Shown: positions 1 through 64,000 of the stretch, piece after piece
How positions within the stretch are numbered: position 1 is the first letter of the stretch
Layout: every line of letters begins with the position of its first letter
NCBI GenBank assembly: GCA_029782095.1
Contig: JAKOVL010000117.1
Span: 1 to 64,000 of the forward strand
Direction of reading: 5' to 3'
DNA length: 64,000 nt
DNA from: Bacillota bacterium
GTDB taxonomy: Bacteria > Bacillota > Dethiobacteria > DTU022
Program-made: the position numbers and the translations under genes
The notes under the pieces: generated by a model
The model's input: only the letters and a program-made list of their open reading frames with translations
What the model was told of the DNA's origin: nothing
Database searches by the model: none

Positions 1-979
1 CGGCAGGGCTTTTACTGCCGGTCCATTCCGTGTCCGCCCATTTTCCGCAGCGGCTGCCCCAGCGGCTGACCAGCAGCCCCTCAATATAGAGTTCGCTGAT
101 TTCGCAGTTATTGGCACAGTCATGGCAGATAAAACCCCTGGGCTGGTAGCTGCTGGCAGAGATAGCGGCGGCACTGCGATAAGAAGTGGCCTTAATGCCC
201 CTGGCGACATATTTATTACGGGCCAGGATAGCCGCCCCCAGGGCCCCCATGACTTGATAATGCTTGGGGATGTGCAGCTCCACATTCAACACTTTCTCCA
301 GGGCCCAGCGCATGCCCACATTGGCGGCCACACCGCCTTGAAAGAGGACCAGGGGTTCCGGCTTGCGGTTGCGGGCCACATTGGTGAGATAATTTTTGGC
401 CAGGGCCAGACACAGGCCGGCGATCAAGTCTTCTTTGCGGTATCCCAGCTGCTGCTTATGAATTAAATCCGATTCGGCAAAAACGCCGCAGCGTCCGGCA
501 ATGGCCACGGGATTTCGCGAACGCAGCGCATAGCTGCCAAATTCTTCGATGGGGATATTTAGCCTCGCTGCCTGGTGATCCAGGAAAGAACCGGTTCCGG
601 CGGCGCAAACGGTATTCATGTTAAATCCCACGGAAATACCTTTTTTGAGATAAATGATTTTTGAATCCTGCCCGCCGATATCGATCACTGTCTGGACATC
701 CGCTTCCACCGATCTGGCGGCCAGGGCATGGGCGGTAATTTCATTAACCACCACATCTGCGCCGATCATGACTGCGGCCAGGTGTCTCCCCGAGCCGGTG
801 GTCCCGGCGGCGGTAATGGGGTAGCGTTGAAGGGCGGCGGTGGCGAATAATTTTTGAATGGCCTCAATGGGGCCCCCTTCATTGCGCCGGTACGCCGTAA
901 AAACCACTCCGAGGCTGTCGTCGATCACCGCTATTTTTGTGGTCAAGCTGCCGACATCCATCCCTAGAAAGCAAGACAT
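1..979 (-). CDS. Acyl-CoA dehydratase activase-like ATPase (BadF/BadG/HgdC family), partial at left edge
   Basis: The visible 326 codons encode an ASKHA-fold ATPase of the BadF/BadG/HgdC family. Relatives of 2-hydroxyacyl-CoA dehydratases and benzoyl-CoA reductase use ATP to drive one electron onto a partner protein. The phosphate loop GMDVGSLTTK is at residues 6-15. C125 (in CAAGTGSF) and C164 (in GRCGVF) are 39 residues apart, the spacing of the two cysteines that hold the bridging [4Fe-4S] cluster in the HgdC dimer. A second cysteine-rich stretch, CHDCANNC at 285-292 and SRCGKW near 311, goes beyond the short HgdC proteins. The ATG overlaps the end of the upstream gene by 16 bases, so translation is probably coupled. 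The reading frame runs off the window. The real electron acceptor is unknown. Confidence 0.88.
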   Translation of the reverse strand, partial: MSCFLGMDVGSLTTKIAVIDDSLGVVFTAYRRNEGGPIEAIQKLFATAALQRYPITAAGTTGSGRHLAAVMIGADVVVNEITAHALAARSVEADVQTVIDIGGQDSKIIYLKKGISVGFNMNTVCAAGTGSFLDHQAARLNIPIEEFGSYALRSRNPVAIAGRCGVFAESDLIHKQQLGYRKEDLIAGLCLALAKNYLTNVARNRKPEPLVLFQGGVAANVGMRWALEKVLNVELHIPKHYQVMGALGAAILARNKYVARGIKATSYRSAAAISASSYQPRGFICHDCANNCEISELYIEGLLVSRWGSRCGKWADTEWTGSKSPA

Positions 980-3168
980 GACTGTTTCGCCTCCATTTCC
1001 GCTTTTCTTTCCTGCAAGATATGGGCAAAAGATTCGATCCGGGTCTGCAGACCGGCTTCTCCGGTTTGTTCGTTGACAATTACCGTCAACAGCGGGATCT
1101 CTTTCTCCCTAACCACCCTGGTGAGAATACTTTGGGCAATAATTTCCGGCATGCAGGTGAAGGGCCACAGGTGGATTACACCATCGACGCCTTCGCCGGG
1201 TGCCAGGGCGGTCAGGCCGATGCTGTCCAGCCCGTGCCCCCCCACCAGGTTCTCCAGATAGGGACGGGCCGCCCGTTCGATCTGGCGGTGCCGCCACAGT
1301 GAGGCAGGGGTATGCAATATATTTTGCCGGAACCAGTTTAAAACAGTGATCTCTGTTTGCACCTCAATGCGAATATCCTCAAGAGAGCCAAGGGTCCGGG
1401 CGATTTCGTGGTTGACGAAGCTCTCGAATACCGCGTAGATTTCACCGATCAAGCGCACTTTTAACGGCGGCGGACCCTCCTCCAGCATGATGGCAGATGT
1501 ATCTGCCTTAAACTGGCGCATGGCCTGCTTAATGCTGCTGATGGAGGCTGCCTGGTTTAAGGCTTGTTCCAGCCTTCTGAAGCAGCGGTCAGCCTCACCC
1601 CGCTTTTTTTCTCTGGCCCTCAGGGCATAAAGTGCCGCCTCGGCTTTTTCGGCAGCAGCCGCTTTGGCGTAGCCCAGCAGTGCGCTGTAGAGCAGTTTAT
1701 GGGATGGCAGATGTCCTAGAATTTGTTTAATGGCTTCAATAAAGGACTGGTAATTCTGCTGCAGCGGCAGCGGCGAATTTATGGTCACCATTTCAAAGTC
1801 ATATCCGGCCCGCTTCAGCAGCGCTTCCTGCAGCTCGGCGTACCAGCCGAGGCGGCAGCGTCCTTTCCCGCCCACCATGATCAGGGTATTTGCACCCGCT
1901 TCAAGGCACTGGCGCATCTGGCCGATGGTCACGGTCATGGGGTAGCAGATAAATTCCGGGACGAGTTCCGCGCCCAGTTCTGCCGTCCGCCTGGTAATAG
2001 GCAGAGGGCCGATGGCGTTGACCAATTCATTGCTAAAAATTGTAGCCAGGGCGATACCCAGGCGGCCCATGGTGGGAAACCCCAGTACTCTCTTTTCCGG
2101 CAGCGGCGGGGGAAGAAACCTGGCGGGAGCAGAACTGCTGCTATGCTGCGGTTGATGGTGCCCGGAGCTTCCCCTCGCTTGCACCGCCTCAGCGGCTGTA
2201 TCCAGAAATGCTTCCAGACGGGTAACCAGGCCGGCTTCCCCTGTTTGTTCGTCAACCGTTAAAATCAACAGCGGCACTCCATGTTTTTCCGCCTCTTCTT
2301 CCAGAAACACTTCAATTACCGCCTCCGGTCCGCATTCAAAGGGACCCACAAGGATCAAACAATCGATCATCCGTGCCTTAAGCCAGTAGAGGGCGCTTCC
2401 CAGAATAGTCTGTTCAAAGCTCCACAGTTCTTTGCCGTAGCCGGTCTCTTCCAGGGAGCGCCGTATCTCCAGGCGGGGCACCATTTCCGGCACCAGCACA
2501 GTAGCATGCTCTTTGAGCCGCTCCACCAGGTTGTGGCCGATAAGATCATAGAGAATATAGCTGTGTCCCACTACGCCCACCCGCAAATTTGGGTTAAAGA
2601 CAGCTCGCGGATTATAGGGCCTGTGGCGATGGGAAAAGGGTACGCCGGCCAGTTTTTCCAGGGCTTGTGGATAAGTCAATCGCTGCTCTACGGCTGTGCG
2701 GGTAAAAAGGCTTTGAAAGCGCCAGGCCAGGTAAAAGGCCTCCCGCACCATTTTTCGAGAAACCCCCAGCCGGCGCCCCGCTTCAAAGAGGGCCGCCATG
2801 CTGCGGGAGGGTTCTGAGCGCCAGTCAATTTTCGGTGAGATAATAAAATCATGAGGCAGTTCCAGCCCGCTGCGGATCATGGCCGGGAGGCCGATATGCT
2901 TGGGGCAGTAAAAGCTGTAGCGGTCGGCGCTGATCAGAGTGGGTAAAAACAACCGCTCCACGCCCCGCTCCACCAGTTCGGCGCAGTGGGGGAAAGCCAG
3001 CTTAACCGAAATGCACGGTTCATCGGTGGGGCAAAGGGCTAAGTTTTCCAGGGTGCGGGAACTGGTGGGCCGGGAGAGGATAACCTGGCAGCCCATTTCT
3101 TCAAGGAATGTTTTATAGAAAGGGAAATAATAGAAAAAAGATAATACCCGGGGAATCCCGACTTGCAT
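964..3168 (-). CDS. Two-lobed DUF2229 / acyl-CoA dehydratase activase-related protein
   Basis: This 734-residue protein contains two lobes of the DUF2229/HgdB-like type (COG3580/COG3581 group). Lobe 1 (about 1-330) starts VGIPRVLSFFYYFPF, carries C46, C52, C62 and C88, and ends with LTVDEQTGEAGL. Lobe 2 (about 365-734) starts GFPTMGRLGIAL, has cysteines in EFICYPMT, GKGRCRLGW and PFTCMPE, and ends with VIVNEQTGEAGL. The repeated NEQTGEAGL/DEQTGEAGL ending suggests duplication and fusion of two normally separate proteins. Cysteine placement suggests iron-sulfur binding (inference). The ATG at 3168 is preferred over the GTG nine bases upstream because GGGGTG lies six bases before it. The gene overlaps the activase ATPase, its likely partner. 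No member of this type has a function that I know of. Confidence 0.82.
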   Translation of the reverse strand: MQVGIPRVLSFFYYFPFYKTFLEEMGCQVILSRPTSSRTLENLALCPTDEPCISVKLAFPHCAELVERGVERLFLPTLISADRYSFYCPKHIGLPAMIRSGLELPHDFIISPKIDWRSEPSRSMAALFEAGRRLGVSRKMVREAFYLAWRFQSLFTRTAVEQRLTYPQALEKLAGVPFSHRHRPYNPRAVFNPNLRVGVVGHSYILYDLIGHNLVERLKEHATVLVPEMVPRLEIRRSLEETGYGKELWSFEQTILGSALYWLKARMIDCLILVGPFECGPEAVIEVFLEEEAEKHGVPLLILTVDEQTGEAGLVTRLEAFLDTAAEAVQARGSSGHHQPQHSSSSAPARFLPPPLPEKRVLGFPTMGRLGIALATIFSNELVNAIGPLPITRRTAELGAELVPEFICYPMTVTIGQMRQCLEAGANTLIMVGGKGRCRLGWYAELQEALLKRAGYDFEMVTINSPLPLQQNYQSFIEAIKQILGHLPSHKLLYSALLGYAKAAAAEKAEAALYALRAREKKRGEADRCFRRLEQALNQAASISSIKQAMRQFKADTSAIMLEEGPPPLKVRLIGEIYAVFESFVNHEIARTLGSLEDIRIEVQTEITVLNWFRQNILHTPASLWRHRQIERAARPYLENLVGGHGLDSIGLTALAPGEGVDGVIHLWPFTCMPEIIAQSILTRVVREKEIPLLTVIVNEQTGEAGLQTRIESFAHILQERKAEMEAKQSCLAF

Positions 3169-3370
3169 TATCTTCACCCCATCAGCACAAGTTCTAAAGG
3201 CTTAAGCTATTTTGGCCTAATTTTGGATTACCTATACTCAGCCAGTCCAGGAAAGAAAAACAAAGCAAGCCTCCAGCATTCCTTAGGCGATGCGGGTGCC
3301 TTTGGCAGCAGTGAACATGTGTGCGGGGGCAGTTTCTCTGTTCCTGGAGCCGCAAACGGCGAATATACAG

Positions 3371-3399
3371 TTGCAAAGCCATTTTATTTATTATAAGAT
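3371..3399 (+). promoter_or_regulatory. Possible sigma-A promoter for the DUF1015 gene
   Basis: TTGCAA and TAAGAT are separated by 17 bases, 33 bases before the GTG start. Each box matches the consensus at four or more positions. The surrounding DNA is AT-rich, so chance matches are possible. Confidence 0.3.
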
Positions 3400-3431
3400 T
3401 TCTTTGCATGCAGGAGGGGAGGCTGTATCAG

Positions 3432-4697
3432 GTGGCAGAAATTATACCGTTCAGAGGCATTCGTTACGATGAATCGATAACGGGCGATCTCAGTGCAGTG
3501 GTTACTCCGCCTTACGATGTGATCAAGCCCGAAGAACAGGCCCTTTACTATCGCCGCAGCCCGTACAATATCATCCGGCTGGAATACGGACTCACCGGCG
3601 AAAATGATTCCGCAACAAACAATCGCTATACCAGGGCAGCGGGCACTTTGCAAAGGTGGCTGGAAGAAGGGGCGCTGCGCCACGAAGATAAGAAAGTATT
3701 CTACGTTTATGAACAAACCTTTACATACCGCGAAAACACCTACAGGCGCACGGGGCTGGTTGCCGCCTTAAAGGCGGAGCCCTACCATCGCAAAACAGTA
3801 CTGCCCCATGAAGAGACCCTTCAGAAAGCAAAGTCGGATCGCCTGCAGCTGCTGAGGCACTGCCGCGCCAATTTCAGCCCCATTTTCGGACTTTTTGCAG
3901 ATCCCGGCGATGAGGCCGGCCAGATCATGAGAACTGCCAAGAAAGGGGATCCCCTGATCGATCTATTCATGCCTGGGGGAACCGAACGGCATATCCTCTG
4001 GGCGCTGGATGATCTTGACCGGCAAAACAGGCTCATTGACTTCATGGCTTCTCGGCCTGTTTTCATCGCCGACGGCCACCACCGTTATGAAACGGCCGTT
4101 GCCTTTGCCGGAGAGTCCGATCTAAAACAATACCCCGGACGCGGCTACGTCCTCTCTATCCTGGTCAGCCTGCGCGATCCGGGACTGGTAATTTTACCCA
4201 CGCACCGCGTGCTCAAGGGATTGGCTCCGGCAAAAATCGCCGGGCTGCTGCGGGCAGCGCGCGAAAATTTTAAGGCAACAGAATGGGGCTCCCTGCAGGC
4301 GGCGGACCTTCCATCATTTCTAGCAGAGATCAAGGCAAGGGGGGCTGCTGCACCGGCTTTTGGGCTGATTACAGAGGAAACGGCGCTGCTGCTGCAGGGA
4401 GAAGCTGCTGAAGATACCCTGGATGTCTCCATATTGAAAAACCGCCTGCTGGCACCCCTTTTTGCCGATATGGAGCCTTCCGCCTTTGAAGAGCACGTCA
4501 GCTACAGCAAAGATGAATATGAAGTCCTGGAGCTGATCCGCTGCCAAAAGGCGCAGGCGGCCTTTCTCCTCAACGCCACACCCATGCAGGAGCTGACTGC
4601 CCGGGCTTCCAGGGGGGAAAAAATGCCCCAGAAATCAACCTACTTTTATCCCAAGCTGCCCAGCGGGCTGGTCATCTATGATTTGGACGGCCCTTGA
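3432..4697 (+). CDS. DUF1015 family protein (COG4198)
   Basis: This 421-residue protein has the DUF1015 layout. It begins VAEIIPFRGIRYD and includes VVTPPYDVI near residue 30, then FIADGHHRYETA in the middle. The DGHHR motif resembles that of ParB/sulfiredoxin-like folds, so a nucleotide-binding role is conceivable, but I know of no established function. The GTG at 3432 is chosen over an upstream GTG at 3321 because GGAGG lies nine bases before it and family members start with a similar A-K-I-x-P-F sequence. It stands alone, divergent from the activase pair and 75 bases before the thioesterase gene on the same strand. Confidence 0.85.
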   Translation: MAEIIPFRGIRYDESITGDLSAVVTPPYDVIKPEEQALYYRRSPYNIIRLEYGLTGENDSATNNRYTRAAGTLQRWLEEGALRHEDKKVFYVYEQTFTYRENTYRRTGLVAALKAEPYHRKTVLPHEETLQKAKSDRLQLLRHCRANFSPIFGLFADPGDEAGQIMRTAKKGDPLIDLFMPGGTERHILWALDDLDRQNRLIDFMASRPVFIADGHHRYETAVAFAGESDLKQYPGRGYVLSILVSLRDPGLVILPTHRVLKGLAPAKIAGLLRAARENFKATEWGSLQAADLPSFLAEIKARGAAAPAFGLITEETALLLQGEAAEDTLDVSILKNRLLAPLFADMEPSAFEEHVSYSKDEYEVLELIRCQKAQAAFLLNATPMQELTARASRGEKMPQKSTYFYPKLPSGLVIYDLDGP

Positions 4698-4772
4698 GCT
4701 ACCCGATAATGAGGAACTGCCGAAGAGATTTTACTGGCCACTGATCGCGCTTCAGGTAGGAGGATTCTGCCC

Positions 4773-5219
4773 GTGTTCGATCAATCATCAAAAACCGTTA
4801 TCCGCGTCCGCTATGCCGATACCGATCAGATGGGCGTGGTCTACCATGCCAACTACCTGGTCTGGTTTGAGGCGGGGCGCACAGAGCTGATGCGCCGGCT
4901 GGGCCTGCCTTACCTGGAATTCGAACAGAGCGGCCTTTTCCTGCCGGTGATTAAGGCGGAAGTCGAGTATAAGCTGCCGGCCCGCTATGATGATGAAGTG
5001 GCCGTGTTGGCCAGGATCAAAAGCCTGCGGCAGACCCGGTTGGCTTTTGAGTATGAAGTGCGGCGCGGGGATGAGCTTCTGGCCCGGGGCAGTACGGAAC
5101 ATGCTTTTACGAACCGCGCCGGGCGCCCGGTGGCCCTGCGAAAGCACAGCCAGGACCTGTGGGCGCGGCTGAGCAGCCTGGCCGTGGTTAATTCAAGTCA
5201 AGAACCGTCCCCAACTTGA
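4773..5219 (+). CDS. ybgC: Acyl-CoA thioesterase, YbgC/4-hydroxybenzoyl-CoA thioesterase family
   Basis: This 148-residue single hotdog-fold protein should hydrolyse short or aromatic acyl-CoA esters in the cytoplasm. The active-site block RYADTDQMGVVYHANYLVW is at residues 13-31. D18 corresponds to the catalytic Asp of E. coli YbgC and the Pseudomonas 4-hydroxybenzoyl-CoA enzyme. The GTG start has AGGTAGGAGG upstream at 4754-4763. The TGA ends at 5219, directly against the last base of the convergent pyk gene. Substrate cannot be told from sequence. No Tol-Pal genes lie nearby, unlike the E. coli context. Confidence 0.88.
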   Translation: MFDQSSKTVIRVRYADTDQMGVVYHANYLVWFEAGRTELMRRLGLPYLEFEQSGLFLPVIKAEVEYKLPARYDDEVAVLARIKSLRQTRLAFEYEVRRGDELLARGSTEHAFTNRAGRPVALRKHSQDLWARLSSLAVVNSSQEPSPT

Positions 5220-6968
5220 TTACAGGACGTTGGCGCGGCCGTGGTAAATCAAGCCCCGCTTGGCGTCCACGGTGATCAGATCACCGGTCTTAACCAGCTC
5301 TAAAGCCCGCTCCACCCCAACAACGGCCGGTTTATGCAGGTTCAGGGCCATAATGGCGCCGCTGGAGGTAAGGCCTCCCTCCTCTGTAATCAAAGCCGTC
5401 GCCTTTTCCAGGGCGGGAAGATGAGCTTTTTCGGCAGATCTTAAAACCAGGATCTGCCCCTCCTCGATACATTCCAGGTCGGCCAGCTCCTTCACCACGC
5501 AGGCAGTGCCGGTTACCGAGCTTTTGCCCAGGCCCGTCCCCCGGGCCAGCACTTTACCGATTGTCTCTACCCTGAGCAGGTTGGTCGTGCCTGAAATGCC
5601 TACGGGGACTCCGGCGGTAAAGACAACCAGGTCTCCTTCCTGTATCAGTTTCTCCTGCAGCGCCGCTTCAGTGGCGACGGCAAACATTTCATCGGTAGAT
5701 TCCACGGGCGGGCAGAGGATAGGATAGACTCCCCAGGTCAGGTTAAGCTGCGCCGCCACCCGGCGGCGCGATGTCACCGCCACAATGGGTGAACGGGGTT
5801 TATACTTTGAAACCATGCGGGCCGTCTGCCCGGTCTGGGTCGAGGTGATAATGGCCTCGGCGCCGAGCTCCTGGGCGGTGTGGCAGGTGGCGTAGCTGAT
5901 GGCATCGGTAACCGTCTTCGCCATGGCTTTCTCCAGGCCTTCCAGGATCTGCTTATACCTTAACGCTTCTTCGGTGCGCCGGGCGATGCGGCTCATGGTT
6001 TGCACCGCTTCTACCGGAAAGCGGCCCATGGCCGTTTCCCCGGAGAGCATTACGGCGTCGGTGCCGTCAAATATGGCGTTGGCCACATCGCTGGCCTCGG
6101 CCCGGGTGGGGCGGGGATTGCGGATCATGCTGTCCAGCATCTGGGTGGCGGTGATTACCGGTTTGCCGCTGCGGTTGCATTTATAGATGATCTTTTTTTG
6201 TAAAAGGGGCACCTCTTCGGTGGGAATCTCCACGCCCAGATCTCCCCGGGCCACCATGATGCCGTCGGAAACATCGAGAATTTCGTCAAAATTTTCTATT
6301 CCTTCGCGGCTTTCAATTTTGGCGATGAGCAATGTATCGGGCTGTACCTGCTCCACCAGGCGCCTTGCTTCCAAGATATCTTTGCGGGTGCGGGTAAAAG
6401 AGACGGCTATAAAATGAATATCCATCTCCATGAGCAGCTTTAGGTCTTCCCGGTCTGCGGCGCTTAAGGCGGGAAGGCTCAAGGTCGTACCGGGCAGGTT
6501 GAGCCCCTTGTAGCTGCGCAGCTCTCCGCCATGGATAACCCTGCACAATATTTCGCTCCCGCTGATTTCTTTTACTTCCAGGTGCAGCAAACCGTCGTCG
6601 ATGAGAATGGTTCGCCCCGGGGCCAGGTCTCCGGGCAATCCGGGGTAGGTCACCGCCACCCTGTTCTGGTCTCCCGTTATCGCTGCGGTGGTCAGAATAA
6701 AGTCCTGGCCGTCTTTAAGGATTATTTTCTCCTCTTTCAACGGGCCGGTACGCACTTCAGGACCGCGGGTGTCCACCAGGATGGCCACTGTCCGCTTTAG
6801 TTTCCTGCTCGCTTCGCGGATCATCTCCAACCTGCGGAAGTGCTCTTCCCTTTTTCCGTGGGACAGGTTCAACCTGGCCACATCCATGCCCGCTTCGATC
6901 AGCTCGGCGATCCTATCTTCAGAATCGATGCTCGGGCCAATGGTACAGACAATTTTTGTACGCCGCAT
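5220..6968 (-). CDS. pyk: Pyruvate kinase with C-terminal PEP-utilising-type domain
   Basis: It converts phosphoenolpyruvate and ADP to pyruvate and ATP. The 582 residues match the long Bacillus-type enzyme: the catalytic TIM barrel with inserted B domain (about 1-350), an allosteric C domain (350-475), then an extra swivelling domain related to the phosphohistidine domain of PEP synthase (480-582, including EEGGLTSSGAIMALNL). Catalytic motifs DTRGPEVRTG, KIESREGIENF, MVARGDLGVEIP and ITATQMLDSMI are intact. GGAGGG precedes the ATG. It follows pfkA after 86 bases in the dnaE-pfkA-pyk order common in Firmicutes. Confidence 0.98.
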   Translation of the reverse strand: MRRTKIVCTIGPSIDSEDRIAELIEAGMDVARLNLSHGKREEHFRRLEMIREASRKLKRTVAILVDTRGPEVRTGPLKEEKIILKDGQDFILTTAAITGDQNRVAVTYPGLPGDLAPGRTILIDDGLLHLEVKEISGSEILCRVIHGGELRSYKGLNLPGTTLSLPALSAADREDLKLLMEMDIHFIAVSFTRTRKDILEARRLVEQVQPDTLLIAKIESREGIENFDEILDVSDGIMVARGDLGVEIPTEEVPLLQKKIIYKCNRSGKPVITATQMLDSMIRNPRPTRAEASDVANAIFDGTDAVMLSGETAMGRFPVEAVQTMSRIARRTEEALRYKQILEGLEKAMAKTVTDAISYATCHTAQELGAEAIITSTQTGQTARMVSKYKPRSPIVAVTSRRRVAAQLNLTWGVYPILCPPVESTDEMFAVATEAALQEKLIQEGDLVVFTAGVPVGISGTTNLLRVETIGKVLARGTGLGKSSVTGTACVVKELADLECIEEGQILVLRSAEKAHLPALEKATALITEEGGLTSSGAIMALNLHKPAVVGVERALELVKTGDLITVDAKRGLIYHGRANVL

Positions 6969-7054
6969 AAAAATCCCTCCATTATTTTGCCGGCAGTTAA
7001 GGCCAGGCCTTTCGATTAAGCCGCGGCCATGCGCGCCTATGGCCGCACCGGTGC

Positions 7055-8017
7055 TTACCGTGACAAAACCAGCGCCAGATCGTATAGCTCAGTGGGAAAG
7101 CTCTTTTTTTCTAAAAATGTTTCCGTGAGCGGAACAGGGTAGAGGTCGCCGCCCTTGAAGCCGACCATTAACCCTCCGCGGCCCTCCCACAGCAACTTGG
7201 CCGCCGCCGCACCCATGCGGCTGGCCAGGATCCTGTCCACGGCGGTGGGGCTGCCGCCGCGCTGTATATGTCCCAGGACAGTTACCCGGGTTTCCAGCCC
7301 CATTCTTTCTTCAATCTCTTTGCCGATGGCGAAGGCGCTGGCCGCACCTTCGGCCACCAGGATCAGGCTGTGTGTTTTATTGCGCTCAATGCCCCGGCGC
7401 AGCCTCCGGCAGATGCTCTCCAAATCGTAAGGTATTTCCGGGACCAGGATCGCTTCCGCCCCGCCGGCCAGGCCTGCTGTCAGTGCAATGAAGCCGTTTT
7501 TGCGCCCCATTACTTCAACCACAAAGAAGCGCTCATGGGAGGTGGCCGTGTCCCGCAGGCGGTTCATGGCGTCCAGCACCGTGTTTACCGCAGTGTCAAA
7601 ACCGACCGTGCTGTCAGTGCCGGCGATGTCGTTATCAATTGTTCCGGGGATACAGATCGTCTTAATGCCCATTTTTTCCAGGGCCAGGGCGCCGCGAAAT
7701 GAACCATCGCCGCCGATGACCACCAGCCCGGTAATCCCTTCGCTTTTCAGGCGGAGGGCGGCCTGCCGCTGCACCTTCTCTTCGCGGAATTCCGGCGCCC
7801 GGGCGGTATGCAAGATCGTGCCGCCCCGGTGAATAATCCCGGCAACCGAGCCCAGTTCCATGCGCCGGAATTCGCTTCCCCTGACCAGGCCGGCGAAGCC
7901 CCGCTCGATACCATACACCTCCAGGCCAAGGTAAAGTCCCTGGCGCACCACGGCGCGGATGGCTGCATTCATCCCGGGTGCGTCTCCACCGCTAGTTAAT
8001 ATGGCTATTTTCCCCAT
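7055..8017 (-). CDS. pfkA: ATP-dependent 6-phosphofructokinase
   Basis: It phosphorylates fructose 6-phosphate at C1, the committed step of glycolysis. The 320 residues are the usual length of the bacterial group A enzyme. Visible motifs are the ATP site TSGGDAPGMNAAIRA at the N-terminus, GGDGSF near residue 100 and the catalytic PGTIDNDIAGTDSTVGFDTA near 125-145. The Gly in GGDGSF fits ATP rather than pyrophosphate use. This matters because a pyrophosphatase is encoded in the same window. The start has AGAGGGGG upstream. It lies 43 bases after dnaE, so cotranscription is likely. Confidence 0.97.
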   Translation of the reverse strand: MGKIAILTSGGDAPGMNAAIRAVVRQGLYLGLEVYGIERGFAGLVRGSEFRRMELGSVAGIIHRGGTILHTARAPEFREEKVQRQAALRLKSEGITGLVVIGGDGSFRGALALEKMGIKTICIPGTIDNDIAGTDSTVGFDTAVNTVLDAMNRLRDTATSHERFFVVEVMGRKNGFIALTAGLAGGAEAILVPEIPYDLESICRRLRRGIERNKTHSLILVAEGAASAFAIGKEIEERMGLETRVTVLGHIQRGGSPTAVDRILASRMGAAAAKLLWEGRGGLMVGFKGGDLYPVPLTETFLEKKSFPTELYDLALVLSR

Positions 8018-8060
8018 GAATAATCCCCCTCTTATGGTAGCATTCTTACTGCAGATTATT

Positions 8061-11000
8061 CTACTCCTTCACTTTGACCGTACCCTGTCCCAGCAGGTTT
8101 TCCAGTCTCTGGCGAAAAGCGGCGTCGTCCGGGGCCCAGAGCTCCCTTTCTAAAAGCAGCAGCTTTTTTTCTTTTTCAAAGTATAGATAAACCGGCATCT
8201 GGCCTTCCGCTTCCTGGAGCAGCTGCTTTAAGCGAACCAGGCTGCCGATTTCCAGTCCTTCCCGTATTTTCAAGTAAAGCTGCCTTGTCTCCTGGGGCAG
8301 CGGCGCCACTGTTTCGGCAATTATTTTTGCCTCCTCTTCTTCCTTCAGATCTGTCCGGCCCTTGATTAAAACGAGGCTGTCTTCCTGGAACAGCTCCGCC
8401 TGTTTTTCGTATAAATCGCTGAAGACGATTACCTCCACATTCCCGGTCAAATCCTCCAGCTGCACGAAAGCCATTGGTTTTCCCTTCTTAGTGTAGAGGG
8501 AACGTACCGCCGTTACAATCCCGCCCACGGTAATGATACGGTTATCGCCCGCTTCTTTCAGCTCGGCGCAGCGAACCAGGTGCGGCATGCGCTCCATTAG
8601 TTTCCGGTACTGTTCCAGGGGATGGCCGCTAATATAGAGCCCCAACATCTCTTTCTCCAGGGCCAGCCGCTCTTTATCAGTAAAATCGGGGATAGGCGGC
8701 AGGCGGTCCTGCAGCAAATCATCCCGGCTCTCCTGATCCATGAGGGAAAACATGGAGATCTGGCCGTTTTCCCTTTCCCGCTGCGCCGATTGGCCCTGGG
8801 CCAGCACTTCGTCCAGGCAGGCCAGGTACTGGGCGCGCCGGCCGCCCAGGGAATCAAAGGCGCCGCATTTGATCAGGCTTTCAATGACCTTGCGATTGCA
8901 CAGGCGCAAATCTACCCTGGCCGCAAAATCCCTAAGCGAAAGAAAAGGTTTTTCCCGGCGGGCCTTCAGGATGGAGTCGATGGCGCCCAGCCCCACGTTT
9001 TTTACCGCGGCCAATCCGAAGCGAATGCGGTCAGCGGACACAACTGTAAAGTTGGTTTCGCTTTCATTTATATCCGGCGGCAACACCTCAATGCCCTGGC
9101 GGCGGCAGTCGGCAATATAGAGGGCCACCTTATCGCTGCTGGAATAGTAGCCGGTCATCAGGGCGGCCATGAATTCCACCGGGTAATTGGCTTTCAGGTA
9201 GGCAGTCTGGTAAGCGATCAGGGCATAGGCGGCGGCATGGGATTTATTAAACCCGTAGGAGGCAAACTTTAAAATCAGGTTGTAAATCTCTTTGGCAATT
9301 TTCTTCGAATAACCGTTTTTCTGGCAGCCGTTGATAAACAGTTCCTGCTGCTCGTCCAATATTTCTTTCTTCTTTTTGCCGATGGCCCTGCGCAGCAGGT
9401 CGGCCTGTCCCAGGGTAAAGCCGGCCATTTTGGCGGCGATCTCCATGATCTGCTCCTGGTAGACGATCACGCCGTAAGTTTCGTTTAAAATGGGTTCCAG
9501 CACCGGATGAAGGTATTTAATCTTTTTCTTGCCGTGCTTGCTTTGAATAAACGTAGGGATCTGATCCATGGGTCCGGGGCGGTATAGGGCCACCACTGCG
9601 ATAATATCCTCAAACTTGTTTGGCTGCAGCTCGCGCAGGACGCTGCGCATGCCGGAGCTTTCCAGCTGAAATATTCCCGTGGTCTCACCCTGGGATAAAA
9701 GCTGAAAGGTCTTTTCATCGTCCAGCGGGATTTCTTCCAGGGTGAGCTCCCGGTTGTGGCGCCGGCGGATATGTTCCAGCGTCTCTCCCATGATGCTTAA
9801 GGTTTTCAAGCCTAAAAAATCCATCTTGAGCAGGCCCAGACTTTCCAAAGTGCCCATGGGGAACTGGGTCACCACGGTGCCGTCGGTAGTTTTGAGCAGG
9901 GGCACATGGTTGACCAGGGGTTCCCGGGAGATGACCACGCCGGCAGCATGGATGGAGGCATGCCGCGGCAGCCCCTCCACCGCCCGGGAAGTTTCCAGCA
10001 GCTGCCGGTAGCGTTCGTCTTGCAGCGCTTCCTGCAGCTCTTTAACCTGCTCCAGCGCCCTGGGTATGCTCATTCCCGGCTCTGCGGGGATGAGCTTGGC
10101 GATGCGGTCCACCTCGCCGTAAGAAAAGCCGAGAGCCCGGCCCACGTCCCGCACTGCCGCCCTGGCGGCCATGGTTCCGAAGGTAATGATCTGGGCTACC
10201 CGGTCGTGCCCGTATTTGTTCAGAACATACTGCAAAACCTGGTCCCGCTTGTCGTCGCAGAAGTCAATGTCAATATCGGGCATGGTTACGCGCTCGGGGT
10301 TGAGAAAGCGCTCAAACAGCAGTTTGTTGCGCATGGGGTCAATATTGGTGATGCCCAGGCAGTAGGCGACCAGGCTTCCGGCGGCGGAGCCCCGGCCCGG
10401 CCCCACCAGGATCCCCTGCCGGCGCGCATAGCTGATCAGGTCCCATACAATCAAAAAATAGCTGGAATATTTCATCCGCTTTATAATCTGCAGTTCATAA
10501 TCGAGGCGCTGCTGCAGTTCTGCCGTCACTTCTCCATAGCGGCGCTGCAGCCCTTCGCGGCAAAGTTTCTCCAGGTAGCTGTCAGCGGTTGCACCCGGGG
10601 GCAGTTCGTATTCAGGCAAATAGATCCGGTCAAAGCAAAAATTAACCTGGCAGCGCTCGGCAATCTGCAGCGTGTTGGCCAGCGCTTCGGGGCAGTCAGA
10701 AAATAATTCCGCCATTTCCCGGCCGTCTTTAAAATAAAATTCCTGTGATCCGAACTTGAGCCGCCCGGGGTCGTGGATCGTTTTTCCCGTCTGGACGCAG
10801 AGGAGCACATCATGCATCTCGGCGTCTTCCCGGTTAAGGTAATGGACATCATTGGTGGCCACGAGGGGAATTCCTTCTTCCGCAGAGAGCTGCCTGATGA
10901 GCCGGTTCACGCCGGCCTGCTCGGGCAAATGATGATCCTGCAGCTCCAGGAAAAAATTATTTTCTCCAAATATATCGCGGTATTCCCGCGCCAGCCGGCG

Positions 11001-11465
11001 CGCATTTTCCAGCTCCTGGCGCATGAGCAAGGTGGGGATTTCTCCGGCCAGGCAGGCGCTTAAGGCAATTAACCCTTCTGAATTTTCCCGCAGCAGTTCC
11101 CGGTCCACCCGCGGTTTGTAGTAAAACCCCTCCACGTATGCGGCGGAGACAATGCGCATCAGGTTGCGGTACCCGGTTTCGTTTTCAGCCAGCAGGACCA
11201 GGTGATACTGGTAATCATCTAGTTTTGCTTCTTTCTGAAAGCGGGTCCGCGGCGCCACGTATACTTCACAGCCAAGGATAGGCTTGATTCCGGCTTTTTT
11301 AGCTTCGCGGTAGAAATCAATAACGCCGAACATGCTGCCGTGATCCGTAATGGCCAGGGCAGGCATATCCAGGGCGGCGGCCCTTTGTACCGCCTCTTTG
11401 ATCCGGGCCGCCCCGTCTAAAAGGCTGTATTCGGTGTGGCAATGAAGGTGAACGAAATCGGACAT
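8061..11465 (-). CDS. dnaE: DNA polymerase III alpha subunit DnaE
   Basis: This is the C-family replicative polymerase subunit, 1134 residues. The PHP domain starts at LHCHTEYSLLDG (about 7-18). The polymerase palm carries GPGRGSAAGSLVAYCLGIT and PDIDIDFCDD with the catalytic aspartates. A tandem HhH region follows, then an OB domain (IITVGGIVTAVRSLYTKKG) near residue 980 and a C-terminal tail. It is DnaE and not PolC: there is no inserted exonuclease domain. The ribosome site AAGGA is twelve bases from the ATG, rather weak for this genome. Downstream are pfkA and pyk; upstream and divergent are ytrH-ytrI, as in the Bacillus neighbourhood. Confidence 0.97.
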   Translation of the reverse strand: MSDFVHLHCHTEYSLLDGAARIKEAVQRAAALDMPALAITDHGSMFGVIDFYREAKKAGIKPILGCEVYVAPRTRFQKEAKLDDYQYHLVLLAENETGYRNLMRIVSAAYVEGFYYKPRVDRELLRENSEGLIALSACLAGEIPTLLMRQELENARRLAREYRDIFGENNFFLELQDHHLPEQAGVNRLIRQLSAEEGIPLVATNDVHYLNREDAEMHDVLLCVQTGKTIHDPGRLKFGSQEFYFKDGREMAELFSDCPEALANTLQIAERCQVNFCFDRIYLPEYELPPGATADSYLEKLCREGLQRRYGEVTAELQQRLDYELQIIKRMKYSSYFLIVWDLISYARRQGILVGPGRGSAAGSLVAYCLGITNIDPMRNKLLFERFLNPERVTMPDIDIDFCDDKRDQVLQYVLNKYGHDRVAQIITFGTMAARAAVRDVGRALGFSYGEVDRIAKLIPAEPGMSIPRALEQVKELQEALQDERYRQLLETSRAVEGLPRHASIHAAGVVISREPLVNHVPLLKTTDGTVVTQFPMGTLESLGLLKMDFLGLKTLSIMGETLEHIRRRHNRELTLEEIPLDDEKTFQLLSQGETTGIFQLESSGMRSVLRELQPNKFEDIIAVVALYRPGPMDQIPTFIQSKHGKKKIKYLHPVLEPILNETYGVIVYQEQIMEIAAKMAGFTLGQADLLRRAIGKKKKEILDEQQELFINGCQKNGYSKKIAKEIYNLILKFASYGFNKSHAAAYALIAYQTAYLKANYPVEFMAALMTGYYSSSDKVALYIADCRRQGIEVLPPDINESETNFTVVSADRIRFGLAAVKNVGLGAIDSILKARREKPFLSLRDFAARVDLRLCNRKVIESLIKCGAFDSLGGRRAQYLACLDEVLAQGQSAQRERENGQISMFSLMDQESRDDLLQDRLPPIPDFTDKERLALEKEMLGLYISGHPLEQYRKLMERMPHLVRCAELKEAGDNRIITVGGIVTAVRSLYTKKGKPMAFVQLEDLTGNVEVIVFSDLYEKQAELFQEDSLVLIKGRTDLKEEEEAKIIAETVAPLPQETRQLYLKIREGLEIGSLVRLKQLLQEAEGQMPVYLYFEKEKKLLLLERELWAPDDAAFRQRLENLLGQGTVKVKE

Positions 11466-11501
11466 GGGTGCATCGATTCCTTTGCGATGTTGTATTCATG
11501 G

Positions 11502-11709
11502 GATTTCAGAATCCAGAATTCAGAAGCATTGCCGGCGTTGTCCAGCTTTCAGCCATAGCAACTGCCGTCTAGCGCCTTATCGTATTGAACCGGGGGCACC
11601 ATGAATTATAAGCTAAACCGGCGGCAACCCGCAAGCTTATGGTTTTTCTGGAAAGCTCTATTACGTTCTTCTCCGGGTTTTCTTCTGGCTTCTGGGTTCT
11701 GACTTCTGT
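11502..11709. repeat. Heptamer repeat element A (purine arm, spacer, pyrimidine arm)
   Basis: Four consecutive 7-base units at 11502-11529 read GATTTCA, GAATCCA, GAATTCA, GAAGCAT. At 11682-11709 four units read CTTCTGG, CTTCTGG, GTTCTGA, CTTCTGT. The second set is the approximate reverse complement of the first, so the arms could pair across a 152-base spacer. Four other intergenic regions in this window carry similar arrays. Confidence 0.75.
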
Positions 11710-11732
11710 TTTTATATTTCCCTTCCCGGCAA

Positions 11733-11761
11733 GTATTTCCTCCTGGGGCGCGGCATAATGA
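11733..11761 (+). promoter_or_regulatory. Possible sigma-E promoter for ytrH-ytrI
   Basis: GTATTT is followed after 15 bases by CATAATGA. This resembles the sigma-E pattern of an ATA-rich -35 and a CATA-type -10. ytrH and ytrI of Bacillus are sigma-E genes, which makes the site plausible. The match is imperfect. Confidence 0.3.
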
Positions 11762-11784
11762 TCAAATAAAGGGGGCGATGCCGC

Positions 11785-12108
11785 ATGGAAAAATTCTGGC
11801 AGACTCTGATTCTCACCTTCTGCGTGGCCCTGGGTGTAAACCTGGGCGGCAGCCTGGTCGGCGCAGTGGGCGCCGTGCTGACCCGGCGGCCCCCGTTAAA
11901 AACGATGCTGGAGCTATCCGGAGAGCTGAAAATATGGGCCCTGGTGGCGGCCCTGGGCGGCACTTTCGGCGTGATCAAAGTTTTTGAAGCGGGAGTTTTT
12001 GGCCGGCAGTTCCACGACCTGGGGAAACAGCTGCTGATCATCTGCAGCGCCTTTCTTGGCGCCCACCTGGGCTACTGGATTATCCTCTCCCTGGGGGCAG
12101 GACGGTAG
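11785..12108 (+). CDS. ytrH: Sporulation membrane protein YtrH
   Basis: This 107-residue membrane protein matches the YtrH sporulation family. Hydrophobic segments are at about 5-30, 50-70 and 82-103, with a glycine-rich first helix (ALGVNLGGSLVGAVGAVL). In Bacillus, YtrH is made in the mother cell under sigma-E and is needed for efficient spore formation. The stop TAG is directly followed by the ATG of ytrI, so the two are translated in sequence. The position next to dnaE matches the Bacillus neighbourhood and supports the call. The upstream GGGGGCG is a modest ribosome site. Confidence 0.82.
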   Translation: MEKFWQTLILTFCVALGVNLGGSLVGAVGAVLTRRPPLKTMLELSGELKIWALVAALGGTFGVIKVFEAGVFGRQFHDLGKQLLIICSAFLGAHLGYWIILSLGAGR

Positions 12109-12549
12109 ATGCGCAAATTAATTTCTCCCCTCCTCCTGGGGGCCCTGGCCGGGGCCATTGCCGTGAGCCTGTTTCATGCTTCCACCATGGAGCAGCTCTA
12201 CTGGGAAAAAGAAAAGCTGCGCGTGGAGCTTTTTGAGACCACGGAGCGCCTGCACAAAATGGAGTCTTTGTGGGAAGATCACCAGGAAGGGGATATAATC
12301 TCGGTCAGCATTCAGCTCAATGATGATTTGAACGCCTTTACCGAGCTGGCCCTGCGCCAGGCCTTAACGGAGATTGCTTCCGGGCTGGTGGGCGAGCCTG
12401 TTGAAAGTATTGATCATGAGCTCGTCCTGGCCCTTTTTCATCAGCGCAAGCTGAGCGTGGAAGAAAAAGATTACCTGATTAAAGTAAACTGGGCCTTTAT
12501 TGCCAGGGAGACGGTAATCAATCTAACCGCCGACCCCGCAGGCGAATAG
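12109..12549 (+). CDS. ytrI: Sporulation membrane protein YtrI
   Basis: This 146-residue protein has one N-terminal membrane helix (about 5-22), a coiled-coil-like stretch (YWEKEKLRVELFETTERLHK, about 30-50) and a soluble C-terminal part. That is the YtrI layout. YtrI acts with YtrH in the mother-cell membrane during sporulation. It has no spacer from ytrH and overlaps the convergent small membrane gene by 32 bases. The assignment rests on family resemblance plus gene order; sequence alone would be less decisive. Confidence 0.75.
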   Translation: MRKLISPLLLGALAGAIAVSLFHASTMEQLYWEKEKLRVELFETTERLHKMESLWEDHQEGDIISVSIQLNDDLNAFTELALRQALTEIASGLVGEPVESIDHELVLALFHQRKLSVEEKDYLIKVNWAFIARETVINLTADPAGE

Positions 12550-12823
12550 AATCCCCTTCCGACTGCAGCGGCACCCTGCCCGCAGGCATGCGCGCCGGGA
12601 GGCGCCGGCCCTTGCGGCGCCAGTTTTTACGGTGCCGGCTTAATTTTTCGCGGCGCAGCGCTTCTCTGCCGAAGGCAGCAGCAGCAAAGAAGGCCACCAG
12701 CAGCCACAATGCCGTAAAAAATCCTGCCGCCGTATCGAAACCCGGTTCCGGCAGCAGCAGAAGTCCGGCGGCCAGCAGCGCCAGGGCCGCCAGCATTCCC
12801 ATCAGAACCCCAAAGCTGCTCAT
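12518..12823 (-). CDS. Small membrane protein of unknown function
   Basis: This 101-residue protein is not recognised. It begins MSSFGVLMGMLAALALLAAG and has two hydrophobic helices (about 5-25 and 33-53). A strongly basic tail (REALRREKLSRHRKNWRRKG) follows, probably on the cytoplasmic side. The start at 12823 is preferred over an upstream ATG because GGGGGGAGAG lies just before it. Its 3' end overlaps the end of ytrI on the other strand. Confidence 0.55.
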   Translation of the reverse strand: MSSFGVLMGMLAALALLAAGLLLLPEPGFDTAAGFFTALWLLVAFFAAAAFGREALRREKLSRHRKNWRRKGRRLPARMPAGRVPLQSEGDSIRLRGRRLD

Positions 12824-12906
12824 GCTCTCTCCCCCCCTAATAATTCTAAGCATTAAGGCCCCCTTTGATGACTGTTGTTTTAGGTGTATTATTTTCTTTG
12901 CCGATA

Positions 12907-12915
12907 TGGTACAAT
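12907..12915 (+). promoter_or_regulatory. Possible extended -10 promoter for the AI-2E family gene
   Basis: TGGTACAAT is a complete TGn extended -10 box 40 bases before the GTG start. No good -35 is present at the usual distance, which extended -10 promoters tolerate. Confidence 0.4.
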
Positions 12916-12955
12916 CAATTCTGATGAGCTGAACAGCGTATTAAGGAGCTTAACC

Positions 12956-14014
12956 GTGATCGCTGACAAAGAACTTCGCTTCTCTTTAAAACTAGCCCTT
13001 ACCTTTTTCGCCGTGGCCATTCTCATCTGGATCCTGGTTAAAGTGGCCCCGATTATTACAATTTTTGTCATCGCCGTTTTTATCGTCTACTGCATCAACC
13101 CGCTGGTTAATTATTTGATCAGCAAGCGGATTAAACCGCTTTTCGCAGCGATTATCGCTTCGCTGATCATTTTTATCGCCCTGGTTGTATTTTTCTATCT
13201 CTTAATTCCGGGCCTTTTGAGGGAGCTGCGCGAACTGGCCCTTTTTATGACCACAGATCTAATTGAGGACCTGGCCGGCCTGGTCGAACAAGCAGAAGAG
13301 CTGGATCAGCGCTTTAACCTGCAGCTGGCCGATAGCTTTACCGCGTACGTTGATCAATTTAAAAGAGAGGCGCCCGGCCATGTGCAGCAGCTGCTGAAGG
13401 GGCTAACCTCGGCTTCCATGGCGCTCATTTCCAGGGCCTGGATCGTCCTGGCCCTGGCTTTCCTCGCTTTTTACCTGGTTCAGGATCTGGAAAAAGCGAA
13501 AACTAACCTGACCCTTCTTTTTCCGCGGATCTACCAGCAGGAGATCATGAAAATTCTCGGTATCATTGACCAGAAGGTGGGGGCCTATATTCGGGGCACC
13601 CTGATGAAAAGCCTGTTTGTCGGCACTTTAACGGGACTGGGCCTTTCCCTTCTGGGGCTGCCCTTTGCCCTGATGCTCGGCCTTTTGGCCGGGGTATTGA
13701 ATATTATTCTCTACGTGGGCCCCGTTTTAGCTGCCGTACCGGCGCTGCTTTTGAGCATCCCCCCCGGCACCCCTAATTTTTTCCTGGTGCTGGCCCTCTA
13801 TATTTTTGTCCAGACCCTGGATGCTTTTGTTTTTACCCCGGTTTTTCTGGGCAAAGCGGTGGACTTAAGTCCCCTTACCGTTGTGGTGGTGGTATTAATC
13901 GGGGGGCAGCTGCTGGGGGTTCTCGGGATCATCCTCTCCATTCCCGCTACCGCCATCTTAAAGGTGTTGCTGTTCCATTACTATCTTGACAAAAGAAAAG
14001 CGGCGGAACCTTAG
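12956..14014 (+). CDS. AI-2E family transporter (PF01594-type permease)
   Basis: This 352-residue polytopic membrane protein of the AI-2E exporter superfamily includes YtvI, TqsA and some Na+/H+ antiporters. About eight helices are visible: two at the N-terminus (about 8-50), one near 60-85, then a soluble stretch (90-150), and the rest from about 160 on. The C-terminal part contains the family segment GVLNIILYVGPVLAAVPALL. The GTG at 12956 is chosen because AAGGAG lies nine bases upstream; an earlier ATG at 12884 has no such site. Substrate is unknown. The family name should not be read as proof of autoinducer transport. Confidence 0.88.
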   Translation: MIADKELRFSLKLALTFFAVAILIWILVKVAPIITIFVIAVFIVYCINPLVNYLISKRIKPLFAAIIASLIIFIALVVFFYLLIPGLLRELRELALFMTTDLIEDLAGLVEQAEELDQRFNLQLADSFTAYVDQFKREAPGHVQQLLKGLTSASMALISRAWIVLALAFLAFYLVQDLEKAKTNLTLLFPRIYQQEIMKILGIIDQKVGAYIRGTLMKSLFVGTLTGLGLSLLGLPFALMLGLLAGVLNIILYVGPVLAAVPALLLSIPPGTPNFFLVLALYIFVQTLDAFVFTPVFLGKAVDLSPLTVVVVVLIGGQLLGVLGIILSIPATAILKVLLFHYYLDKRKAAEP

Positions 14015-14056
14015 CCTTCCGGTCCGCCTGCTGCCGCTGCCGTGCGGATAACCGTT

Positions 14057-14518
14057 TCAGCTCATGCCCGGAAAACCCTGCTGTCTCAGGGCTTCGTAGA
14101 GGACCAGGGCCACGGTGTTGGCCAGGTTTAAGGAGCGCGGGATCTGGGGGACCATGGGGATGCGCAAAACCTCTTTTTCCCTTTCCAGGATTTCCGCCGG
14201 AAGCCCGCTGGTCTCGCGGCCGAAGACTAAAAAATCACCGGGGCGGTATGAGACAGCGGTATAAGGCTTGCTGCCGCGGGTAGAGAAGAAAAAAAACCGG
14301 CTGTCCGGATAGGCGGCGCGCAGGGAAGCAAAGTCCGGGTAAACCTTCAGTTGCAGGTACGGCCAGTAATCCAGGCCGGCCCGCCGGATCTCCTTTTGGG
14401 ATAGGCTGAAGCCCAGCGGCTCAACCAGGTGCAGCATGGATCCGGTCATGACGCAGGTGCGGGCGATATTCCCAGTGTTTTGGGGTATTTCCGGTTCATA
14501 GAGGACTATGTGCATCAT
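14057..14518 (-). CDS. trmL: tRNA (cytidine/uridine-34 2'-O)-methyltransferase TrmL
   Basis: A SPOUT-fold enzyme that methylates the ribose of the wobble base in tRNA-Leu. The 153 residues show all three SPOUT motifs: EPEIPQNTGNIAR near the N-terminus, LVFGRETSGLP in the middle, and IPMVPQIPRSLNLANTVALV with the trefoil knot. GGAG ten bases upstream supports the ATG at 14518; the next codon is also ATG. It overlaps the preceding methyltransferase gene by 23 bases and is last in the nth-lon-methyltransferase-trmL series. Confidence 0.93.
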   Translation of the reverse strand: MMHIVLYEPEIPQNTGNIARTCVMTGSMLHLVEPLGFSLSQKEIRRAGLDYWPYLQLKVYPDFASLRAAYPDSRFFFFSTRGSKPYTAVSYRPGDFLVFGRETSGLPAEILEREKEVLRIPMVPQIPRSLNLANTVALVLYEALRQQGFPGMS

Positions 14519-15314
14519 CTTGCTTCTTCTCCGCCACATAGGTCAACTTGGGCCGGGACTCGTCAGCCGGCTCCAGGCTGAAGGTAGCGTAGCAGCCCTT
14601 CACGGCAAATCCCGCCGCTTTGAGAAGGCGCTCCACCAGGCCGGGCTCGAAATCCCTTTCGCTGTGCCTTTCCTGGAACTTTCGGTAGTACTGGTCGCCC
14701 TCTTCCCGGTAGAAAACGGTCAGCGTTACTTCCCAGATTTCTTCCCCGGGCCGGTAGCAGCTCTCCCAGATTAAAGTCATATTTTCGTCGTCAGCCCAGC
14801 ATACACTTCCCTCAGCCTCTCCGCCGCGCAGCGACGGCCGGGTCAGGTCAAAAATAAAGAGGCCTCCCGGATTAAGGCAGCGGTAAACACATTTTAGCGC
14901 CGCCGCCAGCTCGCTGTCAGTCAGCAGGTAATTTAAGCCATCCTGAAAAAGCAGCGCCAGGTCGTACTGTTTATCCGTCTTAAATGAGCGCAGATCGCCC
15001 TGGAAAAAGCGAACCGGCAAGGCCTCTTGCTTTGCCTTGATCCGGGCCTGGCGCAGCATCGCTTCTGAAAGATCCATGCCTTCGATGGCATACCCCCGCC
15101 TGGCGAAAGGCAGCGTGGAGCTGCCGGTGCCGCAGGCCAGGTCTATGAGCGAACGGGAATCGCCGCCCCAGTGCCGGATGAGCCGGGTTACATAATCGGC
15201 CCAGGCTTCATAGTCGACTCCGACCATCAAGCGGTCGTAGATGGCGGCAATACCGGAATACTGGGCGCCCAAGGCAGCGGCTGCATCATCAGTCCGATTC
15301 CTTGACCCGTTCAC
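14496..15314 (-). CDS. Class I SAM-dependent methyltransferase
   Basis: This 272-residue Rossmann-fold methyltransferase has motif I LIDLACGTGSSTLPFARRG, the acidic loop GMDLSEAML, and LLFQDGLNYLL and GGLFIFDLTRPS downstream. The GTG start at 15314 sits six bases after AGGAGG, inside the end of the Lon-like gene, giving a 26-base overlap. A longer frame from an ATG further up lacks such a site. The substrate is unknown; the family includes both small-molecule and RNA methylases. The tight overlaps on both sides suggest one operon. Confidence 0.85.
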   Translation of the reverse strand: MNGSRNRTDDAAAALGAQYSGIAAIYDRLMVGVDYEAWADYVTRLIRHWGGDSRSLIDLACGTGSSTLPFARRGYAIEGMDLSEAMLRQARIKAKQEALPVRFFQGDLRSFKTDKQYDLALLFQDGLNYLLTDSELAAALKCVYRCLNPGGLFIFDLTRPSLRGGEAEGSVCWADDENMTLIWESCYRPGEEIWEVTLTVFYREEGDQYYRKFQERHSERDFEPGLVERLLKAAGFAVKGCYATFSLEPADESRPKLTYVAEKKQDDAHSPL

Positions 15315-17718
15315 CGCTATCCTCCTGCTCTTTTTCCGCGCGCAGGGCTTCATTAAACTGGCGCAGCCGCTGCAGCACCTTGTGGTTGAAGCTTCCCGGC
15401 GGAAACTGCCCGTCTTCCTGCAGCTCGCCGGCAGGCAGGCCGCTTAAGAGCTCCAGCCCGTCATCCACGGTGGAGATGCAGTAAATGTGAAAGAGACCCT
15501 GCTCCACCGCCTCGAGCACCTCGTCTTTTAGCATGAGATTTTTCTGGTTTTGCACAGGGATCAGCACCCCTTGCGAGCCGGTTAGCCCTCTCCGTTTACA
15601 AGCATCGAAAAAACCTTCGATTTTGCTGTTGAGGCCGCCCACCGGCTGAATCTCTCCCTTTTGGTTGACCGAGCCGGTCACGGCGAGTCCCTGTTTCAAG
15701 GGAACGTCCGCTAAGCTGGAAAGCAGGCAAAACAGCTCCGCGGCGGAGGCGCTGTCGCCCTCCACCCCCGTGTAAGACTGCTCAAAGCACAACGTGGCCG
15801 AGAGGTTTAGCGGGACCAGGCGGCCAAAGCGCAGTCCCAAAAAACCGCTGAGGATTAAAACACCTTTGTCGTGTATGCGCCCGCTGAGCTTGCTTTCCCG
15901 TTCAATATTGATAATGCCGCGGCGCCCGAGGTAGGTATTTGCGGTGATGCGGGAAGGTCTGCCAAACTGGTAATCCCCCAGGTCAATTACCGAAAGGGCA
16001 TTGATTTGTCCCACCTTTTCTCCGTCCAGGTCCAGCAAAATTTGTTCTTTGTCAATTGCTTCCAGCAATTTTTGCTCGTACTTGTTGGAGCGGTAGACCT
16101 TTTCAGCCAGGGCCTTTTCCACCTGCGCCGCGCCAACCTGCTCCAGGCCTTCGAGCTCCGCCCAGGCGTCGGCTTCGCAGAGCAGCTCCACAATTTCGTT
16201 GAAGCGGGTGCTCAGCTTTTCCTGGTGATCCGCCAGCCTGGCGCTGTATTCCACCACTTTGGCCACGGCAAAGCGATCAAAATGGCGCAGCAGCTGCTGC
16301 TTGCAGTGATAAGCAATGAAGCCGGCCATCTTGGCAATATTCTCAGCTGCCCGATCCATCTCCACGTCAAAGTCCGCCTTAATCTTAAACAGCTTGCGAA
16401 AATCTTCGTCGTAGTAATACAGCAGCTGGTAGAGATAGGGGCTGCCGATCATGACAACCTTAATTTGCAGCGGAATCGGCTGGGGCCGCAAAGTGGCCAT
16501 GGTAACAAGGCCGAAATGCTCCCCCATGTTTTCAATGCGAATTTCCCGGGTTTTGAGCACTCTTTTCAGGACTTCCCAGGACTGCAGCCCGCTGAGAACA
16601 TCCCTGGCTTGAAGTATAAGGTAGCCCCCGTTAGCGCGGTGCAGCGCTCCGGCCTTAATCATGGAGAAATCGGTAAAAACCATGCCGAAGCGATTCTCGT
16701 ATTCCATCCTGCCCAGCAGGTTGTAGTAGGAGGGGTTGGTCTCGTAGATGACCGGCGCTCCCGCTGTGTCCCGGTTATCCACCAGCAGGTTAACCCGATA
16801 GCGGATGTTTGTCTGCTCCTGGCTCTGGCGGCGCAGCCACAGCAAGGGAAACTGCTGCTGCTCATCATCTTCTCCCCTGAACTCATGCAGGTTGGAGAGC
16901 ACATCTTCCTGGTATGCTTTAAGGTATTTCTGCACGGCGGGGTAGGCGCTGTATTTTTCCATAAGCTCGTTAAATAAATGGCCGGTGGCCGCCAGGGCAA
17001 TGCGCTCATCGAGCTGCTTGAATTTTTCTTTTAATTCGCGCTCCGCCGCCTGGACCCGGCGCATGATTTCCATGGCCTTCAACTGCACTTCCGTTGACTT
17101 TCGCTCGAGCTCATCTTTAACCGACTGGTCCAGTTGGCTGTATTCTTCTTCTCCAACCTGCTCACCGTCAATGAGGGGAACGGTAATAAAGCCTGCGCTG
17201 GTCCTTTTTAAAGAAAAACCCTGCTCCTGTGCCGCCTTATTGAGTTCATCCAGCAAAGCGGAGCGCACTTCCTGGTATTCCTTCACATAGGCTGCCTTTT
17301 GCCGTTCATACTCTTCACCGTCAAATGCCTTGGGGATGGCCTGGTGCAGCTCTTCCAGCAGCTCTTCCACCTGGCGGCAAAATTCTACCCCTTTTCCGGC
17401 GGGCAGGTTTAGGGCGATGGGTTCCCCGGGGTTGTCAAAATTATAGACATAGCACCAGTCGTCGGGCGGCGGTTCATCCGCCGCAATTTTGGCGACTATG
17501 GCTTGGGCGTAGCTGGATTTTCCGGTGCCCGTGGCCCCGGACATAAAGATATTGTACCCGTGCCTTTTTATTTTTAATCCGAATTCCATGGAACGCTCCG
17601 CCCGTTCCTGTCCAATCATGCCTTCCAGCGGCGGCACTTCCGCCGTAGTATCATACGGCAAAAGATACGGATCGCAGCGATATTTCAAATCCTCTTTCTT
17701 CAGTTTTTTCCAGGCCAT
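15289..17718 (-). CDS. Lon-like ATP-dependent serine protease (AAA_32 plus Lon_C)
   Basis: This 809-residue protein belongs to the LonB-like group, with an AAA ATPase part fused to an S16 protease. Walker A is SGATGTGKSS at 60-69. A long helical insertion follows (about 120-240). The protease domain carries the catalytic Ser at 656 (EGDSAS) and Lys at 699 (LNSKIEGFF), 43 residues apart as in classic Lon. No N-terminal LAN domain or membrane helices are seen, so it is neither typical LonA nor archaeal LonB. The ATG at 17718 follows AGGAGGGG. It sits between nth and a methyltransferase gene. The substrates are unknown. Confidence 0.92.
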   Translation of the reverse strand: MAWKKLKKEDLKYRCDPYLLPYDTTAEVPPLEGMIGQERAERSMEFGLKIKRHGYNIFMSGATGTGKSSYAQAIVAKIAADEPPPDDWCYVYNFDNPGEPIALNLPAGKGVEFCRQVEELLEELHQAIPKAFDGEEYERQKAAYVKEYQEVRSALLDELNKAAQEQGFSLKRTSAGFITVPLIDGEQVGEEEYSQLDQSVKDELERKSTEVQLKAMEIMRRVQAAERELKEKFKQLDERIALAATGHLFNELMEKYSAYPAVQKYLKAYQEDVLSNLHEFRGEDDEQQQFPLLWLRRQSQEQTNIRYRVNLLVDNRDTAGAPVIYETNPSYYNLLGRMEYENRFGMVFTDFSMIKAGALHRANGGYLILQARDVLSGLQSWEVLKRVLKTREIRIENMGEHFGLVTMATLRPQPIPLQIKVVMIGSPYLYQLLYYYDEDFRKLFKIKADFDVEMDRAAENIAKMAGFIAYHCKQQLLRHFDRFAVAKVVEYSARLADHQEKLSTRFNEIVELLCEADAWAELEGLEQVGAAQVEKALAEKVYRSNKYEQKLLEAIDKEQILLDLDGEKVGQINALSVIDLGDYQFGRPSRITANTYLGRRGIINIERESKLSGRIHDKGVLILSGFLGLRFGRLVPLNLSATLCFEQSYTGVEGDSASAAELFCLLSSLADVPLKQGLAVTGSVNQKGEIQPVGGLNSKIEGFFDACKRRGLTGSQGVLIPVQNQKNLMLKDEVLEAVEQGLFHIYCISTVDDGLELLSGLPAGELQEDGQFPPGSFNHKVLQRLRQFNEALRAEKEQEDSGERVKESD

Positions 17719-17738
17719 TTGACCCCTCCTCCGGACCG

Positions 17739-18422
17739 TCATGGTGCTTTAGTCTTCGCCTGCGCCGATTTTGTTTTATGCCTCGATGGGCAATACGGTC
17801 CCAGAACACAGTGGCCGCATTGCGGTTTTAAAGCTTTGCAGATACGGCGGCCATGGGCAATGAGGCGGTGATGAACCTTGCCCCATTCATGCGGCGGCAG
17901 TAAAGCCTTGAGCTCTTCTTCAACCTGCTCCACTTTCTTTCCGGAAGCCAAACCCAGCCTGCGGGAAACGCGAAAGACATGGGTGTCCACGGCCAGGGCG
18001 GGTTTGTTAAAGGCGTTGCTTAAAACCACATTGGCCGTTTTCCGGCCCACGCCGGGCAGCGCCACCAGGTCTTCAAAGGTATCGGGCACATTTCCTCCAT
18101 GCTTTTCTAATATAATGCGGCTCGCTTCAATTAAAAAACGGCTTTTTTGCCGGTAAAGACCGCAGCCTTTAAGGTAGCCCTCCAGTTCCGCCTGCTTCAT
18201 CCTGGCCAGCTTTTCCGGTGTATCCGCCCGGGGAAACAGTTTCGCCGTAATGCGGTTAACCTGTTCATCCGTAGTCTGGGCGGACAGCACCGTGGCTACG
18301 AAAAGTTGAAACGGGTTTGCGAAGTGCAAGGCTGTTTTAGCCCCGGGGTATTGCTGCTTAAGCAGGTCAAAAATAGCATGGATTCGTTTTGCTTCTGCCT
18401 CTTCACGGTTATGGCTAAACAT
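17739..18422 (-). CDS. nth: Endonuclease III
   Basis: A DNA glycosylase/AP lyase that removes oxidised pyrimidines. The 227 residues contain the helix-hairpin-helix ALPGVGRKTANVV with the catalytic Lys, the catalytic Asp in LAVDTHVFRVSRRLG, and a C-terminal [4Fe-4S] motif C-x6-C-x2-C-x5-C (CKALKPQCGHCVLGPYC). The ATG is the only reasonable start, yet it has no ribosome site, and a promoter-like pair ends seven bases before it. It may thus be made from a leaderless mRNA (inference). The Lon-like gene follows after 20 bases. Confidence 0.95.
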   Translation of the reverse strand: MFSHNREEAEAKRIHAIFDLLKQQYPGAKTALHFANPFQLFVATVLSAQTTDEQVNRITAKLFPRADTPEKLARMKQAELEGYLKGCGLYRQKSRFLIEASRIILEKHGGNVPDTFEDLVALPGVGRKTANVVLSNAFNKPALAVDTHVFRVSRRLGLASGKKVEQVEEELKALLPPHEWGKVHHRLIAHGRRICKALKPQCGHCVLGPYCPSRHKTKSAQAKTKAP

Positions 18423-18429
18423 ATTCTAT

Positions 18430-18458
18430 ATTATAGATCGTACCTTTACGCCGGTAAA
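18430..18458 (-). promoter_or_regulatory. Promoter placed for a leaderless nth transcript
   Basis: On the minus strand TTTACC and TATAAT are separated by 17 bases. The -10 box ends seven bases before the nth ATG, so transcription would begin at or next to the start codon. The -10 box is a perfect consensus. Confidence 0.55.
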
Positions 18459-18503
18459 CCATTTATTTTTCCAGGCGGCAGCAGAATCTGCTTATGGCTG
18501 CCC

Positions 18504-18677
18504 TCAATGTAAAAGCCTTTCTTCAATGGTAATTAAACCCTCTTCGTGGAGGGCCAGCAGCACTTCCTTGAGGTCCGCCCTCTTTTCCGGGGGAAGCTCC
18601 GCTACAAATGCATTAATTTTACTTTTATCCACGTGACGGGTAACCTTTAACCTGCCGATTTCAAAAGTATGCGCCAT
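18504..18677 (-). CDS. Small protein of 57 residues, unknown function
   Basis: The predicted protein starts MAHTFEIGRLKVTRHVDKSK and ends LITIEERLLH. It is charged, has no membrane helix, and its second half looks helical (acidic and basic residues alternating around LPPEKRADLKEVLLALHEEG). GAGGTGG six bases before the ATG is a convincing ribosome site. It lies upstream of nth on the same strand, with the nth promoter in the gap. I do not recognise a family. Confidence 0.6.
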   Translation of the reverse strand: MAHTFEIGRLKVTRHVDKSKINAFVAELPPEKRADLKEVLLALHEEGLITIEERLLH

Positions 18678-18902
18678 TTTGCCACCTCAGCCGAAAAATT
18701 TTGCTAGTTTTAACTTAGTTTACCCGCGGCATGGAAAAAATAGTGATGGACACGGCTGCCTGGACCGGGAAAGCCGGGCTCTGCCGGTTGGCGCATTGCC
18801 TAAAGAGAAGGCAGGTAATGTCAAAGCAGCAGCGAATTAATTGTAAACCGGCCACCGCGTTTTTAAGCATTTACGCCGGCTGCAAGCACAGATCAGCAGG
18901 AA

Positions 18903-19619
18903 ATGGGGTTGAAGATGGTGAGATTCACTGTGCAGGCAAAGGTATTTGAAGTCCTAAAAGACGCCTGTTTCGGCGTGGTCGCCGCCCGGGGGGTGGACAA
19001 CCGCACTCCCCGCCCGGAAATCGCGGCCATTTTGCAGGAAGCCACGGCCAGGGCGGCGCACGATTTCCAAGGCGGCAAGGTTAAAGAGCACCCTTCTATT
19101 CTCCCTTACCGGGAGGCCTTTCGCACCCTGGGCTACAATCCCAACAAATACCCTTGCTCCATCGAGGCGCTGGCCCAGCGCGTGGTCAAGGGAGGCGCCC
19201 CGCCTTCCATCAACAACGCCGTGGACCTGGCCAATGCCGTTTCGCTGCAATACCATCTGCCCATCGGGGCCCACGACATGGACCGGTTCTCCGGGGATGT
19301 GGAGCTGCGCTTTAGCGAGCCCGGGGATATTTTCATTCCTTTTGGCGGCGCAGAAAATGACCCGCCGGAACCGGGTGAGCTGGTCTATGCCAGCGGAAAC
19401 CGGGTTAAAACCCGCCGCTGGATCTGGCGCCAGGGTGAGGATGGGAAAATCACCCCTGAGTGCCGCAATCTTTTCTTTCCCATAGACGGCTTTCGGGGAA
19501 TTAATGAAGCGGCGGTGCTAAAGGCCCGTGATAGGCTGGCCGCGCTTCTGGAAGGGCTTTTTCAATGCCAGGTCAAAACCGGTTTTGTGCACCGCGAAAA
19601 CCCGGTCATGGAACTGTAA
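18903..19619 (+). CDS. B3/B4 tRNA-binding domain protein (PheT-like, COG3382)
   Basis: This 238-residue stand-alone protein resembles the B3/B4 editing-type domain of phenylalanyl-tRNA synthetase beta chain. Typical parts are HPSILPYREAFRTLGYNPNKYP (about residues 63-84, given here only as a location), PPSINNAVDLANAVSLQYHL and the C-terminal LEGLFQCQVKTGFV. Such proteins might act on mischarged tRNA, but their role is not established. The start is uncertain: ATG at 18903 or the in-frame ATG at 18915, which has GGGG upstream. A hairpin follows the stop. Confidence 0.85.
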   Translation: MGLKMVRFTVQAKVFEVLKDACFGVVAARGVDNRTPRPEIAAILQEATARAAHDFQGGKVKEHPSILPYREAFRTLGYNPNKYPCSIEALAQRVVKGGAPPSINNAVDLANAVSLQYHLPIGAHDMDRFSGDVELRFSEPGDIFIPFGGAENDPPEPGELVYASGNRVKTRRWIWRQGEDGKITPECRNLFFPIDGFRGINEAAVLKARDRLAALLEGLFQCQVKTGFVHRENPVMEL

Positions 19620-19623
19620 TCAG

Positions 19624-19667
19624 CACCGGGACCGGAGGGCTCCCCTTTTAAAGCACCCCGGTCCCGT
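19624..19667. terminator. Hairpin between convergent genes, probable bidirectional terminator
   Basis: CACCGGGACCGG at 19624-19635 pairs with CCCCGGTCCCGT at 19656-19667 with about nine continuous G-C-rich pairs. The plus-strand side continues into TATTTATTTG. It lies between the ends of the B3/B4 gene and the CoA-transferase gene. Confidence 0.65.
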
Positions 19668-19669
19668 AT

Positions 19670-20842
19670 TTATTTGTTAATGACACCTTCCTCGGCCAGG
19701 TTTTTGATTGTCTCTTCTCCATAACCCAGTTCGCGCAGAATCTCCGCGGTATGCTCGCCCAGGCGCGGCGGCGGCAGGCGCAAACTGCCGGCGCTGCCGT
19801 TAAAAAGCAGGGGAAACCCCGGCTGAAGCTCCGGCGGGTCCCCCTCCCTGGCCGCATTGATCCAGAAGCCCAGCTCCCGGCTCAAGGGGTGCGCCGCCGC
19901 TTCGGGCAGATCCAGGACCGCCTCGCAGCAGGCATCGCAATTCTTGAAAAATTGAACCCACTGATCGCGCGTCCTTTCTTTAAATAGGGCCTGCACTTCT
20001 TTAATCAGCTCTACCCGCACTGTTTCGTCGAACTGCAGCGGAATCCAGTCGGTCCGGTTTACGGCGGTGCAAAAATTTTGCCAGAATGTCGGCTCCAGGG
20101 CTCCCAGGCTCATATATTTTCCGTCGGCGGTCTCGTAGAGATTGTAGCAGGCAAAAGCTCCGGTAATATGGCCGCGGCCGCGCCGCGGCAAAGCTTCCGG
20201 GTTCTGCAGGTACGAAGCCGCATAAGCGAGCCAGGGCAGAAGCCCCCGCGTCATGGAAACGTCCAGGTAAGCACCGGCGCCGCTCTGTTCCCGGGCATAG
20301 AGGGCCATTAAAATCCCCGCCAGGGCCATGAGAGAACCTCCGGCAATATCGGCCACCTGCACCGCCGGCATCACCGGGCCTTCGCCCGGGGCGGCGCTTA
20401 AGCCCAGAAGCCCGGACAGGGCCACATAATTGATATCGTGGCCGGCGCGGTGGCGGTAGGGCCCCTCCTGGCCGTAGCCGGAAATGGAAGCATAAACAAG
20501 GCCCGGGTTTATCTCTTTTAACGTCTCATAATCGAGGCCAAGGCGCCGCATGACCCCGGGACGGAAGCCCTCCACCAGCACGTCGCTGCGCAAAACGAGG
20601 CGGCGGAAGATCTCTTTTCCCGCCGCCGTCTTTAAATTGAGACAGATGCTCTTTTTATTGCGGTTAAGCTGCCGGAAAAAGGCGCCGCTCCCATCAACCG
20701 GATCTCCCACCGCGCGGGTCGGATCGCCGGTAAAAGGATCCTCCACCTTAATTACTGCCGCGCCGTAGTCAGCCAGAAGCATGGTACACAGCGGTCCCGG
20801 CAGCAGTCTTGTCAGGTCCAGCACTCGCAGTCCCTTGAGCAT
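19670..20842 (-). CDS. CaiB/BaiF (family III) CoA-transferase
   Basis: This 390-residue enzyme should move CoA between acyl groups through an aspartyl-CoA intermediate. The N-terminal [20 protein letters not shown], the [11 protein letters not shown] block with the likely catalytic D136, and the C-terminal [18 protein letters not shown] are characteristic. It begins 15 bases after the flavoprotein gene of a succinate/fumarate/malate cluster. A succinyl-CoA:carboxylate role is an attractive inference. Alpha-methylacyl-CoA racemases share this fold, so the reaction cannot be fixed from sequence. GGGGGGAG precedes the ATG. Confidence 0.88.
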
Positions 20843-20857
20843 CCAAAAGGCTCCCCC

Positions 20858-22459
20858 CTAGCGGTGAGTGTAGCGGGGCAGCAGAACCGGAGAAACGCGC
20901 TCCGCGCCAATGCCGGCCTGCTCCAGCTCCCGCTGGTATTGTTCCAGGTGATCCAGGTTCAGCCCTTCGGGGGCTTCCATCTCTTTGCTTTTGGCTGCGG
21001 CATGGCGCCCCGCCCTGCGGCCGAAAACCAGAATGTCCAGCAAGGAATTGCCCATGAGCCGGTTGGTGCCGTGAATACCGCCTGCCGTCTCACCGGCCAC
21101 ATAAAGGTTTTCAACAGTGCTTTCACCGTTTTCGTTGATCAGCAGTCCCCCGTTCTGGTAGTGCAGGGTCGGGTAGATCAACATCGGCTCTTTGCGAATA
21201 TCAACGCCGAAGCGGGCGAACTGGCGCAGCATCGCCGGCAGCTGGCGCTCAATGGTGCCTTCGCCGTGGATCAGTTCAATCAAGGGGGAATCGAGCCAGA
21301 CTGCATTCATGCCCGTGGGCAGGGGAACGCCAAGTTTGCGCTCCTCGCATTCGCGGATTATGGCCGATGACTCCACGTCCCGGGTCTCAAGGTGGTAGAC
21401 AAATTGTTCGCCATTGACATTCAGGGGTGTCGCCCCGAGCCCCCTTGTTTTTTCGGTGACCAGAAGCCCTAAAAGCTGGGGCGGGTAGGCGCCGCCGGTG
21501 GGGTGATACTGGATCGAATCGGCATAGATCGTTTTCGCCCCGGCCCGGTAGCCCATGACCAGCCCGTCGGCAGTGGCACCGTAGTGATTGCTGGTGGGGA
21601 AGCCCCGGTAATGCAGCCGCCCTGATCCGCCGGTGGCGATGATTACTGTTTTGGCCCGGGCGATATGATACTGCTCTGTTTCCAGGTTGTACAGCACCGC
21701 CCCGGCGGCCCGGCCCTGCTTATCCAGGATCAGCTCAACCGCCGGGCAGAATTCGACAACCTTAATGCCGCGGTTGTAAGCCTCGTCCCTCAGGGTGCGC
21801 ATAATTTCCGCCCCGGTGTAATCGCGTGCTGCATGCATGCGCTTCCGTGAGGTGCCGCCCCCGTGGATCGTAATCATGGTGCCATCGTCTTTTTTATCAA
21901 ACATGGCTCCCATTTTTTCCAGCCAGGCGATCACCAGGGGAGCATCCATGACCAGGGCCCGGGCCAGTTCGGGGATATTGTCAAAGCGGCCGCCCCCGAC
22001 CACGTCCAGGTAGTGAATCCCGGGGGTATCGTTGGGCTTATCGGCGGCCTGGATGCCCCCTTGGGCCATCATCGTATTGGCGTCACCGAAACGCAGCTTG
22101 GTTACCAGAAGCACCTCCGCGCCGGCGGCGTGGGCCTCCAGGGCGGCGGCGGCGCCAGCGCCGCCGCCGCCGATGATCAGCACATCCACATCGTAGTCAA
22201 GGGCGTTCAGGTCAAGGGGCACCCCTTTAAGGCGGCTCTGCGCTTCGATCACATCGGCCATCTCGGTGGGCATGCGCTTCCCCTTATCCACGCCGACCCT
22301 TATTTCACGGAAACCCTCCTCGTTGTAATCGGGGTGAAATTTCTTTAGGACCTCCTGCCTCTCCTCGGGGGTCATGCGGGGAAAAGGGTTGCCTACCCGG
22401 GAAGGCCTGGTTTCTTCAACTTTTTTCATCAACTCGCGCAACTGCGGTGTATATGCCAT
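20858..22459 (-). CDS. Succinate dehydrogenase/fumarate reductase-type flavoprotein subunit
   Basis: This 533-residue FAD enzyme of the SdhA/FrdA/TfrA family would interconvert succinate and fumarate. The FAD site VDVLIIGGGGAGAAAALEA is at about residues 91-109. The substrate-site His is in IQYHPTGGAYPP, and the capping Arg region is GIHGTNRLMGNSLLD. An N-terminal extension of about 85 residues before the FAD site is longer than in usual SdhA. The next gene upstream is an iron-sulfur subunit, and no cytochrome b or membrane-anchor gene is nearby. The true electron carrier and direction are open. GGGAGGTAG precedes the ATG. Confidence 0.9.
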   Translation of the reverse strand: MAYTPQLRELMKKVEETRPSRVGNPFPRMTPEERQEVLKKFHPDYNEEGFREIRVGVDKGKRMPTEMADVIEAQSRLKGVPLDLNALDYDVDVLIIGGGGAGAAAALEAHAAGAEVLLVTKLRFGDANTMMAQGGIQAADKPNDTPGIHYLDVVGGGRFDNIPELARALVMDAPLVIAWLEKMGAMFDKKDDGTMITIHGGGTSRKRMHAARDYTGAEIMRTLRDEAYNRGIKVVEFCPAVELILDKQGRAAGAVLYNLETEQYHIARAKTVIIATGGSGRLHYRGFPTSNHYGATADGLVMGYRAGAKTIYADSIQYHPTGGAYPPQLLGLLVTEKTRGLGATPLNVNGEQFVYHLETRDVESSAIIRECEERKLGVPLPTGMNAVWLDSPLIELIHGEGTIERQLPAMLRQFARFGVDIRKEPMLIYPTLHYQNGGLLINENGESTVENLYVAGETAGGIHGTNRLMGNSLLDILVFGRRAGRHAAAKSKEMEAPEGLNLDHLEQYQRELEQAGIGAERVSPVLLPRYTHR

Positions 22460-22485
22460 CGTGCTACCTCCCTCTCTTAAGCCTG

Positions 22486-23166
22486 CTATTCGATTTCACG
22501 GCTGTTGTAGAGCTCCTGCAGCCGCTCCCGGCTGGATTCCATTAGCTCCTGCAGCTCGGCGTCGAAGGCGCCATTTTCAATCTCCCGGACCCGCTCTGCC
22601 AGGAAAGCATCGGGCTTGGCCAGGTAGCGGCCGTAGAGGCGGCGAGAGGTCAGAGCGGCATTGTAGTGAACAATGTGAGCGGGGCAGCGAGAGACGCAAA
22701 GTCCGCACATCAGGCAGTCAAAGGACAGGTCCGCTGCCTTGACAAAATCGCCGCGCTGAATATAGGCGATATACTGCATGACATCAATATCCTGGGGGCA
22801 GACTTTGGTGCAGGAGCCGCAGCCCAGGCAGCGAAATACCTCCGGGTAGAGCCGGGCGAAATCTGCCACCGACGGCTTGATCTCTTCCAGGTTAAAGTTG
22901 GCCTTGCGTCCCGGGAAGAAGGGGATCTGGGCCAGGTACATTCCCTGCTCCACCTTGGTCTGGCAGGCCAGTCCCACTTTCAGCTCAAAGTCACCGGCGA
23001 TGCGGTAGACGGTGGCGCAGGCACCGCAAAAACCGGCCCGGCAGCCGCAGCCGCGCTTCAACTGGTAGCCGGCGTACTCCATGGCTTCCAGTATGGTCAG
23101 GGTTTCCGGAACCCGGTACTGCTTGCCCATGACAAAGATATCAACTGTAGCTATGCCGTCGCTCAT
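22486..23166 (-). CDS. Iron-sulfur subunit of the succinate/fumarate flavoenzyme
   Basis: This 226-residue protein starts with a SdhB-like [2Fe-2S] domain (CRAGFCGAC at about 44-52, then a fourth Cys in GLACQTKV). Two complete ferredoxin motifs follow, CLGCGSCTKVCP and CLMCGLCVSRCP, suggesting two [4Fe-4S] clusters rather than the [4Fe-4S] plus [3Fe-4S] of ordinary SdhB. The tail is helical. AAGGAGG before the ATG at 23166 decides the start; a longer frame exists but lacks support. Together with the flavoprotein it forms a membrane-anchor-free pair recalling thiol:fumarate reductase or TfrB-like proteins. Confidence 0.88.
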   Translation of the reverse strand: MSDGIATVDIFVMGKQYRVPETLTILEAMEYAGYQLKRGCGCRAGFCGACATVYRIAGDFELKVGLACQTKVEQGMYLAQIPFFPGRKANFNLEEIKPSVADFARLYPEVFRCLGCGSCTKVCPQDIDVMQYIAYIQRGDFVKAADLSFDCLMCGLCVSRCPAHIVHYNAALTSRRLYGRYLAKPDAFLAERVREIENGAFDAELQELMESSRERLQELYNSREIE

Positions 23167-23188
23167 GTTTTTCCTCCTTAATCTACGT

Positions 23189-24529
23189 CTACTCCGCTGG
23201 TGGTGCCGGGATAAATCCGTGTTCCATCGCGCACCGGGTTTGTTCCTGGGCGCGGCGGATCGTCTCTTCCGCTTTCCGGTAAATTTCATCGCGGCTCAGC
23301 TTCAGCCGGGCGACGCCCTCCTCAATGGCCTTCATGGCCGTGGCCGTGGCTACCCGGGGGAATACTTCCCACATATCCATGGTCGGCAATATTTTTTCCG
23401 GGTTCATCCCGCCGTCCGGTGCGCAGGCAGCCAGCTCCTGCGCCGCGGCAATGCACATGGTGTCAGTGATGGTTGTGGCCTGGACATCGAGGACGCCGCG
23501 GAACACAGCCGGGAAACCGAGGGAGTTGTTGACCTGGTTGGGGAAGTCTGAGCGGCCGGTGGATACAATTTTCGCACCCGCTTCCTTGGCTTCCCAGGGC
23601 CAGATCTCGGGAATGGGGTTGGCGCAGGCGAAGACGATGGCGTCCTTGGCCATGCTGGCCACCCACTCTTTTTTCACTGTATCAGGACCGGGTGTGGATA
23701 GGCAGATGGCCACATCCCTGCCCTTAAACGCCGCCGCCGCATCGCCGACCAGCCCCTCGGCGTTGGTCTTCAGGCACAGCTCCCACTTGGCCGGGTGCGT
23801 CTCTTTCAGTTCAACGCGCCCCTTGTGCAGGGTGCCTTTGCTGTCGCACATGACAATTTTCCCCGGGTCAACGCCGGCGGCAATCAGCAGGCGGGCGGTG
23901 CAAATATTGGCCGCGCCCGAACCGAGCATTACCACTTTGATCTGGTCAATCTTCTTGCCCACAATCTTCAGGGCGTTGTAAAGTCCGGCCAGGTTGACCA
24001 TGGCCGTGCCCTGCTGGTCATCGTGCCACACGGGAATATGGCATTCCGCCCGCAAACGATCGAGAATTTCAAAGCACTTGGGACTGGCGATGTCCTCCAA
24101 GTTGACGCCTCCGAAACAGGGCTGGATAAGTTTGACAAACTTGATCAGCTCTTCCGGATCCTTTGTGTCCACGCATACCGGAAAAGCATCCACGCCGCCC
24201 AAGTATTTAAACAGCAGCGCCTTTCCTTCCATCACCGGCATGGCCGCTTCGGGGCCGATGTCGCCCAGCCCGAGCACCCTGGTCCCATCGGAAATAACCG
24301 CCACAAAGTTGCCCTTGTTGGTGTACTTGTAAACGTCATCTTTATTTTTGGCAATGGCTTTGCAAGGCTCAGCCACACCGGGGGTATACCAGATGGCAAA
24401 GTCGTCGATATTGCGGACACAGCTTTTCAGGGTTACCTCTATTTTCCCTTTATAAAAGGGGTGCAAGCGCATTGCCTCCTGAGCCGGCTTCTTCGCCTTG
24501 GCCAGAAGTTCTTCCTTGTTGACCGTCAT
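23189..24529 (-). CDS. Malic enzyme (NAD(P)-dependent, decarboxylating)
   Basis: It converts malate to pyruvate and CO2 with reduction of NAD or NADP. The 446 residues equal the short prokaryotic type without the phosphotransacetylase domain. The catalytic Tyr/Lys region is IWYTPGVAEPC plus DGTRVLGLGDIGPEAAMPVMEGK; the nucleotide site is VVMLGSGAANICTARLL; metal ligands are in VNLEDIASP and WHDDQQGTA. GGTGG eight bases before the ATG at 24529 fits best. It stands between fumarase and the succinate flavoenzyme genes, so it connects fumarate to pyruvate. Cofactor preference is not clear. Confidence 0.94.
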   Translation of the reverse strand: MTVNKEELLAKAKKPAQEAMRLHPFYKGKIEVTLKSCVRNIDDFAIWYTPGVAEPCKAIAKNKDDVYKYTNKGNFVAVISDGTRVLGLGDIGPEAAMPVMEGKALLFKYLGGVDAFPVCVDTKDPEELIKFVKLIQPCFGGVNLEDIASPKCFEILDRLRAECHIPVWHDDQQGTAMVNLAGLYNALKIVGKKIDQIKVVMLGSGAANICTARLLIAAGVDPGKIVMCDSKGTLHKGRVELKETHPAKWELCLKTNAEGLVGDAAAAFKGRDVAICLSTPGPDTVKKEWVASMAKDAIVFACANPIPEIWPWEAKEAGAKIVSTGRSDFPNQVNNSLGFPAVFRGVLDVQATTITDTMCIAAAQELAACAPDGGMNPEKILPTMDMWEVFPRVATATAMKAIEEGVARLKLSRDEIYRKAEETIRRAQEQTRCAMEHGFIPAPPAE

Positions 24530-24642
24530 CCCGTAAACCACCTTTCAGATCTTGATCAAATTCACTCCAGGCCAATTTTTAAAATAACCGTAATCATTGC
24601 CCTAATTCCTTAATTTCCAAATTTCTAAAAATAATTTTTCCC

Positions 24643-25197
24643 TTATTCGAGCCGGTACTGCCTGGTCCCCTCTTCATACAGGTCATTGCCGTAAGCATCG
24701 TTGATCACCGTGGCGGGAAAGTCTTTCACTTCCATGCGTCGAATCGCTTCGGCGCCCAGTTCCGGGTAGGCGACCACTTCGCTGGAGACGATGCGCTTGG
24801 ACAGCAGCGCCCCGGCGCCTCCCACCGCCGCCAGGTAAACCCCCTTGTATTTGACCAGGGCTTCTTTAACCGCGCTGTTGCGCAGCCCTTTGCCGATACA
24901 GGCTTTCATGCCGTATTCCAGCATGCGCGGGGTGTAGGCATCCATGCGCCCGCTGGTAGTCGGCCCCGCCGACCCGATAGCCTGTCCCGGCTTGGCCGGG
25001 GTTGGCCCGACGTAGTAGATAATCTGGCCTTGCAGGTCAATGGGCAGCGGCTCTCCTTTATCCATCAGCTCCACCAGTTTCTTATGGGCAGCATCCCGGG
25101 CCGAATAGATGACCCCGCTGATTAAAACATTATCGCCGGCTTTGAGCTGCAGCACGTCTTCATCGCTAAGCGGCGCTTGCAAACGTTTCAGCTCCAC
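24643..25197 (-). CDS. Fumarase class I beta subunit (C-terminal domain)
   Basis: This 184-residue protein corresponds to the C-terminal half of iron-sulfur fumarase/tartrate dehydratase. It has VLISGVIYSARDAAHKK, the GPTPAKPGQAIGSAGPTTSGRMD loop (location about 67-90) and FPATVINDAYGNDLY. With the alpha subunit it hydrates fumarate to malate. The GTG at 25197 is chosen because AAAGGAGG lies seven bases upstream; an ATG 18 bases earlier overlaps that ribosome site. The alpha gene ends 227 bases upstream, with a heptamer repeat element in the gap, an unusual interruption for this gene pair. Confidence 0.92.
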   Translation of the reverse strand: MELKRLQAPLSDEDVLQLKAGDNVLISGVIYSARDAAHKKLVELMDKGEPLPIDLQGQIIYYVGPTPAKPGQAIGSAGPTTSGRMDAYTPRMLEYGMKACIGKGLRNSAVKEALVKYKGVYLAAVGGAGALLSKRIVSSEVVAYPELGAEAIRRMEVKDFPATVINDAYGNDLYEEGTRQYRLE

Positions 25198-25271
25198 CTG
25201 ACTTCCTCCTTTCATGCTTTTTCAATAGAATCTTCTGCCGCGGGGCGGCACGCCGCGCTTATGAAATGTGG

Positions 25272-25350
25272 GAAGTGAGAGGTTGGATTTGAGAATCCTG
25301 TCTCCCTGTCTCCCATGCTTTTCTTCTGAATTCTGGCTTCTGGATTTTGC
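25272..25350. repeat. Heptamer repeat element B
   Basis: Purine-rich units GAAGTGA, GAGGTTG, GATTTGA, GAATCCT run in phase at 25272-25299. Pyrimidine-rich units CTTCTGA, ATTCTGG, CTTCTGG, ATTTTGC run in phase at 25323-25350. The arms are separated by only 23 bases, the tightest copy in the window. It lies between the two fumarase subunit genes. Confidence 0.75.
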
Positions 25351-25424
25351 ATTCCCTTCAGAAAACCAAACCCGGCTACAATCTCCTAGCTCCTGCCTCC
25401 TGTAACCGTCTCAGTCTCCTCCCC

Positions 25425-26270
25425 TTATATCTCCCTTTCCAGGTGGCGGCAGGCATGGCAGTTGATATTCACTGCTGCAGCCATGCTGGCAATATGGGAG
25501 GGAAAGGTTTCAATGTGTACCGCCAGGGCGGTCACGCGCCCGCCAAAACCCTGCGGTCCGATGCCCAGCTTATTGATTTCTGTAAGTAATTTCTGCTCCA
25601 GGGCCGCGTAGGCCGGATCCGGGTGGGGCTGTCCTACCGGGCGCAGCAGGGCCTTTTTGGCCAGGACCGCCACCTTGTCAAAGGTGCCGCCAATACCCAC
25701 ACCGACAACGATGGGCGGGCAGGGGTTGGGTCCGGCAGCTTTAACGTGGTTGACGACAAAATCGATGATCCCTTTTTCCCCGTCGGCAGGCTTCAGCATT
25801 TTCACAGTGCTCATATTTTCGCTGCCTCCGCCCTTGGGCGCGAAGGCAATTTTGACCCTGTCTCCGGCGACGAGGCGGGTGTGAATCACTGCGGGGGTAT
25901 TGTCTCCTGTATTCTTGCGGTTATAGAGGGGGTCATCGACGATGGATTTGCGTAGATAGCCTTCCTGGTAGCCCCGGCGGACTCCTTCGTTAATGGCTTC
26001 TTCCAGCGTTCCTCCGGTCAGGTGAACCTCCTGGCCCCATTCCACAAAGAATACGGCAAATCCCGTATCCTGGCAGATGGGAATTTGCTCGCTGCGGGCG
26101 ATTTCCAGGTTTTCGATCAGCTGTTGCAGTACTTCTTTGCCCGTAGGCGATTCTTCAACCTCCAGGGAGCGTTTTAAAGCCTGCACCATGTCTTCGCCCA
26201 AGTAGAGATTTGCTTCCTGGCACATTGCGGCCACATGGTCCGCAATTTCAGCCGCGGTAATCTCGCGCAA
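25425..26270 (-). CDS. Fumarase class I alpha subunit (N-terminal domain)
   Basis: This 281-residue iron-sulfur domain of class I fumarase has cluster cysteines in IPICQDTGF (C66), GPNPCPPIVVG and NINCHACRH near the C-terminus. The TTG at 26270 is chosen as start. AGGAGGTG lies six bases before it, and the resulting MREITAAEIADH matches the usual start of the family. The GTG three codons earlier is part of the ribosome site itself. It is first in the gene series leading to fumarase beta, malic enzyme, the succinate flavoenzyme and the CoA-transferase. Confidence 0.93.
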   Translation of the reverse strand: MREITAAEIADHVAAMCQEANLYLGEDMVQALKRSLEVEESPTGKEVLQQLIENLEIARSEQIPICQDTGFAVFFVEWGQEVHLTGGTLEEAINEGVRRGYQEGYLRKSIVDDPLYNRKNTGDNTPAVIHTRLVAGDRVKIAFAPKGGGSENMSTVKMLKPADGEKGIIDFVVNHVKAAGPNPCPPIVVGVGIGGTFDKVAVLAKKALLRPVGQPHPDPAYAALEQKLLTEINKLGIGPQGFGGRVTALAVHIETFPSHIASMAAAVNINCHACRHLEREI

Positions 26271-26386
26271 ATCGTTCACCTCCTCATTTTTAAGGTTGGA
26301 TCTTCTGTCTTAGGGTATAAAAATCCTGCCGCTTTTATTATAAAATTTATTATAATTCTAAAATATGTCTGCAAATCTGCCGCCGC

Positions 26387-26423
26387 AAAAAAAACCGGCC
26401 CGCGCCAGGCGCGGAACCGGGCC
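26387..26423 (-). terminator. Rho-independent terminator of the oxoacid oxidoreductase operon
   Basis: On the minus strand a G-C-rich hairpin (CCGCGCC pairing with GGCGCGG, extended by CCGG pairs) is followed by eight T residues. It lies 28 bases after the stop of the beta subunit gene. Confidence 0.88.
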
Positions 26424-26450
26424 AGGAGGGGAAAACTTTATCTCAGCTGC

Positions 26451-27338
26451 TCATGCTGGCTCTGCTGCTTTTAATAAACGTGCCCATTCCTCGTCAACAT
26501 CCCGTTGAAGGGTGTCGATTTGCTGCTGTTCCAGGGTCCGAAAACGGCGCTGCAGGCGCAGATACTGCTCCAGTGGGACCCTCTTTTCCGGGCGGTATGT
26601 CAGCTTCGGCGCCCCGCCATCAATTATTTCCATGAGCGGGAAAAACCCTGTTTCCACCGCCAGGCGGGAGAGCTCCACCGTATCGGCGGACTCGGCGCCC
26701 CAGCCCGGAGGGCATGGAGACAAAATATGAATAAAGCGAAACCCTTCCAGTTGCTGGGCCCGCTTGCATTTTTGCTCCAGGTCTCCGGGAAAGGCCACCG
26801 TGGCCGTGGCGGCATAGGGAATGCCGTGGGCGGCCATGATGCGCATAATATCCTTTTTCGCGCCCTTTTTGAACAGGGGGTAGGGGGCGGTAGTAGTGTG
26901 GGCGCCGAAAGGCGTGGCGGAGCTGGTTTGTATGCCTGTATTCATATAAGCTTCATTATCGTAGCAGACAAAGATGAAATTCTCGTTGCGCTGGGCCGCT
27001 CCAGATAAGGCCTGCAGCCCGATATCAAAAGTTCCCCCATCTCCGGCCAGGACCAGCACGGTGGTGCTGCGCTGGCCCCGCAAATTTAGCCCGCGCTTTA
27101 ACCCGCCGCCAACAGCGCCGGCGCTGGGGAAAGGGCAGTGTAAAATGGGGCATTGCAGCGACGACAGGGGAGGCATGCCGGCAATGATGCTCCAGCAGGA
27201 AGCGGTGATGACCACAACCAGGTCCGGGCCGAGGGCCCTGACCAGGTAGCGCACCGCCAGGGCCGCCCCGCATCCGGGACAGGCGTTGTGGCCGGAATGG
27301 AGATATTCCGGCTGCATGGGATTAAGCTTGCTGTTCAA
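26451..27338 (-). CDS. 2-oxoacid:ferredoxin oxidoreductase beta subunit (PorB/VorB-like, thiamine-diphosphate binding)
   Basis: This 295-residue subunit holds thiamine diphosphate and part of the iron-sulfur path. GHNACPGCGAALAVRY at about 16-31 has the C-x2-C ligands. The TPP-Mg site is LVLAGDGGTFDIGLQALSGA, followed by CYDNEAYMNTGIQTS. It oxidises a 2-oxoacid and CoA to acyl-CoA and CO2, reducing ferredoxin. The start TTG overlaps the TGA of the alpha gene (TTGA) and has GGGGTGG upstream, so translation is coupled. Sequence does not settle the substrate. The neighbouring amino acid dehydrogenase and sigma-54 regulator point to branched-chain oxoacids more than pyruvate. Confidence 0.9.
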   Translation of the reverse strand: MNSKLNPMQPEYLHSGHNACPGCGAALAVRYLVRALGPDLVVVITASCWSIIAGMPPLSSLQCPILHCPFPSAGAVGGGLKRGLNLRGQRSTTVLVLAGDGGTFDIGLQALSGAAQRNENFIFVCYDNEAYMNTGIQTSSATPFGAHTTTAPYPLFKKGAKKDIMRIMAAHGIPYAATATVAFPGDLEQKCKRAQQLEGFRFIHILSPCPPGWGAESADTVELSRLAVETGFFPLMEIIDGGAPKLTYRPEKRVPLEQYLRLQRRFRTLEQQQIDTLQRDVDEEWARLLKAAEPA

Positions 27339-28477
27339 AGCAAATCCACCCCCCAGATTTCTTCAGCGCCGCGGTGCGGTCCGCCCTTTGCCAGCACCTG
27401 CTGCAGCATTTGCGGTGTAAAATCAATCCCCCCGGCCAGGATCAGATCAGAGATGACAGGAGGAGAATGAAGGGGATACAGGGCTGCTTTCAGCTCCTGG
27501 GCCAGGATCCCGCCCATGCCGGTGGAGCAGTTGCGATCCACGACCACGATCCGCTCAATCTCTTGTTTTTCCAGAAGCAGGCAAATTTCTTCACCAGGAA
27601 AAGGCCTGAGGGCTTTCAACTTGATCAAGCCGGTATCTATTAGCTGGGGCAGGCACCAGCGCACAGTTTCAGCGCAGGCGCCGGCAGCCACGACGACAGT
27701 TTTCATTTTCCCGGGGAAATACGCTTCCACCGGTTCGTATTGCCGGTTGAACGCGGCGGCAAAACGGGCATTAATTTCTTTGAATACGGCAAGGGCTTCC
27801 TTCATGGTGCGGTGCCGTTCGCGGACAAGCCTGGCCTGGGTTTCGCCGGTGCTCAAACCGTGCAGATTGGCCTGCAGGCCCGGCTGAACCTGGGCGGAGA
27901 AAGAGGGCGGCCCCAGGAAGCGCTGCACCTCTTCCTGGTCCGGTACATCCACGGTCTCGTAGGTATGGGAAATATAGAAACCGTCGTAAATAACCAGGCA
28001 GGGCAGCATCATTTTTTCGGCCAGGGCGTAACCCTGAATGATCGTGTCGAAAACTTCCTGGGCCCCCGAGCAGTAAAGCTGCAGCCATCCGGTGTCGCGC
28101 TGGCTTAGACTATCGCCCTGATCGGGATCGAGGCACCACGGTGCTCCCAGGGCCCGGTTCACCCCCACCATGACGATGGGGAAGCGCGCCCCGGCGCACC
28201 AGTGGATCATTTCATGCATATAGGCCAGGCCGTGCGATGCTGTGGCGGTGAAAACCCTTGCCCCTGCTGCAGCGGCGCCGCTGCAGCAGGCCAGGGCGGC
28301 ATACTCTGATTCCACGCTGACAAATTCCGCTTTTAGCTCACCCAGCGCATGCAGATTGGCGAGGGTTTCCACGATGGCGGTCTGGGGCGTGATCGGATAT
28401 GCGGCCACCAGCTCCACCCCAGCTCGCTGGGCCGCCAGGGCGGCGGCCTGGTTGCCGGTGATTAATTCCACGGGCAT
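27335..28477 (-). CDS. 2-oxoacid:ferredoxin oxidoreductase alpha subunit (PorA/VorA-like)
   Basis: This 380-residue subunit carries the pyrimidine-binding half of the TPP site. The AAYPITPQT motif (about 25-33) and FVSVESEYAALACCSGAAAA are typical, as are ATASHGLAYMHEMIHW and the SQRDTGWLQLY segment. A C-terminal domain (about 255-380) resembles the transketolase C-terminal-like domain. AAGGAGG precedes the ATG, which starts one base after the stop of the upstream flavoprotein/ferredoxin gene. It is part of the gamma, delta-fusion, alpha, beta gene order. Confidence 0.91.
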   Translation of the reverse strand: MPVELITGNQAAALAAQRAGVELVAAYPITPQTAIVETLANLHALGELKAEFVSVESEYAALACCSGAAAAGARVFTATASHGLAYMHEMIHWCAGARFPIVMVGVNRALGAPWCLDPDQGDSLSQRDTGWLQLYCSGAQEVFDTIIQGYALAEKMMLPCLVIYDGFYISHTYETVDVPDQEEVQRFLGPPSFSAQVQPGLQANLHGLSTGETQARLVRERHRTMKEALAVFKEINARFAAAFNRQYEPVEAYFPGKMKTVVVAAGACAETVRWCLPQLIDTGLIKLKALRPFPGEEICLLLEKQEIERIVVVDRNCSTGMGGILAQELKAALYPLHSPPVISDLILAGGIDFTPQMLQQVLAKGGPHRGAEEIWGVDLL

Positions 28478-28478
28478 G

Positions 28479-30023
28479 CTACCAGCCTCCTTCCATCATG
28501 AGGGCCCTGGCCGGGCATTCCCGGGCGCAGATGCCGCAGCCCTTGCAAAAATTTAAATCAAACAGGTAGCGGCCTTGCTCCACAGTTACGGCCAGGTCGG
28601 GGCAGAAAAGGTAGCAGAGGCCGCAGGAGTTGCAGGTGCCGCACCCCAGGCACCTTTCCGCTTCGGCGGAGGGAGCTTCCCGGCGCCCCTGGGCCGCCGG
28701 GCTGGGCCAGCCGGCCCGGTGAAGCTCCTCGAAGGTTACGGCGCCGCTTTGCGGAGGGGCGAGATCAGGGCCGGGCCCCCCTTGCAGCTGCGCGGCAATG
28801 GCTGCGGCGGCGATACGCCCTGCTTGAATGGCGTGGGGTACTGTCGCCGGGCCGCTGATCAGGTCGCCTCCGGCATAGAGATGAACCTCTCGCGGCAATT
28901 GTCCGAAAACGCTCAAGTCGCGCTCCTGGCCTATCGCAAAAATCAGGGTTTTGCAGTGAATTCCTAGCTCTGCAGCTTTGTTAATGATTAGCTTTTTCCC
29001 GGCCGTATGGCTGCGGCTGAAAATTGCCTCTACCAGGCGGCCCCGCTCTCCCCTCAATTCCCGGGGCGCAGCATTGAACACAAACTGCACGCCTTCCGCT
29101 GCGGCCGCCTCCACTTCCTCCGGATCCGCCGGCATCTCCTCTTTAGCGCGCCGGTAAAGAACAGTGACCCGGTCGATGCCCTTAATGCGCAGGGCTGAAC
29201 GGGCCGCATCAATGGCGGCATTGCCGCCGCCCACCACCGCCACCGGGCTTTCTATCTCCAGGGATCGGCCCAGGTTTACCTGCTGCAAAAACTTTAGGGC
29301 GCTCCAGACGCCGTTTAGATTGGCCCCGGGAAGTGAAGGCACGCGGGAAAGAGATGCGCCCGTAGCAAAGAAGACCCCGTCATAATCATCGTATAAGCGT
29401 GATGCGTCCAGATCCCGCCCCACGGAGCAGTTTAAAACAAAATGAATGCCCTCCTCCTGCAGAAGCTGCATCTCCTGCTGCAAGATCTCCCGGGGCAGGC
29501 GGTAGGAGGGGATGCCCAGGGCCAGAAGGCCTCCAGCCACCGGGGCTTTCTCGATCACGGTAACCCGGCAGCCTGCACGGTTAAGATAATAGGCGCAGCT
29601 TAAACCTGCCGGCCCGGATCCGACCACAGCCACATTCCCCTCCACCCGGCGAGGCGGCGCCGCGGGACGGTAATGCTGCAGTTTCCACAGGCCCAAGGCC
29701 CGCTCCACTGCGGGGATATTGATTGCTTCGTCCAGGCTGCGCCGGTTGCACGCTGCTGTGCAGGGGTGAAAACAGACCTGGCCGGTGATGGCCGGGAAAG
29801 GGTTTTTGCGCTGCATGATCTCCCAGGCTTCATCCCAGCAATCTCTTTTGATCGCATTGAGCCAGGCCGGTATTTCTCCCCCCAGGGGGCATCCCTGGCG
29901 GCAGGGTGAAATTCTTTCTTGCCGGGTGGGAGTAAGCAGTCTCCACTCCCCGGTTTGATTGACCGTGCTGGGAATCACATTAAAGTAAATTTGCTCCATT
30001 TCCAGGGCATGTTCACCGTGCAA
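28479..30023 (-). CDS. GltD-like FAD/NAD(P) oxidoreductase fused to a PorD-type ferredoxin
   Basis: This 514-residue fusion has four parts. An N-terminal iron-sulfur module contains CRQGCPLGGEI and CFHPCTAACNR. The FAD site is VAVVGSGPAGLSCAYYLNRA. The NAD(P) site is PVAVVGGGNAAIDAARSALR. A C-terminal ferredoxin part contains CLGCGTCNSCGLCYLFCP and CKGCGICARECP. GltD-like proteins pass electrons between NAD(P)H and iron-sulfur centres, so the subunit may link oxoacid oxidation to NAD(P) (inference). The start is TTG at 30023: GGGAGGTGA lies six bases upstream, and it overlaps the gamma gene by 11 bases. A later ATG at 29999 has a weaker site. Confidence 0.88.
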   Translation of the reverse strand: MHGEHALEMEQIYFNVIPSTVNQTGEWRLLTPTRQERISPCRQGCPLGGEIPAWLNAIKRDCWDEAWEIMQRKNPFPAITGQVCFHPCTAACNRRSLDEAINIPAVERALGLWKLQHYRPAAPPRRVEGNVAVVGSGPAGLSCAYYLNRAGCRVTVIEKAPVAGGLLALGIPSYRLPREILQQEMQLLQEEGIHFVLNCSVGRDLDASRLYDDYDGVFFATGASLSRVPSLPGANLNGVWSALKFLQQVNLGRSLEIESPVAVVGGGNAAIDAARSALRIKGIDRVTVLYRRAKEEMPADPEEVEAAAAEGVQFVFNAAPRELRGERGRLVEAIFSRSHTAGKKLIINKAAELGIHCKTLIFAIGQERDLSVFGQLPREVHLYAGGDLISGPATVPHAIQAGRIAAAAIAAQLQGGPGPDLAPPQSGAVTFEELHRAGWPSPAAQGRREAPSAEAERCLGCGTCNSCGLCYLFCPDLAVTVEQGRYLFDLNFCKGCGICARECPARALMMEGGW

Positions 30024-30603
30024 GGCAACTCACCTCCCGTACCGCCGCAAAGCCTTCTGCCGCTGCCCGCAGATTACCTTCCCGCCGGGAGGAAACCCGC
30101 CCGGCCACTGCCTCTTCAACGCTCCTTAGCCCGGCCAGGCCGCTTATACGCGCCAGGGCACCGATGATGACCGTGTTGACCATGGGAAAACCGCCAATGG
30201 TTAAATTGTGTTTTACCGCAATGGCCGTGGCGCTGACCGTGTAGAGTTTTACGGCGCCGGCCGGGTTCAACTCCTCCACCAGGCCGGCGATGCTGCGGCT
30301 GTCCGGGGCATTAATTAACAGAACTCCTCCCTCTTTTAATCCGGAGCGGACGGCGGAACTGCTCAAGGTAACGTCAAGGACAGCCACATAATCAGGGCGG
30401 TAAATGCGGCAGCGGGGCATGAGCGGGCTGTCGCTGACCCGGATGAAAGCGGTTACCGGAGCGCCGCGCCGCTCCGCGCCGAACAGGGAAAATGCCCGGG
30501 CATGGCGGCCTTCCCGAAACACCGCCTCGGCAAAAATCGCCGCCGCCGCCACAATACCCTGGCCGCCCCGCCCGTGCAGCCGAAATTCGGTCATACCGTT
30601 CAT
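30013..30603 (-). CDS. 2-oxoacid:ferredoxin oxidoreductase gamma subunit (PorG/VorC-like)
   Basis: This 196-residue subunit has the family start FRLHGRGGQGIVAAAAIFAEA and the typical FSLFGAERRGAPVTAFIRVS segment. It probably helps bind CoA, as in pyruvate:ferredoxin oxidoreductase. The ATG at 30603 follows AAGGAGGGG. It is the first oxidoreductase subunit gene after the amino acid dehydrogenase, 61 bases downstream on the same strand, so it is likely read from the sigma-54 promoter. Confidence 0.9.
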   Translation of the reverse strand: MNGMTEFRLHGRGGQGIVAAAAIFAEAVFREGRHARAFSLFGAERRGAPVTAFIRVSDSPLMPRCRIYRPDYVAVLDVTLSSSAVRSGLKEGGVLLINAPDSRSIAGLVEELNPAGAVKLYTVSATAIAVKHNLTIGGFPMVNTVIIGALARISGLAGLRSVEEAVAGRVSSRREGNLRAAAEGFAAVREVSCLAR

Positions 30604-30664
30604 CTGTTCCCCTCCTTGCAAATATCTGCAATTTGCAATTTTTTGCTTGCAGAATTTTGCACCT

Positions 30665-31729
30665 CTAGGCCTGGGTTTCACTTGTGGCAGCTTTAGCCCC
30701 GCTTTGCAGCCGCTCTTCAGCCATCAAATCAGCCACAGCTTCCGGGGGCAGGCTTTCTGCGGCTGACCGTTTAAAAATTTGCGCAAGTCTGTCTTCAATA
30801 CGCCCCACCACCCGGCGAATTTCCGCGGGATCTTTCAGGCCGAGCCGCATGGAATCAACGTAAATCAGGCCTCCAGCATTGATGACGTAGTCGGGAGCAT
30901 AGAGAATACCGCGCTTCATTAGTTCTGCGCCCCATGCCCTGTCCTGCAGCACATTGTTTGCGGACCCGGCCACAATTCGGCACTTAAGTTGAGGCAGGGT
31001 TTTTTCATTGATAACCCCTCCGGCAGCGCAGGGGGCAAAAATATCACATTCCTGGGCATAGATCTCTTCTGGAGCTACGGCCTTCGCCGGCCACCGGGAT
31101 ACCGCTTCTTTAACTTTTTCCGGGTCGAGATCCGCCACGATTAAGCGGGCTCCTTCCCTGGCCAGGTATGCGCAGAGCTTGCCGCCCACGTTTCCCAACC
31201 CCTGCACAGCCACCGTCAATCCCCGAAGCGAATCGCTGCCCAGGGCGGCACGGGCGGAGGCTTTGATGCCCCGCCATACACCGTAGGCTGTAAAGGGCGA
31301 GGGGCTGCCCTGGCTGGAATCTCCAAGCACATGGGCGGTCTCCTGGCGCACCCAGTCCAGGTCCTTTTCGCCGATGCCCATATCCTCTGCAGTAATATAA
31401 CGGCCGCCCAGTTTATCCACAAAACGTCCGTAAGCCCGTAAAAGCCTCTCGCTTTTATGGCGGCAGGGGTCCCCTAAAATTACCGCTTTGCCGCCTCCCA
31501 GGTTCCGGTCCGCCATGGCCGCCTTGTAGGTCATCCCCCTGGCCAGGCGCATGGCATCCTCCACCGCCGCTTCTTCAGCGGGGTAGGGCCACATTCGGGT
31601 GCCGCCCAGGGCCGGGCCGAGAATAGTGCTATGGATGGCGATAACAGCCTTTAAGCCTGTTGAAGCATCGTGGCCAAAGAGCAGTTCTTCGAAGCCCTGT
31701 TTCTCCATGACAGAGAAATATCCTGACAA
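30665..31729 (-). CDS. bcd: Leucine/valine (branched-chain amino acid) dehydrogenase
   Basis: It reversibly deaminates leucine, valine or isoleucine to the 2-oxoacid with NAD. The 354 residues are close to Bacillus leucine dehydrogenase. The substrate region is LGPALGGTRMWPYP, the catalytic Lys lies in NLGGGKAVILGDP, and the NAD site is VAVQGLGNVGGKLCAYL. The start is TTG at 31729, with GGAGG six bases upstream. The N-terminus SGYFSVMEKQGFEELLF then aligns with the known start of the Geobacillus enzyme, and an ATG in the middle of this stretch is less likely. A consensus sigma-54 promoter lies about 42 bases upstream. Confidence 0.92.
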   Translation of the reverse strand: MSGYFSVMEKQGFEELLFGHDASTGLKAVIAIHSTILGPALGGTRMWPYPAEEAAVEDAMRLARGMTYKAAMADRNLGGGKAVILGDPCRHKSERLLRAYGRFVDKLGGRYITAEDMGIGEKDLDWVRQETAHVLGDSSQGSPSPFTAYGVWRGIKASARAALGSDSLRGLTVAVQGLGNVGGKLCAYLAREGARLIVADLDPEKVKEAVSRWPAKAVAPEEIYAQECDIFAPCAAGGVINEKTLPQLKCRIVAGSANNVLQDRAWGAELMKRGILYAPDYVINAGGLIYVDSMRLGLKDPAEIRRVVGRIEDRLAQIFKRSAAESLPPEAVADLMAEERLQSGAKAATSETQA

Positions 31730-31770
31730 TGCTCTCCTCCCCTTTGATGAGATCATCCATAAAAATTATA

Positions 31771-31786
31771 TGCAATTGACGTGCCA
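31771..31786 (-). promoter_or_regulatory. Sigma-54 (-24/-12) promoter for bcd and the oxoacid oxidoreductase operon
   Basis: The minus strand reads TGGCACGTCAATTGCA, a full match to the sigma-54 consensus TGGCACG-N4-TTGCA. Transcription would start near 31760, giving a leader of about 30 bases with the ribosome site of bcd. The gene for a sigma-54 activator with an intact GAFTGA motif lies just upstream. Confidence 0.9.
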
Positions 31787-31817
31787 TCTTCTGAATTTTT
31801 AGACAACTATCACCATA

Positions 31818-31854
31818 AAGGGGTCGGCCCAAAAGTCATTTGAGACGACCCCTT
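31818..31854. terminator. Hairpin with flanking T-rich tract
   Basis: AAGGGGTCG pairs perfectly with CGACCCCTT around a 19-base loop. On the plus strand it is followed by TAAGTTTGTTTTTTG. No gene ends here on the plus strand. It may be a bidirectional terminator or the remnant of a mobile element end. Confidence 0.5.
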
Positions 31855-32097
31855 AAGTTTGTTTTTTGAGATAAGTTGCTTATAGTACCGGCAAAGGAAT
31901 TTAGAAAATATCAGATGGAAACAGCGGCCATCTTGGCTAGATTCCGATTCTGGCATATGGCCAATTATTTGTATGCAACAAAATATGTAAAAAGGGCTGC
32001 CCTTTCGAGGCAACTCCTCTTCAAAGCCTGCTTTCCCGCTACTCCCGTCTCCTTCCCAATCCCCCCCACCCTAACCCTCCCCCACCAGGGGCTCTTA

Positions 32098-32223
32098 GAA
32101 GTTAGAGGTAAGAGGTTGGAGGTTAGATTAAAAACCATCTCTCAATTCTGTACTTCTGTCTTCTATAGTTGTCGGTGCCGTTTATCCCGCTTTAAAACCT
32201 TTCTCCTGGATACTCAATTCTCT
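32098..32223. repeat. Heptamer repeat element C
   Basis: In-phase units GAAGTTA, GAGGTAA, GAGGTTG, GAGGTTA occupy 32098-32125, followed by GATTAAA. Pyrimidine-rich units lie at 32145-32166 and again at 32203-32223 (CTCCTGG, ATACTCA, ATTCTCT). Between these is a core at 32168-32202 that closely matches the core of element E. A C-rich tract, CAATCCCCCCCACCC, precedes the element. Confidence 0.78.
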
Positions 32224-32302
32224 TAAATCGTCCAAAGCCAGCTTCCCGCTTTTCCTGTGCTCTCTGGCGTTTGCAACTTGGGTGGAAGCGGGGCAGTAAG
32301 AG

Positions 32303-33955
32303 TTAATCGCCACAGCGGTATTGTTCAAGTTTATGATACAGGCTGCGCAGCGAAATCTGGAGCAGGCGGGCGGCTTCGGTTTTGTTGCCGCCACACTGGT
32401 TCAGCACCTGTTCAATTAACTCTTTTTCCCAGGCCTGCCGCAGCTGCTTCAGGGAGCCGCCCCTGTAGCCGGCGCCTGCGCCTTTTGCCTTCGGGACTGC
32501 GGCAAAGGGAATCAGCAGGTGTTCATCTGTGATCACCGATTGATCACGCCCCAGGTTAATCAGGGCGCGAGCAATAACGTTTTGCAGTTCGCGTATATTG
32601 CCCGGCCAGTCATATTGCTGGAGGCGGTTATACACGGAAGGAGAAACCGTTACGGCCAGGCGGCCGTATTCCTGGCCGTAGCGATGAATATAGTAATCGG
32701 CCAGCAGGGGTATATCTTCCGGGATTTCTCGCAGCGGAGGCAGGTGTATGGGGAACACGTTGAGGCGGTAATAAAGATCCTTGCGGAAAAGGCCCTTTCG
32801 CATCAAATCTTCCAGGTCGGCGTTGGTGGCGGCGATAATGCGCACATCGACGGCCCGGGCCCGCGATTCTCCCACGCGCACGATTTCGCCCTCCTGCAGC
32901 ACCCTGAGGAGCCGGGCCTGGGCTTCCAGGCTCATGGATCCGATTTCATCCAGGAAGAGGGTGCCCTGGTGGGCCTCTTCAAAATAGCCCTTCCTCCCTC
33001 CCTTTTTCGCCCCGGTAAAGGCCCCTTCAGTGTAGCCGAAAAGCTCGCTTTCCAGCAGGGTGTCCGTCAGGGAGGCGCAGTTAACCCGGATCAGGGGCTT
33101 CTCCGCCCGCTCACTGGCATGATGGATGGCATGGGCAAAAAGTTCTTTGCCGGTGCCGCATTCGCCGCGCAGCAGCACGCTTGCCGGGGTGCGCGCTGCC
33201 AGCCGCGCCCGCTCCACCGTTTCCAGGAGCCGGGGGCTGCGGCCGATAATGTCTTCAAATGTATAGCGCGATTCCAGGTGGCGCACGAGGCGGCGCGTTC
33301 TGGCCAGTTCATCCATGAGGCGGCGAATCTCGGAAATATCATGAATGACACCGACGCTGCCTTTCAGTTTACCGTTGATGATCACCGGGGCGCAGCTGAC
33401 CAGCACGTCCCGCCGGTAGGGGCCCACCTTCATCGGCACGCCTTTGACCGGCTTGCCGGTTTTCAGCACCCGGTAATGGACGCTTTCGCCTTCGGCGATA
33501 TCCACGTTGGCCGGCTGGCCCAGAATCTGCTCCTCCGTCATGCCCGTGAGCCGGGTGTAGGCCCGGTTAATCATCAAGCCCATTCCCCATTCGTCGACCA
33601 CGGAAACTGCATCGGAGAGGGAATCCAGCACGGTTTGCAGCAGCAGCCGCCCCTCCTCGGCGGTAGAATTTTCTGCAACATCTTTCAATATGAGCCATGT
33701 TTGATCTCCATTGACCAGGCGGGAAACTGTTATTTTGCTTTCGTTGAGGACGACGGTGGCGGGAAAAGCATTCTTTTTTAAGACCTCTTGCAGTTTTGAA
33801 GGAAGCTCTTTAAGATTTTGATCCGGTCGCCAGAATTCCCGGGCGCGGCTGTTCCAAAGGACAACCTGCCCCTCTGAATCTATGCAGATAACCCCTTCTT
33901 CAAGCTCTTCCAAAAACTCTAACCAGGGAAACGAAAGCGGCGGGGAAGCGGCCAT
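32303..33955 (-). CDS. Sigma-54-dependent transcriptional activator with PAS domains (BkdR/RocR type)
   Basis: This 550-residue regulator has two N-terminal PAS-like sensor domains (about 10-65 and 100-215), then an AAA+ domain from about 240. Walker A is LRGECGTGKELFA, the sigma-54 contact loop is GAFTGA, and Walker B is GTLFLDEIGSM. A C-terminal Fis-type helix-turn-helix (NKTEAARLLQISLRSLYHKL) binds enhancer DNA. It should activate the sigma-54 promoter upstream of bcd, as BkdR does for branched-chain oxoacid genes in Bacillus (inference from position). The ATG at 33955 follows GAGGAG; a GTG four codons earlier overlaps that site. The sensed ligand is unknown. Confidence 0.93.
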   Translation of the reverse strand: MAASPPLSFPWLEFLEELEEGVICIDSEGQVVLWNSRAREFWRPDQNLKELPSKLQEVLKKNAFPATVVLNESKITVSRLVNGDQTWLILKDVAENSTAEEGRLLLQTVLDSLSDAVSVVDEWGMGLMINRAYTRLTGMTEEQILGQPANVDIAEGESVHYRVLKTGKPVKGVPMKVGPYRRDVLVSCAPVIINGKLKGSVGVIHDISEIRRLMDELARTRRLVRHLESRYTFEDIIGRSPRLLETVERARLAARTPASVLLRGECGTGKELFAHAIHHASERAEKPLIRVNCASLTDTLLESELFGYTEGAFTGAKKGGRKGYFEEAHQGTLFLDEIGSMSLEAQARLLRVLQEGEIVRVGESRARAVDVRIIAATNADLEDLMRKGLFRKDLYYRLNVFPIHLPPLREIPEDIPLLADYYIHRYGQEYGRLAVTVSPSVYNRLQQYDWPGNIRELQNVIARALINLGRDQSVITDEHLLIPFAAVPKAKGAGAGYRGGSLKQLRQAWEKELIEQVLNQCGGNKTEAARLLQISLRSLYHKLEQYRCGD

Positions 33956-34009
33956 CTTCTTTATCACTCCTCGCCATGAACTTAAATCCAGGCGACCCCG
34001 TTCTTGGAG

Positions 34010-36235
<2,226 letters not shown>

Positions 36236-36290
36236 TCAGCGCTTCCCCTCCTTTTCTTCCTGTTCTGCCCCGCGGAGGGAAAAAGCGCTG

Positions 36291-36533
36291 CTAGTGGGAA
36301 TTTTTCTCCAGGTGCAATGCGGCTAAAATCTCCAGCAGCAGGGCGGAAAAACGCCTTTGCTCCGCTACGCTAAGTTTATCCCGGGAAACGCCGATGGCCT
36401 CTAATATGAGGTCTTCCAGCTGATTGCTGCTGAGCATGGCCGTGATTTCGGCAGCGCTCAACGGGCCCATTTTGCGCAAGGCGCCGGTTAACAGTTTGCC
36501 TAGATGATCAAGATCCAGAATATAATCTTCCAT
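36291..36533 (-). CDS. Small acidic protein of 80 residues, unknown function
   Basis: The protein begins MEDYILDLDHLGKLLTGALR and is predicted to be mainly helical, without membrane segments or cysteines. AGGGGAGAACGGT before the ATG is a good ribosome site. It lies upstream of ligA on the same strand, 268 bases away. No family is recognised. Confidence 0.6.
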   Translation of the reverse strand: MEDYILDLDHLGKLLTGALRKMGPLSAAEITAMLSSNQLEDLILEAIGVSRDKLSVAEQRRFSALLLEILAALHLEKNSH

Positions 36534-36858
36534 ACCGTTCTCCCCTGATCAGTGATATATAATATGGCATACCGGCGGTATAGGTTCCGTCTTGCCGGCT
36601 ATTTTTTTGGTTTGTTATTGACAGCGACTGTTAACTGGCATATGCTAGTGCAAGTTAAGGTTATAACCGGTCAGTTTTGAGGAGAAAGTTAGTCACAATA
36701 AGCAGCGCCGCCCGGTATCCGGCTCTCAGGTAATGATCTCCCTGGCCAGCGGGATATTCCAGCAGGCCCTGCTTAACCTGACGGCGCAAACTGGGGGAAA
36801 GGGCTCCAGAATAGTGGGCCAATATTTTCAATGGCATAAAACGAAGGGAGATCGCAAA
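36534..36858. other. Intergenic region upstream of the SDR gene
   Basis: The 325 bases contain a good sigma-A promoter at 36618-36646 and the SDR ribosome site. A minus-strand open frame overlaps the region but lacks a ribosome site, so I do not count it. Nothing else is seen. Confidence 0.5.
36618..36646 (+). promoter_or_regulatory. Sigma-A promoter for the SDR-family gene
   Basis: TTGACA (perfect) and TATGCT are separated by exactly 17 bases. The leader to the ATG would be about 205 bases, long enough for a regulatory structure, though I recognise none. Confidence 0.6.
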
Positions 36859-37908
36859 ATGATTCTGGTTACAGGGGCTACCGGCCACCTTGGCAATGTC
36901 CTGGTGCGCAAACTTCTGGAAAGGGGCCGGCGGGTCAGAGCGCTGGTTCTACCCGGCGAGCCGCTTACGGCGCTCAATGGGTTGATGGTCGAAGTTATCG
37001 TGGGCAATATCCTTGACCGGGAAATCCTGAAACGGGCCGTGGCGGATGTCGATACAGTTTATCACCTGGCTGGCGTAATTTCCATTCTCTCCGGTGACGA
37101 CGAGATTATGCACCAGGTAAATGTAACCGGTGCGCGCAATATTGCCGAAGCTTCACTAAAAGCAGGCGTAAGGCGCCATGTACACGTTAGTTCCATCCAT
37201 GCGTTCCAGCGAGAGCCCCATGGAAAGATTATCGATGAAAGAACGCCGCTGGCTATCGGCAGCACAGCCGGAGCTTATGATCGCACCAAGGCTGAAGGGG
37301 CCCGGGAAGTGCTGAAACTGGTTGAACAGGGTCTTAATGCGGTGATCGCCTGCCCGACCGGCATCATCGGGCCGTATGACTTCCAGGGCTCAGAACTGGG
37401 CAAAGCTGTGCTCGACTTTGCGATAAAAAAACTACATTTCCTGGTGAACGGGGCCTTTGATTTTGTGGATGTACGCGACGTGGCCGAAGGATTGATTCTG
37501 GCCGCAGAAAAGGGGCGCAGAGGCGAAACTTATATTCTATCCGGAAGCCGGGCTACCCTGGAGCAAGTTTGGCAAATGGCACAGCACTGCAGCGGTTGTA
37601 AATCCCCGCGATTGATCCTGCCTTTTAAGCTGGCTCTTTTTAGCAGTACTTTTTTGCAGTACTATTACCGTCACTTCAAATTGACACCCCGTTTTACCCC
37701 TTATTCTCTGCAGACTATCGTCGATAATTCGGCATTCAGCTGCGCTAAAGCAGTTGAAGAGCTGGGCTACACCGCCAGGCCGCTGCAGGAAACAATAGCC
37801 GACTTCATCGCCTGGCATAGAGATTGTTATCACCCGCATTTTGCCAGTAAAAAGCGCCGGCCGGCCTGCCGCATCAAAGGCGCCCGCACAACAGAAAACC
37901 CGGGCTAG
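36859..37908 (+). CDS. NAD-dependent epimerase/dehydratase family protein (extended SDR)
   Basis: This 349-residue protein has the extended-SDR fold. The cofactor site is MILVTGATGHLGNVLVRKLL at the very N-terminus, followed by VYHLAGVIS and the catalytic Tyr/Lys in GAYDRTKAEGA (Y-x3-K). The family includes sugar epimerases, dihydroflavonol reductases and hydroxysteroid dehydrogenases, so the substrate is not known. AAGGGAG eight bases before the ATG at 36859 decides the start. The stop codon lies inside a terminator hairpin. It is an isolated plus-strand gene among minus-strand operons. Confidence 0.88.
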   Translation: MILVTGATGHLGNVLVRKLLERGRRVRALVLPGEPLTALNGLMVEVIVGNILDREILKRAVADVDTVYHLAGVISILSGDDEIMHQVNVTGARNIAEASLKAGVRRHVHVSSIHAFQREPHGKIIDERTPLAIGSTAGAYDRTKAEGAREVLKLVEQGLNAVIACPTGIIGPYDFQGSELGKAVLDFAIKKLHFLVNGAFDFVDVRDVAEGLILAAEKGRRGETYILSGSRATLEQVWQMAQHCSGCKSPRLILPFKLALFSSTFLQYYYRHFKLTPRFTPYSLQTIVDNSAFSCAKAVEELGYTARPLQETIADFIAWHRDCYHPHFASKKRRPACRIKGARTTENPG

Positions 37909-37919
37909 ACCCGGGTTTT
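37895..37919. terminator. Symmetrical terminator over the SDR stop codon
   Basis: AAAACCCGGG at 37895-37904 pairs perfectly with CCCGGGTTTT at 37910-37919 around the loop CTAGA. A-tract and T-tract on either side make it work on both strands: for the SDR gene and for the convergent mutase small-subunit gene. Confidence 0.85.
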
Positions 37920-37955
37920 GCCGGCTTAGGAATAATTAACGGACAGGCCTGGCCG

Positions 37956-38360
37956 CTACTTTCCCCCGCATTTTTCTTTAATCCAGCCGATTATCTTATC
38001 CAGGGGATCGCCGGGCGTGAAGACCGCGTCGGCATAGCCTTCTTCCAGCAGCTTAAGGGCATCCTCCTCCGGGATGATCCCTCCGACCAGGAGGGGTACA
38101 TCTTCCAGCTGCCGCTGGGCCAGCAGTTTTTTTATGCGCGGCACCAGGGTCATATGGGCTCCCGAAAGGATGCTCAAGCCCACCACGTCCACATCTTCCT
38201 GCAGCGCCGCCTCGGCGACCTGCTCCGGTGTCTGGTGCAGACCGGTGTAGATTACCTCCATGCCGGCGTCCCGCAGCGCCCGGGCCACCACCTTGGCTCC
38301 CCGGTCATGCCCATCCAGCCCCGGCTTGGCCACCAGCACCCGGATCTTTTTCTCATTCAT
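37956..38360 (-). CDS. mcmA2: Methylmalonyl-CoA mutase small subunit (cobalamin-binding domain)
   Basis: This 134-residue B12-binding protein has the D-x-H-x-x-G motif as LDGHDRG, with H18 as the lower axial cobalt ligand. [16 protein letters not shown] and VLLVGG-type strands follow, and [11 protein letters not shown] is near the end. It completes the mutase with the separately encoded catalytic subunit, as in Archaea and many Clostridia. The ATG at 38360 is preferred over one four codons earlier. It lies 205 bases after the catalytic subunit, with a heptamer repeat array in the gap. Confidence 0.94.
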
Positions 38361-38523
38361 GGTTAAACCCACCCCCTGCTTCTCTCCATCTGCAGTGCTC
38401 AGTCAAAGCTTTCCCCGGCTATTCCTGCATTCTAACCTGTGAGCCCAGCAAAATCAGGTGAAACACAGCCCCTCCACCCAAGATCACCAACAAGTACCCG
38501 AAAACTTTTCTTCATCCCTTCTA

Positions 38524-38558
38524 ATACTGGATACTGAATACTGAATTCTGTATTCTTA
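38524..38558. repeat. Heptamer repeat array D (pyrimidine-type only)
   Basis: Five in-phase 7-base units read ATACTGG, ATACTGA, ATACTGA, ATTCTGT, ATTCTTA. No matching purine-type arm is seen in the same gap, so this is a half element or a degenerated copy. It lies between the two mutase subunit genes. Confidence 0.75.
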
Positions 38559-38564
38559 CATAAG

Positions 38565-40229
38565 TTAGAATAGCGGCTTCTCTTTATATTCCCCAAACAC
38601 TTCTTTCAACGCGGCAATAATTTCGCCTTCCGTGGCATAGGCTTTAACCGCCTCCAGGATATGGGGGATCAAATTTTCGGTCCCTGCAGCTGCTTTCTTC
38701 AACCGATCCAGGCTGACACTGACCGCGATGGCGTCGCGTTTTTGCTTTAATTCACGCAACCGTTCCACCTGCTTCTGTTCCACCGCCGGGTCAATTTTGA
38801 GCAGTTCGATCTGCACCGGATCGTCGGAAGCAAAACGGTTCACTCCAACAACGATCCGTTCTCCCCGCTCCACCGCCTGCTGGAACGCGTAAGCTGCATC
38901 GGCAATCTCCTGCTGGAAAAAGCCTTGGTCAATGGCCGCCAGAACCCCTCCCAGTTCATCGATGCGTCTAAAATAGTCCTCTGCTTCTGTCTCCATCCGG
39001 TTGGTCAAAGCTTCGATGAAGTAAGACCCGCCCAGGGGGTCGACGGTATTGGCCACGCCGCTTTCATAGGCGATAATTTGCTGGGTGCGCAGGGCGATGC
39101 GGACCGCTTTTTCCGTGGGCAAAGCCAGCACCTCATCCATGGAGTTGGTATGCAGCGATTGGGTGCCGCCCAGCACCGCCGCCAGGGCTTCCAGGGCGGT
39201 GCGGACAATATTGTTTTCCGGCTCCTGGGCCGTCAGAGAACATCCTGCGGTCTGGGTATGGAAACGCATCATCCAGGAGCGCGGATTCTTGGCGCCGTAG
39301 TGCTCTTTCATCCGCCGCGCCCATATGCGTCGGGCAGCCCTGTATTTGCAGATCTCTTCAAAGAAATCGAGGTGCGCGTTGAAGAAGAAAGAAAGGCGCG
39401 GCGCAAAATCATCCACGGCGAGCCCGGCGGCGATCCCTGCCTCCACGTAGGCAAAGCCGTTCGCCAGGGTAAAGGCCAGCTCCTGGACCGCGGTGGAGCC
39501 GGCTTCGCGGATATGGTAGCCGCTGATGCTGATGGTATTCCAGCGAGGCACATGGCGGGAGGCAAAGGCAAAAATGTCGGTAATGAGGCGCATGGAGGGC
39601 TCGGGAGGAAAAATCCAGGACTTCTGGGCGATATATTCCTTGAGGATGTCGTTCTGGATGGTTCCCCCTACTTTATCCCAGGTTACCCCCTGTTTTTCGG
39701 CGGCGGCCAGGTACATGCACCAGAGCACGGAAGCCGGGCCGTTGATCGTCATGGAGGTGGTGATCTGATCCAGCGGGATGCCGTTAAAGAGCACCTCCAT
39801 GTCAGCCAGGGAGTCTATGGCCACGCCGCAGCGGCCTACCTCCCCCTCTGCCCGCGGGTGGTCCGAATCGTAACCCATGATCGTCGGCATGTCAAAAGCG
39901 ACGCTCAACCCGGTCTGCCCCTGTTCCAGCAAGAAGCGGTACCGCCGGTTGGAGTCATAAGCGTCGCCGAAACCCGAGAACTGGCGCATGGTCCAGAGGC
40001 GGCCGCGATACATATTTTCCTGTACACCCCGGGTATAAGGGTATTGTCCCGGGAAGCCGAGATCCCGAAGGTAATCCAGTTTTTCAATATCCGCGGGGGT
40101 ATACAGATCGTTGACCGCTGCCCCGGAAATGGTCGTAAAAGCGCTGCAGCGTTCGCTGCTTTTCCCCCGGGAAGCCTGCCGCGCCGCCGCCTCCCCTTTA
40201 AGCTCCGCCATTTTTGCTTGATCCCACAT
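38565..40229 (-). CDS. mcmA1: Methylmalonyl-CoA mutase large (catalytic) subunit
   Basis: This 554-residue TIM-barrel subunit rearranges methylmalonyl-CoA to succinyl-CoA with adenosylcobalamin. Y74 (in [10 protein letters not shown]), R214 (EPSMRLITD) and H239 ([11 protein letters not shown]) correspond to Tyr89, Arg207 and His244 of the Propionibacterium enzyme. The Tyr/Arg pair is that of methylmalonyl-CoA mutase; isobutyryl-CoA mutase has Phe/Gln. The ATG at 40229 follows GAGGAGG. It begins 13 bases after the MeaB gene. The direction in this organism may be either propionate oxidation or formation. Confidence 0.95.
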
Positions 40230-40242
40230 CAACCCCGCCTCC

Positions 40243-41193
40243 TCAGGAATCGTTATGTGGAAAATCAATACTCGCCAGCAGGTCTCGTGCCGCACTGTAA
40301 GGGTCACGCCGCCGCTGCACGATATCTTCAATCAGATCTTCCAAAGGGATGCGCGAACGAATCTGCTGCCAGACTCTGCTTTTGACCAGGTGCTCCACCT
40401 GCTCAGCCAACTCGCACCTGACCCTCTCTTTGCGCAGCTGGTGCAGCTTCCCGCTTGCTTCCAGGAAAGAGCGGTGTTCTTGCAGAGAATGCCATAGCTT
40501 GTCGATTCCTTCCCCGCGCAGCGTGACCGTAGAAACAACGGGAGGACGCCAGTCACACTGCTCTTTCATGTCCAGCATGACCCCGACCTCTGCCGCTGTC
40601 CGCTCGGCACCCGGCAGATCTGATTTATTAATCACAAAAATATCGGCAATTTCCATAATGCCCGCCTTAATGATCTGCACGCTGTCTCCTCCCGCCGGTG
40701 TCAACACAACCACCGTGGAGTCGGCAGTTTTCACAATATCAACCTCCGACTGGCCCACGCCCACTGTTTCCACCAGGATAAAATCCTTGCCGAAAGCATC
40801 GAGGACCTGGATTGCCTCCCGCGTGGCCCGGGAAAGCCCGCCCAGGCTGCCCCTGGTACCCATGCTGCGAATAAAAACCCCGGGATCAAGGGCGTGATCC
40901 TGCATGCGAATCCGGTCTCCCAAAATGGCTCCCCCGGTAAAGGGGCTGGTTGGATCAACGGCAATAACCCCCACTGTATGGCCATCGCGGCGCATCTCCT
41001 TTAACAACCGGTCTACCAGTGAACTTTTACCCGCCCCCGGCGCCCCGGTGATGCCGATGACATAAGCGTTTCCAGTATGGGGGTAGAGATCCTGCAAAAG
41101 ATCATATTTTCGTGGATCTCCGTTTTCCACCAGGGAGATTAAACGGGCCAGGGCCCGCCGGTTGCCTTCCAATAACTCCTTAACCAGCTGCAT
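40243..41193 (-). CDS. meaB: Methylmalonyl-CoA mutase-associated GTPase MeaB (ArgK family)
   Basis: This G3E-type GTPase loads and protects the cobalamin of methylmalonyl-CoA mutase. The P-loop [18 protein letters not shown] is at about residues 45-62. Base-recognition [10 protein letters not shown] and switch [14 protein letters not shown] are present. The 316-residue form starts at the ATG at 41193. Another ATG five codons earlier is possible, and neither has a strong ribosome site. The adenosyltransferase gene precedes it and the mutase follows, a very consistent functional group. Confidence 0.94.
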
Positions 41194-41257
41194 AGCAATA
41201 GTACACATCCTGTCTGTAGTCGTTCTAATACTTTGTCCCCTCGAGTACGTAACCGGC

Positions 41258-41785
41258 CTAGTATTCGATTCCCTTTCGTCCATCTACTCCGGCGTCGTAA
41301 TGGTGCTTGATTGCCAGTATTTCGCTGACCATGTCTGCCCGCTTGACCAGTTCAGGAGAGGCGCCCCGCCCGGTTAGAACCAGGTCAACCTGGGGCGGCT
41401 TCTGCTCCAGCAGTTCAAGCAGATCTTTTTCTGAAATGAGACCATAATCTACAGCCACATTAATTTCGTCCAAAACCACCAGATCATATTCACCGCTGCA
41501 GACAGCTTTTTTGGCCCTTTCAAAACCGTCGCGGGCCAGCTCAAGATCAACCGGGTCGGGATTTTCACGGTTGACGAAAACATCCCTTCCAGCCCGCACT
41601 ACCGTCAGGTTGGGCAGGTGGCTGGCGGCCAGAAATTCACCGTAATCCCGCCCTTTCATAAAGTGGATCATATAGACACGATAGCCGTGTCCAATGGCCC
41701 GCAGAGCTTGCCCCACCGCAGCAGTAGTCTTTCCTTTTCCGCTTCCCGTGTAAACCATGACCAGGCCACGTTCCTTAGTACTCAT
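41258..41785 (-). CDS. cobO: Corrinoid adenosyltransferase, CobA/CobO/BtuR family
   Basis: This 175-residue enzyme transfers adenosine from ATP to cob(I)alamin, making the coenzyme of the mutase encoded downstream. The P-loop VYTGSGKGKTTAAVGQALRA is near residue 11. The Walker B-like DLVVLDEINVAVDYGLI is in the middle, and LVLTGRGASPELV is near the end. GGAGACGGG precedes the ATG at 41785. It has the CobA-type fold and is not PduO or EutT. The acyl-CoA dehydrogenase gene lies 94 bases upstream on the same strand. Confidence 0.94.
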   Translation of the reverse strand: MSTKERGLVMVYTGSGKGKTTAAVGQALRAIGHGYRVYMIHFMKGRDYGEFLAASHLPNLTVVRAGRDVFVNRENPDPVDLELARDGFERAKKAVCSGEYDLVVLDEINVAVDYGLISEKDLLELLEQKPPQVDLVLTGRGASPELVKRADMVSEILAIKHHYDAGVDGRKGIEY

Positions 41786-41879
41786 TATCCCGTCTCCTTT
41801 CTTCATTCCGGCCAAGCGTTCCCCTGTCGCAGTTTACGCAGATGATGCCATGCAGAAATTAAACTCCGCTGGAAAGGCG

Positions 41880-43022
41880 TTAGCCTTTCAATAGATACCG
41901 TGAGATAACCAGGCGCTGTACCTCGCTGGTGCCTTCATAGATCTGAGTGATCTTGGCATCGCGCATAAACCGTTCTACCGGATAGTCCTTGGTGTATCCA
42001 TAGCCACCAAAAATCTGGACCGCGTTGGTGGTAATCTCCATGGCCGCTTCCGAGGCAAAAAGCTTGGCCATGGCCGACGCCTTTCCATAGGGCATGCCCT
42101 GGCTTTCCAGGAAAGCAGCCTGGTACGTCAGCAGGCGGGCCGCTTCAACCTTGGTGGCCATGTCGGCCAGCATAAACGATATGGCCTGGAAGTTGCTGAT
42201 GGGCTGGCCAAATTGCTCGCGGTTCTTGGCATACGCCGCAGCTTCTTCCAGCGCTCCCTGGGCGATGCCCACGGCCTGGGCGGCGATGCCGTTGCGCCCC
42301 CCGTCCAGGGTGCTCATGGCAATTTTAAATCCTTCACCTTCCTGGCCCAGCAAGTTTTCCTTGGGGACGCGACAGTTTTCAAAAATCAACTCCAGGGTAG
42401 GCGAGGAGCGCAAACCCATTTTCCGCTCTTTTTTACCAAAAGAAAAGCCCGGAGTTCCTTTCTCCACAATAAAAGCGCTAATGCCCCTGGCTTTTTTCTC
42501 CTTGTCGGTCACGGCAAAGACGATATAAATTTCAGCCTCACCGGCATTGGTAATAAAAATTTTATTTCCATTTAATATATAGCTGTCGCCGTCAAGGACG
42601 GCAGTGGTCCGCTGCGCCGCCGCGTCGGTTCCCGCCGTCGCCTCGGTCAAAGCGAAGGCGCCCAATTTTTCACCCAGGGCCAGGGGCTCCAGGTACTTTT
42701 TCTTCTGCTCTTCGGTCCCGTATTTGAAAATAGGCCAGCTGGCCAGGGAAATATGCGCTGACAGCGTTGTCCCAGCCGAGGCATCCACCCGGGATAGTTC
42801 TTCTACGGCGATAACATAACTGACAAAGTCGCTTCCGCCCCCGCCGTATTCTTCGGGCCAGGGTATGCCGGTGATGCCCAGTTGACCCATTTTGTCAAAG
42901 AGCTCGCGGGAAAAATGTTCGTTTTCGTCTCGCTCGGCGGCGCCCGGTTTTACCTCTTTCTCGGCAAAATCACGCACCATCTTCCGGGTCATTTCCTGCT
43001 CTTCCGTAAGGACAAAATTCAT
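41880..43022 (-). CDS. Acyl-CoA dehydrogenase, short-chain (butyryl-CoA type)
   Basis: This 380-residue flavoenzyme introduces the 2,3-double bond in a short acyl-CoA. Signature blocks [15 protein letters not shown], the FAD loop [22 protein letters not shown] region, and the catalytic Glu in [12 protein letters not shown] near 365 are all standard. Length and these motifs match butyryl/isobutyryl-CoA dehydrogenases. GAGGAGG precedes the ATG. No etfAB gene lies in the window, so the electron acceptor is encoded elsewhere. It is 17 bases downstream of a second, divergent dehydrogenase. Confidence 0.94.
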
Positions 43023-43039
43023 TTTTCCAAACCTCCTCG

Positions 43040-44167
43040 TTATTTGTGGAAAGTTTTTAGTATAGCCCTGGAGATAACCAGGCGCTGAATCTGGTTTGTC
43101 CCTTCATATATTTGGGTCACTTTAGCGTCGCAAAAATAGCGGTATAGAGGATGTTCACCTGCATATTCTTCCGGGCGCCAGAGGTCAATGCAGCGGGTTG
43201 CCGCTTCAACGGCCAGGTCGGCAGCGAAACACTTGGCCATGGCCGCTTCCCTGCTGCAAGGCTGCCCCTTTTCCTTCAGCAGGGCGGCCCTGTAGGTGAG
43301 GAGGCGAGCCGCCTCCAGCCGGGTATGCAGATCGGCCAGGGTAAAGCGGCCCCATTGGCTGACCTGGTCACCCTGTGCCAGGCGGGAATTCAAGTGAGCC
43401 GTCGTGGCTTCCAGGGAAGCCCGGGCCAGTCCCAGGGCTTGGGCGGCGATGCCGATGCGCCCGCCGTCTAAAAGGGACATGGCTATGGCAAAGCCCTTCC
43501 CCTCTTCCCCAAGGAGCCGGTCAGGGCCGACGATCAGGTCAGCAAACTGGAGCTCCGTGGTGGCGGAGCCGTGCAGCCCCATTTTTTTTTCAGGTGGAGC
43601 GATGGTCAAGCCGGGTGTATCTTTTTCAACCAGAAAAGCGCAGATGCCCCTGCTGCCCAAAGATTGATCTAGCGTGGCGAAGACTGTATAGAGGTCAGCT
43701 TCGCTGCCGCTGGTAATAAAGACTTTGGCGCCGTTGAGGCGATACCCTTCTTCTACCCGCCTGGCCGACGTGCGCAAGGCCGCCGCGTCGGATCCCGCCC
43801 CTGCTTCTGAAAGGGCGAAAGCCCCCAGCAGTTCGCCCCGGGCCAGCCCGGCCAGGTAACGCTCTTTTTGTTCCCTACTGCCGTAGTAGAGCAGGGGAAA
43901 GGTGCCTACCGAAGTGTGCACCGCCAGGATCACTCCCGTGGAAGCGCATACCCGTGAAATCTCTTCAATTAAGAGGATGTAGGTTAAAAAATCTTCTCCC
44001 TGGCCGCCCCATTCCCGCGGTATCGGCAGGCCCATGTAGCCACGCCCGGCCATCTTGCGCAGGTTTTCCCGGGGAAAAGTATGGCCGGCAGGCTGTATCT
44101 CCCTGTCGGCGAATTCCCGGAACTCGTTCTGCCGCGCGGCATGTTTTGGCGATAAACAAAAATCCAT
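43040..44167 (-). CDS. Acyl-CoA dehydrogenase, divergent paralogue
   Basis: This 375-residue protein has the acyl-CoA dehydrogenase fold. [15 protein letters not shown] and the catalytic Glu in [17 protein letters not shown] are intact. The FAD-binding loop that normally reads Q-x-F-G-G-x-G-Y is replaced by [15 protein letters not shown]. The segment from about 245 to 285 ([20 protein letters not shown]) also departs from the usual REQFG block. It may have changed substrate or FAD affinity, or be a degenerate partner of the adjacent enzyme. AAGGAGAG precedes the ATG. It is the first gene of the dehydrogenase-adenosyltransferase-mutase series. Confidence 0.9.
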
Positions 44168-44201
44168 GGGCTCTCTCCTTAAGTTTCCGCCAAATTTTCC
44201 G

Positions 44202-44323
44202 GAAGTCAGAAATCAGACGTCAGAGGTCAGATTAAATCCCCTGTTCCTAAACTTCTGCCTTCTCGAGTTGGCAGTGCCGTTTACCTCGTTTCTAAAACCT
44301 TGCTTCTGGTTTCTGAATACCCT
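44202..44323. repeat. Heptamer repeat element E
   Basis: In-phase units GAAGTCA, GAAATCA, GACGTCA, GAGGTCA run over 44202-44229, followed by GATTAAA. Pyrimidine-type units lie at 44252-44265 (CTTCTGC, CTTCTCG) and 44303-44323 (CTTCTGG, TTTCTGA, ATACCCT). The core at 44267-44300 matches that of element C at 32168-32202, including GTGCCGTTTA and TAAAACCT. This makes C and E clear copies of one dispersed element. Confidence 0.82.
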
Positions 44324-44382
44324 TGGAACGCCTGCAGTCTGCTTGCCTGCCTCTCCTGTATCCTATCTCCCGTATCCTGCTA

Positions 44383-44418
44383 CAATCCCCCCCTCCCCCA
44401 CGAGGGGAGGGGGGATTG
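44383..44418. terminator. C/G-rich hairpin after the thiolase gene
   Basis: CAATCCCCCCCTCCCCC at 44383-44399 pairs with GGGGAGGGGGGATTG at 44404-44418 with one bulged C. It begins five bases after the thiolase stop. There is no T tract, so it may be an RNA-stabilising structure rather than a true terminator. A related C-rich sequence without the pairing arm precedes element C. Confidence 0.5.
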
Positions 44419-44422
44419 AACT

Positions 44423-45604
44423 TCAGCCCACCTTCACTACAACAGCTTCTCCCTGTGCTGCGCCGCTGCAGATGGTGGCCAGACCGTAGCCGCCGCCCCT
44501 TCGGCGCAGCTCGGCGATTAAAGTAATTAAAATGCGGGCCCCGCTGGCGCCAATGGGGTGTCCCAGCGCCACGGCTCCGCCGTTGACATTCACCTTCTGC
44601 TCAGGCCAGCCCCCGAGCTTCATTGAAGTGAGCGCTACGGCGGCAAAAGCCTCATTTACTTCAATGCAATCCATTTGCTGAACCGTCAAGCCCGCTTTGC
44701 CCAGGGCCGCCTCTGCGGCGTGGTAAGGCACCGTGGCTATGTACGGAGGCTCCAGGGAAGCATGTCCGTGGGCCACCAGGGCGGCCAGGGGCTCCAGACC
44801 CCATTCCCTCGCCCTCTCTTCAGAGGCCAGCACCAGGACCGCGGCACCGTCGCTGATGGCAGGAGCATTTCCGGCCGTGATTAATCCCTCCGGTTCAAAA
44901 GCAGGCGGCAGCGCGGCCAGCTTTTCATAGGAGGTGTCCCGGCGGGGCAGCTCGTCATGCTTAACTAATTGCGGTTCACCTTTCCGCTGCGGCACCGCCA
45001 CTGGGACTATTTCTTCTGCCAGTTTACCGCTGTCCATGGCCTCAATGGCCAGGCGATGGCTGCGCAGCGCCCAGCGGTCCATCTCCTCCCGGGTGATGCC
45101 GTGCTCCGCCGGGATTTTGCCGCCGTGCACACCCATGTGGACTTGATGAAAGGGGCACCACAGGCCGTCTTTGATCATTCCGTCCACCCAGGTTGCGTCG
45201 CCCATGCGCAGGCCGGTTCGGGCTCGCTCCAGCAGGTAGGGGGCAGCGCTCATATTTTCCATGCCGCCGGCAGCCACCACTGCGGCTTCACTGCTGCGGA
45301 TCATCATGTCGCCAAGGATCACCGCCCGCATCCCGGAGGCGCAGACTTTATTAATCGTGTCGGAGGGGACGGCGGCGGGCAGGCCCGCTTTGATCGTGGC
45401 CTGGCGGGAGGGAATCTGTCCGGCACCGGCCTGCAGCACCATGCCCATATACACGTAATCTACGGCCTCCGGGGCTGCGCGGGCCCGGCGCAGCGCTTCC
45501 CGCAATGCCAGGGCGCCCAGTTCCACCGCCGCCAGGCTTTTCAAGCTTCCCAGGTAGCGCCCGAACGGGGTGCGGGCAAAACCGACAACCACAGTGCGGC
45601 CCAT
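44423..45604 (-). CDS. Acetyl-CoA C-acetyltransferase (thiolase)
   Basis: This 393-residue thiolase has the nucleophilic C88 in INKVCASGMRAV. The NEAFA block follows, then the catalytic His in ALGHPIGASGAR and the second Cys, C379, in ICSGAAQGEA. The last motif usually reads C-G-G-G-x-G, so the glycines around C379 are unusual. It condenses or cleaves acetyl-CoA units. GGGGTGAG precedes the ATG. It follows the two CoA-transferase genes on the same strand after 84 bases. Confidence 0.93.
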   Translation of the reverse strand: MGRTVVVGFARTPFGRYLGSLKSLAAVELGALALREALRRARAAPEAVDYVYMGMVLQAGAGQIPSRQATIKAGLPAAVPSDTINKVCASGMRAVILGDMMIRSSEAAVVAAGGMENMSAAPYLLERARTGLRMGDATWVDGMIKDGLWCPFHQVHMGVHGGKIPAEHGITREEMDRWALRSHRLAIEAMDSGKLAEEIVPVAVPQRKGEPQLVKHDELPRRDTSYEKLAALPPAFEPEGLITAGNAPAISDGAAVLVLASEERAREWGLEPLAALVAHGHASLEPPYIATVPYHAAEAALGKAGLTVQQMDCIEVNEAFAAVALTSMKLGGWPEQKVNVNGGAVALGHPIGASGARILITLIAELRRRGGGYGLATICSGAAQGEAVVVKVG

Positions 45605-45688
45605 GATCTCACCCCTTAGCTTAATTCTAGCAATCTTTGCATAAATTCTTTATATAGCATGTATTTTCCTGCAATTTTCTGCGGCGAA

Positions 45689-46459
45689 TTAATTGCGCCC
45701 GATAATGTAGCGGTATGGGTCCACCTTCTCCCGCAGGATTTTGAGCTCATCTGCCGTGGGAGGCTCGCTGGGCAGGAGATCTGGCGACCAGAGCAGCTCA
45801 AACCCTGTATTCGCGATAATCTGCTCCCGGGTAACCCCGGGATGGATGCTTTCCACCTGCATGCGCTTGCTTTCTTCCTCAAAGCCGAGCACGCACAGAT
45901 CGGTAATCACCTTGTACGGGCCGCTGCCCGGGGGCAGCCCCGCCGCTTCCCGGGCCCCCTTGCCGGTCAGGTAGCCCGGAGTTGTAATAAAATCGATATT
46001 GTTGGTAAAACGACGCGCATCCTGCACCGTAATCATCATGGTCCGCCAGCAGAAAGAGGCCAGATCATTGGCGCCGCCGCTGCCCGGAAAACGGACTTTG
46101 GGCCGGTCGTAATCCTGGCCGATCATGGTCGAGTTGATATTGCCGTACATATCAATCTGTGCGCCGCCAAGAAAGGTATAATCAACCATGCCGCGCTGGC
46201 AGGTCTCCATCACCTCGGGCATGCTGCCGGCGGCCAGGGCGCGGTAAAAGGTGCGCGAATCGCCCACGGAAATGGGCATTGACGGCAGCACGGGGCCAAT
46301 CCCGCCCGCTTCAAACATGATCATCAGGTTGGGAGCGTAAAGGCTTTGCGCCAGCATGGCCGCGGCGCAGGGCGCGCCGGTGCCCACCACCACCAGGCTT
46401 TCGTCTTCCAGAAAGCGTGAAGCCAGGCAGATCATCAATTCCATGCGATTATAGTCCAT
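45689..46459 (-). CDS. CoA-transferase subunit B (glutaconate CoA-transferase/GctB-like)
   Basis: This 256-residue beta subunit belongs to the family I CoA-transferases. The likely catalytic Glu is in IMFEAGGIGPVLP near residue 50. GGAQIDMYGNINSTMIG and FPGSGGANDLASF are family landmarks. With subunit A it would move CoA between a dicarboxylate, oxoacid or short fatty acid and acetyl-CoA; glutaconate is only the type substrate. GGGGG precedes the ATG. Thiolase follows directly. Confidence 0.88.
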   Translation of the reverse strand: MDYNRMELMICLASRFLEDESLVVVGTGAPCAAAMLAQSLYAPNLMIMFEAGGIGPVLPSMPISVGDSRTFYRALAAGSMPEVMETCQRGMVDYTFLGGAQIDMYGNINSTMIGQDYDRPKVRFPGSGGANDLASFCWRTMMITVQDARRFTNNIDFITTPGYLTGKGAREAAGLPPGSGPYKVITDLCVLGFEEESKRMQVESIHPGVTREQIIANTGFELLWSPDLLPSEPPTADELKILREKVDPYRYIIGRN

Positions 46460-46502
46460 GGAGAAAATCCCCCTTCATGGTGTTTGCGGTCTTTGCCAAT
46501 TC

Positions 46503-47525
46503 TTATTTCTCCACCAGGTTTTCCTGCTGCATCAGGCTGGATAAGCGGGATAGGCCGCCCCTGAGATTCAGGTAACCCCAGAAATCTTCGACCCCGTAGA
46601 TATATTTTTGCAGGAATTGTTCAAGGCGGTCAGGATCCCCATCCGCCTGCAGCCACTCCTGCAGGTGCTCCTCATCGCTAAAGTAAAGGTAGGGCATATT
46701 GCCCGGATAAGAGCCAAAAGGAACTTCGATCACCGCGTCAACCAGGTAATAGGGGATCACGGTGCGCTCCGGCTCCCGGCGGATCTGCTCTTCCGGCACC
46801 AGTTTCTCCGTGGTAATAATCAACTTTTTCGCCGCCCGGGCCAGGTCATAGTCCGAGACCATGATCCCGTCGATCTGGCAATTGCCGTAAACATCGGCGC
46901 GGTGCACGTGAATAATGGCCACGTCAGGGTAGAGGGCGGGCAGGGCCAGGTATTTCTTGCCGGTAAAGGGACATTCCATCTCCACGGCGGCGCTGTATTT
47001 GACCGTGTCGGTGCCCAGCATGCAGCGCGCCGGGATAAATGACAGCCCCATGGCCGCCGCTTTGAAACGCCAGGCCAAGGCGGCGTTGGTCCATTCGGTA
47101 ATTTCCACTTCACCCTGCTCCACCGCCTGGCGGGCGCGCCGGGAAAGGCCCCGCGCCTCCAGGCCGATGATGTAGGCCACATCACAGCGGTCAATGCAGC
47201 CCCCTGCGGTCAGAATCTGAAAGTCATGGGTGGCGGTGTGCCCGGCCAGGCCCAGGTTCTTTTTGCCCTGGCGCACAATTTCGTGCAGCACCGCCGTGGG
47301 AATCCGGTTGGAGCCGAAGCCTCCCACGCCAAGGTAATCTCCGTCGTCAATAAGCCGCTTAACCGCCTCCGCCACGGTTGTGGTTTTATCCACTTTGCGG
47401 CGGGATTTGCGGCGAAAGTGCTCCCGCGCCGCGTCAGCATCAGGGTTGGTAAACAACCTGCGGCTGCCGGCCGGTTTGTAGACAACCGCTTTTTGCTCTT
47501 TCAAGGAGAAATCCTGTCCCGGCAA
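46503..47525 (-). CDS. CoA-transferase subunit A (glutaconate CoA-transferase/GctA-like)
   Basis: This 340-residue alpha subunit has the CoA-loop DDGDYLGVGGFGSNRIPTA (about 60-78), GLAGHTATHDFQILTAGG and YPDVAIIHVHRADVYGN. The TTG at 47525 is chosen because AGGAGGT lies ten bases upstream. A longer frame from 47681 would overlap purD and lacks a ribosome site. An N-terminal piece of about 55 residues before the CoA-loop is longer than in GctA. A gap of 67 bases separates it from purD. Confidence 0.85.
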   Translation of the reverse strand: MPGQDFSLKEQKAVVYKPAGSRRLFTNPDADAAREHFRRKSRRKVDKTTTVAEAVKRLIDDGDYLGVGGFGSNRIPTAVLHEIVRQGKKNLGLAGHTATHDFQILTAGGCIDRCDVAYIIGLEARGLSRRARQAVEQGEVEITEWTNAALAWRFKAAAMGLSFIPARCMLGTDTVKYSAAVEMECPFTGKKYLALPALYPDVAIIHVHRADVYGNCQIDGIMVSDYDLARAAKKLIITTEKLVPEEQIRREPERTVIPYYLVDAVIEVPFGSYPGNMPYLYFSDEEHLQEWLQADGDPDRLEQFLQKYIYGVEDFWGYLNLRGGLSRLSSLMQQENLVEK

Positions 47526-47592
47526 AGTTGCTATTACCTCCTGTTGTTTTTTATCAATCAATAAGGCCGTCGGCCTGATCGGCTCCAAAAAG

Positions 47593-48879
47593 CTACTCCG
47601 GCCGCTTAAGGGCGCGCCGGGCAATGTCGCCACGGTAGTAACAGCCCTGGTATTTAATTTTATGCACAGCCCGGTAAACACTTTCCACTGCCGCGGACAA
47701 ATCGCCGGCCCAGGCCGTTAAGCCGAGAACCCGTCCTCCGGCAGTAACTATATCGCCGTGGCGGAAAGCGGTCCCTGCATGAAAAAGAACCATTTTATCC
47801 TCCAAACTGCGGTTAAAATAATCCAGCCCTTCGATGCGGCAGCCTGTTTCGTAGTCGCCCGGGTAGCCGGCTGAAGCGAGAACCACGCAAACAGCTGCAT
47901 CATCGCTCCACTCCACCTTTACGCCAGCCAGGTCGCCGGCGGCAGCCGCCATAAGCACCGGCAAAAGATCTGACTGCAGCAGCGGCAAGATCGCCTGGGT
48001 TTCAGGGTCGCCAAAGCGGGCGTTGAACTCCAGCACTTTAAACGAACCACCTTCTACCATCAGGCCGGCATAGATGACACCGCGATAATCGATGCCCAGG
48101 TCGGAGAAGCCTCTCAACAAAGGCCGGAACACTTTTTGCTCCACCTGCCGGGCCAGATCGGGGGTATAGACGGGAGCCGGTGCATAAGCGCCCATACCGC
48201 CGGTATTGGGGCCCGTGTCCCCCTCGCCGATGGCCTTGTGATCCTGGGCTGACGGGAGCATGAGAAGCTCTTTTCCATCGGTGATGGCCAGCACCGACAC
48301 TTCTTCACCGTTCAGGTACTCTTCCAGGATCACTCTCTCGCCGGAGGCGCCGAACTTTTTTTTGATCATGAGCTCTTCAAGAGCCCCTGCAGCCTCGGCG
48401 GCGGTGCGGGCCACGGTAACCCCTTTTCCGGCCGCCAGGCCGTCGGCTTTAACCACAACGGGTTTGTCGCCCAGGTTCTCCAGGTAGCTTCTCGCGCTGT
48501 CATAGCTGTCAAATACAGCAAAATCTGCCGTCGGTATTTTCAAGCGCCGCATCAGCTCTTTGGCCCAGATTTTGCTGCCTTCAAGGCGGGCTCCATCCCG
48601 CCCCGGCCCAAACACGGCCAGGCCGGCGGCCCGCAGTTCGTCGCCGAGGCCGGCGGCCAGGGGCGCTTCCGGCCCCACCACCACCAGATCGATCTTATGG
48701 GCAACAGCCCATTCGGTTAAAGCGGCAACATCATCTGCTTTGATCTCCAGGCATTCCGCCAGGGAAGCAATCCCCGCATTTCCGGGAGCACAATAAAGTT
48801 CGCTCAGCAAAGGACTTTGCGACAGCTTCCAGGCCAGGGCATGCTCACGTCCGCCTCCCCCGACGATTAAAACCCTCAT
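47593..48879 (-). CDS. purD: Phosphoribosylamine-glycine ligase
   Basis: The second step of purine synthesis: it joins glycine to phosphoribosylamine with ATP. The 428 residues show the N-terminal VLIVGGGGREHALAWKL, the ATP-grasp region KADGLAAGKGVTVA and LEFNARFGDPETQAILP near residue 285. AAGGAGG precedes the ATG. It is the last purine gene in the purM-purN-purH-purD series. Confidence 0.98.
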   Translation of the reverse strand: MRVLIVGGGGREHALAWKLSQSPLLSELYCAPGNAGIASLAECLEIKADDVAALTEWAVAHKIDLVVVGPEAPLAAGLGDELRAAGLAVFGPGRDGARLEGSKIWAKELMRRLKIPTADFAVFDSYDSARSYLENLGDKPVVVKADGLAAGKGVTVARTAAEAAGALEELMIKKKFGASGERVILEEYLNGEEVSVLAITDGKELLMLPSAQDHKAIGEGDTGPNTGGMGAYAPAPVYTPDLARQVEQKVFRPLLRGFSDLGIDYRGVIYAGLMVEGGSFKVLEFNARFGDPETQAILPLLQSDLLPVLMAAAAGDLAGVKVEWSDDAAVCVVLASAGYPGDYETGCRIEGLDYFNRSLEDKMVLFHAGTAFRHGDIVTAGGRVLGLTAWAGDLSAAVESVYRAVHKIKYQGCYYRGDIARRALKRPE

Positions 48880-48902
48880 CCGTATTCCTCCTTCACCCAG
48901 GC

Positions 48903-50450
48903 TCAGTGCTTAAAATGACGGCGTCCGGTGAAAATCATGGCCAGTCCAAGGCGATCGCAGGCGGCTATGGAGTCTTTATCTTTGAGAGAGCCGCCGGGCT
49001 GTATGATCGCCGTGATTCCTGCCGCCGCCGCTTCTTCCACAGTATCGGCGAAAGGAAAAAATGCGTCCGACGCCAGAACTGCACCCCTGGCGCGCTCCCC
49101 GGCCTGCGCCAGGGCAATGCGGGCGGCGGCGATGCGGCTCATCTGGCCGGCCCCCACGCCCAGGGTCTGCCCGTCGCCGGAGACAACAATGGCATTTGAT
49201 TTAACGTGTTTCACAACTTTCCAGGCAAAAACCAGCCGTTTCAGTTCTTGCTCGGTCGGTTTCCTTTTCGTCACCACTTTGAAAGAGGATGCATCGAGAG
49301 GTTCCCGGTCCACGGTCTGCACCAACACGCCCCCGGATACCTTTTTCAGCTCGAGGGGATCCGAGTCCCTGGTTAAAGGATCCAGTTTCAACAGCCGCAG
49401 GTCTTTTTTACGCTTCAGTATTGCCAGGGCTTCCGGGGTGAAAGCCGGGGCGGCAGCCACTTCGAGGAATATTTTAACCATCTCTGCGGCGGTCTCCTGG
49501 TCCACCGGTTGGTTAAAAGCAAGAACACCTCCGAAAATGGACACAGGATCAGCATCATGGGCCAGCCGGTAAGCTTCTGCCAGCGCGGAAGCTGTGCCAA
49601 CCCCACAGGGATTGGTGTGCTTGACCGCCACCGCGGCGGGTTCGCTAAATTCTGATACCAGCTCCCAGGCTGCGTTTACATCATTAAGATTGTTGAAAGA
49701 CAGCTCTTTCCCCTGGAGCAGCTCTGCCGCTGCCAGGCCCTGCCGCGGCAGCGTGGAGGCGTAAAAGGCGGCCTCCTGCTGCGGGTTTTCACCGTAGCGC
49801 AAATCCTGCACTTTGGTCAGCGGAAGGGTCAGGGTATGGGGAAAGGTGCCGCCCTGCCATCCGGGCAAACCGGACAGGTAGGCAGCAATGAGAGCGTCGT
49901 ACTGGGCCGTATGGGCAAAGGCTTCAACAGCCAGCTGAAAGCGTGTTTCAGCGCTGACGCTTCCATTGGCTTTAATTTCCGCCATAAGCTGCGGGTAGCG
50001 CTCCGGGTTGACCACCACGGCTACACGGGAATGATTTTTAGCCGCCGCACGGATCATGGCCGGCCCGCCGATATCAATATTTTCAATTGCTTCCTCCAGC
50101 GTAGCTCCCGGGCGGGATACGGTCTGCGCAAAAGGGTAGAGATTAACCACCACCAGGTCAACCGGCATAATGCCCTGCAGCTCCATCTGGCGGCGGTGCG
50201 TTTCCAGGTCAGTCCGGCCAAGTATGGCGCCGTGAATGCGGGGATGGAGAGTTTTGACCCTGCCGTCAAGGATTTCCGGATAACCGGTCACCTCTTCCAC
50301 CGCCGTAACCGTTATTCCCGCCTCGCGCAGGGCGCGGGCGGTGCCCCCGGTAGAGATAACCTGCCAGCCCAGCTGCTGCAGCTCCCGGGCCAGCTCAACT
50401 ACACCTTTTTTATTCGATACACTGATTAAAGCGCGTTTAATTTCAGTCAA
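48903..50450 (-). CDS. purH: Bifunctional AICAR transformylase/IMP cyclohydrolase
   Basis: It performs the last two steps to IMP. The N-terminal cyclohydrolase domain (about 1-150) begins [18 protein letters not shown] and has [14 protein letters not shown]. The C-terminal formyltransferase part carries the KHTNPCG motif ([13 protein letters not shown]) and ends GRRHFKH. The start TTG at 50450 has GGAAGGAG eight bases upstream and overlaps the purN stop by eight bases. The resulting 515 residues equal the usual length. Confidence 0.97.
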
Positions 50451-51048
50451 TGATCCGGCATCTCCTTCCCTCCACAATAATTTTCCCCCGGCAGTACAGG
50501 TCCACCGCCCGGGGGTAAATCCGGTATTCAGCGGCATGAATTCTCTGGTGCAGCGTTTCTACAGTATCCTCCTGTATTACCGGCACCGCTTCCTGCAAGA
50601 TCACCGGCCCGCTATCCAGGCCTTCGTCCACAAAATGCACAGTGCAGCCCGTTACCTTCACCCCGTGAGCCAGCGCCTGCTTCACCCCGTCTTTGCCGGG
50701 GAAAGCAGGCAGCAAGGAGGGGTGAATATTCATGATGCGGTGCGGAAAGGCCTCGATCAGCACCGGGGAAAGCAGGCGCATAAATCCGGCTAAAATGACC
50801 AGCTCCACAGCGGCAGCGTTAAGCTCCTGCAGCAGCGCCCTGTCGTAGGCGGCCCGGTCGGGGTATAGAGACGGATCGATCCACAGGCTTTTAATGCCGC
50901 GGGCGCGGGCCCGCTGCAGCGCCGGGGCTTCAGCACGATCGCTTAAGACCAGGACTACCTGCCCTGCCACCTGTCCCCGCTCGATGGCGTTTAAGATTGC
51001 TTCCATATTTGTGCCCTGGCCTGAAGCCAGTATGGCCAGCCTCTTCAA
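50443..51048 (-). CDS. purN: Phosphoribosylglycinamide formyltransferase (10-formyl-THF-dependent)
   Basis: It transfers a formyl group to GAR. The 201 residues contain [16 protein letters not shown] at the N-terminus, the catalytic [13 protein letters not shown] with Asn and His, and [18 protein letters not shown] with the catalytic Asp. The TTG at 51048 follows GGAGGAGGTG by six bases; an ATG eight codons earlier includes that site in the coding region. It overlaps purH and follows purM by 149 bases. Confidence 0.97.
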
Positions 51049-51197
51049 TGGCTGCACCTCCTCCGGTAACATTTTTCCAGGCCGGTTATTCCCTTTGGCT
51101 CAGCCCTCCGGGCAGCGCCCCAAAAAGCTTGCTTGTCATGGGGTGCAGCTAAACCGCAGCCAACCCCTTTAATCAATTGATGCAGCGCCGTGCAAGG

Positions 51198-52253
51198 TTA
51201 ATACTCTGGGGCCGGGCCGTGGACGAGCCGGTAAGGGGTGTCGCCGGCTGCAATCTCTCCGATAATCCAGGCTGGAAAACTCTCTTTCTTCAGGTCGGCC
51301 AGCACCGCCTCGGCCTGCTCCGGGGGGACGATCAGCACTAAGCCGATGCCCATATTGAAGGTCCGGTACATTTCCTCCACTTGAACCGGGCCCAGCTCCT
51401 GGATCAGTTTAAAGACAGGCGGCACAGGCCAGGAGCTCTCCCTGATGACCGCCTGTCGGCCCCGGGGTATAGTGCGGGGCAGGTTTCCCGGCAGTCCTCC
51501 CCCCGTTATATGGGCTGCGCCCTTTACCGCATATTTTTTCATTAACGGCAGCACCGCCCGGACATAAATTCTGGTGGGTTTAAGCAGCTCGTCCACCAGG
51601 GGTACTTCAAGTCCCGGCGGCACTTTTTCCAGGGCCAGGCCGGCCCGCTCCAGGAGCACCTTTCGGGCCAGGGAAAAGCCGTTGCTGTGCAGGCCGGCGG
51701 AGGCCAGCCCGATGATCGTATCTCCGGGAACGATTTTCGATCCGTCGATGATCTGGTCGCGCTCAACCACGCCTACGGCAAATCCGGCCAGGTCGTATTC
51801 CCCCGGAGGATAGAAACCGGGCATTTCAGCCATTTCTCCTCCCAAAAGGGCGCAGCCCGCCTGGCGGCAGCCCTCTGCCACACCGGCCACAACCCTTTCA
51901 ACCTGTTCCGGATCCAGTTTGCCCACGGCCAGGTAATCCAAAAAAAAGAGGGGCTCGGCCCCCTGTACGAGGATGTCGTTAACACACATGGCAACGCAGT
52001 CTACGCCTACAGTGTCATGACGGCCTGCGGCAAAGGCAAGTTTCAACTTGGTGCCGACGCCGTCGCACCCGGCCACCAGAACCGGTTCACGATAGCGGGT
52101 CGCATTCAGGGCAAACAGCCCGGCAAAACCGCCCAGCCCCTGCAAAACTTCCGGCCTGGCGGTGGAGCGGGCCAGGTCCTTGATTCGTTCAACCGCCGCT
52201 TCTCCTGCTTCGATATTGACCCCTGCCTGGCGGTAATCGATCTGCCGGTTCAT
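51198..52253 (-). CDS. purM: Phosphoribosylformylglycinamidine cyclo-ligase
   Basis: It closes the imidazole ring to form AIR, using ATP. The 351 residues carry [20 protein letters not shown], the glycine-rich ATP-binding [30 protein letters not shown] and the C-terminal [20 protein letters not shown] precedes the ATG. A consensus promoter lies 86 bases upstream, so purM-purN-purH-purD form their own transcription unit. Confidence 0.98.
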
Positions 52254-52338
52254 GGCTTGATGCCTCCCATTAATAGCATATGGTCGCCCCTTTCACCTAC
52301 ATATTCCACTGGCAAAAGAAGATATCCTTTCGCAGTCC

Positions 52339-52367
52339 AGTATAATTTTGCATAACAACCTTGTCAA
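52339..52367 (-). promoter_or_regulatory. Sigma-A promoter for purM-purN-purH-purD
   Basis: On the minus strand TTGACA and TATACT are separated by 17 bases, an almost perfect promoter. The leader to purM is about 80 bases and shows no purine riboswitch. Confidence 0.85.
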
Positions 52368-52395
52368 TTCACCTGGGCAGCTCTCCTTGCCGCCC

Positions 52396-52425
52396 TTGAC
52401 CGGAACTGCGGCAAAGGGGTACAAT
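52396..52425 (+). promoter_or_regulatory. Sigma-A promoter for the ABC transporter genes
   Basis: TTGACC and TACAAT are separated by 18 bases, with the ATG about 48 bases downstream. It is divergent from the purM promoter, 28 bases away. Confidence 0.7.
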
Positions 52426-52473
52426 AGCCCGGGAGGATAAAATATCCATATGGAAATGAGGTGCTCCGCAACG

Positions 52474-53391
52474 ATGCCCGAAGCAATAACCCTGGTGGAT
52501 CTGACCAAGTATTACGGCAAAAACCGGGGTGTTGAAAATTTGAACTTCGCGGTTGAAGAAGGCGAAATCTTTGGCTTCATCGGCCCCAACGGCGCCGGAA
52601 AGACCACGACCATCCGCTCCCTGATGGGATTGATCCGCCCCACTGCCGGCGAAGCGCGCATTTTCGGCCGCACGGTTCCTCCCGGCGGCGGTCCCCTTTA
52701 TCACCAGGTGGGCTACCTGCCCGCCGAAGTCAGCTACTATCCCGAAATGACCGGGCAGGAACTGATTAACTACGCCGCCGGCTTCTACCCCCGAGTGGAT
52801 CGCCGCTGGATCCGGGAGCTTGTGGAATTGCTGCAGTTCGACCCCTCGCGCCGCATTAGAACCTACTCCACCGGGAACCGCAAGAAGCTGGGGATCATTC
52901 AGGCGATGCTGCACCGCCCCCGCCTGGTGGTGCTGGATGAGCCCACCAGCGGCCTGGATCCGCTGATGAGACAGAGGTTCTTTAACCTGCTGCAAGAGCT
53001 GAATGTCCTCGGTATGACCATTTTTTTCTCCACCCATGTGCTGGAAGAAATCGAGCGCATCTGCCACCGGGTGGGCGTGATTAAAGAAGGACGGCTGATT
53101 CACCTGTCGCCCCTGGAGGAGCTTCCCGGCCGCCGGATGAAGTTAATTACCCTGGAAGTGTCCGGCGGCGGCCCGCCGCGGGGACTCCCGGAGTCATGGG
53201 GCCAGCCCGTGCCGGTGGAAGGCCGGCCGGGGCGCTACCGGATGGCTGTCCAGGCTCCGCCGGGCGAAATCGTCAGGGAGATGGCAAAGCTTGACCTGGA
53301 ATATGTTCAAATTAGCGATCCCAGCATCGAAGAGCTGTTTTTAGCCATGTACGATGCACCGGAGAAAGGGGAGGCTGCAAATGTCCGTTAA
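52474..53391 (+). CDS. ABC transporter ATP-binding protein
   Basis: This 305-residue ATPase has Walker A FGFIGPNGAGKTTTIRSL (about 36-53), Walker B LVVLDEPTSGLDPL and the H-loop FFSTHVLEE. The signature, normally LSGGQ, reads YSTGNRKKLG, as in several Bacillus-type export ATPases. It probably powers the ABC-2 permease encoded next. Substrate may be a drug, lipid or peptide (unknown). The ATG at 52474 follows GAGGTG; an upstream ATG at 52450 is also possible. The gene overlaps the permease gene by 11 bases. Confidence 0.92.
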   Translation: MPEAITLVDLTKYYGKNRGVENLNFAVEEGEIFGFIGPNGAGKTTTIRSLMGLIRPTAGEARIFGRTVPPGGGPLYHQVGYLPAEVSYYPEMTGQELINYAAGFYPRVDRRWIRELVELLQFDPSRRIRTYSTGNRKKLGIIQAMLHRPRLVVLDEPTSGLDPLMRQRFFNLLQELNVLGMTIFFSTHVLEEIERICHRVGVIKEGRLIHLSPLEELPGRRMKLITLEVSGGGPPRGLPESWGQPVPVEGRPGRYRMAVQAPPGEIVREMAKLDLEYVQISDPSIEELFLAMYDAPEKGEAANVR

Positions 53392-54178
53392 TGTCTTTCG
53401 CCAGGAGCTCCGCCTAAACCGGCGCGGTTTTCTGATCTGGGCGGCCATCATCATCCTAGTGCTGGTGGTTTACCTTCCCTTTTTCCCGTTTATGGGGAAG
53501 AGCGGCTACAGCGAACTGCTGGAAGGGTTCCCCGACTCGCTCAAGGAAGCCTTCAATATGCGCAACATCGTTTTTGAAGAGATCAACTACTATTATGCCG
53601 TGCTGGTGCTGCAGTACCTGCTCCTTCTGGCCGCAATCTACGCGGCCATGCTGGCCGGGCGCCTGGTTGCCCGGGAAGCGGACCTGAATACCGCGGACTT
53701 CCTCTTTACCCGCCCGGTCACCCGCAGCCGCATCATGGCCGCCAAGGTCGGTGCCTTCCTGGTGTTCATGGTGCTGCTGTGGGCGCTCCTTTACATCGCG
53801 GCGGTAATTACCGCCGCGGCAACAGAACCTGGAAGCTTTCACAGCACCCGGCAGCTGTGGGTGCACCTGGCCGGGCTGCTGGCCACCCTGGCTGCAGGAG
53901 GCATCGCCTTCGCCGCAGCTCCCCTGCTCAACCAGGTCTCAGCCGCCACCACGCTGGGGGTGGGCCTCGGTTTCGGCTTCTTCCTGGTGGATGCTCTCAG
54001 CAAAACAACGGAGAAGCTGCATTTCTTGAAATACTTCACGGTCTACTATTATGCCGGATTTGAAGATGCCGCGGCAGGCAAACCTTTTTACACGGGAATG
54101 CTGTTATTACTGGTTGTTTTTCTGCTGGGTACAGCCCTGGGCTTCCTGTTGCTGCACCGCAAGGAGTATACCGGGTAA
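53381..54178 (+). CDS. ABC-2 type permease
   Basis: This 265-residue membrane protein has about six helices: residues 17-37, then a soluble loop, then 70-95, 115-140, 155-180, 185-205 and 240-260. The loop after helix 1 contains SGYSELLEGFPDSLKEAFN, common in ABC-2 exporters of the YhaP/NatB kind. AAAGGGGAGG before the ATG at 53381 decides the start. It forms a pair with the preceding ATPase. The fact that it lies between purine genes does not suggest a purine substrate by itself. Confidence 0.88.
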   Translation: MSVNVFRQELRLNRRGFLIWAAIIILVLVVYLPFFPFMGKSGYSELLEGFPDSLKEAFNMRNIVFEEINYYYAVLVLQYLLLLAAIYAAMLAGRLVAREADLNTADFLFTRPVTRSRIMAAKVGAFLVFMVLLWALLYIAAVITAAATEPGSFHSTRQLWVHLAGLLATLAAGGIAFAAAPLLNQVSAATTLGVGLGFGFFLVDALSKTTEKLHFLKYFTVYYYAGFEDAAAGKPFYTGMLLLLVVFLLGTALGFLLLHRKEYTG

Positions 54179-54304
54179 GAAATATTCTCACCGGGGATTA
54201 ATCAGACAATTCTTCGATGCCGCAACCGCTTGATTTTCTGCAATGGATAAAGAAATGGCATCAGCCGCTATAAAACAACTATAACTGGAGAAGAGGTACC
54301 GATC

Positions 54305-55591
54305 ATGCACCTGGAGAAACCGTTGTCACTACTGGATTTTACTTTCTGCCTTTCCAAGGCAGTGGACCTGGTCAGCCCTCGCCTGAACAATCACCACCTG
54401 CAGGTGGCCTACCTGTCGCTGCAGCTGGCCAGGGTCCTTCACCTGGACCTTGACCGCCAGCTGGACCTCGTTTTTGCAGGGGCCTTGCATGATATTGGCG
54501 GTCTCTCCTTGCAGCAAAGGCTGGATGCTCTCAATTTTGAAATCGAAAACCCCTTTCACCACTGTGAGCTGGGCTATCAATTTTTGCAGTCTTTTCCTCG
54601 TTTCAGCAGGCAGGCCCATATCGTCAGGCATCACCACCTGCCCTGGGACCACGGTGCAGGTGCGGAATTCCGGGGGAAGCCTGTGGCGCTGGAAAGCCAT
54701 ATTCTGCACCTGGCGGACCGGACGGTGGTATCAATAACAGAAGGGCGCGATATCTTGAGCCAGGTTGATCCCATCTGCCGGAACATCTCCCGTCATGCCG
54801 GCCGGCAATTCAATCCGGAGCTGGTTGATGCCCTCTGCTCCCTGGCGGTTAAAGAGTACATCTGGCTGGACCTGGTATCGGGCGACCTGAAAAAAAACAT
54901 CACTTCATTGCTCAATTCCCCCATGCTGCTGTTAAATGATGATGAACTGGTCAACGTGTCCCGGTTGTTTGCTCGGGTGGTTGATTTTCGCAGCAACTTT
55001 ACCGCCACTCACTCCAGCGGTGTGGCGGCATGCGCCGCGACCCTGGCTGGCTTGCTTAATTTTTCCAAGGCAGAATGCTTATTGATGCAGGCTGCAGGAT
55101 ACCTGCACGATCTTGGAAAACTGGCAGTACCCGTGGAGATTCTGGAGAAGCCATCCAGGCTGGAGCCGGCCGAGTATTCCCTGATTAAAAATCATACCTA
55201 TTACACCTATCGGATCCTTGAAAACCTGCCGGCTTTTGAGCAGGTCAATAACTGGGCTTCATTGCACCATGAACGCCTGGATGGCAGCGGCTACCCCTTC
55301 CACCGCAACCGGGATAATCTATCGCTGGGTTCACGGGTTATGGCGGTGGCCGATATCTTCACCGCTTTGACCGAAGACCGCCCCTATCGCCGGGGCATGG
55401 AATTGAATGAAGCCCTGCGCATTTTACGCACCATGGCTGAGCGCCAGAAGCTGGATGGCTCTGTGGTGGAAGTTTTAGAAAAAAACAAAGAAGAGGTCAA
55501 TGAACAGCGCCGGCTGGCCCAGTCGCAGGAATCCCTGGAATACCGTCACTTTGATCGCGCCGCAGAAGATGAAGGCAGCTTGCGGCGGTGA
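54305..55591 (+). CDS. HD-GYP domain protein with a second N-terminal HD domain
   Basis: This 428-residue signalling protein has two HD regions. The N-terminal one has H62-D63 in GALHDIGGLS and HHHLPWDHG at 109-117, without a GYP motif. The C-terminal one is a full HD-GYP: H268-D269 in GYLHDLGKLAVP and HHERLDGSGYP at 321-331. The C-terminal domain probably hydrolyses cyclic di-GMP or a related dinucleotide. There is no sensor or membrane segment. GAGG precedes the ATG. A terminator hairpin follows. Confidence 0.9.
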   Translation: MHLEKPLSLLDFTFCLSKAVDLVSPRLNNHHLQVAYLSLQLARVLHLDLDRQLDLVFAGALHDIGGLSLQQRLDALNFEIENPFHHCELGYQFLQSFPRFSRQAHIVRHHHLPWDHGAGAEFRGKPVALESHILHLADRTVVSITEGRDILSQVDPICRNISRHAGRQFNPELVDALCSLAVKEYIWLDLVSGDLKKNITSLLNSPMLLLNDDELVNVSRLFARVVDFRSNFTATHSSGVAACAATLAGLLNFSKAECLLMQAAGYLHDLGKLAVPVEILEKPSRLEPAEYSLIKNHTYYTYRILENLPAFEQVNNWASLHHERLDGSGYPFHRNRDNLSLGSRVMAVADIFTALTEDRPYRRGMELNEALRILRTMAERQKLDGSVVEVLEKNKEEVNEQRRLAQSQESLEYRHFDRAAEDEGSLRR

Positions 55592-55681
55592 ACTCAACGA
55601 TAATTAAAGCGCTGCCGGCCGGGCAGGGTTATGACCACAGCGCCTTTGCCGACTGGCCCTTGCGCCCTTATATCTACTGGT

Positions 55682-55708
55682 GGGGGCTGTCCCAAAAGGG
55701 CAGCCCCC
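55682..55708. terminator. Hairpin between the HD-GYP gene and hppA
   Basis: GGGGGCTG-T-CCC and GGG-CAGCCCCC pair around an AAAA loop, followed by TTTA on the plus strand. It lies between convergent genes and could stop both. Confidence 0.75.
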
Positions 55709-55733
55709 TTTATTCGGATGCTGTGATTCAGGA

Positions 55734-57719
55734 TTAGAAAAACAGCGGTGCAAAAACCAGGGCAACGATGCTCATCAGCTTGATCAAGATGTTCAACGAG
55801 GGGCCGGCGGTGTCCTTGAAGGGATCACCCACGGTGTCGCCCACTACGGCTGCCTTGTGCGCTTCGCTGCCTTTGCCGCCGTGTTGGCCCGATTCAATAT
55901 ACTTTTTAGCATTGTCCCAGGCGCCCCCGGCATTGGCCATAAACACAGCCTGCAGCACACCGGTGATTGTTGCCCCGGCCAGCAGCCCGCCCAGGGCTTC
56001 TTTGCCCAGGAAGGGAATCAAGCCTACCGCCAGAGGTACCACCACGGCCATCAGCCCGGGGAGAACCATCTCGCGGAGGGCGGCTTTTGTGCTGATATCA
56101 ACGCAGCGGGCATATTCCGGGCGCGCTTTTCCTTCCATTAGCCCGGGAATTTCCCTGAACTGGCGGCGGATCTCCTCAATTAACTTATAGGCGGCGTTGC
56201 CCACTGCCTCCATGGTGTGGGCGCTGAAGAAAAAGACCAGGATTCCGCCGATAAACAGGCCGGAGATAACCTTGGCGCTCATTATATCGATGGCGCTCAG
56301 CCCGGCCACCTGGGCATAGGCGGTAAAGAGGGCCAGGGCGGTCAGGGCGGCTGAACCGATGGCAAAGCCTTTGCCGATGGCGGCGGTGGTGTTGCCCACA
56401 GAGTCCAGCTGGTCGGTAATCTCGCGCACCTCTTTTTCCAATCCGGCCATTTCGGCGATGCCGCCGGCGTTGTCGGCCACGGGTCCGTAGGCGTCCACGG
56501 CCACGGTCATACCCACAGTGGAAAGCATGCCCACCGCGGCGATGGCGATGCCGTAAATCCCGGCAAAGTGGTAAGAAATAAGGATGGCCCCCACCACTGC
56601 CAACAGCGGCAGGGTGGTGCTCTTCATCCCCACTGCCAGCCCGCTGATAATATTGGTGGCGGTGCCGGTAAGCGAAGCCCTGGCAATACCCTGAACCGAT
56701 TGATAATGATCTGAAGTATAAAATTCGGTGATCCGCCCGATGGCTACACCGGCCAGGAGACCTGCCACCACGGCGTAAAAGGGTCCCATTTCACCGAGAA
56801 GTCTCTTCGTCACAAAGAAAGAAACCACCAGGACAACGATGGCGCTGATCCAGAGGCCCCGCTCCAGCACGGCGCCAAGGCGCGCCCCCTCTTTGGCCCG
56901 CACAAAGAAGAAGGCGAAAATCGAGGCGAGAATGCCCACGGAGGCTACCAGCAGGGGCAGCAGAGCCGCTTCAAAGGCCTGCCCGCTCAAATTTACGGCG
57001 GTAACACCGACGGTCATGGCCGCGATCATGGAGCCCACGTATGATTCAAACAGGTCCGCGCCCATGCCGGCCACGTCCCCGACGTTATCGCCGACGTTGT
57101 CGGCGATGACGCCGGCGTTGCGGGGATCATCCTCAGGGATGCCCGCTTCTACTTTGCCCACCAGGTCGGAGCCCACATCCGCAGCCTTGGTATAAATGCC
57201 TCCCCCAACACGGGCGAAGAGGGCGATGGAGCTGGCCCCCAGGGCGTAGCCGTTCACTATTACCGGGTCTCTGATAATAATATAAAGGATGCCCAGTCCC
57301 AGCAGACCCAGCCCGGCCACCATCATGCCCATAATCGTGCCGCTGGAAAAGGCCATGGTCAGGGCGGGATTCATCCCCGAGCGGGCGGCGTGGGCGGTGC
57401 GCACGTTGGCGCTGGTGGCCACCCGCATGCCCACAAAACCTGCTGTAGCCGAAAACAAGGCGCCCACCACAAAGCTGACGGCGGTAAGCAGTCCAATCCC
57501 GGGCAGTACTGCCAGTAGAACTGCCAGCACGATGACGAAAACAGCCAGGTAGGAGTACTCCCGCTTTAAAAAGGCCATGGCGCCTTCCTGAATGGCCCCG
57601 GCAATTTCTTTCATGCGATCCGTTCCTGCCTCAGCCCGGCTCATCCTGGTCCAGAGGATCAGAGCAAAGACCAGGGCCGCCAGGGCACATGCCGGGGCGG
57701 CATAAAGATAAATCTCCAT
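55734..57719 (-). CDS. hppA: Membrane-bound ion-pumping pyrophosphatase, K+-dependent type
   Basis: This 661-residue, about 16-helix protein couples PPi hydrolysis to pumping of Na+ or H+. The substrate site is formed by [40 protein letters not shown] and [30 protein letters not shown] carries the Ala and Gly that mark K+-dependent enzymes; K+-independent ones have Lys and Thr there. I cannot decide between Na+ and H+ by eye. GAAGGAGG precedes the ATG. In this setting it could recover energy from PPi released by PurF, ligase and acyl-CoA synthetases. Confidence 0.96.
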
Positions 57720-57770
57720 TGAATCAACCAGCCTCCTTCAGCGATTGGTAATTATATAAGTACAACCTTT

Positions 57771-57776
57771 ATTATA
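57771..57776 (-). promoter_or_regulatory. Possible -10 box for hppA
   Basis: TATAAT on the minus strand lies 51 bases before the hppA start. I find no good -35 at the right distance, so the site is tentative. Confidence 0.35.
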
Positions 57777-57962
57777 CATGATTAAAGCATAAAATCCTGC
57801 TAATTTCTCAAGAACATTGCAAAATCGCGGGCGGCGCCGGTTGGAAATGTCATTTGCCGGCGGAGATAATCGGCTGGCTACGGGCCGCCTGCTCTCCTCC
57901 AGGATAAACTTAGTATGTCCGATTCAGCCCCAAAAAAATCCAGTTAATGCTGCGGCTTCGAT

Positions 57963-59441
57963 TTAGCTGCTGCGGACATCCCAGGCCCTGGCTCCGGGCA
58001 CCGGCACCGGGTACCTGGCCGTAAAGCAGGCCTGGCAAAGGGTCTCGCCGGAGAGCCCAACGGAGCTGATCATCCCTGCATGGCTTAAAAAGCCGATTGA
58101 ATCGGCGCCGACCATTTCCGCCACCGCCGCGGGAGTTCGCCCGTAAGCGATGAGTTCTTCCTGCGAGGGCGTATTGATACCGTAGAAGCAGGAGGCGATT
58201 ATGGGGGGAGAACTGATGCGCAGGTGCACCTCCCGCGCCCCGGCGCGCCTGACCATGCGCACAAGCTTGCGGCTGGTGGTGCCGCGCACAATGGAGTCGT
58301 CCACGATAACCACCCTTTTCCCTTCGACAATTTTTTGCACTGCATTCAGCTTCAGATCGACCCCTTCTTCCCGCAGCTTCTGGCTCGGCCTGATAAAAGT
58401 GCGCCCGATGTAACGATTTTTTACCAGGGCCATCTCGTAGGGCAGGCCGGCCTCTTCGGCATATCCTGACGCCGCGGCGATGCTGGAGTCGGGCACACCG
58501 GTAACAATATCCGCTGCCGCGGGGTGTTCCCGGGCCAGGGTGCGGCCCAACTCCCGCCGGGCCAGGTGAACATTGACCCCGTGGATATTGCTGTCCGGGC
58601 GGGCCAGATAGATAAATTCAAAAATGCAGAGGGAGGGTTGTTCCGCCGGCATGATCCTCCGGCTGCGCAAACCGTTTTGATCCAGCACCACCATTTCGCC
58701 GGGTTCTACATCCCGCAAGAACTGGGCCCGGATCGTGTCGAAAGCACATGTTTCAGAGGCCAGGAAATATCCTTCGCGGCCCAGTGCGGCCAGGGAGAGA
58801 GGCCGGAACCCGTGGCGGTCGCGGAGACCGATCACTTTTTTTCCGTCAGTGAGGACAAAGGCAAAAGCGCCTGCAAGGCGGGGAACAACCTCGGAAAGCG
58901 CCTCTTCCAGGTCAGGGCTTCCCTGGCGGGCTACCAGGTGGGCCAGAAGCTCGCTGTCGCTGCCGGTTTGAAAGATGGCTCCCCTCTCCTCCAGCTCCTC
59001 CCGCAGCTGCGGCCCGTTGAGCAGCAGCCCGTTATGCGCTATGGCGATCTCGCCGTGACGGTATTTTAATAATAGGGGCTGCGCGTTCTCCGGGCGCCAT
59101 CCTTCCCCGCCGTAAGAGTAGCGCACATGGCCCACGGTGACGCTGCCGCGCCGCTCTCTCAGCAAATCTGTGCTGGGAAAGACTTCGGAAACCAGGCCCA
59201 TGCCCCGCTTTAACCAGATCTTCTCCTCTCCGGCGCCCCCTACAGCAATACCGGCGCTTTCCTGGCCGCGGTGCTGCAGCGCATACAAGGCAAAACAGGT
59301 CAGATAGGGCAGATCCTCTCCCCGGGAAAACCCGCCGCAGACCCCGCATGCTTCTTTCAATTTCTTCGGGCCAATTCCAGCTCCCTGCCCATCGCTGCCG
59401 CGGCAAGTCTTGCCTTCGCAAAAAAAATTCCCCCGCTTCAT
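57963..59441 (-). CDS. purF: Amidophosphoribosyltransferase
   Basis: It commits PRPP and glutamine to purine synthesis, releasing PPi. The catalytic Cys is C32 in KEACGVCGG, preceded by a 31-residue propeptide that is longer than the 11 residues of Bacillus PurF. The PRPP loop is VVIVDDSIVRGTTSRKLVRM. Cysteines in ETLCQACFTARYP and ASCFYGINTP match [4Fe-4S] ligands of the Bacillus enzyme. The ATG has AGGAGGG seven bases upstream, so the long propeptide is probably real. Unlike in Bacillus, purL is not upstream; hppA lies downstream. Confidence 0.97.
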   Translation of the reverse strand: MKRGNFFCEGKTCRGSDGQGAGIGPKKLKEACGVCGGFSRGEDLPYLTCFALYALQHRGQESAGIAVGGAGEEKIWLKRGMGLVSEVFPSTDLLRERRGSVTVGHVRYSYGGEGWRPENAQPLLLKYRHGEIAIAHNGLLLNGPQLREELEERGAIFQTGSDSELLAHLVARQGSPDLEEALSEVVPRLAGAFAFVLTDGKKVIGLRDRHGFRPLSLAALGREGYFLASETCAFDTIRAQFLRDVEPGEMVVLDQNGLRSRRIMPAEQPSLCIFEFIYLARPDSNIHGVNVHLARRELGRTLAREHPAAADIVTGVPDSSIAAASGYAEEAGLPYEMALVKNRYIGRTFIRPSQKLREEGVDLKLNAVQKIVEGKRVVIVDDSIVRGTTSRKLVRMVRRAGAREVHLRISSPPIIASCFYGINTPSQEELIAYGRTPAAVAEMVGADSIGFLSHAGMISSVGLSGETLCQACFTARYPVPVPGARAWDVRSS

Positions 59442-59484
59442 CGCTTAACCCTCCTACTTCAGGGCTCAATCGCCAAACAGATAG

Positions 59485-59493
59485 AGTATAACA
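59485..59493 (-). promoter_or_regulatory. Extended -10 promoter for purF
   Basis: TGTTATACT on the minus strand is a TGn extended -10 box, 44 bases before the purF ATG. It would give purF its own transcript, apart from purE. Confidence 0.5.
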
Positions 59494-59696
59494 TGAAAAT
59501 TAATCCCGCCTTCCCCGTGACGCCATCTCTACGGCTGCCAGCGGCTGCCGCCTAATCTTCGCCATTAAAATATTCTGGTCGCTTCGTCAATCAGCCCCGG
59601 GCGGCCGGGATCTCTAACGGCGAAAACTTAGCACAGCGGTTTTTTAAGCCTCAGATTTGTTTCATTTCCGGCGAGCATAGCATTCGAACGAGGTGT

Positions 59697-60212
59697 TCAC
59701 TCCTTCTCTTTTAGGCAGTGCTCCCAGCCCATTTCCCGCAGGCGGCAGTCTGTTTCTTCTACTTTGGCCGCCAGCTCCCGGCGGTAGCTGTTTAGCTTTT
59801 CCTGCAAAGCCTCATTGCCCAAGGCCAGAATTTGCACGGCCAGCAGCCCGGCGTTGAAGGCATTGTTTATGGCCACCGTAGCCACCGGGACGCCCCGCGG
59901 CATCTGGACAATGGAGTAGAGCGAATCGATCCCGTTCAGCGGTTGTATGGCCACCGGGACGCCGATTACCGGCAGCGTGGTCATGGCGGCGATAACCCCC
60001 GGCAGATGCGCCGCCCCTCCGGCGCCGGCGATAATTACTTTTATCCCCGCTTCCGCTGCCCCCCTGGCGTAACGGGCCACCTTTTCCGGGTGGCGGTGGG
60101 CGCTGGCCACGACCATCTCGTATTTAAGATCAAAAAGATCCAGCGCCCTGGCGCTTTCAGCCATGACCGGCAGATCCGAGTCGCTGCCCATGACGATAGC
60201 TACCTGAAGCAC
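59697..60212 (-). CDS. purE: N5-carboxyaminoimidazole ribonucleotide mutase
   Basis: It moves the carboxyl group of N5-CAIR to make CAIR. The 171 residues contain IVMGSDSDLPVM, the catalytic-His region VVASAHRHPEKV, and AGAGGAAHLPGVIAAMT. The GTG at 60212 has AAAGGAG eight bases upstream; the GTG three codons earlier is next to the ribosome site itself. No purK is adjacent. The class I features fit use of N5-CAIR, so purK is expected elsewhere. Confidence 0.96.
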   Translation of the reverse strand: MLQVAIVMGSDSDLPVMAESARALDLFDLKYEMVVASAHRHPEKVARYARGAAEAGIKVIIAGAGGAAHLPGVIAAMTTLPVIGVPVAIQPLNGIDSLYSIVQMPRGVPVATVAINNAFNAGLLAVQILALGNEALQEKLNSYRRELAAKVEETDCRLREMGWEHCLKEKE

Positions 60213-60267
60213 AGGGCTCACTCCTTTTAACTTTTTATCAAACTGGGTCGTTGCAGTCTTAAAATTT

Positions 60268-60299
60268 GGAGAGGGGCGGCCCTTTCTTCCGCCCCTCCC
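60268..60299 (-). terminator. Hairpin after the purine permease gene
   Basis: GGAGAGGGGCGG and CCGCCCCTCCC pair around a nine-base loop, starting 12 bases after the permease stop on the minus strand and followed by AAATTTTAAG. It may only weaken reading into purE. Confidence 0.6.
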
Positions 60300-60310
60300 G
60301 GGAAAGCAGC

Positions 60311-61609
60311 CTAGCCGGCGAAGAAGTGAATCAGCGAAATTAAGGCCAAGATATAAACGAGCCAGTGCACCTCTTTGGCCCGTCCGGCCACCACCTTCAC
60401 GATGGGGTAAGCGATAAATCCGAAGGCGATACCGTCGGCGATGCTGTAGGCCAGGGGCATAAAGATAATTGTTAGAAAAGCGGGCAGCGCTTCGGTAAAG
60501 TCTTCGAAGTCAATTTTGACAACAGCTCCCACCATCAGCACCCCCACAATAACCAGCGCCGGGGCGGTGGCCTGTGCCGGAACCAGCCCGGCCAGGGGCG
60601 CTATAAACAGGGTCAGCAAAAAGAGCAGCCCTGTCACCACCGAGGTCAGGCCGGTGCGGCCGCCCTCGGAAATACCGGCGGTGCTTTCCACGTAAGTGGT
60701 GACCGTGCTGGTACCCAGGAGCGCTCCGCCCATGGTGCCGATGGAGTCGGCCAGCATGGCCCGGTTTACTTTGGGCAGGTGCCCCTTTTCATCCAGGAAT
60801 CCGGCCCGGGCGCCGGTGCCGAGGAGTGTCCCCATGGTATCGAAGACGTCTACAAAGAGGAAAGAAAAGATAACAAAGATGGGAACGGATAGGGCCGCTT
60901 TCAAATCAAGCTTAAACAAGATCGGGGTGAGAGGCGCCGGTGGACCAAAGATCTGGCCCAGGCTCGTGGGCACTTCGCTGATGCCCATAAAAAAGCTGAC
61001 AATGGTGGTAAGTAAAATCCCGATGAGGATGGCGCCCCGCACTTTGCGGGCCATCAACACGGCCGTGATCAAAATACCGATCACTGTAAGCAGGGTTCCC
61101 GGATCTTTAAGGTTGCCCAGGGATACCTGGGTGGCCTCGCTGGCCACGATAATACCGCCGTTCTGCAGGCCGATAAAGGCGATAAAGAGGCCGATGCCGG
61201 CGGCCACCGCCCGTTTCAGCGTGGTTGGAACGGCCTTGTCAATAAATCCAATTGAACCGGTAACCGCAAGAATAAAAAAGACGATCCCCGAAATAAAAAC
61301 AGCGCCCAGGGCCGCCTGCCAGCCGTACTGGGAGGCAACAGCGTAGGAGAAAAACGCATTTAAGCCCATGCCGCTGGCCAGGGCAAAGGGATAGTTGGTG
61401 AAGAGGCCCATCAGGATGGTCGTCAGCGCGGCGGAGATAATTGTGGCTGTCATAACCGCGCCAAAATCCATGCCTGCGCCAAACTCGTCGCTCAGAATAG
61501 CGGGATTGACAAAAATAATGTAGGCCATGGTCATGAATGTAGTTATACCCGCAACGACCTCGGTGCGCACACTGGTATTGTTCTCTTTAAGCTTAAAAAA
61601 ACTTTCCAT
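60311..61609 (-). CDS. NCS2 family purine permease, AzgA/PbuG type
   Basis: This 432-residue, 12-14-helix transporter resembles AzgA-type hypoxanthine/guanine/adenine permeases. MTMAYIIFVNPAIL (about 26-39) and the ASGMGLNAFFSYAV segment (about 77-90) are typical. The later VDVFDTMGTLLGTG and SSTVTTYVESTAGISEGGRTG-like block (about 305-325) form the substrate site. AAAGGAGG precedes the ATG. A ykkC-class riboswitch with terminator lies in its leader. That and the purE-purF genes downstream support purine uptake as the role. Confidence 0.93.
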   Translation of the reverse strand: MESFFKLKENNTSVRTEVVAGITTFMTMAYIIFVNPAILSDEFGAGMDFGAVMTATIISAALTTILMGLFTNYPFALASGMGLNAFFSYAVASQYGWQAALGAVFISGIVFFILAVTGSIGFIDKAVPTTLKRAVAAGIGLFIAFIGLQNGGIIVASEATQVSLGNLKDPGTLLTVIGILITAVLMARKVRGAILIGILLTTIVSFFMGISEVPTSLGQIFGPPAPLTPILFKLDLKAALSVPIFVIFSFLFVDVFDTMGTLLGTGARAGFLDEKGHLPKVNRAMLADSIGTMGGALLGTSTVTTYVESTAGISEGGRTGLTSVVTGLLFLLTLFIAPLAGLVPAQATAPALVIVGVLMVGAVVKIDFEDFTEALPAFLTIIFMPLAYSIADGIAFGFIAYPIVKVVAGRAKEVHWLVYILALISLIHFFAG

Positions 61610-61698
61610 TACCCCTTGAACCTCCTTTTAAATTGTTCTACCTTAAGGGTGCCTAATCTCTCAGTTCTTTAACCGTTTACCCCGCACCTCCTTAATTC

Positions 61699-61835
61699 AA
61701 AAGCCCGGGCAGGTAGGTCATGAGCGAAACCTACCCGCCTGGGCTTTTTTCCCTTCGGTGTAGCGCCGGCAGCGGTCGGCGCCTGTACCACTTGGACCAG
61801 TCCCGGATATAACCCCGGCGGAACCCTAGGTACAC
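61699..61835 (-). ncRNA. ykkC-class riboswitch (PRPP-type likely) with terminator, upstream of the purine permease
   Basis: Read on the minus strand, conserved ykkC blocks occur in order: CTAGGGTTCCGCC (61829-61817), GGGACTGGTCC (61804-61794), a GGCGCC/GGCGC helix, then GAAGGGAAAAAAGCCC. The last block is also the first half of a strong terminator (61750-61699) that ends GGGCTTTTG. So ligand binding and termination would compete for one sequence. Among ykkC subtypes, the PRPP-binding one controls purine genes. With a purine permease, purE and purF downstream, that subtype is the best guess. The guanidine and ppGpp subtypes are not excluded. Confidence 0.8.
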
Positions 61836-61907
61836 TTTCCCTCGTAAAAATATGATTTTTTACGATATTTTCTGTTTAGCTGCAGCCAGAAGCCCCTGCA
61901 CCATGGC

Positions 61908-61930
61908 TTCGACATTCATATATTTCGACA
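61908..61930 (-). promoter_or_regulatory. Two TGTCGAA (Spo0A-box-like) sites
   Basis: TGTCGAA occurs twice on the minus strand, at 61924-61930 and 61908-61914, a period of 16 bases. TGTCGAA is the core of the Spo0A box. The sites lie between the riboswitch-controlled permease and the plus-strand Gate-domain genes. Which gene they serve is unclear. Confidence 0.45.
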
Positions 61931-62041
61931 AGATGGCAGAATTTCCTGCTCTTGCCGGGATAATTAATCGATTATTTCTTGTTCTTAATGGGCCCCCGTA
62001 GTATCATTAAAGATGTAATGGAGTTAACAAGGGAGATGCAT

Positions 62042-62479
62042 ATGAACCTTCACCTGCAGCTGGCGCGGAACGGCGCCCTCAAAGCCCTGAACACAACAGT
62101 ACTTTTAGCAAAAATTGTTATACCGGTGACCCTGATCGTGGTAACGCTGGAGCAGCTCGGCCTGATGATTCCCCTGGCGCGGTGGTTCAGCCCCATGGTG
62201 CGCTACTGGGGGCTGCCCGGGGAAGCGGCCCTGGCCTTGCTCCTCGGTTTTTTCGTCAATATTTACGCTGCCATCGGCGTGGCCGCCGTTCTACCCCTCT
62301 CAACCCGTGAAATTACGGTCATGGCAATCATGATCCTGACCAGCCACTCTCTGGCCATGGAAGGCCCGGTGCTTAAATTTACCGGCCTCTCCCCGCTCTT
62401 GTCCACGCTCATCCGCATAGCCGCAGCGTTGCTTTTCGGCTTGATCATTAACCTGATTTATGGCTGGCTGGGAGGGTAA
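62042..62479 (+). CDS. Gate-domain (nucleoside recognition) membrane protein, SpmA-like
   Basis: This 145-residue membrane protein has about four helices and the Gate (nucleoside-recognition) fold seen in SpmA/SpmB and E. coli YjiH/YjiG. It includes VLLAKIVIPVTLIVVTLEQL and ALALLLGFFVNIYAAIG. It is shorter than Bacillus SpmA (about 196). The ATG at 62042 lies six bases after AAGGGAG; the longer frame from 61979 has no such site. Followed by a partner gene after three bases. A role in spore maturation, or in ion or metabolite transport, is possible; neither is shown. Confidence 0.75.
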   Translation: MNLHLQLARNGALKALNTTVLLAKIVIPVTLIVVTLEQLGLMIPLARWFSPMVRYWGLPGEAALALLLGFFVNIYAAIGVAAVLPLSTREITVMAIMILTSHSLAMEGPVLKFTGLSPLLSTLIRIAAALLFGLIINLIYGWLGG

Positions 62480-62482
62480 GCG

Positions 62483-62953
62483 ATGGCCATATCCATACTC
62501 ATGGAGGGTATCATTAAAAGTTGTTCCACGATCCTGATGTTAATGGCAATTCTCATCCCCATGATGATCCTGTTCGAATACGCCCGGCACTACCGCCTCA
62601 TTGAGAAGCTGTCCTGCTACTTTAACTGGCTGACCAAATGGCTTACCCTATCTCCGGCTGCAGCCTTTCCCCTGGTGATCGGGCTTTTTTTCGGAATACT
62701 ATATGGCGCGGCTGTACTAATTGAATTTTCGCGGGATCAGCTTATCTCTAAGCGTGATCTAATTCTGCTGGGCACGTTCCTGGCGTTGAATCACAGCATT
62801 ATTGAAGATAACCTTCTTTTCACTGCGCTGGGCGCAAATTTCCTGGTGCTCTTAATCAGCCGTTTTGTCCTCGCCGCTGCAGCCACCCGGGCGCTGGCAT
62901 GCTGGCTGGATGCGAAAAAGCCGGCGGATCGCTGCGCCGCCGGCAGATCATAA
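62483..62953 (+). CDS. Gate-domain membrane protein, SpmB/YjiG-like partner
   Basis: This 156-residue protein with four to five helices has LMAILIPMMILFEYARHYRL and the family block ALNHSIIEDNLLFTALGAN, which resembles the H-s-x-x-E-D-t motif of Gate proteins. GGGAGGG precedes the ATG. It is cotranslated with the upstream Gate protein, and the two probably form one complex. The substrate is unknown. Confidence 0.75.
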   Translation: MAISILMEGIIKSCSTILMLMAILIPMMILFEYARHYRLIEKLSCYFNWLTKWLTLSPAAAFPLVIGLFFGILYGAAVLIEFSRDQLISKRDLILLGTFLALNHSIIEDNLLFTALGANFLVLLISRFVLAAAATRALACWLDAKKPADRCAAGRS

Positions 62954-62974
62954 AGGCCAAGGAGGTTCATCACT

Positions 62975-63496
62975 ATGGACAAAATTATGGAAACAGTGGC
63001 CGGCCTGATGGCGCTGTCGGCCCGTACCGCTCCTAAAGCTGTGGGCCAGGATTTTTTGCAGATTAAAATCATTACCGGTGACGAGATTGAACGACTTGCC
63101 GGGGAAATGATCAAATATGGCCGGGAAAGCGGCCGGCCCAATTATGACCGGGACGGCGATAATGTGCGCCGCTCCGAAGCAGTCCTGCTGCTGTCCCTTC
63201 ACAATGCACGAAACCTCGGGACAAATTGCGGCGCCTGCGGCTTTCCCAGCTGCGCCGCAGCCGAAGCCGCCCGCAAAGAAGGTGAAGAGTTTTTTGGCCC
63301 TGTCTGCGCCTGGCGAGTCATGGACCTGGGCATTGCCCTCGGCTCGGCGGTCAAAACCGCTTCGCTGCTCAATGTGGACAACCGGGTCATGTATCGTATC
63401 GGCGTGGTGGCGCGAAAGATGAATTTAATTGAAGGTGAAATTGCCATCGGGGTGCCCCTCTCGGCCACCGGCAAAAGCATTTATTTCGACCGTTAA
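62975..63496 (+). CDS. DUF2148 ferredoxin-domain protein (COG4739)
   Basis: This 173-residue protein belongs to the DUF2148 group. TNCGACGFPSC (about 83-93) and PVCAWR (near 110) give a C-x2-C-x4-C-x16-C pattern like the four-cysteine Fe-S domain of RnfB and CO dehydrogenase proteins. The N-terminal AGLMALSARTAPKAVGQD is typical of the family. AAGGAGG precedes the ATG. Function is unknown; an iron-sulfur cluster is expected. It lies 21 bases after the Gate pair. Confidence 0.85.
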   Translation: MDKIMETVAGLMALSARTAPKAVGQDFLQIKIITGDEIERLAGEMIKYGRESGRPNYDRDGDNVRRSEAVLLLSLHNARNLGTNCGACGFPSCAAAEAARKEGEEFFGPVCAWRVMDLGIALGSAVKTASLLNVDNRVMYRIGVVARKMNLIEGEIAIGVPLSATGKSIYFDR

Positions 63497-63516
63497 ATTC
63501 CATTCCCGGGGCTGTC

Positions 63517-63570
63517 CCGGCTGTCTCGCCGCACAGCTCCGGGAAGGGGCGCCATTGGCGAGACAGCCGG
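63517..63570. repeat. Perfect 14-bp inverted repeat after the DUF2148 gene
   Basis: CCGGCTGTCTCGCC at 63517-63530 and GGCGAGACAGCCGG at 63557-63570 are exact reverse complements with a 26-base loop. No T tract follows, so it is not a standard terminator. It may still stop transcripts before the T-box promoter. Confidence 0.7.
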
Positions 63571-63620
63571 TGAACGTTAAAGGGCGCTGCGCCGTTCAAC
63601 GGGCCGGTCCAAAATTTTTG

Positions 63621-63650
63621 TTGACAAGGGCCGGGCAATTGTGGTAGCAT
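63621..63650 (+). promoter_or_regulatory. Promoter of the T-box transcript
   Basis: TTGACA (perfect) is followed after 18 bases by TAGCAT, which is preceded by TGn (extended -10). It lies just before the T-box stem I. Confidence 0.7.
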
Positions 63651-63654
63651 TACG

Positions 63655-63961
63655 AAAAGCAAAAAGATAAGACGATGAAAGGAATTAGTAACCTGGATCG
63701 GGGCGGTTAAGAGAGCCGGATGGAGGAAGAACCTCTTCCGAAGCTGCGATTCCGGTACCGTCGCGCCAGGCGAATGGATCCTCGAGTTGCCGACCGAAAT
63801 TCTTGCGGAAAAGTAGGCTCGGACGGAGCTTTCACCGTTAAAAGAAAGCAGGTCTGGGAAGAGCGCTTCTTCCCGCACCTGAACACAAAGGGGCCTGCCA
63901 TCGATGCAGGCAACCGGGGTGGCACCGCGAGCAAACTCTCGTCCCAGGATGAGAGTTTTTT
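63655..63961 (+). ncRNA. T-box riboswitch, tryptophan specifier
   Basis: The core T-box sequence GGGGTGGCACCGCG is at 63916-63929. A terminator follows: AACTCTCGTCC and GGATGAGAGTT around a two-base loop, then TTTTTT. In stem I, AGTA at 63687-63690 faces GAA at 63772-63774 (loop E). The helix CCTGG (63692-63696)/CCAGG (63766-63770) closes above it. The three bases after GAA are UGG (63775-63777), the tryptophan codon, followed by A. Uncharged tRNA-Trp should therefore turn the downstream gene on. Confidence 0.92.
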
Positions 63962-63988
63962 ATTTTATAAAACAAGGAGGTTGTCGCA

Positions 63989-64000
63989 ATGAGCGCAAAA
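63989..64000 (+). CDS. Start of a gene under Trp T-box control, partial
   Basis: Only four codons (MSAK) are inside the window, eight bases after AAGGAGG. The tryptophan T-box makes trpS or a tryptophan biosynthesis or uptake gene most likely; the four residues do not decide. Confidence 0.6.

Follow-up and report, generated by a model that had tools for sequence, protein, structure and literature searches.

Heptamer arrays between genes of the window

The window, the whole stretch of 64,000 nucleotides analysed here, carries short tandem arrays of degenerate 7-base units in several of its intergenic gaps. In the divergent gap between dnaE (DNA polymerase III alpha) and a ytrH-like gene, an array whose purine strand is the plus strand (11502-11526, minus) lies 37 nt from the dnaE start, and its TTCTG strand points into that gene. 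Its partner across the gap, a pyrimidine arm (11679-11712, plus), lies 73 nt before the ytrH-like gene. The gap between the genes for the fumarase alpha and beta subunits holds an array at 25320-25354 (plus), nearly identical in the sister species, and a second array of the TCTCCTG type at 25374-25404 (plus), found with the profile described below. An earlier sequence-only reading had missed the second of these and had placed a purine arm at 25272-25299 (minus). The sequence of that arm is present, but it is weak, falls under the detection limit used, and is missing from both the Tandem Repeats Finder list and the profile array list of the window. Across the 120 bp of the interval 25272-25391 there are 4 differences from the sister species (about 97% identity), and the mostly coding block around the gap is about 90% identical; the high identity of the gap, judged from these alignments, may reflect constraint or recent exchange.

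Between genes for an amino-acid dehydrogenase and a sigma-54 regulator, a purine arm of the TTTAATCTAACCTCCAACCTC type (32097-32132, minus) is accompanied by a short pyrimidine array (32152-32167, plus) and a further pyrimidine array (32193-32221, plus), both detected by the profile. Arrays thus do occur where a single in-phase run had been described (32145-32223), but the run splits into these two. The purine arm lies within a block of about 420 bp (approximately 31808-32230) that is missing from the sister species. This block starts with a hairpin, GGGGTCGGCCCAAAAGTCATTTGAGACGACCCC, at 31820-31852, whose relatives at two other loci (L079 and L092) make it another dispersed palindrome. A TACTGAA-type array (38523-38559, plus), found by both Tandem Repeats Finder and the profile, separates the genes for the methylmalonyl-CoA mutase subunits, and the orthologous site in the sister species carries an array as well. 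The two gene pairs described earlier as fumarase and mutase subunits were therefore named correctly.

In the gap between acyl-CoA dehydrogenase and thiolase genes, a purine arm (44198-44236, minus) lies 31 nt from the start of the acyl-CoA dehydrogenase gene and is followed by a pyrimidine arm (44285-44320, plus), to which the sister species adds exactly one 7-bp unit. An array of the TCTCCTG/TATCCTG type (44352-44379, plus) begins 31 bp past the pyrimidine arm, and a G+C hairpin, CCCCCCTCCCCCACGAGGGGAGGGGGG (44389-44419), resembling published triplex-motif hairpins, closes the assembly. Here too an array was found within the run reported at 44252-44323, which is not one run and has the further array beyond it. 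No plasmid homologue of this locus was found.

Tandem Repeats Finder reports period-7 arrays in the window at 11507, 11682, 32095, 38519-38523, and 44202, and lag-7 matching along the window marks the same places. In-phase 7-base repeats are therefore present at the intergenic loci for which they had been claimed, with the corrections to their limits given above. The genes flanking arrays at the window loci display no functional theme beyond the metabolism of the genome, and no known RNA family was found at the arrays. Two RNA elements elsewhere in the window exceed the Rfam gathering score, a Guanidine-I riboswitch (61734-61840, minus) and a T-box leader (63666-63949, plus).

One heptamer family and its orientation at gene edges

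Analyses of the source genome used 781 kb taken as stretches, except for the whole-genome pattern count, and gene calling in these left 466 intergenic stretches totalling 118 kb. This intergenic DNA contains 45 lag-7 segments, well above the 1.2 +/- 1.2 found in dinucleotide shuffles. Lags 14 (17 segments) and 21 (7 segments) likewise exceed background, and other lags yield 0-3. A cyclic profile learned from the arrays, T-[TC]-C-T-G-[AGT]-[AC], corresponds to a pyrimidine-strand consensus of T-Y-C-T-G-R-M, in which the TYCTG core is conserved and two positions of the heptamer are free. With a detection threshold of at least 20 bits, this profile finds 118 arrays in the 781 kb, with a median length of 32 bp, versus 3 in reversed sequence. 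As had been proposed from the window, placement is intergenic (111 of 118 arrays, although intergenic DNA makes up only about 15% of the 781 kb). The arms are also not confined to the window, since a three-unit pattern, TTCTGNNTTCTGNNTTCTG, with at most two mismatches has 142 whole-genome matches versus 3 for the backwards pattern. The shuffle, reversed-DNA, and backwards-pattern controls together rule out a chance origin.

When lag-7 intergenic segments are collected de novo, 43 of 48 fit the TYCTGRM profile and 4 of the remaining 5 resemble relatives of it, so that the arms cluster in one family. The sequence-only reading had distinguished GAnnTCA-like from TTCTGAn-like arms. Purine arms are the complement of pyrimidine arms, and a single heptamer family thus lies on opposite strands; two distinct arm families are ruled out because the units are the same.

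The order of the arms follows a rule far more general than the few loci from which it was first proposed. Among gaps with two arrays on opposite strands, 65 have the purine arm first on the plus strand and 1 has the pyrimidine arm first; a further 3 gaps hold two arrays on the same strand. These counts pool the source genome, its sister, other Firmicutes, and a many-phyla set in which genes are simple open reading frame calls and a few records are Firmicutes. The bias is found in codirectional (55:1), convergent (4:0), and divergent (6:0) gaps. It arises because the TTCTG strand is directed at the nearest gene edge, at starts and ends alike, and single arrays behave in the same way. Single arrays in codirectional gaps point toward rather than away from the gene at 26:6 for starts and 55:20 for ends, and those at convergent gene ends do so at 16:5; for single arrays in divergent gaps the ratio of 7:4 is not a significant polarity. 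Arrays are commoner near gene ends (175) than near starts (115), and the median distance to the gene is 28 nt at ends and 54 nt at starts. Neither a general purine/pyrimidine skew of gaps nor plain purine and pyrimidine tracts can account for the order, as array-free gaps lack such a skew and non-heptamer tracts give the opposite order.

Arrays of the source genus have further structure. A T-rich run tends to precede them, and on the gene side 26 of 115 finish with an in-phase TTCCC unit; 26 of the 30 TTCCC occurrences near array ends are in phase, and this fixed unit resembles a defined boundary. A composite repeat, in which a TTCTG array is combined with a 31-bp spacer, an array of the TCTCCTG/TATCCTG type, and G+C hairpins, is matched at about 30 places, one of them the 44.2k locus. 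Of the 59 triplex-motif-like G+C hairpins in the 781 kb, 42 lie no more than 200 bp from a heptamer array, and 47 of 115 source-genome arrays have such a hairpin within that distance. Nearly none occur near arrays in the stretches of four other array-rich genomes (G017, G085, G076, and G123), which sets the hairpins apart from the general phenomenon. G-quadruplexes are excluded as a cause, as the arrays contain no run of four G3 tracts and none of the 115 is able to form one.

Distribution, turnover, and published relatives

The sister species (G001) is equally rich in arrays. Other relatives searched are mostly poor, with 0-2 matches, and only G017, G028, and G038 are rich. Of 200 genomes from the phylum, 7 are rich, with at least 18 matches and almost none in the control: the source genome (54), G085 (103), G123 (60), G190 (54), G076 (42), G227 (35), and G149 (18). 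G171 was left out because its control count is higher. Exact four-unit arrays occur, by record title and among the matches listed, in Cyanobacteria, Omnitrophota, Planctomycetota, Acidobacteria, Deltaproteobacteria, Nitrospirae, Chloroflexi, Bacteroidetes, Firmicutes, and others, as well as in viral contigs. This sample was picked by pattern, and it therefore demonstrates presence rather than dominance. Other heptamers (AATTATT, GGGAGTA, CTAATGG, GTCATTA, and GTTGCCA) lie near TTCTG arrays at four loci (L150, L156, L205, and L293), and some of these neighbouring arrays make inverted pairs too. Long, near-perfect GGCTTCT arrays at L271 (G017:C121), whose array sequence is shared with L149, look like recent expansions.

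Comparison of two species provides a direct view of unit gain and loss. The window is syntenic with a contig of the sister species (G001:C49) at about 88% identity. Across 22 orthologous array gaps, 13 have arrays in both species, 5 in the source only, and 4 in the sister only, and the median length difference between orthologous gaps is 21 bp with arrays versus 3 bp without. Alignment gaps are a multiple of 7 in length in 9 of 38 cases inside arrays versus 24 of 505 outside (p = 0.00018). One-unit differences are seen at 44.2k and at L083; at L059 (position 16037) the sister has two arms and the source has remnants, with the centre kept. Blocks of about 420 bp and 213 bp are found in one of the two species only. 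The sister species retains arrays at most orthologous sites but differs there by whole 7-bp units, so slippage is supported; the earlier reading, in which the units vary while the period is kept, had suggested either expansion by slippage or selection on spacing. With units tested leave-one-out, divergence is 10.0% at core positions and 15.2% at variable positions (p = 0.07), and 14.6% in other intergenic DNA, consistent with mild constraint on the core at most.

Several published repeats share features with these arrays. Rehm et al. 2015 (PMC4692102) described GGGAATC heptamers in Xanthomonas and GGGGA(T/C)T heptamers in Nostoc. The Xanthomonas units are heterogeneous and 89-93% intergenic, form 70-75 pairs in convergent orientation, lie about 28 nt from the open reading frame, and favour the non-coding strand upstream and the coding strand downstream; they occupy the same gaps with varying length in two species, and few lie between divergent genes. 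TYCTGRM arrays are alike in being heterogeneous tandem units of period 7, in their intergenic share, in the convergent purine strands of paired arrays, in a purine strand that reads away from the near open reading frame edge at a similar distance, and in occupying the same gaps with varying length in related species. They differ in that their purine-strand unit, CAGAAKY, has no capability to form quadruplexes, which were suspected in that study and central to it, and in that the family was found across many phyla, set against repeats from Xanthomonas and Nostoc. A GGGAATC/GGGGAYT unit appears in TYCTGRM arrays only as the end unit noted above, the gene-side unit in the source genus often being an in-phase GGGAAT.

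MacGregor 2015 (PMC4679880) reported TAACTGA direct repeats in Beggiatoaceae, Cyanobacteria, and Bacteroidetes, with copy numbers of two to six in the Beggiatoaceae genome examined. These are also intergenic heptamers with a patchy occurrence across distant lineages. Their unit is exact, with near variants rare, and they lie mostly just before start codons and are almost never inverted, unlike the degenerate, paired TYCTGRM arrays with their different consensus and their preference for gene ends. The STRR heptamers of Calothrix PCC 7601, as cited in PMC4692102, are likewise tandem heptanucleotides. Mrazek 2007, as cited in PMC4692102 and PMC4679880, found heptanucleotides to be the commonest long simple sequence repeats in many genomes and proposed polymerase slippage for them; as cited there, that class also over-represents period 7 in scattered genomes, yet it is a statistical one without the defined family or placement rule of TYCTGRM arrays. 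The REP/BIME elements and intrastrand triplex motifs of Holder et al. 2015 (PMC4666352) are intergenic and recall the hairpins near many source-genome arrays, but those elements are hairpins and not period-7 arrays. The strings TTCTGAC and TTCTGAA had no match in a bacterial context in the open-access papers searched. The sequence-only reading knew of no described family like this one; that stands for the TTCTG unit in the papers searched and not for the architecture, published for GGGAATC/GGGGATT, nor for heptamers of this kind in general, given TAACTGA. TYCTGRM arrays are a new unit within a known, so far unexplained heptamer layout.

Origin and persistence of the arrays

The most likely account, to which we give an even chance, is that the arrays are degenerate heptamer satellites made by slippage and tolerated at the edges of transcripts. 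Replication slippage in steps of 7 would set the period, and the arrays, having no gene-specific job, would survive at transcript edges because such places tolerate change. The strand rule would then reflect a bias blind to the sequence of the unit, for example selection on strand in 5' or 3' untranslated RNA, a suggestion based on the different heptamer GGGAATC obeying the same rule. Variable positions that diverge like other intergenic DNA, the patchy occurrence, the spread over many phyla, and the polarity in every gene-pair class all support a satellite origin. Against it, slippage alone leaves the strand rule and the recurrence in unrelated phyla unexplained, the slower change of the core may indicate mild conservation, and the in-phase TTCCC end in the source genus looks like a defined boundary.

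An unlikely but better alternative than those that follow is a foldback RNA element whose arms pair in the transcript and serve as an end mark, protection, or processing signal, as in REP-type sequences. The purine-first order, the excess near gene ends, and arms that fold better than mononucleotide shuffles in the source genome (mean z -3.2) would fit such an element. Reversed control sequence folds equally well, however, making the folding z-scores uninformative, and either arm order would fold equally. This order is likewise seen in divergent gaps, where the genes need not share a transcript and the arms need not share one RNA; with the result that follows, this leaves unsupported the idea that the arms of a locus are made to fold on each other. 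Arms of one locus match each other no more closely than they match arms from elsewhere. This result also rules out templated inverted duplication by fold-back copying in the source genus. No terminator-like sites were seen at the two loci scanned.

Somewhat less probable still is that the arrays are what is left of a non-autonomous, MITE- or REP-like mobile element whose terminal repeats were heptamers. The fixed polarity of the arms, the composite repeat, many copies of which have the conserved 31-bp spacer and the G+C hairpins, and the two blocks confined to one of the two species compared are in keeping with this idea. A MITE-type element should recur as a whole unit with terminal repeats, but the centres are mostly unique, the inter-arm sequence having no other copy in the 781 kb at 19 of 27 two-arm loci, and simple arms shorten where they stand and leave the centre in place, as at L059. 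Neither REP (Y1) transposases nor reverse transcriptases track the arrays; over 40 relatives, transposases do not correlate with array abundance, reverse transcriptases likewise show no correlation, and both are rejected as drivers. A protein-binding role, with sites repeated every 7 bases for, say, a single-strand binder of the cold-shock type or a DNA-binding factor, is improbable: the conserved core with two free positions, its slightly slower change, and the fixed end unit in the source genus argue for it, but the slower change is not significant, occurrence is very patchy among close relatives, units vary between lineages, and the strand flips from gene start to gene end.

Beyond the satellite origin preferred here, a wider rule is conceivable, though we hold it tentatively and think it rather less likely than the satellite account itself: unrelated bacterial heptamers may share one arrangement across phyla, with a purine strand that reads outward from the gene at either edge, through a general, sequence-blind process that builds or keeps 7-base units at transcript edges. 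For decades, scattered bacteria have been seen to carry heptamer repeats, with no accepted cause, and the best-studied case had been tied to G-quadruplexes. A family incapable of quadruplexes that keeps the same distance and strand rule over many phyla implies that quadruplex formation is not the general reason. The polarity at gene edges is strong, does not depend on quadruplexes, is common to another heptamer, and is so far without explanation, and the rule is simple and testable with existing genomes and maps of RNA ends.
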